NCBI GenBank assembly: GCA_945905295.1
Contig: CAMDPX010000040.1
Span: 1 to 41,376 of the forward strand
Direction: 5' to 3'
DNA: 41,376 bases
Source: Planctomyces sp. SH-PL62
GTDB taxonomy: Bacteria > Planctomycetota > Planctomycetia > Planctomycetales > Planctomycetaceae
The position numbers were made by a program, and so were the translations under genes. The notes under the pieces are model-generated. The model was given only the letters and a program-made list of their open reading frames with translations, had not been told where the DNA came from and did not search any database. Of the stretch, positions 1 through 41,376 are shown piece after piece (the stretch's first letter is position 1; each line of letters opens with the position of its first letter).

Positions 1-1
1 T

Positions 2-84
2 GGCGAGCGGGGCGGCGTCAGCCCCCCGGTGCATTCGTTGTACGTTTGCCGCAGCACCGGGGGGCTGACGCCGCCCCGCTCGCC
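2..84. repeat. Long perfect palindrome (31-bp arms)
   Basis: Arms at 2-32 and 54-84 are perfect reverse complements around a 21-nt loop. The arm reads GGCGAGCGGGGCGGCG and continues into a run of C. It lies in a stretch without a convincing gene. It belongs to the same general class as the other intergenic palindromes in this window but has its own sequence. It could fold as a very stable hairpin in RNA, and its role is unknown. Confidence 0.9.
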
Positions 85-318
85 TGGATGTTCAATGGAT
101 GGCAACGCCGGACAGCCACGGTCTGTCTTTGATGCCTTCTTGCCACGTCCGTTGTGGAACGGCATCAACGCGGCGTTGCCGATTCGCCACACGTCTTAGT
201 TCCGCAATGGTCGCTCGCTGCGGCGACTCGACATTTCTCGGCGTTTTCAGGCTTCTTGATGTTCGTTTCGGAAAGTTGACGCGATTGGCATTCGCTTTGT
301 TCAAAGGATGAACAGGAC
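85..318. other. Stretch with no convincing gene
   Basis: Two overlapping antisense 70-codon frames exist here (99-311 + and 92-304 -). Neither has a recognisable domain or a clear ribosome binding site. I see no RNA gene either. The stretch separates two palindromic elements. Confidence 0.5.
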
Positions 319-403
319 GTAGGTCGGCCTTTCCAGGCTGACCCGAACGCTCTCAATCTCCGCGCCGAATCTCATTCGGGTCAGCCTGGAAAGGCTGACC
401 TAC
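319..403. repeat. Palindromic element, family A (GTAGGTC type)
   Basis: Arms of 29 bp at 319-347 and 375-403 pair with one mismatch. The outer end is GTAGGTC and the arm centre is TTTCCAGGCTGACCC. A second copy is at 14762-14843 just before another gene start. This copy ends 2 nt before the GGAG ribosome binding site of the gene at 417, so it lies in that gene's leader. Confidence 0.9.
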
Positions 404-416
404 TTGGAGCTTCTCC

Positions 417-1838
417 ATGAGTAAGTCGATCCTAGTCGTTTGCAGCCGCAACCCGATCTTCTCCTCCGACCTCTCGGTGGCCTTGGGAGATCGCTTCGAT
501 GTGATGCTCAGTGACACCGTTCAAAAAGCCGGAGAGTTATGTTTGAAACACGCGGCTCACGCGTTGGTCGGAGACTTTCAAGTCACCAGCGATGGCGGGC
601 ATGCTCAAGAATATGTCATCAGTCAACTGCGGCAGCGGCTGACGGAGTTGCATGTCCTGCTCCTGACGGCAGGGAGCTGCCCAGAGCCGCTCGAACGCCT
701 GGCGGCCTGCGGTGGCATGACGCATCTGCGCGGCAACATCGCCGTCGAGCAAGTGGTGGCGTGGATCAATGAGAAATTTCCCGCACCGTCAACCGCCGCG
801 CCGACTGAAACCGCTCCCGCAGTCAACGAGTTCAAAGAACTGGATACCGTGCTGCACGGCATCAGCCGCAAGTTTGAAACGAACACGCCGCAACTTCGGC
901 GAATGCTGGTTGAACTGGAAGTCGCCGCTCAACATGACGTGACGGTGCTGCTGATCGGCGAAACCGGTTCCGGCAAAACATTCCTGGCCAACCTGATTCA
1001 CGAAGTCTCGCCGCGCCGCAAAGAAGCGTTCTTGCACGTCGCGTGTGGAGCACTGCCCAGCGAGTTGATCGAAAGCGAACTCTTCGGCCACGTGAAGGGC
1101 GCGTTCACGAGCGCTCACGCCGACAAGGAAGGGAAATTCCTGGCGGCGGGACGCGGCACGATCCTGCTCGACGAAATCGACGTGCTCGGCCCGGAGCAGC
1201 AAGTCAAGATTCTCCGCGCAATCGAGACCGGCGAGTTTGAACCGGTCGGATCCAACAAGACGTACAAATCGCAGGCGCGGCTGGTCGTCGCCAGCAACCT
1301 CGATCTGAAACCGTTGGTCGAGAAAGGCCGCTTCCGGCCCGACTTGTACTACCGACTCAACATGCTGAAGTTCGAGGTAGCTCCGCTCCGCGATCGCAAA
1401 CCGGACATTGCTCCGTTGGCTCGCAAGTTCGTCGCGCAGTCGTCCGCCAAGCACAACATCAAGATCGACAGCATCGACGACAATCTCTTCAGCGCGTTGT
1501 ACGCCTACCCGTGGCCCGGCAACGTTCGCGAGTTGGAAAACGTCATCCAGCGTGCGGTGATTTATTGCCGCAACGGAGTGCTCACCGCTGACCAACTGCC
1601 GTATGACATCCTGGTCGGCAACGCCGGCCCGTCGAACGATCCCAGCGTGCAACTCGGCTCGTCATCGACGGCGAACAATGCCGCGACGCTCAATCGCCAG
1701 ATCTCGCTCACCGAACGGGAGATCATCGAGCAGACGCTGCTGAAGAATAATTTCAGCCGCACCAACACCGCGAAGGAACTCGGCATCAGCCGCGTGACGC
1801 TCTACAACAAGATGAAGAAGTACGGCATGATGCACTGA
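417..1838 (+). CDS. Sigma-54 enhancer-binding regulator with degenerate receiver domain and GAFTSA loop
   Basis: This 473-residue protein has the three-part plan of NtrC-like activators. A receiver-like N-terminus (about 4-120) lacks the paired acidic residues, with CS in their place. A AAA+ domain (about 150-385) has Walker A GETGSGKT (181-188), Walker B LLDEID (250-255) and the arginine-finger region RFRPDLYYRLN (305-315). A Fis-type helix-turn-helix (446-467) is at the end. The sigma-54-contacting loop reads GAFTSA (228-233) instead of GAFTGA. Such proteins hydrolyse ATP to open sigma-54 promoters. The altered loop and receiver suggest input other than phosphorylation, or weakened activation. 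GGAG at 406-409 supports the start. It converges on the related gene at 1917-3320. No sensor kinase is nearby, so its target is unknown. Confidence 0.88.
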   Translation: MSKSILVVCSRNPIFSSDLSVALGDRFDVMLSDTVQKAGELCLKHAAHALVGDFQVTSDGGHAQEYVISQLRQRLTELHVLLLTAGSCPEPLERLAACGGMTHLRGNIAVEQVVAWINEKFPAPSTAAPTETAPAVNEFKELDTVLHGISRKFETNTPQLRRMLVELEVAAQHDVTVLLIGETGSGKTFLANLIHEVSPRRKEAFLHVACGALPSELIESELFGHVKGAFTSAHADKEGKFLAAGRGTILLDEIDVLGPEQQVKILRAIETGEFEPVGSNKTYKSQARLVVASNLDLKPLVEKGRFRPDLYYRLNMLKFEVAPLRDRKPDIAPLARKFVAQSSAKHNIKIDSIDDNLFSALYAYPWPGNVRELENVIQRAVIYCRNGVLTADQLPYDILVGNAGPSNDPSVQLGSSSTANNAATLNRQISLTEREIIEQTLLKNNFSRTNTAKELGISRVTLYNKMKKYGMMH

Positions 1839-1845
1839 GCCTTTG

Positions 1846-1913
1846 GGTAGCCGCCGTTCGCCAGAACGCGGGTGTTCGGCGATTCACCCGCGTTCTGGCG
1901 AAACGCGGCTACC
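1846..1913. repeat. Palindromic element, family C, between convergent genes
   Basis: The inverted repeat begins GGTAGCCG and ends CGGCTACC, with inner arms TTCGCCAGAACGCGGGTG. It fills almost all of the 78-bp gap between two convergent sigma-54 regulators. A bidirectional terminator role is plausible from position but is inference. Relatives are at 5502-5567 and 23374-23534. Confidence 0.88.
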
Positions 1914-1916
1914 GAA

Positions 1917-3320
1917 TCACTCAATTCCGTACTGATCGAGCTTCTTCCTCAGCGTGTGCCGATGCAGTCCGAGTCGTTTCGCGGCCGACGTGCATTGCCC
2001 CAGTTCATGAGCCAGCGTGGCGGACAGCAATGCCGGTTCGACAACGCTCAGGAAGCGTTCGTAGAGATCTTCTTGCTCGCCCTCCTCGCGCAGCCGGGAC
2101 TCGGTCCATTGGCGGATGAGTTGCGAGAGCATGTCACTGGGGGGCACGTCCGCAGGTTTTCCAGGCGCAGGGGCCGGCGGAGACAAGTGGTCCGGCTCAA
2201 TCTGTCCGCCACGAGCGACGATAACGGCATGTTCGATCGCGTTCCGCAACTCGCGGACGTTGCCGTGCCACGGACGACGTGACAGTTCTGCCTCGGCACG
2301 TTTGCTGAGCGACGGCCGCTGCAATTGGTTCTTGGCGCACAGCGTCGTGATGAAGTGCTCGGTCAGTTCCAAAATGTCGGCCCCGCGTTCGCGCAGCGGC
2401 GGCAATTCCATTTGAAACGTGACGATCCGAAAAAAAAGATCGTGACGGAAGAGGCCGGCGGCGATCTTCTCGCTGAGCTGTTGATGCGAGGCCGAGATCA
2501 ACCGGAAGTCGATCGAGCGTGGCTTGTCCGCGCCGACCGGGACGATCTCGCCATGTTCGAGCGCACGCAGCAGTTTGACTTGCAGCGGCAGCGGGATGTC
2601 GGCCACCTCGTCGAGAAACACGGTCCCGCCGTGAGCTTGTTCCAAGAGTCCAATGCGTGGCGCTTCGGCACCGGTGAAGGCTCCTCGGACATGTCCGAAG
2701 AGTTCGCTTTCGGCGAGCATCGGCGAGAGTGCCGCGACATGCACCGGCACGAACGGTCCTGCGCTGCGGCGGCTGAAGCGGTGAATCGCTCGCGCGACCA
2801 GTTCCTTCCCGGTGCCGCTTTCGCCGCTGACCAGCACGCACGCCTCCGAACCGGCCACCAGCGCGATCTGTTTGAAGACTTCTTGCAGTACGGGTGAGCG
2901 GCCAACAATTTGATCCTGCAAACCGGGAGTCGCCGCCGGCTGTGCGGTATTGTTTGGTCGGCGTCGCAATGCGCGGTCCAGGACTTTTTCCGCCAGCGTC
3001 AGATCGAACGGCTTCGTGAGATACTCGAACGCGCCGTTGCGAATCGCGGCGACGGCCGTTTCCAATTCTCCATGCGCGGTCATCACGATGATCGGGGCAT
3101 CGGGCAGCTTCTCACGCAATTGCGGCATCGCGGAGATACCGTCGATCCCCGGCAAGCGCACGTCGAGAAACACCGCATCCGGTTTCGGGGACTTGTCCGC
3201 TTCACGCAGTCCCGCTTCCGCCGACGATGCGGTTCGCACGACATGACCCAGGCTCTCGAACAGTTTCTTCAGCCCCCAGCAGATGCTCGGTTCGTCGTCG
3301 ATGATCAGCAGGTGAGCCAT
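1917..3320 (-). CDS. NtrC-family sigma-54-dependent response regulator
   Basis: This 467-residue protein is a canonical two-component activator. The receiver domain (1-118) has acidic pair D8/D9, phospho-acceptor D53 in FLDVRLPG and K103 in LTKPF. The AAA+ domain has Walker A GESGTGK (166-172), an intact GAFTGA loop (213-218) and Walker B TVFLDE (233-238). The C-terminal Fis-type helix-turn-helix (about 445-463) binds upstream enhancers. By family knowledge it activates sigma-54 promoters after phosphorylation by a histidine kinase, but no kinase gene is in the window. Unlike its convergent neighbour at 417, all key residues are present. Target genes and signal cannot be read from the sequence. 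Confidence 0.92.
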   Translation of the reverse strand: MAHLLIIDDEPSICWGLKKLFESLGHVVRTASSAEAGLREADKSPKPDAVFLDVRLPGIDGISAMPQLREKLPDAPIIVMTAHGELETAVAAIRNGAFEYLTKPFDLTLAEKVLDRALRRRPNNTAQPAATPGLQDQIVGRSPVLQEVFKQIALVAGSEACVLVSGESGTGKELVARAIHRFSRRSAGPFVPVHVAALSPMLAESELFGHVRGAFTGAEAPRIGLLEQAHGGTVFLDEVADIPLPLQVKLLRALEHGEIVPVGADKPRSIDFRLISASHQQLSEKIAAGLFRHDLFFRIVTFQMELPPLRERGADILELTEHFITTLCAKNQLQRPSLSKRAEAELSRRPWHGNVRELRNAIEHAVIVARGGQIEPDHLSPPAPAPGKPADVPPSDMLSQLIRQWTESRLREEGEQEDLYERFLSVVEPALLSATLAHELGQCTSAAKRLGLHRHTLRKKLDQYGIE

Positions 3321-3427
3321 GTTTGCCTCGCGAGATTTCGAGGGGCAGTCTACAAGACGTGTCGATGGCTCGCGATGTGCGAGCCGAATTGAAGCGGCAA
3401 TATCTCATGCAAAAACAAAGAGCCCGA

Positions 3428-3481
3428 CGAATGAAAGGAGACGACGAATCGTTCGGCGCATTCGTCGTCTCCTTTCGTTCG
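3428..3481. repeat. Hairpin between divergent genes
   Basis: Arms of 22 bp at 3428-3449 and 3460-3481 pair with one mismatch around a 10-nt loop. The arm core is AAAGGAGACGACGAAT. It lies in the shared upstream region of the NtrC-like gene (-) and the Nudix gene (+), 29 bp before the Nudix start. It could be an operator, an mRNA leader hairpin or another palindromic element; the sequence does not decide. Confidence 0.85.
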
Positions 3482-3510
3482 TCCGGCACTTTGTGAATCG
3501 AGCTCGCACC

Positions 3511-4074
3511 ATGAAATCTCTCTCGGCCGATTTGGAAACCCTCCATACAGGCCGCCACTTATCGTTGGTGCGGCGCGGGCATTGGGAGTTCGCGACTCGT
3601 CATGGCGCGACGGGCGTGGTGGGGCTCGTGGCCGTGACGGACGACGCCAAAATGGTGCTGGTTGAGCAAACTCGGCCGCCGCTCGGCAAGAGCGTGATCG
3701 AATTGCCGGCGGGTCTTTCCGGAGACATCGTGGGCGAGGAATCCGAATCGCTGATCACAGCGGCGAGACGAGAATTGCTGGAAGAGACCGGCTACGAAGC
3801 TCAGGAGGTGAGGCTACTGACCGAAGGACCGAGTTCCGCCGGACTGACCGACGAAATGATCTCGTTCTTTCTGATGACCGGTCTCACCAAGACTGGAGCT
3901 GGCGGCGGCGACGCTTCCGAAGACATCATCGTTCACGAAGTCCCGCTGGCCGAGATGCCGGAGTGGCTCGAGGAGCATCGCGGAAAGGGCTGGGCGATTG
4001 ATCCGAAGATTTATGTGGGGCTGTTTTGGGTCGCGCACAATTCACGTTCGTTGGGTGACAAGGGCGGGGCGTGA
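3511..4074 (+). CDS. Nudix hydrolase, ADP-ribose pyrophosphatase-like
   Basis: This protein of about 187 residues resembles ADP-ribose/nucleoside-diphosphate-sugar pyrophosphatases, which cleave NDP-X to NMP plus X-phosphate. The C-terminal part of the Nudix box, RELLEETGY, is exact, with a glutamate eight residues before its arginine. The preceding loop after the PAG motif is longer than the canonical spacing. EQTRPPLG and the EGPSSAGLTDE stretch are typical of the ADPRase subgroup. The frame is open upstream to 3319, but that extension crosses the 3428-3481 hairpin, and homology-like sequence begins at MKSLSADLE, so the ATG at 3511 is preferred. The substrate is not established. Confidence 0.85.
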   Translation: MKSLSADLETLHTGRHLSLVRRGHWEFATRHGATGVVGLVAVTDDAKMVLVEQTRPPLGKSVIELPAGLSGDIVGEESESLITAARRELLEETGYEAQEVRLLTEGPSSAGLTDEMISFFLMTGLTKTGAGGGDASEDIIVHEVPLAEMPEWLEEHRGKGWAIDPKIYVGLFWVAHNSRSLGDKGGA

Positions 4075-4098
4075 CGATTACAGTGATTTCGTTCTCGC

Positions 4099-4161
4099 CG
4101 TAGCCTGACTTTCCAAGTCGGGGATTTCGCAAGCAGTCCCGACTCGGAGAGTCAGGCTACG
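4099..4161. repeat. Palindromic element, family B (GTAGCCTGAC type)
   Basis: The ends read CGTAGCCTGACT and AGTCAGGCTACG and pair perfectly. The inner part pairs imperfectly around AAGTCGGGG and TCCCGACTCGG. It lies between the Nudix gene and the FixJ-like regulator. The outer palindrome at 16029-16190 is a second family member. Confidence 0.88.
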
Positions 4162-4200
4162 GTTTTCTATCTCTCTCACCTCGTAGACTCACAAAATCCA

Positions 4201-4806
4201 ATGAGCCAAGAAGCGACCGTTTACGTCGTCGATGATGATCCCGCTGTCCGAGATTCCATCAGCGCCCTGGTGAACTCCGCTGGCCTGCGCGTGCAGACGT
4301 TTCCGTCCGCCGAAACGTTTCTGCAAGAGTACAAGCCGGACAAGCCCGGCTGCTTGGTGACCGACCTGCGCATGCTGGGCATGAGCGGATTAGACCTGCT
4401 CGAAACTCTGCAAAAGAGCGCCGCCCCGCTGCCAGCGATCCTGATCTCCGCTTATGCCGACGTCCCCGCCGCCGTCCGAGCGATGGAAGCCGGAGCCGTC
4501 ACGCTGCTCGAAAAGCCGTGCCGCAACGATCAACTCGTGCAGGCGATCCACAAGGCTTTGGAACGGGACGCATCTCAACGAGCCACGCGGACGGTCCAGC
4601 AAGACATCAAACGCCACTTGGCGACGCTGACGCCGGAAGAGTACGAAGTCATGCAACGCATGGTCGCCGGCAAGCTCAACAAAGTGATCGCCAACGAATT
4701 GCTCATCAGCCTGCGCACCGTCGAGACTCGGCGTCACAAGGTTCTGGAAAAGATGAAAGCCGACTCGCTGGCGGAGTTGGTGCGGATGGTCGTGGAAGTC
4801 GAGTAG
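4201..4806 (+). CDS. FixJ/LuxR-family two-component response regulator
   Basis: This 201-residue regulator has a receiver domain (about 5-125) with acidic residues D11-D13, phospho-acceptor D55 in CLVTDLRM and K105 in LLEKPC. A LuxR-type helix-turn-helix follows (about 143-198; TPEEYEVMQRMVAGKLNKVI). This order and the SAYADV motif match the FixJ/TodT/NodW group, where phosphorylation by a PAS-type histidine kinase exposes the DNA-binding domain. No cognate kinase is nearby. The TAG stop (4804-4806) is the outer GTAG of the palindromic element at 4803-4855, so the final residues may have been set by insertion of that element. Confidence 0.9.
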   Translation: MSQEATVYVVDDDPAVRDSISALVNSAGLRVQTFPSAETFLQEYKPDKPGCLVTDLRMLGMSGLDLLETLQKSAAPLPAILISAYADVPAAVRAMEAGAVTLLEKPCRNDQLVQAIHKALERDASQRATRTVQQDIKRHLATLTPEEYEVMQRMVAGKLNKVIANELLISLRTVETRRHKVLEKMKADSLAELVRMVVEVE

Positions 4807-4855
4807 GTTGGGACTCTGTCCCGACCCGATTGGTCGGGATGGAATCCCAACCTAC
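4803..4855. repeat. Palindromic element, family E, supplying a stop codon
   Basis: The ends GTAGGTTGGGA and TCCCAACCTAC pair perfectly; the inner arms are CTGTCCCGACC and GGTCGGGATGG. The first four bases contain the TAG stop of the FixJ-like gene. The other end lies 4 bp from the stop of convergent ruvA. Only one clear copy is in the window. Confidence 0.88.
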
Positions 4856-4858
4856 GAA

Positions 4859-5485
4859 CTATCGCCGCTCCTTCTGATACAGCTCGGTCAGCAGGTCTTC
4901 GACCGATTTGAACTTCTTGCCTGCGGCGAGAACTGTGTCGATCTTCTGCCGCGCATCCGGCGCTGAATGGCCGAGGCTGACGAGGGCTTCGTAAGCCTCA
5001 TGCACGACGGAATGTTGACCGGCAAGCTCTGGCGGCAGATCGCGAGCGATCATCAACGCGAACTTGGCCATCTTGCGGCGCAGCTTGGCAACGATTCGCT
5101 CGGCGGTCGCCGGGCCGATGCCGGGCAGCGTGGTCAGTTCTTTGACGTTTTGCTCTTCAATGGCGACGGCGACTTCACGCACGGGACGAACCATTGCTCG
5201 CAATGCCGTCTTCACGCCAACGCCATCCACCGAGCAGATGCTCTCGAAGAATTCCTTTTCCGCATCGCTGAGAAATCCAATCAGCCGCGGCGTCAGTCGG
5301 CCACCTTTCTGCGGATTGCCTTCGAGGTATTCGATGGTCCGCAGACTGACCTCTTGATCGAGGCTCCCTTGAAGCTGCCGCCGCACGAACTCCGGCACGA
5401 AGACTTCGTATTCGAACGCTCCGACAGAGAGCGTGGCTTCGCTGCCGGTGAGATGGACCAATCGGCCGGTGATGCGGGTAATCAA
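4859..5485 (-). CDS. ruvA: Holliday junction DNA helicase subunit RuvA
   Basis: This 208-residue protein, the usual length for RuvA, starts [10 protein letters not shown] as family members do. The start codon is TTG, with GAAGAG upstream. The N-terminal OB-fold (1-65) is followed by two helix-hairpin-helix motifs (around [11 protein letters not shown], 85-95, and [12 protein letters not shown], 120-131). The flexible C-terminal domain III (about 155-208) contacts RuvB. RuvA tetramers bind Holliday junctions and recruit the RuvB motor for branch migration, with RuvC resolving the junction. Neither ruvB nor ruvC is adjacent. Palindromic elements lie on both sides. Confidence 0.95.
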
Positions 5486-5501
5486 GGTGAGAACTCTTCA
5501 A

Positions 5502-5567
5502 CGAAGCCGCGTTCGCCAGTACGCGGGTGTGTTCGCGCGATTTCCGCACTCTGGCGAGTGCGGCTAC
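5502..5567. repeat. Palindromic element, family C, supplying the stop of the DUF1573 gene
   Basis: The left arm AAGCCGCGTTCGCCAG and right arm CTGGCGAGTGCGGCT pair with two mismatches. Read on the minus strand, the outer GTAG contains the TAG stop (5564-5566) of the DUF1573 gene. The CCGCACTCTGGCGAGTGCGG segment also occurs at 23410-23530, where it is interrupted by an insertion. Confidence 0.85.
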
Positions 5568-6370
5568 TTACGCTTGGCATGGTCGTCGCTGCGTGACAAG
5601 CCATCAACTCGCAGCGGCACGCGCAGTTCGGCGTATTCCGGGATGTTCGTGCGGACGATGATCGTGCCGTCGTGAGTGCCGGGCGGTACGTCAGTGATCG
5701 TGACGGCGATCTTCTGCTGTCGCTGACCGATCTCATCAATCTGAGTCTCGCCAATCGCGACCTCGACCCACTTGAGCGTGCTGATCGCTTCCAGAACTTC
5801 GAGTCGAGCCAGCGGCCGATCGTCCGGCGCGGCGCGGAAGTCGGTGATCGTGATCTCACGCTTCGTCGGATCTTTGCCGAATTGGTAGACGATCAACGAT
5901 CGCGGCCTGATTTCAACACGCTCTTCCGGGAGCGAGATCTTGAACCGCACTTCCGCCTCGCGCGGTTGGCCGTCGTCGTAAAGAACTTGGCAGGTGTACT
6001 CGTGCGGGCCGGGCTTCTCGTTGGCCGCGCGGACTCGCAGAAAGAACTCGCCTCCCTCGCCGGGAGCAAACTCTTTGCGTTCCAGCCGCGGATTCAAACA
6101 ACCGCAACTTGGCTTGAGCTCCAAAATCTTCAAAGGTCGCGAACCGACATTTCGAAAGGCATACCGCGCGAGATACTCCGACCGAGGAGGCGGCGCGCCG
6201 AGATTCACGAGGTACTGCTCGAACGCGAGGCATTCTCGCGACGTGTCGGCCGCAACCGGCCGAGCCTTCACGCCGCTGGCATGAACGGCCAGCGACAACG
6301 CAAACGGCAACAATGCCGCGGCCCACAACGCTCGTGGCCACCAACGTCCCTGGCGAACTGACGCATCCAT
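5564..6370 (-). CDS. DUF1573 exported protein
   Basis: This protein of about 268 residues starts at MDASVRQGRWWPR, with GGGAGG eight bases upstream. An earlier ATG at 6403 lies inside a palindromic element and has no ribosome binding site. A signal-peptide-like segment follows (basic residues, then ALWAAALLPFALSLAVHA). The mature part has the DUF1573 signature YAFRNVGSRPLKILELKPSC with GCLNP after it, an immunoglobulin-like beta domain common in Planctomycetes and Bacteroidetes. A second beta-rich region lies near 150-260. It is probably periplasmic or surface exposed, and the family's function is not known. Its TAG stop is provided by the element at 5502-5567. Confidence 0.85.
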   Translation of the reverse strand: MDASVRQGRWWPRALWAAALLPFALSLAVHASGVKARPVAADTSRECLAFEQYLVNLGAPPPRSEYLARYAFRNVGSRPLKILELKPSCGCLNPRLERKEFAPGEGGEFFLRVRAANEKPGPHEYTCQVLYDDGQPREAEVRFKISLPEERVEIRPRSLIVYQFGKDPTKREITITDFRAAPDDRPLARLEVLEAISTLKWVEVAIGETQIDEIGQRQQKIAVTITDVPPGTHDGTIIVRTNIPEYAELRVPLRVDGLSRSDDHAKRK

Positions 6371-6386
6371 GCGTGAAGCCTCCCAC

Positions 6387-6443
6387 GTGGGGCAGGTTTT
6401 CAACCTGCCCGGAACTGACTGGCAGGTTGAAAACCTGCCCCAC
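6387..6443. repeat. Palindromic element, family D (GTGGGGCAGG type)
   Basis: Arms GTGGGGCAGGTTTTCAACCT and its reverse complement surround a short spacer (GGAACTGACT). Each arm is itself a small palindrome (AGGTTTTCAACCT). It sits 16 bp upstream of the preferred DUF1573 start. Related copies with GCACG in place of GCAGG are at 17232, 22419 and 23438. Confidence 0.9.
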
Positions 6444-6472
6444 GGGCTTGTAGCACGGTTCGGCGAAATGCC

Positions 6473-8695
6473 TCAAGCGGTGATCGTCACCGCGGTCTTC
6501 GCTTGAGACAGCACACGCGCTTGAGCGGCCGAGGTGTCGAGCGACAGCGTGATCTCGACGCCCCACGTTCCGTCTTTACCGGCACGGACTTGCCAGTGCG
6601 GGACGACCGCGCAGCTTTGATGGACGGTCTCGAAGCCCCCTTCGGAGTTGCTCACCGTTTGAATCGGGAAGGCCCAAATCGCGGCCGGTTCGGAGAGTTC
6701 GATCGCGGCATCGAGGCCGAGCCATTCGTCGACGAGGCCGAGTCGATTGGTCCCCGGGAGATCAAGCACCGATTGCAGTTGGCCGAGTCGGCGGCCGGAA
6801 GCGTCGTAGAAGTAGCGGTCGTGGGCCTCGGCAGCCATGCCGGCGAAGTTCAGTTCGACGGCGAAGTTGAACGGCACGTTGGGCGGGAGGTTTTCGAGGA
6901 CATACAGAATTTCGAGAGACGTCCCACCGTTCGCGTTGAGGGCGATCCGCTTTGTCACTTTGATCTCGTTCCGGCCGACATGACCGACGCGTGTGAGGAC
7001 CGCTTCGACTCGTTCGGGAGAACGGCGCAGCAAAGAATGAAACGCACCGGTGGCGAAATCGCCGATCTCGCCGTGACCGCGTTGGAAATCGTCGAGCGTT
7101 GTGCCGTCGGCCAGGAAGTGATCGACGAGGCTCTTTCGCGGCGTTGTGTCGTAGATCAGCTTTTGTTCGAGGTCCGGTTGTTTGAACTTCACGCCGCCGG
7201 TGGGATCGACTCCGCCAATGCCTGATTGCAGAGACTTGTCGAGCGCGGCTTGTTTGATCTTCTCGTGATACGGCTCGACGCGGCGGTCGAGCGTCGCCAG
7301 CAAGTTGTGGCGGATGCTGCGCAGGTCGAGTTCGTACAAATGCCCGCCGCGTGCGGGTGCGACGAACGCCACCAGGCGATCGCTCGTCATTCGGATTTCT
7401 TTGTGAGCATCGAAGTCGAAGTCGTCTGAGTCGATCCGCACCCACGAGCCGCTGCCATTGTGATTGGCTGAGCCGAGATGGCCGGAGAGTTCTTCAAGGA
7501 TGTTGTCGGCGGCAATGAGATGTTGATAGACGGCGTTTCGCAGGTGCGGCAGATACAGCCCGCCGAACGAGCCGTGCCAGTACGAGCAGTTGCATTGCCC
7601 GCGATACAGCTCGGAGCGGGCTTCGGACAAGCGGTCGCGGTGCTCGCTGCGCGAATCGAGCCGCGTCAGTTCTTCGAGCCGGCTGCTGACCTGCAACGCT
7701 CGCGCATACATTTCGTTGGACTCGACGTACTTGGAGCGGAAGTTGCGCCAGAAGCCGCCGCGAATGAATTGCTTGATCTCCGGCCACTCGGCATTGTCGG
7801 CGTGCTTCTTGTTGAGCGCGGCAAGCGACAGTTGACGCTCCGGCGGCAGCACCCATTCGGTCATCTCGCGATAACTGCTGTCGGGCAGGAAGCAGCGGCC
7901 GACGGGCGGCACGTTATCGACACACTCGCTGAGCGTCGTCGTCTTCACCCAATCACTGTTGGCTCGCAGCGTGTCGAAGAAGCGTCGCAGCCAACCGCGA
8001 TTGAAGACGAGATCGTGCGTGCCGGGCCAGACGCCGAATTTCTCGCCGTCGTCACCGCAGACCGCGATCGCGTTTGGATTCTTCTCGGCGAGATCGCGCA
8101 AGAAGTCGATGCTCGCTTGCGGCTCTTCCCACGGGATCGTGTATCGCAGCCGTTCGGCGATCGGGAAGATCGTCAACAGTTGGCCTTCATCTTCAGTGAG
8201 GTAATGCCCGAAGAGTTTGTCGGGCGACAGTCCAGCATTGCGGAAGTGCGTGTCGTCGAGCACCGTGAACTCGATCCCCGCTGACGCGATGTCCGAGGCA
8301 AAGGTCTGTTCCCAAACTCGCTCCGGCACCCACATGCCTCGGATCGGCTGGCCGAACAAGGTTTCCAGATAATCGGCATACAGCTTCATCTGGCCGACTC
8401 GGTCGCGGCGCGGAATGCACGCGAGGATCGGCTCATAGAACGGCCCGCCGAGAATTTCGATCTGGCCGCGCTGAGCGAGTTCTCTCAGCCCGTCGATGTA
8501 CTCCGGGTGCGCGACAACGAGCCACTCCAGCAAGCTGCCGGAGTTATGGATCACGACCTTGATGTCGGGATACTCGCGCAGCACTTCAAGAAACGGCGCG
8601 TAGCTGTCTTGATAGGCGGCCTCGAAGACCCCCTCGAAGTTGCCGATCGGCTGATGATTATGAAAGACGAGAACGAGACGGACGGAGTGAGTCAA
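6473..8695 (-). CDS. GH57 glycoside hydrolase (4-alpha-glucanotransferase or alpha-amylase)
   Basis: This 740-residue protein has the GH57 conserved regions in order: FHNHQP (11-16), GGPFYEP (83-89), the nucleophile region WVPERVWE (E125) and the acid/base region CGDDGEKFG (213-221). The catalytic barrel is followed by helical and beta domains like those (DUF1925/DUF1926) of Thermococcus litoralis-type 4-alpha-glucanotransferases. It probably rearranges or hydrolyses alpha-1,4-glucans in the cytoplasm; no signal peptide is seen. The start is TTG at 8695 with AAGGAAG about 6 bases upstream, and the protein begins MTHSVRLVLVFHNHQP. galT, also for sugar metabolism, lies two genes upstream on the same strand. 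Transferase and hydrolase activity cannot be told apart here. Confidence 0.88.
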   Translation of the reverse strand: MTHSVRLVLVFHNHQPIGNFEGVFEAAYQDSYAPFLEVLREYPDIKVVIHNSGSLLEWLVVAHPEYIDGLRELAQRGQIEILGGPFYEPILACIPRRDRVGQMKLYADYLETLFGQPIRGMWVPERVWEQTFASDIASAGIEFTVLDDTHFRNAGLSPDKLFGHYLTEDEGQLLTIFPIAERLRYTIPWEEPQASIDFLRDLAEKNPNAIAVCGDDGEKFGVWPGTHDLVFNRGWLRRFFDTLRANSDWVKTTTLSECVDNVPPVGRCFLPDSSYREMTEWVLPPERQLSLAALNKKHADNAEWPEIKQFIRGGFWRNFRSKYVESNEMYARALQVSSRLEELTRLDSRSEHRDRLSEARSELYRGQCNCSYWHGSFGGLYLPHLRNAVYQHLIAADNILEELSGHLGSANHNGSGSWVRIDSDDFDFDAHKEIRMTSDRLVAFVAPARGGHLYELDLRSIRHNLLATLDRRVEPYHEKIKQAALDKSLQSGIGGVDPTGGVKFKQPDLEQKLIYDTTPRKSLVDHFLADGTTLDDFQRGHGEIGDFATGAFHSLLRRSPERVEAVLTRVGHVGRNEIKVTKRIALNANGGTSLEILYVLENLPPNVPFNFAVELNFAGMAAEAHDRYFYDASGRRLGQLQSVLDLPGTNRLGLVDEWLGLDAAIELSEPAAIWAFPIQTVSNSEGGFETVHQSCAVVPHWQVRAGKDGTWGVEITLSLDTSAAQARVLSQAKTAVTITA

Positions 8696-8769
8696 AGACG
8701 CTTCCTTACTTCAAAGATTCCTCATGATCCTGCTGGTCGTCATGAGCGCTTGCGAACTCAGCAGGTGAC

Positions 8770-9615
8770 TTATCGGGGCGATTCCTTCTCACTGGCCGCC
8801 AATCGAGCTTCCAGTTCACGAACTTTGGATTCGGCTTCGATTCGCAGCCGCTGCTCTTCGATTCGCAACCGCTGCTCTTCAATTCGCAGCCGGCGCTCCT
8901 CGATTCGCAGCCGCTGCTCTTCGATTCGCTGTTGCTCGGATTCCGACAGATTCCGCAGTGCTTGTCCGGTGATGGGGTCGACGAATCGGAACTCGCGACC
9001 GGAGACGTGCAGATCAATTCCCAGCGTTTGGCTCGGCACGACCACGGTGTCTGCTGACAGCACTTTCGGCGTGATCGGGGCATACAGCCCGTCTTTAAGC
9101 CGGTAGCCAAGCAGCGGCGGGTCGAGGTAGTCGCCGGTCGGGTCGTAGCAAAAGTATTCGGTCACTCCGAGGAATTCATACGTCCCCTTCTTCGATCCCT
9201 GGTCCTGGCTGCGAGTGCTTTTGGAGGTGATCTCCAAGACAAAATCGGGAGCTTTCGGTTCTTCCCAGAGTTTGACGGAATGCCGCTTGCGCTTCTCGGC
9301 CCCAATGACAACCAAGACGTCAGGGGCGACGACTTTCGCCGGCTGACCTTCCTCGTAATAGAAAAAGATATTGCCGGCGACGTAGACGTCCGGGCGATCT
9401 TGAAAGCGAATCTTCAGCGACTCGACGGCATAGCTCAGCGGTTCAAATTGGAAATCACTTTCGGCCATGGGTTGTCCATCCGAATCGGGATACTCAATGG
9501 GCTGAGGCAGATAGCCAGACTCGTAGTTCGGTTTCTTCGGCGGAGACTCGGTGCGAGCGGGCACGCTTGGCACACGCGAGGTCGCGGCCAATTTGGTGAG
9601 GGTTTCAGTCGTCAT
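8770..9615 (-). CDS. Uma2-family (DUF820) protein with coiled-coil heptad tail
   Basis: This protein of about 281 residues starts at MTTETLTK, with GAGG five bases upstream. The frame is open up to 9702, but the extension lacks support. The central part fits the Uma2 family, a PD-(D/E)xK-like fold abundant in cyanobacteria and Planctomycetes: APDVLVVIG, then PDFVLEITSKSTRSQDQGSK with the expected D/E/K pattern, then YFCYDP. The function of the family is unknown. The C-terminus contains five copies of the 7-residue unit RIEEQRL, predicting a long charged coiled coil. The tail is encoded by a 21-bp tandem repeat (8838-8935), which may change copy number. Confidence 0.8.
   Translation of the reverse strand: MTTETLTKLAATSRVPSVPARTESPPKKPNYESGYLPQPIEYPDSDGQPMAESDFQFEPLSYAVESLKIRFQDRPDVYVAGNIFFYYEEGQPAKVVAPDVLVVIGAEKRKRHSVKLWEEPKAPDFVLEITSKSTRSQDQGSKKGTYEFLGVTEYFCYDPTGDYLDPPLLGYRLKDGLYAPITPKVLSADTVVVPSQTLGIDLHVSGREFRFVDPITGQALRNLSESEQQRIEEQRLRIEERRLRIEEQRLRIEEQRLRIEAESKVRELEARLAASEKESPR
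8838..8935. repeat. 21-bp tandem repeat within the Uma2 gene
   Basis: The motif CGATTCGCA (with small changes) starts at 8838, 8859, 8880, 8901 and 8922, a strict 21-bp period. Each unit encodes RIEEQRL on the minus strand. The period is a multiple of three, so copy-number changes would keep the frame. Confidence 0.88.
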
Positions 9616-9698
9616 AGGAACCTCGCGAACGTCGAGAGAGAACTCCGGTTTGCGACCCATTTCAAGGCGAGCATCCCGCGATTGCAGATTGTATTGGA

Positions 9699-10703
9699 TC
9701 AAATCTCCGTCCGTCTCAAGAACTCACCCGCCTCTTCCGGCGGGACCGAGTTGATGTAGAAGCCACTGCCCCACTCGAAGCCGGCCACGCCGGTCAGGCG
9801 CGGGATGATTTCGAGATGCCAGTGGTACGACTTCAAATCGAAGTTGTCTGCGTGAAACGGAGCGGTGTGCAGGATGTAGTTGTAAGGCGGGTTGTCGAGC
9901 GCAACTTCCACCTTTTGAAGAGTGGTCTTGAGGACGTGAGCCAGCTCGTCCACGTCCGCTTCCTGAACCGTTTCGAAGTGGCTGGAGTGGCGCTTCGGAA
10001 GGATCCAAGTCTCGAACGGAAACCGGCTGGCGAACGGACAGAATACCACGAAGTTCGGCGAATCGAGCACGATTCGATGCTGGTCATCGAGTTCCTGGCG
10101 GATCATGTCGCAGTAGATGCACCGGCCTCGCCAACCGAAAAAGTCCTTGGCTCCCCGCATCTCTTCCGCAACCTGAATCGGCACTACAGGCGTCACGATC
10201 AACTGCGAATGAGCGTGCTCCAGCGAGGCTCCGGCCGCCGCTCCTTCGTTCTTGAAGACCATCGGATGCACCAGCCGAGGGTCGTGTTTGAGATCCACCA
10301 ACCGGTCATGGTACATCCACAGCACTTCGCGGATGTTCGAGGTCGGAAGCTGAGCGAACCGAGTTTCATGCTGCGGGCAGTCGATGATGACCTCGTGAGC
10401 TCCAATCCCTTGGATGGCGTCGTACATGCCGATGCCGCGGCTTTCGAGCTGTCCTTCGATCTTCAGCGCCGGGAATTTGTTCGGAATGCAGCGGACTCGC
10501 CAACCGCGAGAGTTCGGCCCGGAACCGTGATGGCGATATGCACGGATTTCGTTCGGGCAGGCCGATTCGTTCCCCTCGCAGAACGGGCAGAACTCCTCGG
10601 CGGAGGGGATCGCTGACGACTGGTAGTCGTTCGGCCGTTTGGCTCGATCCGGAGCGATGATGACCCAGCGGCCGGTGATGGGATCCTTGCGAAGTTCGGG
10701 CAT
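9699..10703 (-). CDS. galT: Galactose-1-phosphate uridylyltransferase
   Basis: This 334-residue protein begins at [13 protein letters not shown], the usual N-terminus; the frame is open further up to 10937 but that part has no GalT similarity. Zinc-ligand-type CPFC (39-42) and the active-site segment ASLEHAHSQ (159-167; H165 the likely uridylylated histidine) are present. HWHLEIIP near the C-terminus completes the second HIT-like half. In the Leloir pathway it swaps UMP between UDP-glucose and galactose-1-phosphate. The middle residue of the usual H-P-H is alanine here (H-A-H). galK and galE are not in the window. The nearby GH57 gene is a possible functional partner. Confidence 0.9.
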
Positions 10704-10988
10704 GTCGTCGCTTCTGCTGGAGGTCGGGAACCTGATTGACGGATTTGACTGACTCACGGCGGTTCGGGGAAGCCAGCTTCGGCGAGCATCAGACTCTTGA
10801 TCGTCGAACGAATCGACAGCCGCGTCGAGTTCCACGCCACGAAATTCTCCGCACTGCTGCTGACGAGTCACGAGACTCCGCGATACCGCCCCGTTATTGA
10901 GATTCGCGGCACTGGGAACAAGACCTGCCAAGGCCACGGAGCGCCGAGCCAGTGGATTGGCTCAAGGCAATCAATTATTGGAGGAAGA

Positions 10989-12047
10989 ATGTCGAAATCG
11001 TCCGAAACGATCTCATGCCGCAAGCTGCACGGATTCACGTTGATTGAGTTGCTAGTCGTCATCGCCATCATCGCGATTTTGATCGCGTTGCTACTGCCGG
11101 CGGTGCAGTCGGCTCGCGAGGCGGCTCGGCGGAGCCAGTGCAAAAACAATCTCAAACAGATCGGCCTCGCACTGCACAACTATTTGGACTCGAACAAATA
11201 CTTCCCGCCGGGCGGCACGATCCAAGCCGGAACTACCTTCAGCGGCAACAACGGCTCGTGGTCGATCCACGGTCGACTGCTGCCGTATCTCGAAGCGGCC
11301 CGCGCCTATAAGCAGGTGAACCTGACGGTCGCGTGGGACAACGCGATCAATGCGAGCACCGGCGTCCCGATTCTGAGAATTCCCACCTTCATGTGTCCCA
11401 GCGAGGCCAACGACATGCTGCGGACGAACGCCGGCATACCATTCACGCGACCACACACCTATGGCTTCAACATGGGATCGTGGCTGATTTGGGATCCTGC
11501 CACCGGCCAAGGGAGCGATGGACTCTTCTGGATGAACAGCGGCACGAACACCGCCAGCGTCCGCGACGGGTTAAGCATGACGCTGGCCGCAGCCGAGGTG
11601 AAAGCCTTCACGTCTTACTTCCGCAACACCACCGATCCGGGACCGACTCCTCCCGCTTCAACAGCCGCGCTGTCCGCCTTCGCTGTGGGAGCGCAGTTCA
11701 AGCTCGGCCCGCTTACCAATGACAACACCGGCCACACCGAATGGTGCGATGGCCGAGTCCATCACGAAGGCTTCACGACAACGTTTACGCCGAACACGTT
11801 CGTCAGCTACTTGCACACCGACGGCCGAACTTACGACATCGACTACAACTCGCGGCAGGAAGGCTCGTCAACAACCGCCCGCACCTACGCGGCCGTCACC
11901 TCACGCAGTTACCACCCCGGCAGCGTCCATGCCTTGCTGCTCGACGGGGCGGTCCGCTCGATCAGCAACACTCTCAATCTGACGGTCTGGCGTGCGCTCG
12001 GAACTCGACAGCGTGCTACGGGCGAACCGGCCGGGTACGAGTTCTGA
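10989..12047 (+). CDS. DUF1559 protein with prepilin-type N-terminus and H-x9-DG C-terminal motif
   Basis: This 352-residue protein belongs to the large planctomycete DUF1559 family. A class III prepilin motif is clear: G15 before [20 protein letters not shown] (16-35), with E20 at +5, then [22 protein letters not shown], so prepilin peptidase cleavage and a pilin-like helix are expected. The globular part is typical of the family. Near the end, [12 protein letters not shown] is the H-x9-DG motif found in these proteins. It is probably an envelope-anchored pseudopilin-like protein; function is unknown. A strong GGAGG (10980-10984) four bases before the ATG fixes the start. It is divergent from galT. 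Confidence 0.93.
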
Positions 12048-12051
12048 GCCG

Positions 12052-12537
12052 TCACTCGAACGAAATGTTCCCCGGCTTCACATCGGCGAGATAGATGCCG
12101 TACCGCCGCAAGTTCGCCATGATCGTCTGCACGCGATCCCAATTTGCTCCGAACTGTTGCCGCTTCTCCCGCTGCCAACGAGCCATCACCGATTTTGGAA
12201 AATCCGGCTTCTCATCGAGATACGCGCCCGCGAAATCGAGCACGAACGGCGGCTTGACGATTTCAGTTTAAACGACCCACAGTTCTCCATCCCAGTCGAC
12301 GAGTCGCGGTACGTTGCAACCTTGGATTTCGCTGATGCCGTTCTCGCGCAGTCGCAGATAAACATCGCGTTCGCGTTGGAACAGTGGCTCGTACCGCAGA
12401 GCTTTGATCGCGGTTTGGCGGTCGGTGGCAAAGACGATACCATCATAGCCGCGTCCCAGTTCCTGCCGGATTTGCAGGCCACGGTTGGCCACATAGGACT
12501 GGGCATGAGCGACTGCTTCATTCCAGAGGCCAAACAT
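12052..12537 (-). pseudogene. Protein-kinase-like gene interrupted by in-frame TAA
   Basis: The frame from the ATG at 12537 (GGGAG seven bases upstream) reads MFGLWNEAVAHAQSYVANRG and continues through a nucleotide-binding-like region (LGRGYDGIVFATDRQTAIKAL) to ELWVV, then TAA at 12268-12270. The same frame continues directly with TEIVKPPFVLDFAGAYLD and ends with LADVKPGNISFE. DVKPGN matches the D-x-K-P-x-N catalytic loop of protein kinases, though the usual preceding HRD/HGD is LAD. One stop codon therefore splits an otherwise continuous gene. A sequencing error, a real null mutation or translational readthrough are all possible. Substrate and role are unknown. It converges on the DUF1559 gene 4 bp away. 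Confidence 0.7.
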
Positions 12538-12583
12538 GATTGCTCCCAAACCCGGTACGTTCTCATCCGAAGTAGATTTGCAG

Positions 12584-12790
12584 ATGATCGTCGGCAATCA
12601 AATTCTGTCAGTCTCCAAGATCGGCCCGGAACGACTGACGCTGGAACAGCCGACGTTTTTGCCCCCTTGCGAGGCTGAGGTCGTCCTGACCGTTGACGGA
12701 CAAACCAGCCGCTGGACCGTTCGCCTCCCCGATGGAGCGTCGGCGGAATCGCGTCAGGTGAAGACCGAGCAAGTGGCCTTCCACGGCTGA
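12584..12790 (+). CDS. Small hypothetical protein divergent from kinase-like gene
   Basis: This protein of about 68 residues starts MIVGNQILSVSKIGPERL and contains LTVDGQTSRWTVRLPDG; it looks like a small beta-rich domain. The frame opens at 12536, but the ATG at 12584 avoids overlap with the kinase-like gene. The ribosome binding site is weak. I do not recognise a named family. Its divergent position, 46 bp from the kinase-like gene, suggests joint regulation, but that is inference. Confidence 0.6.
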   Translation: MIVGNQILSVSKIGPERLTLEQPTFLPPCEAEVVLTVDGQTSRWTVRLPDGASAESRQVKTEQVAFHG

Positions 12791-12808
12791 TTCGTCAGTC
12801 AATCGCGA

Positions 12809-13903
12809 TCATCCCTCGGCGACGTTGACGTAAACCTTCAGCGCCTCTTTCGCTTCGACCAGTTGGCGCATCATCTCGCGGTAGTTTTCGAGGCCGTTGA
12901 CCGGGGTGGTGAGAATCTTTTGCGTCACGCCGGGATAGAAGATTTCGCCTTGAGCCATGTCGCTGATGCCCGCCTCGAAGTGCCGGAAGTTCGCGTTGAC
13001 CGAGCCGAGCAGCAGTTTGTTGCCCAGCACCCATTCGAGATTGATCTTGTCGGTCGGGACTTCCGTCTTGCGTTGTCCGCCGGTGATGCTGGTCCACACG
13101 ATCGCTCCGTTGCGACCGAGCACGGTCATGGCTTCAAACGCGATCGCGCTGTTGCCAGTGGCCTCGACGATCAAGTCTGGTGCGCCAGTTTGTTTCGCGA
13201 TATCCGCCAATGAGCCGTTGACGTATTTCGCGCCGTAGGCTTCGGCGATCTCGGCCTTGAGATTCGGCTTGGCTCCGCGAGCGATCGTGTAGACCTCAAC
13301 GCCGCGCAGACGCAGGATCAACGTCGACAGCAAACCAATTTGGCCAGAACCTAGCACATAGGCGACCTTCGGCTCCCAGACCTGTAAGCGACGTTGAGCT
13401 TCATAGACTTGCTGGATGGCTTTTTCCGCGACGCTCATTGGTTCGGCCAGCACACCCAGATGCTTCAACGCGGCCGGGACACGGATGACGAATTCGGCGT
13501 CATCGACATAGTGCTCGGTCATGTAACCGTGCAGCAGGTTGATGCCTCGTTCGTAGTAGGTCTCTTCGCTGGTCATGTCCGAGTGACCGATGCGGTCGAA
13601 GATCGATCCGCCTGGGCGGCGCACGGTGCAGGTGACGTAATCGCCCGGCTTGACGTGCCGCACGTTCGGGCCGACTTCTTCGACGATGCCGAATGACTCG
13701 TGGCCCATCACCAGGAAGTCGTAGCCCGGAGGCGGATTGCCATACAGCCCTTCGTTGATCTCGCGGTCGGTGGCATCGACCCCCACCTTCAGAACTTTCA
13801 CCAGGACGCCACGACCGTTCGGGACATCGGTCACTTTTGGCTTCGCCAGCTCTGCCAGATGGACGCTGTTCGGATTACGTGGTTTGACGGCAATGGCTTT
13901 CAT
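12809..13903 (-). CDS. Zinc-type MDR dehydrogenase, glucose 1-dehydrogenase-like
   Basis: This 364-residue protein has the medium-chain dehydrogenase layout. The catalytic domain has D43 in GVDATDRE, where alcohol dehydrogenases have Cys, plus H68/E69 in MGHES; Asp at the zinc site is known in haloarchaeal glucose dehydrogenase. The Rossmann domain starts at [12 protein letters not shown]-terminal features ([18 protein letters not shown], then HFEAGI) match the archaeal-type glucose dehydrogenase family. The lobe that normally holds four structural-zinc cysteines lacks them: it reads [16 protein letters not shown]. It likely oxidises glucose or a related sugar with NAD(P). Neighbours do not narrow the substrate. 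Confidence 0.83.
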
Positions 13904-14035
13904 GGGAGTGCTCTCTCAAAAGTTGGATGGTGACTTAGGAGACGGGCTGTGACGCACAGCCGGGAAGGGGACGGGATTGTATGGAGTGGTCGGTCGATAT
14001 TCGACGAACCCCGCCACGCCGTTACATTCCCGCCC

Positions 14036-14857
14036 ATGACTGTCGCATATCGCGTGGAACTTGATCGCTATTCCGGGCCGCTGGACCTGCTGCTGTTTTT
14101 GGTCCGGCGGAGCGAGTTGGATTTGCTCGACCTGCCGATCGCCGAGATCACCGCTCAGTTTCAACGGTATCTGTCGGCGTTGCTGTACTTGGATCTCGAC
14201 GCGGCCGGCGATTTCGTCGTGATGGCCAGCACGTTGCTCGAAATTAAAAGCCGGCTGGCACTTCCGAACGCGGAGGAAGAAGAAGTCCCAGTGGAGGTCG
14301 CGGACGATCCACGCGGTGGATTGATCCAGCAGTTGCTCGAATACAAGAAATTCAAAGAGGCGGCTCAGCTATTGGAAGAAGGCCGGGCCGAATGGAGCGA
14401 GCGATACCCGCGGCTCAGTGACGAACGCCCCGACGCGGTGCGTGATCAGAGCGCGGACCGCATCAAAGGGGTTGAGTTGTGGGACTTGGTCAGCGCGCTC
14501 AGCCGAGTGCTCGAACGCCGAGTCATCGAAGAAGAATCGAAAATCCGTTACGACGACACGCCGATCTCCGTGTACGTCGAACAGATCGGCTCGCGAGTCC
14601 GCGAGTTGGGCCGTGTCGGCTTCACCACGTTGTTCGACAATGCCTCGCAACGCAGCCGGATCATCAGCATCTTTCTGGCGATTCTCGAACTGTTGCGCCA
14701 TCATGGTTTCCACGCCGACCAGGCCGACGCCTTCGGTGAGATCTGGATTTTGCCCCCCAAAGTAGGTCAGGCTTTCCAGCCTGACCCGACGGTGGATTCG
14801 ACGACCGTTCCCGAATCGGGTCAGCCTGGAAAGGCTGACCTACAGGAGTCAGCATGA
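14036..14857 (+). CDS. scpA: Segregation and condensation protein A
   Basis: ScpA is the kleisin subunit bridging the SMC dimer with ScpB in the bacterial condensin. The protein starts MTVAYRVELDRYSGPLDLLL, the hallmark N-terminus; an upstream extension to 13949 is not supported. The helical N-domain (about 5-80), acidic linker and C-terminal winged helix ending FGEIWILPP (about 215-241) are present. The last 32 residues (from KVGQAFQPD to QESA) are encoded by the palindromic element at 14762-14843 and look like an addition. The stop TGA overlaps the next gene's ATG as ATGA, giving possible translational coupling. No scpB is adjacent. Confidence 0.92.
   Translation: MTVAYRVELDRYSGPLDLLLFLVRRSELDLLDLPIAEITAQFQRYLSALLYLDLDAAGDFVVMASTLLEIKSRLALPNAEEEEVPVEVADDPRGGLIQQLLEYKKFKEAAQLLEEGRAEWSERYPRLSDERPDAVRDQSADRIKGVELWDLVSALSRVLERRVIEEESKIRYDDTPISVYVEQIGSRVRELGRVGFTTLFDNASQRSRIISIFLAILELLRHHGFHADQADAFGEIWILPPKVGQAFQPDPTVDSTTVPESGQPGKADLQESA
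14762..14843. repeat. Palindromic element, family A, read through as the scpA tail
   Basis: The ends GTAGGTCAGGCTTTCCAG and CTGGAAAGGCTGACCTAC pair with one mismatch, and the inner arms CCTGACCCGA and TCGGGTCAG continue the stem. It is a relative of the element at 319-403. It lies inside the 3' end of the scpA frame and ends exactly where the AGGAG ribosome binding site (14844-14848) of the next gene begins. Confidence 0.92.
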
Positions 14858-16032
14858 ACATCAACTCGCGACTGACCGAATGGCATCCAGAAATGACCGC
14901 GTGGCGGCGCGAACTGCACGCACACCCCCAGACTGCGTTTGAGGAAACGTTCGCATCAGAACTCATCGCCTCGAAGCTGCAAGCGTGGGGAATCGAAACG
15001 CATCGCGGACTCGCGAAGACCGGCGTCGTCGGAGTCATTCGCGGCAAGCACAATGGTGACGCGCGGCTGCGAAGCATCGGCCTGAGAGCGGACATCGACG
15101 CGCTCGACATCGAAGAGCTAAACGATGTTCCGCATCGCTCGCAAAATCCAGGCAAGATGCACGCCTGCGGACACGATGGGCATACGACGATGTTGCTCGG
15201 AGCGGCACGCTATCTCGCCGAGTCTCGCAACTTCGCCGGCACCGTGAACGTCATCTTTCAGCCCGCCGAAGAGAATGAAGGAGGCGGCCGAGTCATGGTT
15301 GAAGAAGGTCTCTTCAACCAGTTCCCCTGCGACGTCGTCTTCGGAATGCACAACTGGCCGGGGATGCCGGTCGGACATTTCGGAGTTTGTTCCGGTCCGA
15401 TCATGGCAGCATTCGATGTCTTCGAGATCATCGTTCGTGGACACGGAACGCATGCCGCGATGCCTCATCTGGGAATCGATCCGATTGTCACAGCGGCTCA
15501 GATCGTCACCGCGTTGCAGACCATCGCCAGCCGCAACACGAATCCGCTCGACCAGATTGTCCTGAGCGTCACGCAGTTTCACGGCGGCGACACTTGGAAC
15601 GTGATCCCGACGGAAGTGAAGCTGCGCGGCACCGTGCGAACATTTCGCTCCGAGGTGCAAGACATGGCTGAGGCCCACATGCGCCGGATCGTCAGCGGCA
15701 TCGCGACGTCGCTGGGAGCCTCCGCCGAATTGCATTACGACCGCCGCTATCCGGCGACCGTCAACACGCTGCAAGAGACTCAATGGGCCGCCGAGGCGGC
15801 GGCCGACGTCGTTGGCCAGCAGCACGTCGATACGAACGTCGCTCCGTGCATGGGTGGCGAAGACTTTTCGTTTCTGCTGCAAGAGCGGCCCGGCTGCTAC
15901 CTGTGGGCAGGCAACGGCGCCTCCGAAAATGGCCGCGTGCTGCACAATCCCCGTTACGATTTCAATGACGACCTGCTACCAATCGGCGCGAGCTACTGGG
16001 TACGACTCACCGAGCGACTGCTCGGTTCGTAG
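14854..16032 (+). CDS. M20 family (M20D) amidohydrolase / N-acyl-amino-acid deacylase
   Basis: This 392-residue protein is a dinuclear metal hydrolase of the hippurate hydrolase/N-acetyldiaminopimelate deacetylase group. Metal ligands are visible: C105 and H107 in MHACGHDGH, the PAEE glutamates (about 138-140), H166 in MHNWPG, and a late histidine in VLHNPRYDFND. RRELHAHPQTAFEE is the family's N-terminal motif. It removes acyl groups from N-acyl amino acids in the cytoplasm; the exact substrate is unclear. AGGAG six bases before the ATG supports the start, which overlaps the scpA stop by four bases. Its TAG stop is the outer GTAG of the palindrome at 16029. Confidence 0.88.
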   Translation: MNINSRLTEWHPEMTAWRRELHAHPQTAFEETFASELIASKLQAWGIETHRGLAKTGVVGVIRGKHNGDARLRSIGLRADIDALDIEELNDVPHRSQNPGKMHACGHDGHTTMLLGAARYLAESRNFAGTVNVIFQPAEENEGGGRVMVEEGLFNQFPCDVVFGMHNWPGMPVGHFGVCSGPIMAAFDVFEIIVRGHGTHAAMPHLGIDPIVTAAQIVTALQTIASRNTNPLDQIVLSVTQFHGGDTWNVIPTEVKLRGTVRTFRSEVQDMAEAHMRRIVSGIATSLGASAELHYDRRYPATVNTLQETQWAAEAAADVVGQQHVDTNVAPCMGGEDFSFLLQERPGCYLWAGNGASENGRVLHNPRYDFNDDLLPIGASYWVRLTERLLGS

Positions 16033-16190
16033 CCTGACTCTCCGAGGCTGTGAACTTTTTGGTAGCTGAAGTCGCCAGACTTCAGAATTCGCCGAGAAAA
16101 CTGAACTCTGGCGAGTTCAGCTACCAATTCTTTCACAGCCTCTCCGAGCCGGGTTGTTTGGCGAAGTCCCGACTCGGAGAGTCAGGCTAC
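16029..16190. repeat. Three-level nested palindrome (family B interrupted by a terminal-inverted-repeat element)
   Basis: The outer arms GTAGCCTGACTCTCCGAG (16029-16046) and CTCGGAGAGTCAGGCTAC (16173-16190) are perfect complements and form a family B element. Between them sits a block bounded by GCTGTGAA (16047) and TTCACAGC (ending 16139). This block is flanked on both sides by the 9-bp direct repeat CTCTCCGAG (16038-16046 and 16140-16148). Inside it is another palindrome (GGTAGCTGAA at 16061 to TTCAGCTACC ending 16125). The outermost GTAG gives the upstream gene its TAG stop (16030-16032). Confidence 0.92.
16044..16142. mobile_element. 99-bp MITE-like element, copy 1
   Basis: The terminal inverted repeats GAGGCTGTGAA and TTCACAGCCTC are perfect. 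With this boundary the element is 99 bp; counting CTCTCCGAG as a 9-bp target duplication gives 93 bp instead. It interrupts the family B palindrome at 16029-16190. Similar ends and sizes occur at 22402-22500 and 23421-23518. It encodes nothing, so any movement would need a transposase from elsewhere. Confidence 0.65.
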
Positions 16191-16209
16191 GCTTTTAAGG
16201 ACTCAAATC

Positions 16210-17226
16210 ATGATCGTTGTGATGAAGCGAACCGCGACACCCGAAGCCGTCCAACAGATGGCTCGCACAGTCGAAGAGATGGGCTTGAAGGCGCACGTGA
16301 TCGTCGGCACCGAGCGAACCGTGATCGCCGCCGTTGGCGACAAACGGAACGGTGCGAAAGAACTCTTGGAATCTTACGAAGACGTCGAGCAGGTGGTCCC
16401 GATCCTCGCTCCATACAAAGTCGCCAGCCTGGAAACGAAACCGGAGCCGACCACGATTCGGACGCACGGCCTCGTGGTCGGTGGCGGAAACATTGGAGTC
16501 ATCGCCGGCCCGTGCTCGGTCGAAAGCGAAGAGCAAATCCTGCTGGCCGCCGAACAAGTCAAAGCCGCCGGCGCGACCGCCTTGCGCGGGGGAGCCTTCA
16601 AACCGCGCACCAGTCCGTATGCCTTCCAAGGGATGAAGGAAGAGGGCTTGAAGCTGCTCGCGCTGGCTCGCGAGAAAACGGGCCTCGCGATCGTCACCGA
16701 GGTCATGACGCCGCAGCACGTCGACATGGTCGCGCGATACACCGACATCCTGCAAATCGGTGCTCGCAACATGCAAAACTATCACCTGCTGCAAGCGGTC
16801 GGCGAGACGCGACTGCCGGTGCTGCTCAAACGCGGCCCGTCAGCGACCATCGAAGAGTTCTTGCTCGCGGCGGAATACATCCTCGATCAAGGCAACCAGC
16901 AGGTCATGCTCTGCGAACGCGGCATCCGCACGTTCGAGACACACACACGGTTCACGCTGCCGCTGGCTACGGTCGCGTACCTGCAAGAGAGAACTCACTT
17001 GCCAGTCGTCGTCGATCCAAGTCACGGCACCGGCATCGCGTCGCTCGTTCCATCGATGTGCTTGGCTGCTGTCGCGTGCGGTTGCGATGGACTCATCATC
17101 GAAGTCCATCCCGAGCCGAAGAAAGCGATGAGCGACGGAGCACAATCACTCACGCCCGCCGCATTCGCCGACACGATGTCCCGCTGCCGACTCGTGGCCG
17201 CCGCCGTTGGCAAGACGATCGGCTGA
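16210..17226 (+). CDS. aroF: 3-deoxy-7-phosphoheptulonate synthase, type I-beta with ferredoxin-like regulatory domain
   Basis: This 338-residue enzyme condenses PEP and erythrose-4-phosphate to DAHP, the first step of the shikimate pathway. An N-terminal ferredoxin-like domain (1-70, [20 protein letters not shown]) precedes the TIM barrel, as in the Thermotoga maritima enzyme, where it mediates tyrosine/phenylalanine feedback. Barrel motifs include AGPCSVES (99-106), [36 protein letters not shown] and DPSHGTG. AAGGA nine bases before the ATG supports the start. It seems to be a single gene between palindromic elements. Feedback inhibition is inferred from the domain only. Confidence 0.95.
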
Positions 17227-17231
17227 CTTCC

Positions 17232-17287
17232 GTGGGGCACGTTTTCAACGTGCCAGAAAAAAGGAGCACGATGAAATCGTGCTCCAC
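17232..17287. repeat. Palindromic element, family D, two-hairpin form
   Basis: Two adjacent hairpins are present: GGCACGTTTTCAACGTGCC and GGAGCACGATGAAATCGTGC(TCC), joined by AGAAAAAA. The outer ends GTGG and CCAC also pair, so either a cruciform or one long stem can form. The same two hairpins in the opposite order are at 23438-23503. It lies 5 bp after the DAHP synthase stop and 8 bp before the end of the convergent BON gene, a position suited to termination. Confidence 0.88.
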
Positions 17288-17294
17288 ATCCCGT

Positions 17295-17663
17295 TTAGCC
17301 TTTTCGCGGCACTTGGTGCGCGCGGTGGACGACCAAGCGGTCGAGCACCTGAGAGACACCGCAGATCTGACGCACAAGCCGGGAAACATCGGCCGCGCTG
17401 TCGTCGGTCTCCAGCACCCCTTCCAGGCACAGCCCGCTGCGCACACGTCGCACCACCAGCGAGGTGAAGTTGAGGCTCGGCTCAGCCATCAACCGATTGC
17501 GGACCTCTCGTTCCAACTGATGCCGGTGGAAAACCACTGAGTCATCCGCCGTCAGCACCGCAGTGTCGCTGCAAGACGGCTCCACAAGAGACATGACCGC
17601 ATCCAAGTTGGCCGAGGGGGAGACTCGGCGACGCACGTCCTCTGATTGGGTCGGTTTTCGCAT
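17295..17663 (-). CDS. BON-domain-like small protein
   Basis: This protein of about 122 residues starts MRKPTQSEDVRRR, with AAGGA seven bases upstream; the open frame runs further to 17747 but lacks support. The C-terminal half, from LEREVRNRLMAEPSLNFTSL to QICGVSQVLDRLVV, fits the BON (OsmY/nodulation) fold: helix, two strands with an internal glycine, then a GV-x-V-x-D/N ending. BON domains are thought to bind membranes or attach periplasmic proteins. No signal peptide is evident, so location is uncertain. The N-terminal 40 residues look disordered. Confidence 0.65.
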   Translation of the reverse strand: MRKPTQSEDVRRRVSPSANLDAVMSLVEPSCSDTAVLTADDSVVFHRHQLEREVRNRLMAEPSLNFTSLVVRRVRSGLCLEGVLETDDSAADVSRLVRQICGVSQVLDRLVVHRAHQVPRKG

Positions 17664-17775
17664 GGCGAGTTCCTTTCGAGGCGACAGGTCATTCCGTTTG
17701 ACTTGGGAGACGCTCCCAGCGAGCGGCGGTGAGTTTATCCCGGTCATTCAAAATGGCGAGCACAATTTGTGAAAC

Positions 17776-18300
17776 TTAGGACAGTCGCGGAAGCCCACGA
17801 GCCCCCCGCTCGCGGGTCAGCCGCTCGAAGGCCGACCGCTCGTCCTTCAGCAGCTTGACCAGTTGCGAACCGGTGCAAGCCAACGATTCCGCCGCTGCGG
17901 GGATGTCAAAACCGCACATCGCAAGCACGTCCAGCGCCTCGGCCAGCAACGCGGGAAAGTCCGCGTGAGTCGGATTCACGGAGATTCGCCCCGCAGGACA
18001 GCGGGAACGCCACAACTCAGACGGGACTTGATCTGGCGTGCGAACCGTACGGAACTCGACCGCCAACCGGACTCTCAGTCGAAACAGCGCAACTTGCCGA
18101 TTCTCTGCCTGACTCCGCCGCTCGTTCCCTTCGGCGTCGATCCCGGTCGGCTCATGCAACAAAATGACCGCCGTCTCGACCTTATTGCGATGCTGCCCTC
18201 CCGGTCCCGAACGCCGCGTCCGGCGTTCCGAACAATCCCGCAGCAACGACTGCGGCTCAAACGCCGACGGATGACAGACCTGTGCATTGATGTTCGGCAT
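17776..18300 (-). CDS. Peptide chain release factor-like protein (GGQ motif)
   Basis: This protein of about 174 residues has SGPGGQHRNKVETAV (GGQ at 34-36), the catalytic loop that hydrolyses peptidyl-tRNA in RF1, RF2 and ArfB. The following basic stretch, RRSQAENRQVALFRLRVRLA, is like RF domain 3. It lacks the codon-recognition domain of RF1/RF2, so it may rescue stalled ribosomes or be a mitochondrial-type RF homologue (RF-C/Pth4-like). A helical C-terminal extension (about 105-174) is also present. The ATG at 18300 is 66 bp from the divergent MobA-like gene. The frame is open upstream to 18756, but that part is antisense to the neighbour. Confidence 0.85.
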   Translation of the reverse strand: MPNINAQVCHPSAFEPQSLLRDCSERRTRRSGPGGQHRNKVETAVILLHEPTGIDAEGNERRSQAENRQVALFRLRVRLAVEFRTVRTPDQVPSELWRSRCPAGRISVNPTHADFPALLAEALDVLAMCGFDIPAAAESLACTGSQLVKLLKDERSAFERLTRERGARGLPRLS

Positions 18301-18366
18301 CGCCAGCTTTCGTTCGAGGAGACACAATCGCTCCGGATGATTTCGATTTGCGCTCCGGAATACCAC

Positions 18367-18999
18367 ATGGACCAAGTTTCTCGCCGAATGTTCGCGCTGA
18401 TCCCGGCCGCCGGCCGCAGCCGGCGCATGGGCACCTCGAAGCTCCTGCTCCCGTGGCAGAGCACGACGGTCATCGAGCATCTCATCGGCACGCTGACTCG
18501 GCCAGACATCACTGCCACTGTGATCGTCATTCGCCCCGACGACCACGCACTGCAAGAGGTTGTTGAGCGCACGCACGCCATCCCGATTATTCCCGACCAT
18601 GAGCCGCCCGAAATGCGAGTCAGCATCGAGTTCGGCCTGCGCGCGATCCGCCAACGCTTTTCTCCGACTGACGAGGACGGCTGGCTGTTGATTCCTGCCG
18701 ATCATCCGTTGCTCGAACAGGATGTACTCGATGGCTTGCTGACTCGCTGGTCGCAAGGAGATTGCGAAGCGCTGCTACCAACACTCGGGCAGCGGCGCGG
18801 ACATCCGACCCTGTTGCGCTGGTCACTGGCGGCGCGGATCGAACAGCTTCCGCGCGACGTCGGCGTCAACGCGCTGCTCCGTTCGTCACCGAACCTCGTC
18901 ACCGAATGGCCAACCGATCGCGAATCGGTGCTCGCCGATCTCGACACGCCGGAAGATTATGCCTTTTGGCAACGCCGGCTGAACAACACGAGGGAGTGA
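18367..18999 (+). CDS. MobA-like NTP transferase (molybdenum cofactor nucleotidyltransferase family)
   Basis: This protein of about 210 residues starts MDQVSRRMFALIPAAGRSRR; MG-x-x-K follows (RMGTSKLLLPW), the nucleotide-binding signature of the MobA/MocA group. LLIPADHPLLEQDVLDGLL carries the metal-binding aspartate. RRGHPTLLR and a late DLDTPEDYAFW also match MocA/MobA-type proteins, which transfer CMP or GMP to molybdopterin. No molybdenum-enzyme gene is nearby, so the acceptor is not settled. A second ATG at 18388 is an alternative start. The long open frame upstream to 17863 is antisense to the release-factor-like gene and is not real. Confidence 0.85.
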   Translation: MDQVSRRMFALIPAAGRSRRMGTSKLLLPWQSTTVIEHLIGTLTRPDITATVIVIRPDDHALQEVVERTHAIPIIPDHEPPEMRVSIEFGLRAIRQRFSPTDEDGWLLIPADHPLLEQDVLDGLLTRWSQGDCEALLPTLGQRRGHPTLLRWSLAARIEQLPRDVGVNALLRSSPNLVTEWPTDRESVLADLDTPEDYAFWQRRLNNTRE

Positions 19000-19018
19000 C
19001 TCGCTTTTTCGTGAAGAC

Positions 19019-19465
19019 TCAACGCGGCCGATTCCGCCAGGTTGTTTCGCGAAGCACGTCACGCTCGTAGGTCTTCATCGCTTCGGTCGCCAAACGATGA
19101 TCTTCGCTGCTCAAGGCATCGAGCGCATTGAAAATTCTCGCTGCCGAACTCACGGCTCTGAGCGACGTGTCTTGAGAAATCGTCAGGTGCAAGTCGTAGT
19201 CGGCCTGATTTCGCTCACGGCGCAGAACGCCGAGTTGTGATCCAACGGACGCCAGCTTGGTGACACCGCAGTTTTCCAATCGTCGCCAAAGAAAGGCATG
19301 CGCCAGATCCGCTCGCGGAACCACAAATCCGAATTCACTGAGCAACGCCCGGCACTCATGAAATGCCGCGTAATATGCACGACTGATCGCGGATCGCCAT
19401 TCGGCCTCAGAATCACCTCGACTCCAAACCTCTGCGAGAGTCAGAAATGCTCGTCCAGAAATCAT
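19019..19465 (-). CDS. HEPN-domain protein
   Basis: This protein of about 148 residues starts MISGRAFLTLAEVWSRGDSE, with the ATG overlapping the upstream gene's stop as ATGA. The helical pattern SAISRAYYAAFHECRALL, LAHAFLWRRLENCG and LRRERNQADYDLHLTI fits the HEPN/UPF0332 fold. The R-x-x-x-D/N-Y segment is where HEPN RNases carry R-x4-6-H; here RNQADYDLH is a longer spacing, so nuclease activity is doubtful. HEPN proteins often pair with a small partner in toxin-antitoxin modules. The linked upstream gene is a candidate partner but is not a recognised nucleotidyltransferase. Confidence 0.75.
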   Translation of the reverse strand: MISGRAFLTLAEVWSRGDSEAEWRSAISRAYYAAFHECRALLSEFGFVVPRADLAHAFLWRRLENCGVTKLASVGSQLGVLRRERNQADYDLHLTISQDTSLRAVSSAARIFNALDALSSEDHRLATEAMKTYERDVLRETTWRNRPR

Positions 19466-19782
19466 GGCGTGTATTCCATGCCCAAGCGGAAATTGTGAGC
19501 CAGAGGAGCAGGGCAACAAGAAAATAACTGTTCGCTCCACTTCCAGCGGGCAGCCACGGCATCAGCCACATCCGAGATTTGATCTCGCACAACGATGGCG
19601 AGATGTCGGTCGTTCGCAATTTCGGGATCGTCATCGATCTCGACATGCATCGGACAATCCGGGAACAACCTCTGCGTCATCGCCAGCACTCGTTGCAATT
19701 CTGCGAGGACGCCAAAGTCTTTGGCGACTTGTGCAACCTCGGCGGACAATTCAATCACTTCGGGAAAGGTCGTCGTGGACAT
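19462..19782 (-). CDS. Hypothetical protein paired with the HEPN gene
   Basis: This 106-residue protein starts MSTTTFPEVIELSAEVAQVA, with AAGGAG seven bases upstream. It ends in a 4-bp overlap with the HEPN gene. A helical N-terminus (1-40) is followed by a region with strand character (HVEIDDDPEIANDRHLAIVV). The family is not recognised. The order, small partner first and HEPN second with coupled translation, resembles a two-gene toxin-antitoxin unit; which product, if either, is toxic cannot be told. Confidence 0.65.
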   Translation of the reverse strand: MSTTTFPEVIELSAEVAQVAKDFGVLAELQRVLAMTQRLFPDCPMHVEIDDDPEIANDRHLAIVVRDQISDVADAVAARWKWSEQLFSCCPAPLAHNFRLGMEYTP

Positions 19783-19839
19783 CGCGGTCTCCTTGATGGA
19801 CGGACGGTGAAATATCGCGTCAACCTGCGAACGCCAAGA

Positions 19840-21933
19840 TCAATTCGCCGTGGCGGACTGCGAGTCTTCGGACGCCTCTGGTCCTTCCACAAACACAGGC
19901 TTCGAGGCATCCAGGCCGAACGTGGCGACGCCGGCAAACACGAACGCGATCAGTCCCAGCCAAAAGAGATTGTTCCACTCGGCCGAAGTTGGGTTCTCGC
20001 CAAGCAGATAGTTGTAGAGCAGCGGACCGAACGCGGCTCCGAGATTGCCCCACATGTTGCCCCAACCGAGGACCGAACCGACATATTTCCCGCCGGCATC
20101 TTGAGCATATGCCCAGAACGCCGATTGGCCGAGATCGACCGAAAAGTAAATTAAGCAAAACGCCGCCGTGAACGCATACGGCGAATTCAGCGCGGACCCG
20201 GCTGGCTGAGCCGCGAAGTACAAGCACATGCCGTAACCGCCCGCCGCGACGAATCGAGTCACGATCGGCGGCAAGCTGCGGCTCCACTTCAGTCCAATGC
20301 GCGGCAACAGCCAATCGACCCAGCGGCCGCCGCAGAAGCCACCCAGGATGCCGACCAGATTCGGCATCATCACCAAGACGCTTCGTTCCAGGATCGGGAC
20401 GCTGTGCATTTCGATGAAGTACCGCGAGAGCCAGGTCACTAAGAACACCCAGCCGATGTTTGTTCCGATTTGATTCGCGCAGTTGCACCACAAACTGAAA
20501 TTGGTGAACAGCGGCCGGATCGGCAATCGTCCGGCCTTGCTCGCTGGATCGGCGGCGGTGGCCAAGCGGCCCGATTCGATCAATGCTCGTTCCGCGTCAT
20601 TCACTCGCGAGTGCAGTTCCGGCCGCTCACGAAAGACGAGCCAGATTCCAATCGCGACGACCACGCCCGAAAGTCCGTAAACGATCATCACCGGCCGCCA
20701 ACCGCGACCGTACAACTTCCGAATCTCGCCGGGGAAGGCCGCCTCCACCAGCAGGCGATTGAATCGCCGCAGTTCCACCTCCGAGAGTTTCTCATCGGCC
20801 TTGAGCCGTTTCGCGTAACCAACTCCTTCATTGGGCAGGTTGGCTTTGCCAAAGGCCACCGCGTCGTACAACTCTGCTTGCTCGAGCAACACATTCAGCG
20901 AACTGACGATTTCGCTTCTGGCAGCGATCGACAGTTTCGGCTTGGGTTTCTCTTCGCCCGCCTCGTGCTTCAGCCCCCAAGCTTTCCGATGCTGGGCAGC
21001 CAAGCCGCGCAATTCTCGGTCTTTGAAATCCTCACCGATCAGCGCGATCTCTTGTCGTGTAGGCTCGGTCAATGACTGCGATAGCGCCGCTTTGACACGC
21101 TCCGCTGCTCCGCCGGAAAGGCGTGTCATCTTCTTTTCCAACGAACCGGTGACCGATTCCGCGATCTGTTCAACGGATTGGTCGTCGCGCCATTGCTCAT
21201 CCACCAGCTTCGAGATGCGATCGCTCGTAAAGAACATCCAGCAGCGTAAACGCAGTCGGGACAGCAAAGACTTCGCTGCGTCGTCTCGAATCGGCTTCTC
21301 TGCATCAACCTCCGCGAACACAACCGATCGAGCCGTGCTCCGCGTCGTCTCAGAGACCGTCTCCAATCGCGAACAAAGTCGCTCGGAGTCCAACAGGTCC
21401 AAATCGCTGAACTCAACGGGAGTGCCAAGCGGCACAAACAAGATCATGAGCACCGCCGTGAGCGCGGTCGCCATTGCTCCGCCGAAGCGACCTCCCAAGC
21501 CAACCCATGCGCTGGCCGTGGCTCGCTTGGAAAGCGGTATCCAACGACTGATGACTCCGCCGGCTGTCGGATACGCTCCGGCTTGAGTCACCCCGCACAT
21601 CAGCCGCGCGACCAGCAGCATCGCGAAGCCCGCGACCAATCCCATCTGAGCCGTGAAGAGCGACCACGCAATGACGTAAATCGAAAGCATCAATCTCGCG
21701 CCGAATCGGTCGCTCAACCAACCCGCCGGCACCTGAGCCAGCGCGTAAAACAAAAAGAAAAACGGGCCGAGCAGCAAACTCATCTGAGTCTGCGTCAGGC
21801 CGAGGTCTTCCTTGATGTAGTCACCAGCGAATGACACGCAGAAGCGGTCGAGGTACAGGAGCACCGACATCAACGTCAGCAGCAAGACAATCAGGTGTCG
21901 GACGCCGCTTGGGCGGGACGGTGCTTCAGACAT
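19840..21933 (-). CDS. MFS transporter with about 250-residue insert between TM5 and TM6
   Basis: This 697-residue protein is far longer than the usual 400-450 for the MFS anion:cation symporter group it resembles (MSVLLYLDRFCVSFAG in TM1, GWLSDRFGARL in the TM2-3 loop, RLMCGVTQAGAYPTAGGVIS in TM4). After TM5 (ATALTAVLMILFVPLG) comes a hydrophilic stretch (about 176-425) rich in charged helices. TM6 follows (WRPVMIVYGLSGVVVAIGIW), then six more membrane segments. By standard MFS topology the TM5-TM6 loop faces the periplasm. The substrate is probably an organic acid or sugar acid by subfamily. AAGGAG seven bases before the ATG supports the start. Confidence 0.85.
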   Translation of the reverse strand: MSEAPSRPSGVRHLIVLLLTLMSVLLYLDRFCVSFAGDYIKEDLGLTQTQMSLLLGPFFFLFYALAQVPAGWLSDRFGARLMLSIYVIAWSLFTAQMGLVAGFAMLLVARLMCGVTQAGAYPTAGGVISRWIPLSKRATASAWVGLGGRFGGAMATALTAVLMILFVPLGTPVEFSDLDLLDSERLCSRLETVSETTRSTARSVVFAEVDAEKPIRDDAAKSLLSRLRLRCWMFFTSDRISKLVDEQWRDDQSVEQIAESVTGSLEKKMTRLSGGAAERVKAALSQSLTEPTRQEIALIGEDFKDRELRGLAAQHRKAWGLKHEAGEEKPKPKLSIAARSEIVSSLNVLLEQAELYDAVAFGKANLPNEGVGYAKRLKADEKLSEVELRRFNRLLVEAAFPGEIRKLYGRGWRPVMIVYGLSGVVVAIGIWLVFRERPELHSRVNDAERALIESGRLATAADPASKAGRLPIRPLFTNFSLWCNCANQIGTNIGWVFLVTWLSRYFIEMHSVPILERSVLVMMPNLVGILGGFCGGRWVDWLLPRIGLKWSRSLPPIVTRFVAAGGYGMCLYFAAQPAGSALNSPYAFTAAFCLIYFSVDLGQSAFWAYAQDAGGKYVGSVLGWGNMWGNLGAAFGPLLYNYLLGENPTSAEWNNLFWLGLIAFVFAGVATFGLDASKPVFVEGPEASEDSQSATAN

Positions 21934-21956
21934 GGCCGCTCCTTGGCGGCCAAGCT

Positions 21957-22050
21957 AAGGGGTCGGGAGTCTTTTTTCGGGGCGGCTGGCGAGTCGCTTT
22001 TCGTCTTTGAGCAGCCCTTGGCCGCCCCGAAAAAAGACTCCCGACCCCTT
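21957..22050. repeat. Perfect 30-bp inverted repeat (family H)
   Basis: The arms 21957-21986 and 22021-22050 are exact complements; the arm starts AAGGGGTCGGGAGTC and continues into TTTTTTCGGGGCGGC. A 34-nt spacer separates them. The element lies 23 bp upstream of the MFS start codon, so it would be in that gene's leader or promoter. Confidence 0.92.
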
Positions 22051-22087
22051 CGTTCTGGTGGCCGCGAGGCGGACACCCTAGAAAGAA

Positions 22088-22126
22088 AAAACGCTGTGAG
22101 CAACGACGAGTCACTCACAGCGTTTT
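22088..22126. repeat. Short hairpin AAAACGCTGTGAG
   Basis: The 13-bp arms at 22088-22100 and 22114-22126 pair perfectly around a 13-nt loop. The A-run before the stem and the T-run after it resemble a bidirectional rho-independent terminator. There is no gene ending nearby, so this is a structural call only. Confidence 0.7.
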
Positions 22127-22390
22127 CGGGTTTGCCGAAGTTTGCAGTTGCGGGCCAACGCCTGCCACCACGGCGAGAGAATTCAATTGCAGTGCTCGTG
22201 CCAAACTTGAACCCAATTTTGAAAAGAGCCGCAAGGCCCTGTTTCGCCGAACATTTTCGGATTTCCAAGTCCGACGGCGAGCCAATCGTCGCACTCGCCG
22301 AGCCGCGCACTTTGCAACACCTGCGGCATTTTGCCCAACCGACTGCGGCGTGTTGCATAAGTAGCCGCGTCACTCCCTGACGCGAAGATT
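22127..22390. other. Stretch with no recognised gene
   Basis: Short frames exist (for example 22183-22398, minus strand), but none shows a domain, good start or link to neighbours. It may be the remains of a gene between panB and the MFS gene. Confidence 0.4.
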
Positions 22391-22401
22391 CCGGTCACGA
22401 A

Positions 22402-22500
22402 GAGACTGTGAAGTTTTCGTGGAGCACGTTTTCAACGTGCTCGAAAATAGGCCGATTGGGCACGTTGAAAACGTGCCCCACGTCATTTATTCATAGCCTC
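22402..22500. mobile_element. 99-bp MITE-like element, copy 2, carrying a family D palindrome
   Basis: The ends GAGACTGTGAA and TTCATAGCCTC match the copy 1 ends with two pairing mismatches, and the length is again 99 bp. Inside, 22419-22481 is a family D palindrome (GTGGAGCACGTTTTCAACGT and its partner). It is flanked by CCGGTCAC (22391-22398) and GTGACCGG (22504-22511), which are complementary, so it also appears to sit inside an older inverted repeat. Confidence 0.6.
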
Positions 22501-22523
22501 GGTGTGACCGGTCTACTTTGGTT

Positions 22524-23324
22524 TCAGCGATGGCTGTGAGCGTCGTCGGGGAACGCCCCAGACCGGACTTCAGCGACGTATTGCTGAGCGGCGCGAGTCG
22601 CCTCGGCTCGCAACTCCGCGAAGTGCTTGACGAACTTCGGATGGAAGCCGTCGGTCAGGCCGAGCATGTCGTAACTGACCAGCACTTGGCCGTCGCAGTC
22701 GGGGCCAGCTCCGATGCCGATGGTGGGAACGTGTAACTCACGAGTGATCTGGGCCGCGATTTCTCGCGGAATCAGTTCCAGCAGAACGCCGAACGCCCCG
22801 GCCTCTTGTGCGGCTCTCGCGTCGGCCAGCAGGCGGTGCTCATCGCGTTGCACTTTCATGCCGCCGAATTTGTGGACCGACTGTGGTTTCAATCCGACGT
22901 GGGCCATCACGGGGATGTCCGCCTCGGCCAGCGCGGTGATGGTGCGAACCTGATTCTCGCCCCCTTCGAGTTTGACGGCGGCGGCCCCGGTTTCTTTCAG
23001 AATACGGCCAGCATTCTCGACCGCTTGAGCTGGGCTGACTTGGAACGACATGAACGGCATGTCGACGATGACCAGCGCTTGGCGAACGGCTCGTGTGACA
23101 CACTTGGCGTGATAAATGATCTCGTCGAGAGTCACGGGCAGCGTGGTGGAATGCCCTTGGATGACCATGCCCAAGCTGTCGCCGACCAGGATCGAGTCCA
23201 CGCCTGCTGCATCGAACAGCCCTGCCCACGTGAAATCGTAGGCGGTCAACATCGTCAGCTTGCGGCCCTCGGACTTGGCCTGCACGAAGTGTGGAACGGT
23301 CATCGTTGGAGCGGTCTTAGTCAT
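22524..23324 (-). CDS. panB: 3-methyl-2-oxobutanoate hydroxymethyltransferase
   Basis: This protein of about 266 residues makes ketopantoate from alpha-ketoisovalerate and methylenetetrahydrofolate, the first committed step of pantothenate (coenzyme A) synthesis. MTVPHFVQAKSEGRKLTML is the family N-terminus. VDSILVGDSLGMVIQGH holds the metal-binding aspartate and AAAVKLEGG the lysine/glycine motif. Later motifs VMAHVGLKPQSVHKFGG and IGIGAGPDCDGQVLV, then YDMLGL, are typical. The frame is open to 23447, but that extension runs through the nested palindromes at 23374-23534 and is not conserved in type. ATGs at 23324 or 23303 are the candidate starts; neither has a strong ribosome binding site. 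Confidence 0.93.
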   Translation of the reverse strand: MTKTAPTMTVPHFVQAKSEGRKLTMLTAYDFTWAGLFDAAGVDSILVGDSLGMVIQGHSTTLPVTLDEIIYHAKCVTRAVRQALVIVDMPFMSFQVSPAQAVENAGRILKETGAAAVKLEGGENQVRTITALAEADIPVMAHVGLKPQSVHKFGGMKVQRDEHRLLADARAAQEAGAFGVLLELIPREIAAQITRELHVPTIGIGAGPDCDGQVLVSYDMLGLTDGFHPKFVKHFAELRAEATRAAQQYVAEVRSGAFPDDAHSHR

Positions 23325-23373
23325 GGCAACAAACACTAACTCGAAGCGTCTGCGAGGGCGAGGCACGTTCGCC

Positions 23374-23534
23374 GTAGCCGCATTCGCCAGAACGCGGGTG
23401 GCCGTGGCCCGCACTCTGGCCAGGCTGTTGAAAAAGCCGTGGAGCACTATTTCATCGTGCTCATTCTCCGAAGAAATTTGGCACGTTGGAAACGTGCCCC
23501 ACGTTTTTCAACAGGCTGTGGCGAGTGCGGCTAC
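23374..23534. repeat. Family C palindrome interrupted by an insertion
   Basis: The outer ends GTAGCCGCATTCGCCAG (23374) and GCGAGTGCGGCTAC (ending 23534) belong to a family C element. The uninterrupted relative at 5502-5567 contains CCGCACTCTGGCGAGTGCGG; here the run is broken after CTCTGGC by a 98-bp insert and resumes as TGGCGAGTGCGG. This gives a TGGC direct repeat at the borders. Confidence 0.85.
23421..23518. mobile_element. 98-bp MITE-like element, copy 3, carrying a two-hairpin family D palindrome
   Basis: The left end CAGGCTGTTGAAAAA and right end TTTTTCAACAGGCTG are inverted repeats with one mismatch. The inner part (23438-23503) holds the two hairpins GAGCACTATTTCATCGTGCTC (one imperfect pair) and GGCACGTTGGAAACGTGCC. 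It resembles copies 1 and 2 in size, ends and preference for inserting in a palindrome. Confidence 0.65.
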
Positions 23535-23542
23535 TCGGACGC

Positions 23543-24889
23543 CTAAGGCACCGCCGCATCGCCAGTATCAGACGCTCCGAGATCCAGTTTCGACCATTTT
23601 CTGGTGGCGAGCTTCTTCAGCCCTGCGGCGGTGACCGAGCCGTTCTCTTTGAAGGTCAGCGATTGCAGGCTTTGCATTCCCAACAGCTTGTCGATGCTCG
23701 CGTCAGTGAGTCCAGTCGCACGGATCGACAGCTCCTTCAGTTGGGGCAGCGTGGCGATCACGTCGATCGTAGCGTCGGTCATCTGCGGCACGATCCAGAG
23801 ATCAAGCAACTCCAGAGATTTGAGAGCCGCGAGATGATTCAGCCCCGAATCGCCGATCGACGTGATCTCGTGCAGGTAGAGACGCTTCAGTTTCGGCAGG
23901 TCGTCAAAGACCTCCATCGCTCGATCGTCGATACTGGGCAGGTCGCGCAGCGTCAGCCGAGTCAGCCCCATTCCTTTGAGTGCCAACACACCTTCGGTGC
24001 CGAATGCCTGGCAGCGGAACACTTCCAGTTGCGTCAGTTTGCCGAGCTTGGCGAGGTGCGGTCCCGACCGGTCCGAGATGCCGAAATCCTGCATCAGCAG
24101 CGAGTCGAGCGTCTGGTTGCGGCTCAGATATTCCAAGCCCGAATCGGTGACCGCCGTGCTGCGATGTTTGAACCCGGTGAGCTTTGGAAGATCGGCGACG
24201 ATCTCCAGCGCCATGTCCCCCGCTTCCATATTGCCCCGCAAGTCGAGCGTGCGGAGTTCCTGCAGCTTCGCAAGTTTCCGAGCACCGATGTCGTTGACTT
24301 GGTTCTGCACCAAGGTCAGCCGCTGGAGCTTGCCGAGTTCGCTGAGAATCTTGACCACGGCGTTGGTCATGTTCGTGTTCGACGACAGGTCGAGGTCGAT
24401 GAGATTGGGAAACGATTTAACGATCCTCTCCACCGTCGCGTCGTTGATCACCGAATTCGTGAGCGCCAGACTGGTGAGCGACTTCAGGCCGCCGAGTTTC
24501 ACGACCATCTCATCATCCAGCGTCCGGCAGTTGTAGATCTGCAGCTTTTCGAGATCGCTGAGTTTGCCGAACAGCGTCAAGTCGTCCGAAGTCAGGTTCG
24601 ATCCATCTTGAATGACGATTTCCGTCAGCAGGTCGCCGGCTTTCGGAGCGTACTTGGATCGCGAGCCGAGAGCATCGAGCCGGGCCTTCGCGGCTTTGAC
24701 GTCATCCGCATTCGCGGTGGCATTTTTCGTGGAACCTGGCGGGGCCTGCTCCTTTGAGCCACTCGTTGACGGACTCGAACTGCCCCCCGCGCCGCCTTCC
24801 GGAACTTCCGATTTGGGACAGCCTGTCAGACACAACAAGCTCAAGAACACGCAGGCAACAACACTTCTCGGCCTCGGCAAACACATCAT
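23543..24889 (-). CDS. Leucine-rich-repeat lipoprotein
   Basis: This 448-residue protein has a signal peptide ending in the lipobox LCLTGC (about residues 19-24), so it is expected to be a lipoprotein. A low-complexity Ser/Gly/Pro linker (about 25-60) leads to some 13 leucine-rich repeats of the plant-intracellular/RNI-like type (LEKLQIYNCRTLDDEMV, LIDLDLSSNTNMT, LKRLYLHEITSIGDSGL), repeating about every 24-26 residues. Such planctomycete LRR lipoproteins probably mediate protein contacts; a specific role is not known. GAGG eight bases before the ATG at 24889 supports the start. A second ATG is adjacent at 24886. It is divergent from the DUF1549 gene. Confidence 0.85.
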   Translation of the reverse strand: MMCLPRPRSVVACVFLSLLCLTGCPKSEVPEGGAGGSSSPSTSGSKEQAPPGSTKNATANADDVKAAKARLDALGSRSKYAPKAGDLLTEIVIQDGSNLTSDDLTLFGKLSDLEKLQIYNCRTLDDEMVVKLGGLKSLTSLALTNSVINDATVERIVKSFPNLIDLDLSSNTNMTNAVVKILSELGKLQRLTLVQNQVNDIGARKLAKLQELRTLDLRGNMEAGDMALEIVADLPKLTGFKHRSTAVTDSGLEYLSRNQTLDSLLMQDFGISDRSGPHLAKLGKLTQLEVFRCQAFGTEGVLALKGMGLTRLTLRDLPSIDDRAMEVFDDLPKLKRLYLHEITSIGDSGLNHLAALKSLELLDLWIVPQMTDATIDVIATLPQLKELSIRATGLTDASIDKLLGMQSLQSLTFKENGSVTAAGLKKLATRKWSKLDLGASDTGDAAVP

Positions 24890-25148
24890 GACTTTCGCCT
24901 CAATCGGTTTTCTGAATGGAACGGACCAGGATCGTTGGCCGTGACGGGTGGATTTGGGAATTCATTCTGGCAACCAGTTTGAAATGATCTGCCCGAATTT
25001 GGTAGCGGAGGTCGCTGTTCTAATTTCTGTGACGGACGCCGAGAGTGGCCGCAGCGGCATGCTCGTGCTACACAGTTCCTTGGAATCCTGCGATGACCGG
25101 CCCCTCTCCTGAAGCCGGTCTTGGTGAGAAGCTCAAGAGGTGCTTTCG
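24890..25148. other. Divergent intergenic region
   Basis: This 259-bp gap should hold the promoters of the LRR lipoprotein gene (-) and the DUF1549/DUF1553 gene (+). No palindrome or defined promoter motif stands out. Confidence 0.5.
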
Positions 25149-27632
25149 ATGATTCGCCGTCTGTCTCTGCTCGTTTTGTCTCTGCTCGTTTTGTCGATGG
25201 TTGCGTTACTCAACGGACGGGCTTGGGGTGCCGAGCCTCTGACGCTGCTGCCATCGGAGTTCGTGTTGAGCGGTTCGGAAGCTCGCCAACGATTGCTCGT
25301 GCAGGCGACGGCCGGGACGCAAATCGTCGGACAGGTGACGAGCGGTGCGACGCTGGAATCGTCGGACGCCAAAGTCGCGAGAATCGACGACGGTTATGTT
25401 GTCCCCGTCGGCAACGGCAAGGCGACGATCACCGCGAAGGTCGGCAATCAATCAGCGACGGCGACCGTGACGGTCGAAAAGTTCGAGCAGCCACACTCGT
25501 GGAGTTTTCGGAATCATGTGCAGCCAGTGTTGTCGAAGTCCGGCTGCAACATGGGATCGTGTCACGGAGCCTTAGCCGGCAAAGGGGGCTTCAAACTCTC
25601 GCTGCGCGGCTACGACCCGGACGCCGATTTTCGGACGTTGACTCGGCAGGCTCGTGGGCGGCGCATCGTGCCGAGCGATCCGGGACGGAGTCTGATGCTG
25701 ACGAAACCATCGGGAGCGATCCCTCACAAAGGAGGGCTGCGGTTCGATGTCGATTCGCTCGAATACCGCGCGATCGTCGAATGGATCGCGGCCGGGCAGC
25801 AGGGACCGAGCGACGCTGATGCGCGGCTGCAGCGACTGGAAATTCTGCCGGCCGCATCGCAACAGAAAAAAGGGGCGACCCAACAATTGGTGGTGCGCGG
25901 GCACTTCTCGGACGGGCATGTCGAGGACGTCACGCGCTGGTGCAAGTTCACGTCGGCGAACGCAACGGTCGCGTCGGTCGATGAGCGAGGCTTGGCCAGC
26001 ATCATTGGCTTCGGCGAGGGAGCGATCAACGCCTGGTATCTCAGTCAGAACGTGATCGCGACGGTCAGCTCGCCGTATGAAACTCCGGTCGATGCGGCGG
26101 TCTTTGCGAATGCCGAGCGGTCGAACTTCATCGACGAGCAGGTGCTCGCGAAGCTCAAGAGCTTGAACATCCCGCCGTCACCGCGAAGCAGCGATTCGGA
26201 GTTCATTCGCCGAGCGTTCCTCGACACGATCGGCGTGCTGCCGACGACCGACGAAGTCCGCGCGTTCTTGAGCGATGACACGCCGGACAAGCGCGATCGG
26301 CTGGTCGATCAACTGCTGACCCGGCCGGAGTTCGTGGATTACTGGGCCTACAAATGGTCCGACTTGCTGTTGCTGTCGGGGGAGAAGCTGCGGCCCCAAG
26401 CGTTGAAATCGTTCTCCGCTTTCATCCGTCAGAATGTCGCCGACAACACGCCGTGGGATGAGTTCGTCCGCCAGATCGTGCTCTCGCGCGGCAGCACGTT
26501 CGACAACGGCGCGGCGAATTTCTATTCGCTACATCAAGACCCGGTGGACATGGCCGAGACAACCTCGATGGCGTTCCTCGGCATGTCGATCCAATGTGCT
26601 CGCTGCCACGACCACCCGTTGGAGAAGTGGACCAACAACGATTACTACGGCTTCGCCAGTCTGTTCGCGCGCGTGCGCGGCAAAGGCTGGGGCGGCGACT
26701 TCCGCAGCGGCGACGGGCACCGCGTCATCTTCTTGGATGACGAGTCCGAAATCCTTCAGCCGCGCACCGGCAAACCGCAGCCGCCCAAGCCGCTCGACGG
26801 CCAACCCCTGACGTTCGAGTCCGTCGAAGATCGTCGCCTCGCGGTCGCCTCGTGGCTGACGTCCCCCACGAATCCCTACTTCAGCCGAGCCATCGTGAAT
26901 CGCGTGTGGGCGAACTTCTTCGGGATCGGTCTGGTCGAGAAGGTCGATGACCTGCGGCTGACGAACCCACCCAGCAATCCGGAGTTGCTGTCGGCACTCG
27001 CGGAGTTCCTCACAACACCAAATAGGCGAGCGGGGGGCGATCAGGCTTATGACCTGAAGAAACTCATGCGTCTGATCCTCACGTCTCAGAGTTACCAGCG
27101 CAGCAGCCAAGCCACGAAAGGCAACGAACCGGATGAACGATTCTACTCGCGCTATTATCCGAAGCGACTGAAGGCGGAGGTGTTGCTCGACGTCATGTCG
27201 CAAGTGACCGCCTCGCCGACGCCGTTCAAAGACTTCCCCGCCGGTACGCGAGCGATGCAACTTCCCGATGCGAATATCGCCTCCGACTTCCTCAAGACGT
27301 TCGGCCGCCCGGAGCGGATCATTACCTGCGAGTGCGAACGCTCCGACGAACCGAGCATGACTCAAGTCCTGCACATCCTCAACGGCGAGACGCTCATCCA
27401 AAAGTTAGAGGCGAAGGACAATCGGGTCTCCAAGCAACTCGAAGCCAACCTGCCGCCCGAGCAACTTGCAGACGAGTTGTTCCTCGCCGCGCTGAGTCGT
27501 TTCCCAACCGACCGCGAGCGTCAAAGGATGGCCGAGATCCTCAGCGTCGCCAGCCCCGAAGAACGCCGACAGGCGGTCGAGGATTTGTACTGGTCCGTGC
27601 TCAGCAGCAAAGAGTTCTTGTTCAATCGGTGA
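25149..27632 (+). CDS. DUF1549/DUF1553 planctomycete secreted protein with Big-2-like and cytochrome-type motifs
   Basis: This protein of about 827 residues starts at the ATG of MIRRLSLLVLSLLVLSMVAL, with AAGAGG eight bases upstream; a GTG at 25140 overlaps that site. A signal peptide is followed by an Ig-like Big-2 region (LLPSEFVLSGSEARQRLLV, with DGYVVPVGNGKATITA). A cytochrome-like segment CNMGSCHG, a second bacterial-Ig-like stretch (LVVRGHFSDGHVEDVTRW), the DUF1549 domain (FIDEQVLAKLKSLNIPP onward, with CARCHDHP) and DUF1553 (VASWLTSPTNPYFSRAIVNR onward) come next. These proteins are exported and usually precede a DUF1501 gene. That partner is missing: the restriction island starts 21 bp after the stop. 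Confidence 0.92.
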   Translation: MIRRLSLLVLSLLVLSMVALLNGRAWGAEPLTLLPSEFVLSGSEARQRLLVQATAGTQIVGQVTSGATLESSDAKVARIDDGYVVPVGNGKATITAKVGNQSATATVTVEKFEQPHSWSFRNHVQPVLSKSGCNMGSCHGALAGKGGFKLSLRGYDPDADFRTLTRQARGRRIVPSDPGRSLMLTKPSGAIPHKGGLRFDVDSLEYRAIVEWIAAGQQGPSDADARLQRLEILPAASQQKKGATQQLVVRGHFSDGHVEDVTRWCKFTSANATVASVDERGLASIIGFGEGAINAWYLSQNVIATVSSPYETPVDAAVFANAERSNFIDEQVLAKLKSLNIPPSPRSSDSEFIRRAFLDTIGVLPTTDEVRAFLSDDTPDKRDRLVDQLLTRPEFVDYWAYKWSDLLLLSGEKLRPQALKSFSAFIRQNVADNTPWDEFVRQIVLSRGSTFDNGAANFYSLHQDPVDMAETTSMAFLGMSIQCARCHDHPLEKWTNNDYYGFASLFARVRGKGWGGDFRSGDGHRVIFLDDESEILQPRTGKPQPPKPLDGQPLTFESVEDRRLAVASWLTSPTNPYFSRAIVNRVWANFFGIGLVEKVDDLRLTNPPSNPELLSALAEFLTTPNRRAGGDQAYDLKKLMRLILTSQSYQRSSQATKGNEPDERFYSRYYPKRLKAEVLLDVMSQVTASPTPFKDFPAGTRAMQLPDANIASDFLKTFGRPERIITCECERSDEPSMTQVLHILNGETLIQKLEAKDNRVSKQLEANLPPEQLADELFLAALSRFPTDRERQRMAEILSVASPEERRQAVEDLYWSVLSSKEFLFNR

Positions 27633-27653
27633 ATCTGCGGCTCGCGGGAAACA

Positions 27654-29146
27654 TCAGCCAGCCACTTTCTCCGTGATGGCGGTGAACTGTCCCAAAGCCG
27701 TTTGCAGGTCGTCGGCGATTTCTTTTGGGCGAGGATGTCCGGGGCCGGCAAGTCATCGGAGTCTTCGAGGCTGCTGTCCTTAAGCCAGAAGATGTCGAGG
27801 TTCACTTTGTCCCGTTTCAGCAGTTCGTCTTAGTCGTACGCTCGCCAATGGCCATCGGGGTTCTGCTCGGCATTCCAAGTGGGCTTGCGCAGGTGTCGCT
27901 TGCTGGGACGGTAGCACTCGACGAACTCGTCCAGGTCTTCGCGCTTGAGTGGGTTCGTTTTCTGCGTGAAGTGCCTGTTGGTCTGCAGGTCGTAGACCCA
28001 CAGCGTTTTCGTCCACGGCTTCTCTTGAGCCGGCTTGGCATCGAAAAACAGGACGTTGGCCTTCACCCCTTGAGCGTAGAAGATGCCGGTCGGCAGACGC
28101 AGCAGCGTGTGAACATCGCATTGTTGGAGCAGGTTGCGGCGGACGGTTTCGCCGGCTCCCCCTTCAAACAGGACGTTGTCCGGGACGACGATCGCGCAGC
28201 GGCCGTTGACCTTCAGCAGCGTTTTGACGTGCTGCAAGAAGTTCAATTGCTTGTTCTTGGTCGAGGTCCAGAAGTCCTGGCGTTCGTAGGCGTGCTCTTC
28301 CTTTTCGAGATCCCCCTCCTCGTTGACGATGGCGATGCTGCTCTTCTTACCGAACGGCGGATTGGTGAGCACCACGCTGAACCGCTCGCCCGGATCGCCC
28401 GCGAGGCTGTCCACGCCCGACTTGATCGGGCAGGGATCGGCGTCGATGCCGTGCAGGTACAAATTCATGATGCAAAGCCGAGCCGTGTTGGGGACCAACT
28501 CCCAACCTTTCACGAACTTGGTTCGCAGGTGTTTCTTCTGGTCCTTGTCGAGCGTCTTGCCGTGCTGCTTCACGACCGAATCGTGAGCCGCCAGCAGGAA
28601 GCCACCTGTCCCCGCCGCTGGATCGCAGACGGTGTCATCCGGGCCGGGCTGCACACAATCGACGATCGCTTTGATGAGTTGCCGCGGCGTGAAGTATTGG
28701 CCGGCTCCCTTGGGCGACTCTTCGGCGCTCTTGGCGAGCAGCCCTTCGTAGATGTCTCCCTTCACGTCGGCTTCCATGCTTGACCACTTCACCGGCTCGA
28801 TGAGATCGACGATCAGCCGCCGCAGCGTGGCCGGGTTCTGGATGTCGGGTCGAGCCTTCTTGAAAATCTCGCCGAGCATCCCCGGCTGCTTGCCGAGTTC
28901 CTCCAGCGTGTGCCGGTAATGGACCTCAAGTTCATCCCCCTCGTACTTGAGCAGCGTCTGCCAACCATGCTTCGCCGGCACGATGGGCGGCCGGTTGTAC
29001 GGTGGCTTGGTCATCTCATCGGCCATCTTCAGGAACAGCAGAAACGTGATCTGCTCCGTGTAAGCCATGTACGACAACCCGTCATCGCGCAACACATGCG
29101 CGAAGTTCCAGGCTTTCGAGACGATTTGCTGGGAGTCGTTGCTCAT
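27654..29146 (-). pseudogene. hsdM: Type I restriction-modification DNA methyltransferase subunit, broken by TAA and a frameshift
   Basis: The frame from the ATG at 29146 gives an N6-adenine methyltransferase: QQIVSKAWNFAHVLRDDGLS (HsdM N-domain), SAM motif CDPAAGTGGFLLAAHDS and catalytic LTNPPFGKK. It reaches HWRAYD, then TAA at 27830-27832. The same frame goes on DELLKRDKVNLDIFWLKDSS to DILAQ, where an AAAAG run at about 27728-27735 shifts it. The next frame then reads EIADDLQTALGQFTAITEKV to TGA at 27654-27656. The two lesions remove only the C-terminal tail, but HsdM contacts HsdS there, so function is doubtful. The intact relative is at 39267-40706. Sequencing error remains possible for one or both changes. 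Confidence 0.85.
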
Positions 29147-29208
29147 TGGTTATCACTTTCAGAAAACAATTCCAGTCGCATTTCCATTGGAGGTTTTGGC
29201 GACCGACC

Positions 29209-29290
29209 AGCCTATTGGGCAGCCTATTAAGCAGCCTATTCCGTCCTATTCCGCTCTAACCCGCTCTAACCCGCTCTAACCCGCTCTAAT
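29209..29290. repeat. Tandem repeats upstream of the broken hsdM
   Basis: Two adjoining arrays are visible. AGCCTATT units at 29209, 29221 and 29233 are spaced 12 bp, followed by CCGTCCTATT. Then CCGCTCTAAC occurs at 29251, 29261 and 29271, with CCGCTCTAAT at 29281, a 10-bp period. The array lies between the AlbA_2 gene end (29307) and the hsdM start (29146), in the region where an hsdM promoter would sit. Confidence 0.92.
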
Positions 29291-29306
29291 CTGGTCCATC
29301 GGCGAT

Positions 29307-30695
29307 TCAGGGCGACTTCAGCTTCCAGCGGGCACCTTTTGCATGACCATAGCCTTCCAGTAATCCAAGCCGTCGCAAATGGTTGAGTTCGTCTCGGAGC
29401 GTCGTCGAGGGCAAGCCAGGATCAAGCTGCTCGCGAATCTGCATGGATTGCCGAGGAATACCGTCACTGAGAATGAGCAGAATCCGTCTCTGCCGTTCCG
29501 TCAGGTTGTGGCTAACCTGCGTTGGGGGCGAATAGCCGCTGGGGAGAAAGCGCACGACGACATCACCGGCACGTTCCTCGAATTCCGGCTCTGGGTGCCC
29601 CGCCTGCCGACACATGTCGATGATTTTCAAAGTCCCGCTTCCCCAGCGCTCGATGAGTCCGCGGCGGTAGAAGACCTCGGCCAGATACGGATTACGAGGC
29701 CGCGAGACGTGTTCGCGCCGGAGGTCTGCGACCGTTTGCCCAAACGGGAGGGTTCCGGCGCTGATGATCTCGACGCGGTCATCGTAGATGGCGACGTAAG
29801 TCGCGCCGCCGTAAATCGAATAATCACGGTGGCACAGTGCATTGACCAATGCTTCGCGCAATGCCAATGGTGGGAAGAGCGGCTCGTCGATCCGTTCGAG
29901 TCGGCCCGACTCGAAGCGACCCCGAACAGGCAAATGACGGCGCAAGAAGAGGTCCGCCTCGCGCAGCAACAGAAACGCATGTCCGGTCTACTGTCGCTGA
30001 TCCAGAAACTCGTTTTTGGTCACACCCTGAAACCGAGCCATGCGCAGCGCACACTGCGGATAGTCCGGCAACGGATCCTTGGCAAAAGCCACGACAGCGG
30101 CCTGCAACGGTCGTCCGTCTTCGATCAAATTGAGTTTGTGCAAGGCCTCGATCGGGTCCGTGACAGGAGTTTCCAGTCGTCCGGCCGCGATGGCATCGGA
30201 CATCGCGTGCAGAATCTCGTTTCGGTCGAGGTCTTCAATCCGATGTCGGGCTGCGATTTGGTTTTCCCACCGCACATGAGGATGAGCACGTTCGATCAAC
30301 CGCCGCTCGTAGTCGCCCTGAGGCATCTGCGACGTCGTGGGACCGACGCGGCGGAACGGTCGCCCGTTGTAAGTGTGCGGCGCGTTGATGGGCGGCGCGG
30401 CATCGAGCATCAACACTTCCAGCGTCTCCGTCACTTTGACCCGCGTTTGGATGACCGATGCGAGCGGTTCGAGCCGGCTCAACTCAGCCGCGACTTCGCG
30501 CAGTGTCTGATCGGAAATTTGTTGGCCAACAATTCTGCCGGCATCGGTCACGCCGAAGAGGACTTGGCCGCCGTTGGCGTTGAGCATCCCGCACAGCGTT
30601 TCCATGCCACCGCGTAACTCGCCGGTGCTCTTTTTGAATTCCAGCCGCTCGGATTCTCCCTCGGCGACCAGTTGCCGGAGTTGTTCGAGATTCAT
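29307..30695 (-). pseudogene. AlbA_2 (Schlafen-type) ATP-binding protein split by in-frame TAG
   Basis: The frame from 30695 gives MNLEQLRQLVAEGESERLEF, with ERLEFKKS and LNANGGQVLFGVTD, the AlbA_2 signature. It continues to FLDQRQ and TAG at 29988-29990, then on in the same frame with TGHAFLLLREADLFLRRHLP, HATPase-like ALREALVNALCHRDYSIYGG and a C-terminal winged helix (TERQRRILLILSDG). Without the stop this would be about 462 residues, the usual size of this family of predicted transcription regulators/ATP-binding proteins, which often accompany type I restriction genes. The stop replaces one residue in a conserved D-x-R-Q-x-x-G-x-x-F stretch, so it is a real lesion or a base error. Both halves are otherwise intact. 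Confidence 0.82.
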
Positions 30696-30717
30696 GCCTT
30701 GGCCCTCCGCTTCGCCG

Positions 30718-31105
30718 TCACCACAGTCGCTTCACCGCATAGGCTTCGAACGCTGGGTCAACGCTGACGATTGGAATGTCTTCGAGGAAGCATTGAGCGA
30801 TCAACAGCCGATCGAAGGGATCTCGGTTGGTGCAGCGGAAGCGCTTCGACAGCGGTCGAATGCGCCAACGAAATCGGCAGCAGTTCAAAACCGGTCTGGG
30901 CCAGCGCGGCGGGGAGATAGGTGACGCTCGACTCGCCGAGGTGCAACTTCTTCAAGCCCGCTTTGATGGCGATCTCCCAACACGTCGCGATGCTCACCAG
31001 TTTCCGATTGGCGGAATCCTCAATCAACGCCTTGGCATTCGAACTCAAGGAGGGATCGCCTTGGCAGAACCACAAGAAGGTGTGGGTATCCAGCAGCAAG
31101 TTCAT
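30718..31105 (-). pseudogene. VapC-like PIN toxin with 3' frameshift
   Basis: MNLLLDTHTFLWFCQGDPSL opens a PIN RNase (first acidic residue D6), and SIATCWEIAIKAGLKKL fits the second motif. The frame then runs into LHQPRSLRSAVDRSMLP. Shifting one base at about 30841-30850 restores RDPFDRLLIAQCFLEDIPIV, then SVDPAFEAYAVKRLW and TGA at 30718-30720, the normal PIN ending with its last acidic residues. So a one-base change has removed the active-site C-terminus. It overlaps the antitoxin stop by four bases (ATGA). The intact parallel module is at 31399-32015. Confidence 0.82.
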
Positions 31106-31332
31106 TCCATGTACTCCTTGAAATCATCGAGCGGAGCGTCGAAGTCCGGAGCCATGAAGAAGTCGGGCTTGCGATAGCAACCCGCTTGGCAGGGCCAGGA
31201 GGTTCGTTCGGCCTTCTTGACCTGAGCCAGCGGCTGACCTTGTGTCGTGATGGTGAGTTCCTCGCCCGGTTGCAGTTCGGCGAGCAGCTTCGGCAAATGG
31301 GCCTGAGCTTCATCGAGAGTGACTGTGGCCAT
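31102..31332 (-). CDS. Phd/YefM-like antitoxin paired with the broken PIN gene
   Basis: This 76-residue protein starts MATVTLDEAQAHLPKLLAEL, with GELTITTQGQPLAQV-like strand pattern, the typical Phd/YefM N-terminal DNA-binding region. The acidic C-terminus (FDAPLDDFKEYME) should bind the toxin. GGAG eight bases upstream supports the start. It ends in ATGA overlap with the toxin gene. Being intact next to a dead toxin, it may act only as a regulator or cross-neutraliser. Confidence 0.82.
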   Translation of the reverse strand: MATVTLDEAQAHLPKLLAELQPGEELTITTQGQPLAQVKKAERTSWPCQAGCYRKPDFFMAPDFDAPLDDFKEYME

Positions 31333-31398
31333 CAGAGTGTCTCCGATTGCGGTTTCGATCGGCGTAGGGCATGCGGCTTCTTGGCCGAGTTCGCAGAG

Positions 31399-31791
31399 TT
31401 ACCAAAGGCGGGTGATCGGATAGTCGTCGAGTTTCGGATCGTTGCTCACGATGGGAATGTCTTCGACGATCGCTTGAGCCACCAGCAGGCGGTCAAACGG
31501 ATCTTTGTGTTTGGGCGGGAACGGGAGCGCGGCCACGAGCGCCGTTTGACGAGGCTCAATCGGCAAGATGACAAACCCATTATCGAAGATGGCGTGCTGA
31601 ATGAACTCGTCGTAGCTTTCGGTCAATTCGTATTTTCCCAGGCTGACCTTGATCGCCAGTTCCCAATAGCTCGCAGGACTCACGAACTTGGTGTTGGCGG
31701 TGTCATCCACCAGCGCGCGAGCTTGTCCGCTCAACTGAGCATCGCCCAGATAGAACCACAGCAGAGTGTGCGTGTCGAGCAGAATTCTCAC
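31399..31791 (-). CDS. VapC-family PIN-domain toxin
   Basis: This 130-residue protein is a complete PIN RNase: D6 in LLDTHTLLWF, a glutamate in SPASYWELAIKVSLGKYEL, the third acidic residue in HKDPFDRLLVAQAI and the last in VSNDPKLDDYPI. Such toxins cleave tRNA or rRNA when not bound by their antitoxin. Its ATG overlaps the upstream antitoxin stop (ATGA). It is the only apparently intact toxin in this stretch. Confidence 0.88.
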   Translation of the reverse strand: MRILLDTHTLLWFYLGDAQLSGQARALVDDTANTKFVSPASYWELAIKVSLGKYELTESYDEFIQHAIFDNGFVILPIEPRQTALVAALPFPPKHKDPFDRLLVAQAIVEDIPIVSNDPKLDDYPITRLW

Positions 31792-32015
31792 GGCATGTAG
31801 TCCTTGAAATCTTGGAGATGTTCCTCGTCTTCGGCCACGATAACGACCTTGCCTCGCCCTCGGCCAAAGACCGGTTTTGGCGGCTCAAGCGATGGCCCGA
31901 CGAGCTTGGCCACGGGGCGGGCGTTGCGAGTAATCACCAATTCCTCGTCGGCAGCCAGGTGCTCGATCAGTTCCGGCAGTTTGGCTTGGGCTTCTTCAAT
32001 CGTGACGGTGGTCAT
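31788..32015 (-). CDS. Phd/YefM-like antitoxin of the intact VapC
   Basis: This 75-residue protein starts MTTVTIEEAQAKLPELIEHL, with EELVITRNARPVAKLV and an acidic tail (EDEEHLQDFKDYMP). It overlaps both the hsdS-like gene upstream (32012-32015) and the toxin downstream (31788-31791) by ATGA, so all three genes are probably translated from one mRNA. It likely binds DNA to autoregulate and neutralises the PIN toxin. Confidence 0.87.
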   Translation of the reverse strand: MTTVTIEEAQAKLPELIEHLAADEELVITRNARPVAKLVGPSLEPPKPVFGRGRGKVVIVAEDEEHLQDFKDYMP

Positions 32016-32674
32016 GTCTGGTTCTCCGCTGGTTTCCGAGATGCCGCAGGGCGAGGCGTCCGAGTTCGGTCGGCGGCGTTCGTCGTTTTCAGTTTAGCAT
32101 CGTTCCCGGCATTGATCCGCTCCAGCAGCGTGCTGGCGGGTTCGTCGGTGGGGTCTTGGGGGACCAGCTTTCCCTCGAAGGCTTGCTTGAGGATGCTCTG
32201 ACGCAGTCGGGCCGCTCGACGCAGGTTGTGCTCGATCGCCAACTCCGCCGACTCGATTTGCGAGAGCTTTTCGTCGAGCAACTTGACGATCTCTTGCTGC
32301 TCATCCGCAGGTGGAACGGGGACTGGGAATCTTCGGAGGATTCCCATGTTGATCGACGCGAGGTTCGTCGTCTGCTTGCCCGCCTTCGTGAACCACACCC
32401 GACCAAAGGTATTGCCGTGATGCGACACGAACCGTGGCTGCATTTCGTTCGTGAAGAGACGAGCGCGAAAGATGTGGTTCTGGTGAATGCATTCTGGCAA
32501 TTCATCTGACCAAACCCACCCTCGACCCAGCTTGTCGCGGTCGCCGCCTTCGGTGAAAAGCACATCGCCCGTTTCGAGACGAAGTGCGGCAACATCGCTG
32601 AACGGGACTTCGTCGAGATCGTCGCGGTCGATGGCGAGGCTGGTGGCGATGTGGGCTGGGATGGCATCGAGCAT
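32012..32674 (-). pseudogene. hsdS: Chimeric hsdR-hsdS fragment (type I specificity subunit, second half)
   Basis: The C-terminal 195 residues are the second half of HsdS: target recognition residues such as LETGDVLFTEGGDRDKLGRG, then the conserved ending INMGILRRFPVPVPPADEQQ and a long coiled coil (EIVKLLDEKLSQIESAELAI, RQSILKQAFEGKLV). The first 24 residues, IPAHIATSLAIDRDDLDEVP and neighbours, are not HsdS: they match the HsdR tail encoded at 33980-34033 (52 of 54 bases identical). The first target recognition domain is missing. Recombination between two hsd genes probably made this chimera, so specificity function is unlikely. Confidence 0.82.
32600..32653. repeat. 54-bp direct repeat, copy 1
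   Basis: The segment beginning GAACGGGACTTCGTCGAGAT matches 33980-34033 at 52 of 54 positions on the same strand, about 1.38 kb away. It marks the junction where an hsdR tail is fused to hsdS. Confidence 0.9.
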
Positions 32675-32709
32675 GGTAAAGGCGCGGCAGACTCAAGGGA
32701 GGAAGACGA

Positions 32710-33114
32710 TCAGAACAACGTCACGAAGCCAGCGGCCTTGAAGTGGTCGTCGTGAGTGAAAGCTTCCGAGATGCCAAGGCGACGCATCACAACGAAAGAA
32801 ACGCAATCCACAATTCCCGCGTTGGCAGCTTCGTGTTGACGATAGGCCGTCCATGCCTGTTCCAAATCGGTTGGCGTTGGTTCGATGAGGGCCTGTCTCG
32901 TTTCGAGTTTGCGTTTCAAGGCCAACACGTTATCACGATAGGGGCGTCTTGCGGCGGCGTTTCCACATTCCAAAAGTACGAAACTCGTGGTGATGAACTT
33001 GGCTCGGGCGCGACGGAGTTCCCAATAAGCCTGTTCGGCCACCGCGTGCCATTGGTCGGATTCATCCCACAGCGCCTACAAACCGACCGAATCCAGGAAG
33101 ATGACACGCTTCAT
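32710..33114 (-). pseudogene. PIN-domain toxin interrupted by in-frame TAG
   Basis: From the ATG at 33114 (ATGA overlap with the DUF104 antitoxin) the frame reads MKRVIFLDSVGL, then TAG at 33076-33078, then continues ALWDESDQWHAVAEQAYWEL, ITTSFVLLECGNAA and NAGIVDCVSFVVMRRLGISE to FKAAGFVTLF. The complete frame has the PIN acidic residues in D8, E, D and D positions. Only codon 13 is a stop, so it is a recent lesion or a base error. A shorter downstream ATG exists at 33042 but would omit the first catalytic aspartate. Confidence 0.82.
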
Positions 33115-33320
33115 GGCTGATGCTCGTTGTGTCGCGCGGCAACATCGTGCTCCCCGGATGCGTATCGGTGGGACAAGATCTCGTAGATTTCGTCCAAACC
33201 GTCGTCTTGGTCCGTGCCCGTCAACGATGGCAGAATTTCGACCTGCGTTCCTTCTGGCCACTCGACGGATTCGATCGGGCGAAAGACTCCGTTTTCATAA
33301 ACGGCATGAATCGTCTGCAT
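33111..33320 (-). CDS. DUF104 (AF2212-like) antitoxin
   Basis: This protein of about 69 residues starts MQTIHAVYENGVFRPIESVE, with AAAGGA six bases upstream; an ATG at 33341 adds seven unsupported residues. The E-N-G-V-F-R-P-x-E motif defines the DUF104 antitoxin family, usually paired with a PIN toxin. The ending AARHNEHQP is shared with the paralogue at 33635-33877. It overlaps the broken PIN gene by ATGA. Confidence 0.85.
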   Translation of the reverse strand: MQTIHAVYENGVFRPIESVEWPEGTQVEILPSLTGTDQDDGLDEIYEILSHRYASGEHDVAARHNEHQP

Positions 33321-33404
33321 GGGCTTTCCTTTAGGCGGCAAGCATTTGGTTCAACTCGTCGAGCAGTATAGCCAACCGATCGCCGAAGAGTTCATCGGTT
33401 TTTC

Positions 33405-33620
33405 TCAGCGTTTGGGTGTTCCGTGAATGTAGTGGTCGTGCTGAGCCGCCATGTCGGGCGGAAGGTCATCGACGGTGCCCGCGAACTTCAACAGAAACCC
33501 GAGACTCGGCTCGTCGGCATCTTCTTCTTCCAGGACGACGGTGACGCGAGCACCCTCGCGGAGATTGTCCGTGCGATCCGGAACGATCACGCCGCCTCGA
33601 AATGTGCCTTGGATTGTCAT
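33405..33620 (-). CDS. Small antitoxin-like protein
   Basis: This protein of about 71 residues starts MTIQGTFRGGVIVPDRTDNL, with AAGGAG seven bases upstream. The G-x-F-x-G-G-V-I-x-P pattern and LREGARVTVVLEEED resemble the DNA-binding beta part of DUF104/AbrB-like antitoxins. No toxin gene follows it directly. It may be an orphan antitoxin left after rearrangement. Confidence 0.65.
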   Translation of the reverse strand: MTIQGTFRGGVIVPDRTDNLREGARVTVVLEEEDADEPSLGFLLKFAGTVDDLPPDMAAQHDHYIHGTPKR

Positions 33621-33634
33621 GGGCAACTCCTTGT

Positions 33635-33877
33635 CTATGGTTGATGTTCGTTGTGACGTGCGGCGAGATCGGGGTCACCCGTCGAATACCGTCGCGACAG
33701 GATGGCGTAAATCTTGGCTTGGCCGGGATCAAGATGAGCGAACTGCGGATCGGTCGGCTGGGGTTGTCGTTCTTCCACAAGTCGTGGCTCAAACTCCACC
33801 TCACAAAACTCAGGTAAATCAACTGGCTCCGTGGGACGGAACACTCCATTTTCGTAGATGACATGGATTGTCTTCAT
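33635..33877 (-). CDS. DUF104 antitoxin, orphan paralogue
   Basis: This 80-residue protein starts MKTIHVIYENGVFRPTEPVD, closely parallel to the antitoxin at 33111-33320, and both end AARHNEHQP. The stop is TAG instead of TGA overlapping a toxin start, and the PIN partner is missing; the gene at 33405-33620 comes next instead. A past duplication followed by loss or replacement of the toxin is the simplest explanation. Confidence 0.82.
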   Translation of the reverse strand: MKTIHVIYENGVFRPTEPVDLPEFCEVEFEPRLVEERQPQPTDPQFAHLDPGQAKIYAILSRRYSTGDPDLAARHNEHQP

Positions 33878-33886
33878 GCGATTTCC

Positions 33887-34470
33887 TCATGCGGCCAGCG
33901 CGTCATTGAGCTCGGTGAGCAGTGTAGCCAACCGATCGCCGAACAGTTCAAACGCTCGGCCCAGGCCGCCGATCTGGTTGAACGGGACTTCGTCCAGGTC
34001 GTCGCGGTCGATGGCGAGGCTGGTGGCGATGTGGTCTTTGATGGCGTCGATCCAGCGACGCTGCTCCGGCGTGAACGTGGCTCCGGCCGCCGCCTGGTCG
34101 GCGAGCCACTGCTGATACCGCTCTTCCACCGTCAGGCCGATCGGGGCCAGCAGCGAGTTCGGGTCGAGGGCGTGACGCACGAGCGCGACCACGTCCACCA
34201 GTTGCTTGCCGCCGTGCCCCTGCACCTTGTCCGGTTCGACCGTCTCGTAGGCTTGCCACAGCCGTTCGGGGTGCAGCGAGTGCGGCGGCTTCGGATTGTG
34301 GAACGGCTTCAACGCGGCTCGCATGCGGTCCTGTTCGACTTGCTCAATCTGCTGGTCGCTGGGTTCTTCGTCAGCGGGGATCGAAAACTTTTCGTGGGCT
34401 TGTTGGGTCGTCGCGTCCGGGTCGATGCTCGTCAGCAACTGCGCGCTGAGCACCGCGAGATCCTGGCCGG
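33887..34470 (-). pseudogene. hsdR: C-terminal fragment of type I restriction subunit HsdR
   Basis: The frame reads GQDLAVLSAQLLTSIDPDAT, then HSLHPERLWQAYETVEPDKV and VEERYQQWLADQAAAGATFT to an end like the intact HsdR at 37684. The matching ends are FTPEQRRWIDAIKDHIATSL here and FTSEQQQWLDRIRASLIENL there. Endonuclease and helicase domains are missing. The frame meets a TAA at about 34471-34475, and beyond that point the plus strand resembles an integrase. So most of the gene was removed or replaced. The downstream piece (33980-34033) is also repeated in the hsdS chimera. Confidence 0.8.
33980..34033. repeat. 54-bp direct repeat, copy 2
   Basis: This is the parental-looking copy, inside the hsdR tail, of the segment at 32600-32653. 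It differs from copy 1 at two bases. The reading frame is the same in both. Confidence 0.9.
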
Positions 34471-34474
34471 AGCA

Positions 34475-34620
34475 TTACGAAGACAAGGACTCGTGCCGAT
34501 CTTCCCGGAACTCCGCCCACACTTGGAAGCGACTTGGGATCAAACGGCCGAAGGGGCCGAGTTCGTCATCAACCTTGATCGCGCCGGTATGCCCATATTG
34601 GTAGTTGAATGGGAGGTGGT
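34475..34620 (+). pseudogene. Possible tyrosine-recombinase (integrase) remnant
   Basis: The plus-strand frame reads GLVPIFPELRPHLEATWDQT followed by AEGAEFVINLDRAGMP. I associate the V-P-I/L-F-P-E-L-x-P-x-L-E pattern with the middle of phage-type integrases found in Planctomycetes. No catalytic R-H-R-Y residues are in the remnant. It starts where the hsdR fragment ends, suggesting a mobile element was once at this junction. This is recognition from memory, so moderate confidence only. Confidence 0.4.
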
Positions 34621-34993
34621 TCGGATCGGATCTGGAATTTCGAGCGCGTTGACTGAGTGAAGAAAAACCTTGGAATTGCGAAGGTTGTGTCATTTAACAG
34701 GGCAGATGTTCCACGAATTGGTTCCACTCGACAATCCGAGCGAAGGCGACAAAACAAACCCCGCCGGGGGAGTCCCCATTCGCTAAGGACTCGGCTGTTA
34801 CATCTCGCGCCGAGAGTTCTCAACGAGAATTCGAGTTTCAGCAGATCCAAGCATTGGATCGGAATCTCCACAAACCAGAGCACATCGGTGCCCGCTTTCT
34901 GTTCACGCGGTCGCGGGATAGCATGGCCTAGCAACGAATTCCCTGGCACTGGGATGTAAGACGCTGCAAGGATGCGTTAGCACGAGCAACACG
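34621..34993. other. Non-coding stretch between the two restriction systems
   Basis: No convincing gene, RNA or long repeat is seen. It should hold the promoter of the intact hsdR at 34994. Its base composition looks slightly lower in GC than its surroundings, and it includes short remnants of unclear origin. Confidence 0.45.
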
Positions 34994-37684
34994 ATGCCCG
35001 ATCCCATTGAATCCGAACGGCAGACGAGACAACGGCGGATCGACCCGTTGCTGGTGGAGTCTGGTTGGCAGATTGTTGACTATGATCCGACACAGACCAC
35101 GACTGCGCTGACGAAACACGCCGTTCGCGAGTTCCCCACAGACAACGGCCCGGCGGATTACATGCTGTTCGTGGATGGGCGAACGCTGGGAGTCGTCGAG
35201 GCAAAGAAACTGACCGTGGGACCGCAGGGAGTTTTGACGCAGGCGGAAAGGTACTCGCGAGGGCTCAGCAGCTCCGAATTCAATTTCCGAGGCTTGCGAG
35301 TCCCATTCCTGTACTCCACCAACGGCGAGGTGATCTGGTTTCACGACGTTCGGCATCCGCTGACAACCTCGCGGAAGATCGCAGCGTTTCATACGCCCAG
35401 TGCGTTGCGAGAACTGCTCGGCCGGAATTTCGAGCAGGCTCACGAGTCATTGGCCAACACGACGAACGACCACACGAGACTCCGCGACTACCAGAGAGCC
35501 GCCAACGCGGCGACCGAGAAAGCCATTGCCGATCAGAAGCGTCAAATGCTCATCGCGATGGCCACGGGGACGGGCAAGACCTTCACGCTGGTCAATCAGG
35601 CTTATCGACTGCTGAAGTCGCAGGTGGCGAAGCGGATTCTGTTTCTCGTCGATCGTCGCTCCTTGGCCGCCCAAGCCGTGCGAGCCTTCTCGGTCTTTGA
35701 GCCGGAGCCGAATCAGAAGTTCGACAAGCTCTACGAGGTCTACAGCAACAAGTTTCAGAAGGAAGACTTCGGCGAGGAAGATGCCTTCGATCCAAAAGTG
35801 ATGCCTCGCGACTATCTGCTCGATCCGCAGCCGAAGCACGTCTTCGTTTACGTCTGCACGATCCAACGCATGGCGATCAACTTGCTCGGACGGCAGGCGG
35901 TCTTCTCCGAAGAGGGGGACGACATCGACGAAGACGCCGAGAAGCTGAAACTCCCGATTCACGCCTTCGATGTCATCATCGCCGACGAATGCCATCGCGG
36001 TTATTCGACGGCGGAACTCTCGGTCTGGCGAACGGTGCTCGACCACTTCGATGCGGTCAAGATCGGGCTGACGGCGACGCCTGCCGCACACACGAAGGCG
36101 TACTTTCACGACGTTGTGTTCCGCTACACCTACGAGCAAGCCGTCCGCGAAGGGCATCTGGTCGATTGGGACTTGGTGAAGATCAAGTCAGACGTGCGGA
36201 TTAACGGTGTGTTTTTGAAGGAGGGCGAAACTGTCCAAGCGGTCGATCCGATCTCCGGGGCGGAACACCTCGATGTTCTCGAAGACGAACGCTCGTTTGA
36301 ATCGACCGACGTCGAACGGAAAGTCACGTCGCCGGATTCCAACCGCAAAATTCTGCTCGAACTGAAGAAGTACGCCGACGAGCACGAGCAGCGTTACGGC
36401 CGCTTCCCGAAGACATTGATTTTCGCAGCGAACGACTTGCCGCACACGTCGCACGCGGACGAACTCTGCACGCTCGCCGTCGACATCTTCGGACGCGGCG
36501 AGAGCTTCGTACGCAAGATCACCGGGCGAGTCGATCGGCCGCTTCAGGCGATTCGCGAGTTCCGCAACCGGCCGAATCCTGGCATCGCCATCACGGTCGA
36601 TTTGCTCACAACCGGCGTCGACATTCCCGATCTGGAGTTCATCGTCTTTTTGCGTTCCGTGAAGTCGCGCATCCTGTTTGAGCAAATGCTCGGACGCGGC
36701 ACGCGCAAGGGGGACAAGTTCCCGGACAAGTCGCACTTCACGGTTTTCGATTGTTTCGACGGCACGCTGGTTGCCTTCTTCAAGAATTCGACCACGATGA
36801 CTGCCGAACCCCCGGAGAAGCCGACGCGGACCACGGCCGAAGTCATCGAAGACATCTGGGCCAACCGAGACCGCGACTACAACATCCGCTGCCTGACGAA
36901 GCGACTGCAACGGATCGACAAAGAGATGGCAGCCGAAGCTCGCGACCTGTTCGCGGCACACGGCATCCCCGACGGCGACATCGGCAAGTTCGCAACACAA
37001 CTGCCTGGCAAGCTGAGGCAGGACTTCACCGGCACGATGCAGCTTCTGCGTAACACTGCTCTCCAAGATTGCCTGAAAGACTACCCGCGCAAGCCGAAGA
37101 CGTTTCTGCGAGCCACCGAAAACGAAGATACGGTCTCCTCCGAGTACCTGATCCGCGACGGGCGCGGCCAAGAACACAAGCCGGAAGATTACTTGGAACT
37201 CTTTGCCCGCTTCTTGCGAGAGAACGCCACGCAGATTGAAGCCGTGCGGATTCTGCTCGATCGCCCTGCCGACTGGAGCACGGCTGCACTCAGCGAACTC
37301 AAGCAGAAGTTGATCACAGCACCAGAGCGGTTCACGGTCGATGTGCTTCAGAAAGCTCACCAGCTTCGCTATCACAAATCGCTCGTCGACATAATCTCGA
37401 TGGTGAAACACGCGGCGGCAGAACAAAGTCCGCTGCTGACCGCTCAAGAACGAGCATCCAAAGCCATCGCCGTCGTCTCAGCCGGTAAGACATTCACGTC
37501 AGAGCAGCAGCAATGGCTCGACCGCATTCGAGCTTCACTCATCGAGAATCTGTCGATTGATCGTGCTGACTTCGATGTCCTACCGACACTCGAAGGGGCT
37601 GGAGGCTGGGGCCGTGCAAATCGAGAGTTCGACTACAAGCTCGGCGAACTCCTGAAAAGGATCAACGAGGCCGTCGCTGCGTAA
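34994..37684 (+). CDS. hsdR: Type I restriction-modification system endonuclease/translocase subunit HsdR
   Basis: This 896-residue subunit cuts DNA after ATP-driven translocation. The N-terminal nuclease domain has D55 and E69-A-K71 (TLGVVEAKK), the PD-(D/E)xK pattern. The SF2 motor has Walker A MATGTGKT (189-196), DECH (331-334), LTATP, and late motifs TVDLLTTGVDIPD and LGRGTRKGDK. A C-terminal helical region (about 740-896) should bind the methylase core. The ATG at 34994 precedes MPDPIESERQTRQRRIDPLL; its ribosome binding site is weak. It is followed after 20 bp by the DUF4062 gene, then hsdM and hsdS on the same strand. All key residues are present, so the system looks functional. Confidence 0.95.
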   Translation: MPDPIESERQTRQRRIDPLLVESGWQIVDYDPTQTTTALTKHAVREFPTDNGPADYMLFVDGRTLGVVEAKKLTVGPQGVLTQAERYSRGLSSSEFNFRGLRVPFLYSTNGEVIWFHDVRHPLTTSRKIAAFHTPSALRELLGRNFEQAHESLANTTNDHTRLRDYQRAANAATEKAIADQKRQMLIAMATGTGKTFTLVNQAYRLLKSQVAKRILFLVDRRSLAAQAVRAFSVFEPEPNQKFDKLYEVYSNKFQKEDFGEEDAFDPKVMPRDYLLDPQPKHVFVYVCTIQRMAINLLGRQAVFSEEGDDIDEDAEKLKLPIHAFDVIIADECHRGYSTAELSVWRTVLDHFDAVKIGLTATPAAHTKAYFHDVVFRYTYEQAVREGHLVDWDLVKIKSDVRINGVFLKEGETVQAVDPISGAEHLDVLEDERSFESTDVERKVTSPDSNRKILLELKKYADEHEQRYGRFPKTLIFAANDLPHTSHADELCTLAVDIFGRGESFVRKITGRVDRPLQAIREFRNRPNPGIAITVDLLTTGVDIPDLEFIVFLRSVKSRILFEQMLGRGTRKGDKFPDKSHFTVFDCFDGTLVAFFKNSTTMTAEPPEKPTRTTAEVIEDIWANRDRDYNIRCLTKRLQRIDKEMAAEARDLFAAHGIPDGDIGKFATQLPGKLRQDFTGTMQLLRNTALQDCLKDYPRKPKTFLRATENEDTVSSEYLIRDGRGQEHKPEDYLELFARFLRENATQIEAVRILLDRPADWSTAALSELKQKLITAPERFTVDVLQKAHQLRYHKSLVDIISMVKHAAAEQSPLLTAQERASKAIAVVSAGKTFTSEQQQWLDRIRASLIENLSIDRADFDVLPTLEGAGGWGRANREFDYKLGELLKRINEAVAA

Positions 37685-37704
37685 CCACATTGGAGAGATA
37701 TGCC

Positions 37705-39258
37705 ATGTCAACGAAATATCAAGTATTTGTCAGCAGCACATTTCGTGACTTAAAAGAACACCGCGCTGCTGCAATGAAGGCGATTGTCTCGGCCGGACAC
37801 ATGGCAACCTGCCTAGAAAACTGGGGCCTAAGCTACGAGGCCCAACTGGACGTAATTTCACGCGCTGTCAAGGATTGCCAATTTTACCTAATCATTCTCG
37901 GTCACACCTACGGCAGCATTCCTCGTGGCAAGCGAAAAAGCTACACAGAACTTGAGCTTGATATCGCAGAAAGTCACGGGATCCCCATTCTTTCCATGGT
38001 ACTTAACGAAACAGTGGTCAAGAAGCAGCGAAAGAAACTAAGTGATAAGGATACTGTTCAAAAGCGAGAATTAGCCAATACTGATCGCTATTGGAAGCTT
38101 AGAGATCGCCTCTGCTCTGGCGGGCGATGGTTCAATTGGTTTCGAGGACCAGCGGATGTTGAGACCCATGTTCATGCTTACTTCAAGAACCCACTGCCCG
38201 GCGTGCGCGGTTACGTATTGGAAACGGAAGAGACCCAGTCGATTATCAGTATCACCACTTCGAATCAGGTGGTCGCAGACATTGTTCGACGTGCTGGGGC
38301 CTTCAAAACTGTAGAAGGCCGTCTGAATGATGCTCCGGAGCAAAAACGGTCATTAGCCGCGGCATTTCGAGAACTGCACGGCCGGCATCTCGGACTCTTT
38401 GACAAGTTGTTCATTGAATCGGGAAGCACGCTGACCTATGTCGCGGCAGAGATTGCCAACCTGTTGCCAACTTGCCTTAGTGTTGTGCCCGTCAAGGAAA
38501 CGAGAGAGATGACTCGGCCGCATGTCACTACGAACAACGCGCTCGCTTACCTCGATTTGTGGTTGGTGAATGGCGTCCTGTGTCGTCCCGAGCCTGATTT
38601 CCCGCCTGCTCTTGATGAGCGATACGGTGCGATGTATGGGCCGCTCACAGGAATTACTCGCCACCCGGATTACTCGGGGCGTCCGATTGAGGATGAAGAT
38701 CCTGATGCTTGGAAAACAGTATGCAATATACGGGACGAATTCATGCGGGGGTTGCATAACCCAGAAAAGACGCTTGTGCTTGCCGCCGCGTCGGCGATGT
38801 ATTTGCCGCCACAAAACAGTCCCAACAGCGTTGGCAAACAAGCGCCTTCGTCGGAATGGGAATGCAACGGATTTCATGTCAGCAGCTACGAAAACAAACT
38901 GTTTAAGCGAAGCCTGTATCTGACAAACGTTCCGACTATCGTCTTTATTCACGATACCAAAGTGGGTTCGCTTTCCGATTCGACGCATAGCGATGATGCA
39001 GCACCAGAGTGGGGAAGGTGTCACTTTATTTGTGACAAGGGATTTCCGTGGGAACGCCTGCTGAACCAATACCCGCTCTCAATTTGGGTCGGTTGCAGGC
39101 GAACGACTGTCGAAGTGGTCGAACGACAACTTCGCGATTCGTTTCCCGAGTCTTGGAAATTTCGGCGGTATGGAAGCACTGATTATCCGGTGATCGTAGC
39201 GCACAACGAAGAGTTTCGGTCGAGGTTGGCAGCAATAGGTGTCGCGGTTTTTCAGTAA
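37705..39258 (+). CDS. DUF4062 protein with DeoR-sensor-like C-terminal domain, inserted in type I RM operon
   Basis: This protein of about 517 residues starts at the ATG with GGAGAG seven bases upstream; a TTG at 37690 adds only five residues. Residues 4-95 match DUF4062, a TIR-like alpha/beta domain: YQVFVSSTFRDLKEHR, CQFYLIILGHTYGSI and YTELELDIAESHGIPIL. A helical stretch follows (about 105-200). From about 200 the pattern changes: FDKLFIESGSTLTYVAAEIA, then HVTTNNALAYLDL, which resembles the DeoR-type effector-binding (ISOCOT) fold, though with long inserts. The third-codon bases look more A/T-rich than in flanking hsd genes. It lies between hsdR and hsdM. A role as an extra, restriction-linked defence sensor-effector is inferred, not shown. 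Confidence 0.7.
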   Translation: MSTKYQVFVSSTFRDLKEHRAAAMKAIVSAGHMATCLENWGLSYEAQLDVISRAVKDCQFYLIILGHTYGSIPRGKRKSYTELELDIAESHGIPILSMVLNETVVKKQRKKLSDKDTVQKRELANTDRYWKLRDRLCSGGRWFNWFRGPADVETHVHAYFKNPLPGVRGYVLETEETQSIISITTSNQVVADIVRRAGAFKTVEGRLNDAPEQKRSLAAAFRELHGRHLGLFDKLFIESGSTLTYVAAEIANLLPTCLSVVPVKETREMTRPHVTTNNALAYLDLWLVNGVLCRPEPDFPPALDERYGAMYGPLTGITRHPDYSGRPIEDEDPDAWKTVCNIRDEFMRGLHNPEKTLVLAAASAMYLPPQNSPNSVGKQAPSSEWECNGFHVSSYENKLFKRSLYLTNVPTIVFIHDTKVGSLSDSTHSDDAAPEWGRCHFICDKGFPWERLLNQYPLSIWVGCRRTTVEVVERQLRDSFPESWKFRRYGSTDYPVIVAHNEEFRSRLAAIGVAVFQ

Positions 39259-39266
39259 AGGAAGTC

Positions 39267-40706
39267 ATGTCTGACGTTGTTTCCAAACTTTGGGGTTTCT
39301 GCCACACGCTGCGGCATGATGGCATCGACTACGGGGACTACATCGAGCAGATCACGTTTCTGCTGTTCCTGAAGATGGCTGATGAGAAGGGGATTGATGT
39401 TCCCAAGGGGTGCGACTGGCCGACGCTGCGGGACAAGGCGGGGTCGGACCTGACCGACTTCTATGTCGATCTGCTTCGCAAGCTGGCGAAGCAGCCGGGG
39501 ATGTTGGGGGACATCTTTGCTGAGTCGCAGTCGCGGTTTAACAACCCGGTCAATCTGAAGCGGCTCATCAATCTGATTGACGAGATTGAATGGACGTCGC
39601 TCGGCGTGGACGTGAAGGCGGCGGCTTATGAGGGGTTGCTGGAGCAGGCGGCCAACGAGGGGAAGAAGGGGGCCGGGCAATACTTCACGCCGCGAGTGCT
39701 CATTCAAACCATCGTCCGCGTGATGAAGCCTGATCCGCGCACGCACAAGGAATTCACGATCTGTGACCCAGCTTGCGGGACTGGAGGGTTTCTGGTCGCG
39801 GCGCATGAGTGGCTGGTTGCTCCGAAAGACAAAGGGGGAGCAGGTGCGGCGGCGATGGATCGGGCCGACGCCAAGCGGCTCAAGGAGAAAACCTACTTCG
39901 CTCAGGAACTGGTTGCTCGGCCGCGACGGATGGCGCTGATGAATCTCTATCTGCACGGCGTCGAGCCGCACATCACGCTGGGGGACACGATCTACGATCC
40001 GCCGTCGGGTGAGCGGTTCGATGTCATCCTGACCAATCCGCCGTTCGGCACGAAGGGGGCGAATCAGGCTCCCACGCGCGACGACTTCACCATCGAGACC
40101 AGCAACAAGCAGCTCAACTTCGTGCAACACGTCGTCAATGCGCTGAAGCCGGGTGGGCGAGCCGCGATGGTGTTGCCGGACAACTGTCTGTTCGAGGGCA
40201 AGGCGGGCGAGGTCTTCGAGATTCTGATGCAGGACTGCAACCTGCACACGGTGCTGCGTCTGCCGCGCGGCACGTTCACGCCGTACAGCCAGGGAGTGAA
40301 GGCCAACGTCATCTTCTTCCAGAAGGGGCTGCCTACCGAGGACGTCTGGATTTTCGACGCGCGGAGCAACGTCCCCGGCATCACGAAGAAGGACCGGCCG
40401 CTCAGCCCGCAGCACTTCGCCGAGTTCGAGCAGTGCTACGGCTCCGACCCGAACGGCCAGAGCAAGCCGCCGCGCAAAGACCTGGGCGAGACCGGCCGCT
40501 TCCGTCGCTTCCACGCGACCGAGATTGCCGAGCGGTCGTACAAGCTCGACATCACCTGGCTGAAGGACGAGTCGCTGGAATCGAGCGACGACCTTCCCGA
40601 CCCGCAAGACCTCGCCACCGAAGCGATCACGGAACTGGAAGCGATCGTCGGCGACCTGCGCGAAATCGTCGCCCTCATCGAGCAGGAAGAGGGAGTCGAG
40701 GCATGA
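39267..40706 (+). CDS. hsdM: Type I restriction-modification system methyltransferase subunit HsdM
   Basis: This 479-residue N6-adenine methyltransferase has the HsdM N-domain (SDVVSKLWGFCHTLRHDGID), KKGAGQYFTPRVLIQTIV, SAM motif CDPACGTGGFLVAAHEW and catalytic LTNPPFGTKG. The C-terminal helices (SYKLDITWLKDESLESSDDL onward) contact HsdS. It methylates host sites and, with HsdR, forms the restriction complex. AAAGGAAG just before the ATG supports the start, 8 bp after the DUF4062 stop. The stop TGA overlaps hsdS as ATGA. It is related to, but clearly distinct from, the broken copy at 27654-29146. Confidence 0.95.
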   Translation: MSDVVSKLWGFCHTLRHDGIDYGDYIEQITFLLFLKMADEKGIDVPKGCDWPTLRDKAGSDLTDFYVDLLRKLAKQPGMLGDIFAESQSRFNNPVNLKRLINLIDEIEWTSLGVDVKAAAYEGLLEQAANEGKKGAGQYFTPRVLIQTIVRVMKPDPRTHKEFTICDPACGTGGFLVAAHEWLVAPKDKGGAGAAAMDRADAKRLKEKTYFAQELVARPRRMALMNLYLHGVEPHITLGDTIYDPPSGERFDVILTNPPFGTKGANQAPTRDDFTIETSNKQLNFVQHVVNALKPGGRAAMVLPDNCLFEGKAGEVFEILMQDCNLHTVLRLPRGTFTPYSQGVKANVIFFQKGLPTEDVWIFDARSNVPGITKKDRPLSPQHFAEFEQCYGSDPNGQSKPPRKDLGETGRFRRFHATEIAERSYKLDITWLKDESLESSDDLPDPQDLATEAITELEAIVGDLREIVALIEQEEGVEA

Positions 40707-41376
40707 GCGTCCGGTCAAAACCCAACCGGGAGGGCGAGGCTCCCGCCGAGCCGGCGCACGACGGAAGCGAGTTGCCTCAAGGATGGGCGAGCGGTCGTTT
40801 CGATTCCATCGCCGAATTGAACCCGCGTCATCCGAGTGGACTCAACGACTCTCAATTGGTCACGTTCGTGCCGATGACGTGCGTCAGTGAATCGAGTCCC
40901 GACTTCGATCGCTGCAATGAGCGGCCACTGGCCGATGTTCGCAAAGGCTACACACACTTCGCCGATGGTGACGTGCTGTTCGCGAAGATCACGCCTTGCA
41001 TGGAGAACGGGAAAGGAGCGGTTGCGACCGGACTCAAGAATGGACTCGGCTGCGGTACGACAGAGCTTCACGTCATTCGGCCGCTGGGCGGAATCGACCC
41101 GCATTACGTCTACCGATTTCTGCAACAAGAGTCGGTCAGACGTGACGCTGCCGCCAATTTCACCGGCTCGGCTGGTCAACTTCGCGCACCAATGTCGTTC
41201 ATCGCTGAACTCGAACTTCCGTTGCCGCCGTTGGCGGAGCAGCGGCGGATTGTGGGGAAGCTGGAGTTGCTGTTGGGGAAGGTGTCGTCGAGCCAGCAGC
41301 GTCTGTCGCGGGTTCCGGGTCTGCTGAAACGCTTCCGCCAATCCGTCCTCGCCGCCGCCTGCTCCGGCAAACTCAC
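40703..41376 (+). CDS. hsdS: Type I restriction-modification specificity subunit HsdS, partial
   Basis: The frame is open from the ATG (ATGA overlap with hsdM) to the end of the window, 224 codons, so the C-terminal half is missing only because the window ends. It starts MSVRSKPNREGEAPAEPAHD, an unusual proline/charged leader. The first target recognition domain follows (LPQGWASGRFDSIAELNPRH, FADGDVLFAKITPCMENGKG, GTTELHVIRPLGGID, then YVYRFLQQESVRR), and then the first conserved coiled coil (LPLPPLAEQRRIVGKLELLL, LLKRFRQSVLAAACSGKL). HsdS sets the recognition sequence; this cannot be predicted by eye. Confidence 0.93.
   Translation, partial: MSVRSKPNREGEAPAEPAHDGSELPQGWASGRFDSIAELNPRHPSGLNDSQLVTFVPMTCVSESSPDFDRCNERPLADVRKGYTHFADGDVLFAKITPCMENGKGAVATGLKNGLGCGTTELHVIRPLGGIDPHYVYRFLQQESVRRDAAANFTGSAGQLRAPMSFIAELELPLPPLAEQRRIVGKLELLLGKVSSSQQRLSRVPGLLKRFRQSVLAAACSGKL

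Follow-up and report, generated by a model that had tools for sequence, protein, structure and literature searches.

Putative IS1182-derived miniature elements with REPIN cargo in REP hairpin loops of a planctomycete genome

Introduction

REPINs and GTAG-tagged REPs, together with RAYTs, make up a known system (PMC3733652, PMC3116915), and GTAG REPs have been reported in Planctomycetes as well (PMC3733652). The same survey describes REP dimers embedded in larger palindromes: dimers of GTAG-15 are enclosed in this way in A. variabilis, and in H. neapolitanus palindromes of 41 bp enclose dimers of CGTC-1. REPs are also the targets of insertion sequences (ISs), e.g., IS1397, ISKpn1, ISPsy8 (IS3), ISRm22, IS621, and ISPpu9 (PMC1525189).

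Within the IS1182 family, IS1272/TnSha1 targets stem-loops without a consensus, deletes hairpin sequence, and leaves no duplication (PMC5678879, PMC4923244). Attack on the loop that duplicates the loop only was drawn by the IS1272 authors as a possible pathway (pathway c of their Fig. 13), and both papers cite a review on other IS1182 members that target palindromes (PMC5678879, PMC4923244). MITEs derived from this family are likewise known, e.g., those of ISMac2 in Methanosarcina acetivorans (PMC3852290).

Here, we describe elements that bring these themes together. The window, i.e., the whole stretch of 41,376 nucleotides under analysis, is the entire contig C40 of an 8.6-Mb draft genome in 476 contigs, and it contains three short elements, each within one REP of a REP pair. 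We consider it highly probable, judging from sequence comparisons, that they are IS1182-derived MITEs with REPIN cargo, inserted into REP loops by an IS1182-family transposase acting in trans.

Results

The first element (99 bp; 16044..16142, plus strand) reads GAGGCTGTGAA-CTTTTTG-(GTAGCTGAAGTCGCCAGACTTCAG … CTGAACTCTGGCGAGTTCAGCTAC)-CAATTCT-TTCACAGCCTC and is one of 50 exact two-ended copies of what we term frame 1, here filled with core A. It is bordered by two copies of TCC (16041..16043 and 16143..16145), the duplicated left loop of the interrupted host REP pair GTAGCCTGACTC-TCC-GAGCCGGG … CCCGACTCGGAGAGTCAGGCTAC, which spans about 16028-16191 (16029..16190; inverted repeats I13 and I20). 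By predicted gene starts, its neighbors on the two sides are genes for a peptidase M20 and a DAHP synthase. The second element (99 bp; 22402..22500, plus strand) combines frame 1 with core B and has sister copies elsewhere in the genome. Its ends, GAGACTGTGAA and TTCATAGCCTC, are slightly decayed around the REPIN core GTGGAGCACG…/…CGTGCCCCAC, and the edge triplets GAA (22399..22401) and GGT (22501..22503) may both be decayed copies of a GGA loop. The host REP pair, GTAGCCGCGTCACTCC … GTGACCGGTCTAC (22361..22516), was recognized by eye, and a similar REP class occurs at many other frame-1 sites. The third element (98 bp; 23421..23518, plus strand), with the layout CAGGCTGTTGAAAAA…(GTGGAGCAC … GTGCCCCAC)…TTTTTCAACAGGCTG, represents frame 2 with core C and has 15 copies genome-wide. 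It interrupts the right loop of the pair GTAGCCGCATTCGCCAGAACGCGGG … CCCGCACTC-TGGC-GAGTGCGGCTAC (23374..23534; inverted repeat I18), whose 4-nt loop TGGC is duplicated at 23417..23420 and 23519..23522; an uninterrupted pair of the same class, with the TGGC loop empty, is found at 5502..5567. The second and third elements flank panB, one per side, by predicted gene starts. Proteins with PSCyt2/PSD1 domains suggest a planctomycete as the source of the DNA. Hairpin folding z values of the three elements are -12.2, -7.0, and -7.4, respectively, and none of 200 shuffles folds as well. The window also holds a perfect 30-bp inverted repeat, AAGGGGTCGGGAGTCTTTTTTCGGGGCGGC, with arms 34 nt apart (21957-22050).

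The coordinates given for the three elements in the preliminary description are exact, and each element does interrupt another inverted repeat, recognizable as a REP pair. The comparison of 23374-23534 with the intact 5502-5567 reveals the insertion point, as had been claimed, with TGGC on both sides of the element. A single family of 98-99 bp was also proposed; the repeated elements are real, but they split into two families with 3-nt and 4-nt duplications and different loops. The palindromes inside differ, as stated there, and can be recast as REPINs of kinds that also stand alone.

A search for GAGGCTGTGAA-N60-90-TTCACAGCCTC returned 50 exact two-ended copies genome-wide and none with the reversed pattern as control; exact single ends numbered 165, with one in the control. 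Further analysis relied on a 1.37-Mb sample of the genome, which is enriched for elements because the sequence was taken around known copies. It includes 88 frame-1 elements with core A (55) or core B (33), one with core D, and seven frame-2 elements. Another 26 loose end pairs, most of them chance occurrences within genes or the same ends paired over a greater distance, were left out by length and core. Copies with cores A and B are 99 bp long in 85 of 88 cases and 100 bp long in the other 3. Mean pairwise identity reaches 96.7% among the 53 core-A copies of 99 bp, 12 of which are identical to the commonest sequence, and 95.7% among the 32 corresponding core-B copies; the spread of frame 1 therefore looks recent. 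Short, gene-less, bounded by terminal inverted repeats, and present in many copies, the A and B elements have the features of MITEs. These sequence data show a real, large, and apparently recently active family of non-autonomous elements.

Across several genera, the total lengths of frame-1 and frame-2 elements lie near 97-100, 118-121, and 139-142 bp despite unrelated cores. The apparent steps of ~21 bp equal two helical turns, as if the ends needed to lie on one face of the helix; lengths of 128 and 149-151 bp and one 52-bp remnant fit poorly. Later insertion of cores into a bare frame was dropped as an explanation: no frame without a core was encountered, and L262, the sole short example at 52 bp, is a core-D element with a deletion.

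Core A consists of GTAGCTGAAGTC-GCCA-GACTTCAG … plus an inverted mate, and core B of GTGG(A/G)GCACGTTTTCAACGTGC … plus its mate. Both have the GTAG-REP/REPIN layout, with a GTRG foot, a hairpin, and two inverted REPs. GTRG hairpins number 55 in 398 kb, compared with 3 in the backward-read control, these stretches being no unbiased sample, as they come from contigs outside the earlier sampling and are hence element-poor. The 1.37-Mb sample contains 39 core-B-like REPINs outside elements, of which 35 have TIR-like stretches on neither side and none on both sides; among the four with one such stretch, one (L083) is a truncated element and another (L085) looks decayed. Unframed REPINs of this kind are 50-128 bp long, versus 63-65 bp for 40 framed ones. 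The genome yields 13 matches to Y1 transposases. REP arrays adjoin Y1 genes for other REP types (L023, L032, and L033), and near Y1 genes cores A and B are represented by only one GTGGAGCACG REP, about 500 bp from the L030 gene. At L032 (G000:C225) and L033 (G000:C147), Y1 (RAYT-like) genes stand amid many inverted GTAGGTTGGGACTCCGTCCCGAC REPs in a REPtron-like arrangement; a REP similar to GTAGGTTGGGACTCCGTCCCGAC occurs in the window at 4803-4855.

The edges of the 88 A and B copies are direct TCC/GGA repeats in 73 cases, one-mismatch repeats in 11, inverted TCC/GGA in 3, and otherwise in 1, the window element at 22402. With the flanks joined and at least 6 of 8 Watson-Crick pairs demanded around the loop, 78 of 88 copies sit in hairpins, versus 188 of 21,714 plus-strand TCC trinucleotides in the sample; the remaining 10 have weak stems. 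A GTRG foot at REP distance accompanies 62 of 88 sites (background, 1,471 of 21,712), a GTNG foot 79, and a GTNG foot plus stem 73. Exact-repeat sites amount to 69 distinct ones with 19 different 6-nt arms, TGACTC being present in 28 of them. Across these 69, stem pairs 2, 4, and 7 stay paired in 63, 57, and 60 (best of 500 shuffles: 40, 42, and 42), and the letters of pairs 2, 4, 6, and 7 vary with pairing kept beyond all 500 shuffles. Pairs 1, 3, 5, and 8 are near-constant, with the same pair in 68, 63, 63, and 59 sites; three sites with swapped letters at pair 5 keep a 7-8 bp stem. Sites with the fixed bases and at least 3 of 5 variable pairs are vacant in 73 and occupied in 53 cases in the sample plus the 398 kb, a ratio inflated by sampling. 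Stem pairing does not significantly separate occupied from vacant sites among the fixed-base matches (p = 0.28), a comparison in which just 12 vacant sites are poorly paired.

With the TCC strand of the host REP as reference, exact-repeat copies with core B all point one way (26/26; e.g., L008, L042, and L060), and those with core A do so in 31 of 46 cases, with 15 the other way and one further A copy outside the count. Two observations suggest that the duplicated letters come from the target: they change with the target (TCT/TCT at L262 in G105; also ACT, CTAA, and AGGC), and both TCC and GGA are seen among the IS copies. A half-REP search for other insertions into REP loops found left arms followed by neither an intact arm nor an element in 2 of 78 (r1) and 0 of 43 (r2) cases, neither of the two convincing. 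The r3 "others" among the matches listed were mostly intact REPs of other stems, and right-arm patterns were too unspecific for this search.

The probable mover is provided by a congener (G104), in which contig C191 carries a 1,708-bp IS running from TCC-GAGCCTGTGAAACAATTGATT… to …AATTGATTCACAGACTC-TCC, with ends GAGCCTGTGAAACAATTGAT and GAGTCTGTGAATCAATTGAT, target duplication TCC, and a 471-aa transposase. The protein scores 348 bits against the NCBIfam IS1182 model (NF033551; cut-off, 270) and also matches DUF772, DDE_Tnp_1_6, and DDE_Tnp_1. The ends of this IS agree at 33 of 38 positions with those of the D-core MITE found in G106, so that MITE-type ends bound an autonomous IS with an IS1182 transposase in a congener. 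Best matches among the IS ends listed are 31/38 for MITE A and 30/38 for MITE B; the latter figure belongs to an IS of G157 (L239) with much the same unlike end pair as MITE B, AATTTTTG and AATAAATGG. Related proteins occur in 45 of 170 genomes (E <= 1e-10). Thirty loci from the transposase search were scanned for ends, and nine were taken as complete copies with ends of the general type (GAGGCTGTGA, GAGCCTGTGA, GAGGCTGTCA, GAGGTTGTGA, CAGGTTGTGA, and similar sequences). The ends of L250 and L255 are of a different type, and the rest show no convincing end pair. The transposases of L233, L236, and L242 also exceed the IS1182 cut-off. Among the nine ISs, four have exact 3-bp repeats (TCC, GGA, TCC, and GGA), three have one mismatch, and two have none; the duplication length is thus the 3 bp of the MITEs (exact in 73/88 MITEs and 4/9 ISs).

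Eight of the IS targets were folded, L241 being left out. Strong hairpins were obtained for L235 and L239, an 8-bp stem with loop GGA for L242, a bulged hairpin with the same loop for L233, and imperfect structures for L232 and L237; neither L236 nor L238 gave a notable hairpin. Comparison with random windows from the loci sampled, a background that is not well chosen, singles out L235 and L239 alone, as such windows reach the folding energy of the targets in 25% (L232), 18% (L233), 14% (L242), and 36% (L237) of cases.

A protein search of this draft assembly revealed no autonomous copy with matching ends. Its sole match, on C33, is 27% identical and has other ends (GGGGACTGTCGTTTTA). Four PF01609 transposase genes were rejected for want of matching ends, as was the single PF05598 gene, that on C33, a 337-aa slice of which has no NCBIfam hit. 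With the draft 97% complete and repeated ISs commonly lost from such assemblies, this absence is weak evidence. Of the expectations voiced before this analysis, recurrence of the ends genome-wide with constant sequence and length held well (50 exact two-ended copies versus 0 in the control), as did the preference of non-autonomous elements for hairpins (78 of 88 sites of the first kind); as for an IS with the same ends, a matching IS1182-family element exists in the congener, but none was found in this draft.

Exact two-ended frame-1 elements are present in 4 of the 170 genomes of the family, this one included, all of the same genus. With one mismatch per end, 12 elements appear among the 11 remaining members of the genus, 7 of which carry them (G105, G106, G108, G110, G111, G112, and G113). 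Their edges show an exact 3-nt repeat in five (L146, L148, L158, L207, and L262), a one-mismatch repeat in four (L147, L153, L161, and L270), and none in three (L208, L211, and L271). The cores comprise A and its variants, B, GTGGGGTAGGC (G110), GAGCCGCGACCGTCAGGGAGCGG (G112), GTAGAGCAGGCGATTCGCCTGC (G108), and a GCCACCGGGCTTGTCC-like core (G105 and G113); core D, of the GCGAGCGGGG-GGCGTCAGCC type, occurs in G106, as a remnant in G105, and at L088 of the genome studied here. The 121-bp interior of L271 (G108) has no clear palindrome. Three sites are orthologous to sites in sister species, with 85.9% identity over 2.9 kb (G111), 81.8% over 2.2 kb (G112), and 80.9% over a 1.3-kb stretch that stops at the element (G113). 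All are filled in both species with unlike cores, namely, A versus an A' variant, B versus the G112 core, and A versus the G113 core, which may reflect either repeated hits of one loop or core exchange. The REP pair at the G113 site lacks its inner halves.

The window itself starts with a perfect 31-bp inverted repeat, GGCGAGCGGGGCGGCGTCAGCCCCCCGGTGC (2-84), a palindrome of the core-D kind; perhaps the assembly broke in a repeat. At two places in G110 (L209/L228 and L223/L229), one of them about 250 bp from a contig start, TCC-GAGCCTGTGAAA ends occupy the loop of a GTAGCCCTGTCGC REP, and no partner end was found in the vicinity; these are possibly remnants or other elements.

Frame 2, defined by CAGSCTGTTGAAAAA… ends, is represented by 15 element copies of 97-99 bp genome-wide. 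The CAGSCTGTTGAA frame has 6 exact two-ended copies; with one mismatch allowed, CAGSCTGTTGAAAAA ends number 28, comprising those of the 15 elements and two chance hits (C70 and C97). Exact GCCA/TGGC repeats border 9 of the 15 copies; edges of the other 6 show one mismatch (C331), TTGGC (C49 and C187), AGGC (C92), CTAA (C78), or an ambiguous pattern (C151b). Among 397 genomes of the class, 76 contain CAGSCTGTTGAAAAA ends, many single hits at the inspected loci being due to chance. These loci include elements that measure 97-100 and 118-151 bp and have palindromic cores of other kinds; several show 4-bp repeats such as CTAA, TTAA, and CCAA. Longer elements with frame-2 ends are also found, i.e., L309 (1,460 bp) and L312 (1,511 bp, with a CTAA repeat), whose proteins score 119.1 (a fragment) and 170.6 bits with the IS1182 model, below the cut-off of 270. 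L309, L312, and the CTAA-like repeats therefore make an IS1182-like IS the probable source of frame 2, with a CTAA-like target elsewhere and mostly GCCA loops in this genome.

Elements of 97-98 bp with frame-2 ends, several per genome, were also noticed in other planctomycete families (L313, L314, L316, L317, and L330; G279 and G334); their core is a GGGG(T/A)C(T/A)GACCC palindrome. Across named genomes, GCCA plus a frame-2 end gave 19 matches, judged by eye, of which 17 look like chance. Of the other two, L186 (Planctomyces) has the appearance of a frame-2 element that carries a different core within a REP loop, and L185, in the clostridium Oceanirhabdus seepicola (about 6161-6270), is a hairpin whose ends CAGGCTGTTGAAAAAGCCC … GGGCTTTTTCAACGCCTG resemble frame 2.

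Discussion

The copies, their ends and constant length, the loop duplication at many sites, the similar ends of a congener's IS, and the different cores in relatives are all read from sequence, and on ends and duplication the assignment of the elements to IS1182 MITEs is well supported. Each MITE would consist of ~17 bp resembling each end of an IS1182-family IS, with the transposase gene replaced by a REPIN, i.e., a pair of inverted REP hairpins. An IS1182-family transposase supplied in trans may bind these ends and join them to a hairpin loop in DNA, most often that of a REP. Since the stagger would equal the loop, the loop would be duplicated: TCC (3 nt) for GAGGCTGTGAA ends and mostly GCCA (4 nt) for CAGCCTGTTGAAAAA. 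We infer the IS1182 transposase as the mover and a target extruded as a hairpin or cruciform when hit. The cores presumably derive from the resident REPIN population.

That the units are instead extended REPINs moved by a RAYT/TIRYT tyrosine transposase, the outer inverted repeats being merely a longer stem, strikes us as very improbable. The 13 Y1 matches, the REPtron-like GTAGGTTGGGACTCCGTCCCGAC arrays at L032 and L033, and the GTGGAGCACG REP near L030 fit such a scenario, as do published TIR-flanked RAYT genes (PMC3733652). Against it, the duplicated target letters differ between sites (TCC, GCCA, TGGC, TCT, CTAA, AGGC, and ACT), and similar ends bound an IS1182 transposase gene. We know of no HUH-type transposition that duplicates its target, and to our knowledge REPIN movement leaves no target duplication either; for a whole 99-bp element moving as a REPIN none would be expected, and 73 of 88 sites are exactly duplicated. 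Free core-B-like REPINs also speak against an extended unit, given that 0 of 39 have TIR-like stretches on both sides and that their lengths scatter over 50-128 bp rather than 63-65 bp. An even slimmer chance attaches to a history of few true insertions, with REP-plus-element units copied jointly by gene conversion or REP-REP recombination. The concentration of many sites in one REP class (arm TGACTC, 28/69) and the filling of three orthologous REPs in both species would suit this history; the presence of 19 arms among 69 distinct sites, the differences seen by eye in REP spacers and outer flanks, the two orientations of core A, and direct repeats outside the usual REP loops (ACT, CTAA, and AGGC) do not.

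A subtler alternative keeps the elements and the transposase and supposes that the target is read as a palindromic consensus (about GWCWCTCCGWGWC) and not as a hairpin structure. We regard it as unlikely, yet deserving of more weight than the foregoing two, since stem positions 1, 3, 5, and 8 are near-constant and pairing makes no significant difference at consensus-matching sites. Positions 2, 4, 6, and 7 argue for structure, as they vary with compensating pairs, and so do the three sites that swap the pair-5 letters and retain their stem. Some IS1182 copies of relatives moreover reside in unrelated hairpins (GTTTCGC-GGA-GCGAAAC and CTGGCCGGTCC-AAT-GGACCGGCCAG), and IS1272 reportedly recognizes stem-loops without a consensus (PMC5678879, PMC4923244). 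Insertion of IS1182-derived MITEs into REP hairpin loops is the reading that we retain. Its broader form, in which an IS1182-clade DDE transposase hits loops of extruded hairpins with a stagger equal to the loop, duplicating the loop alone irrespective of the stem, and REPIN-swapping mini-elements thereby disperse REPs by cut-and-paste transposition and nest hairpins in existing REPs, is advanced tentatively, its chances lying somewhat below even.

If true, REPs of planctomycetes would spread by a second route in addition to RAYTs, cores being swapped within a fixed frame. This would join DDE-moved MITEs and RAYT-moved REPs, two fields of small repeats studied apart, and it offers an explanation for the nested REP arrays in these genomes. 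About seventy natural sites become available for loop-only duplication, so far drawn as a possible pathway of the IS1182 family. They make it testable whether a DDE transposase reads DNA shape, i.e., a hairpin loop, or sequence, with potential value as a tool for targeting cruciforms and terminators.

Cores and most targets of the elements resemble RAYT-associated REP pairs (PMC3733652). The palindromes that enclose REP dimers are presented in that survey as targets of REP insertion, its relevant part giving no mechanism, whereas here the outer repeats would be the ends of the element that inserts into REPs. Among the REP-targeting ISs, ISPsy8 generates a repeat of 3 bp where a predicted hairpin in a REP has its symmetry axis (PMC1525189). 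The REP-targeting ISs are full ISs of the IS3, IS110, IS4, IS256, and IS5 families, not of IS1182, and REP cargo is not mentioned in the part of that paper devoted to them (PMC1525189); the candidate partner transposase here is of the IS1182 type and not of the IS3 type of IS1397 and ISPsy8. The MITEs of ISMac2 are, as here, non-autonomous IS1182-family derivatives (PMC3852290). They measure 160 and 169 bp, with direct repeats of apparently 4 and 0, and their entries in that source mention neither REP cargo nor a REP-loop target (PMC3852290).

IS1272 shares with our elements the transposase family and hairpin targets of little primary sequence conservation, and differs from them in that they are about 99 bp long and gene-less. 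Insertion of IS1272 removes the hairpin partly or wholly and leaves no duplication, whereas the arms are kept and the loop is duplicated at most sites described here. The 3 of 88 sites with inverted TCC/GGA edges could be hairpin replacements, and the G113 site lacking the inner REP halves resembles the replacement described for IS1272. A literature search, mostly outside subscription journals and at the level of titles and abstracts, retrieved neither REPIN-carrying IS1182 MITEs nor loop-duplicating IS1182 insertion. Hairpin targeting by an IS1182 member is already published; what is new is the bulk occurrence of loop-only duplication in REPs combined with interchangeable REPIN cargo.
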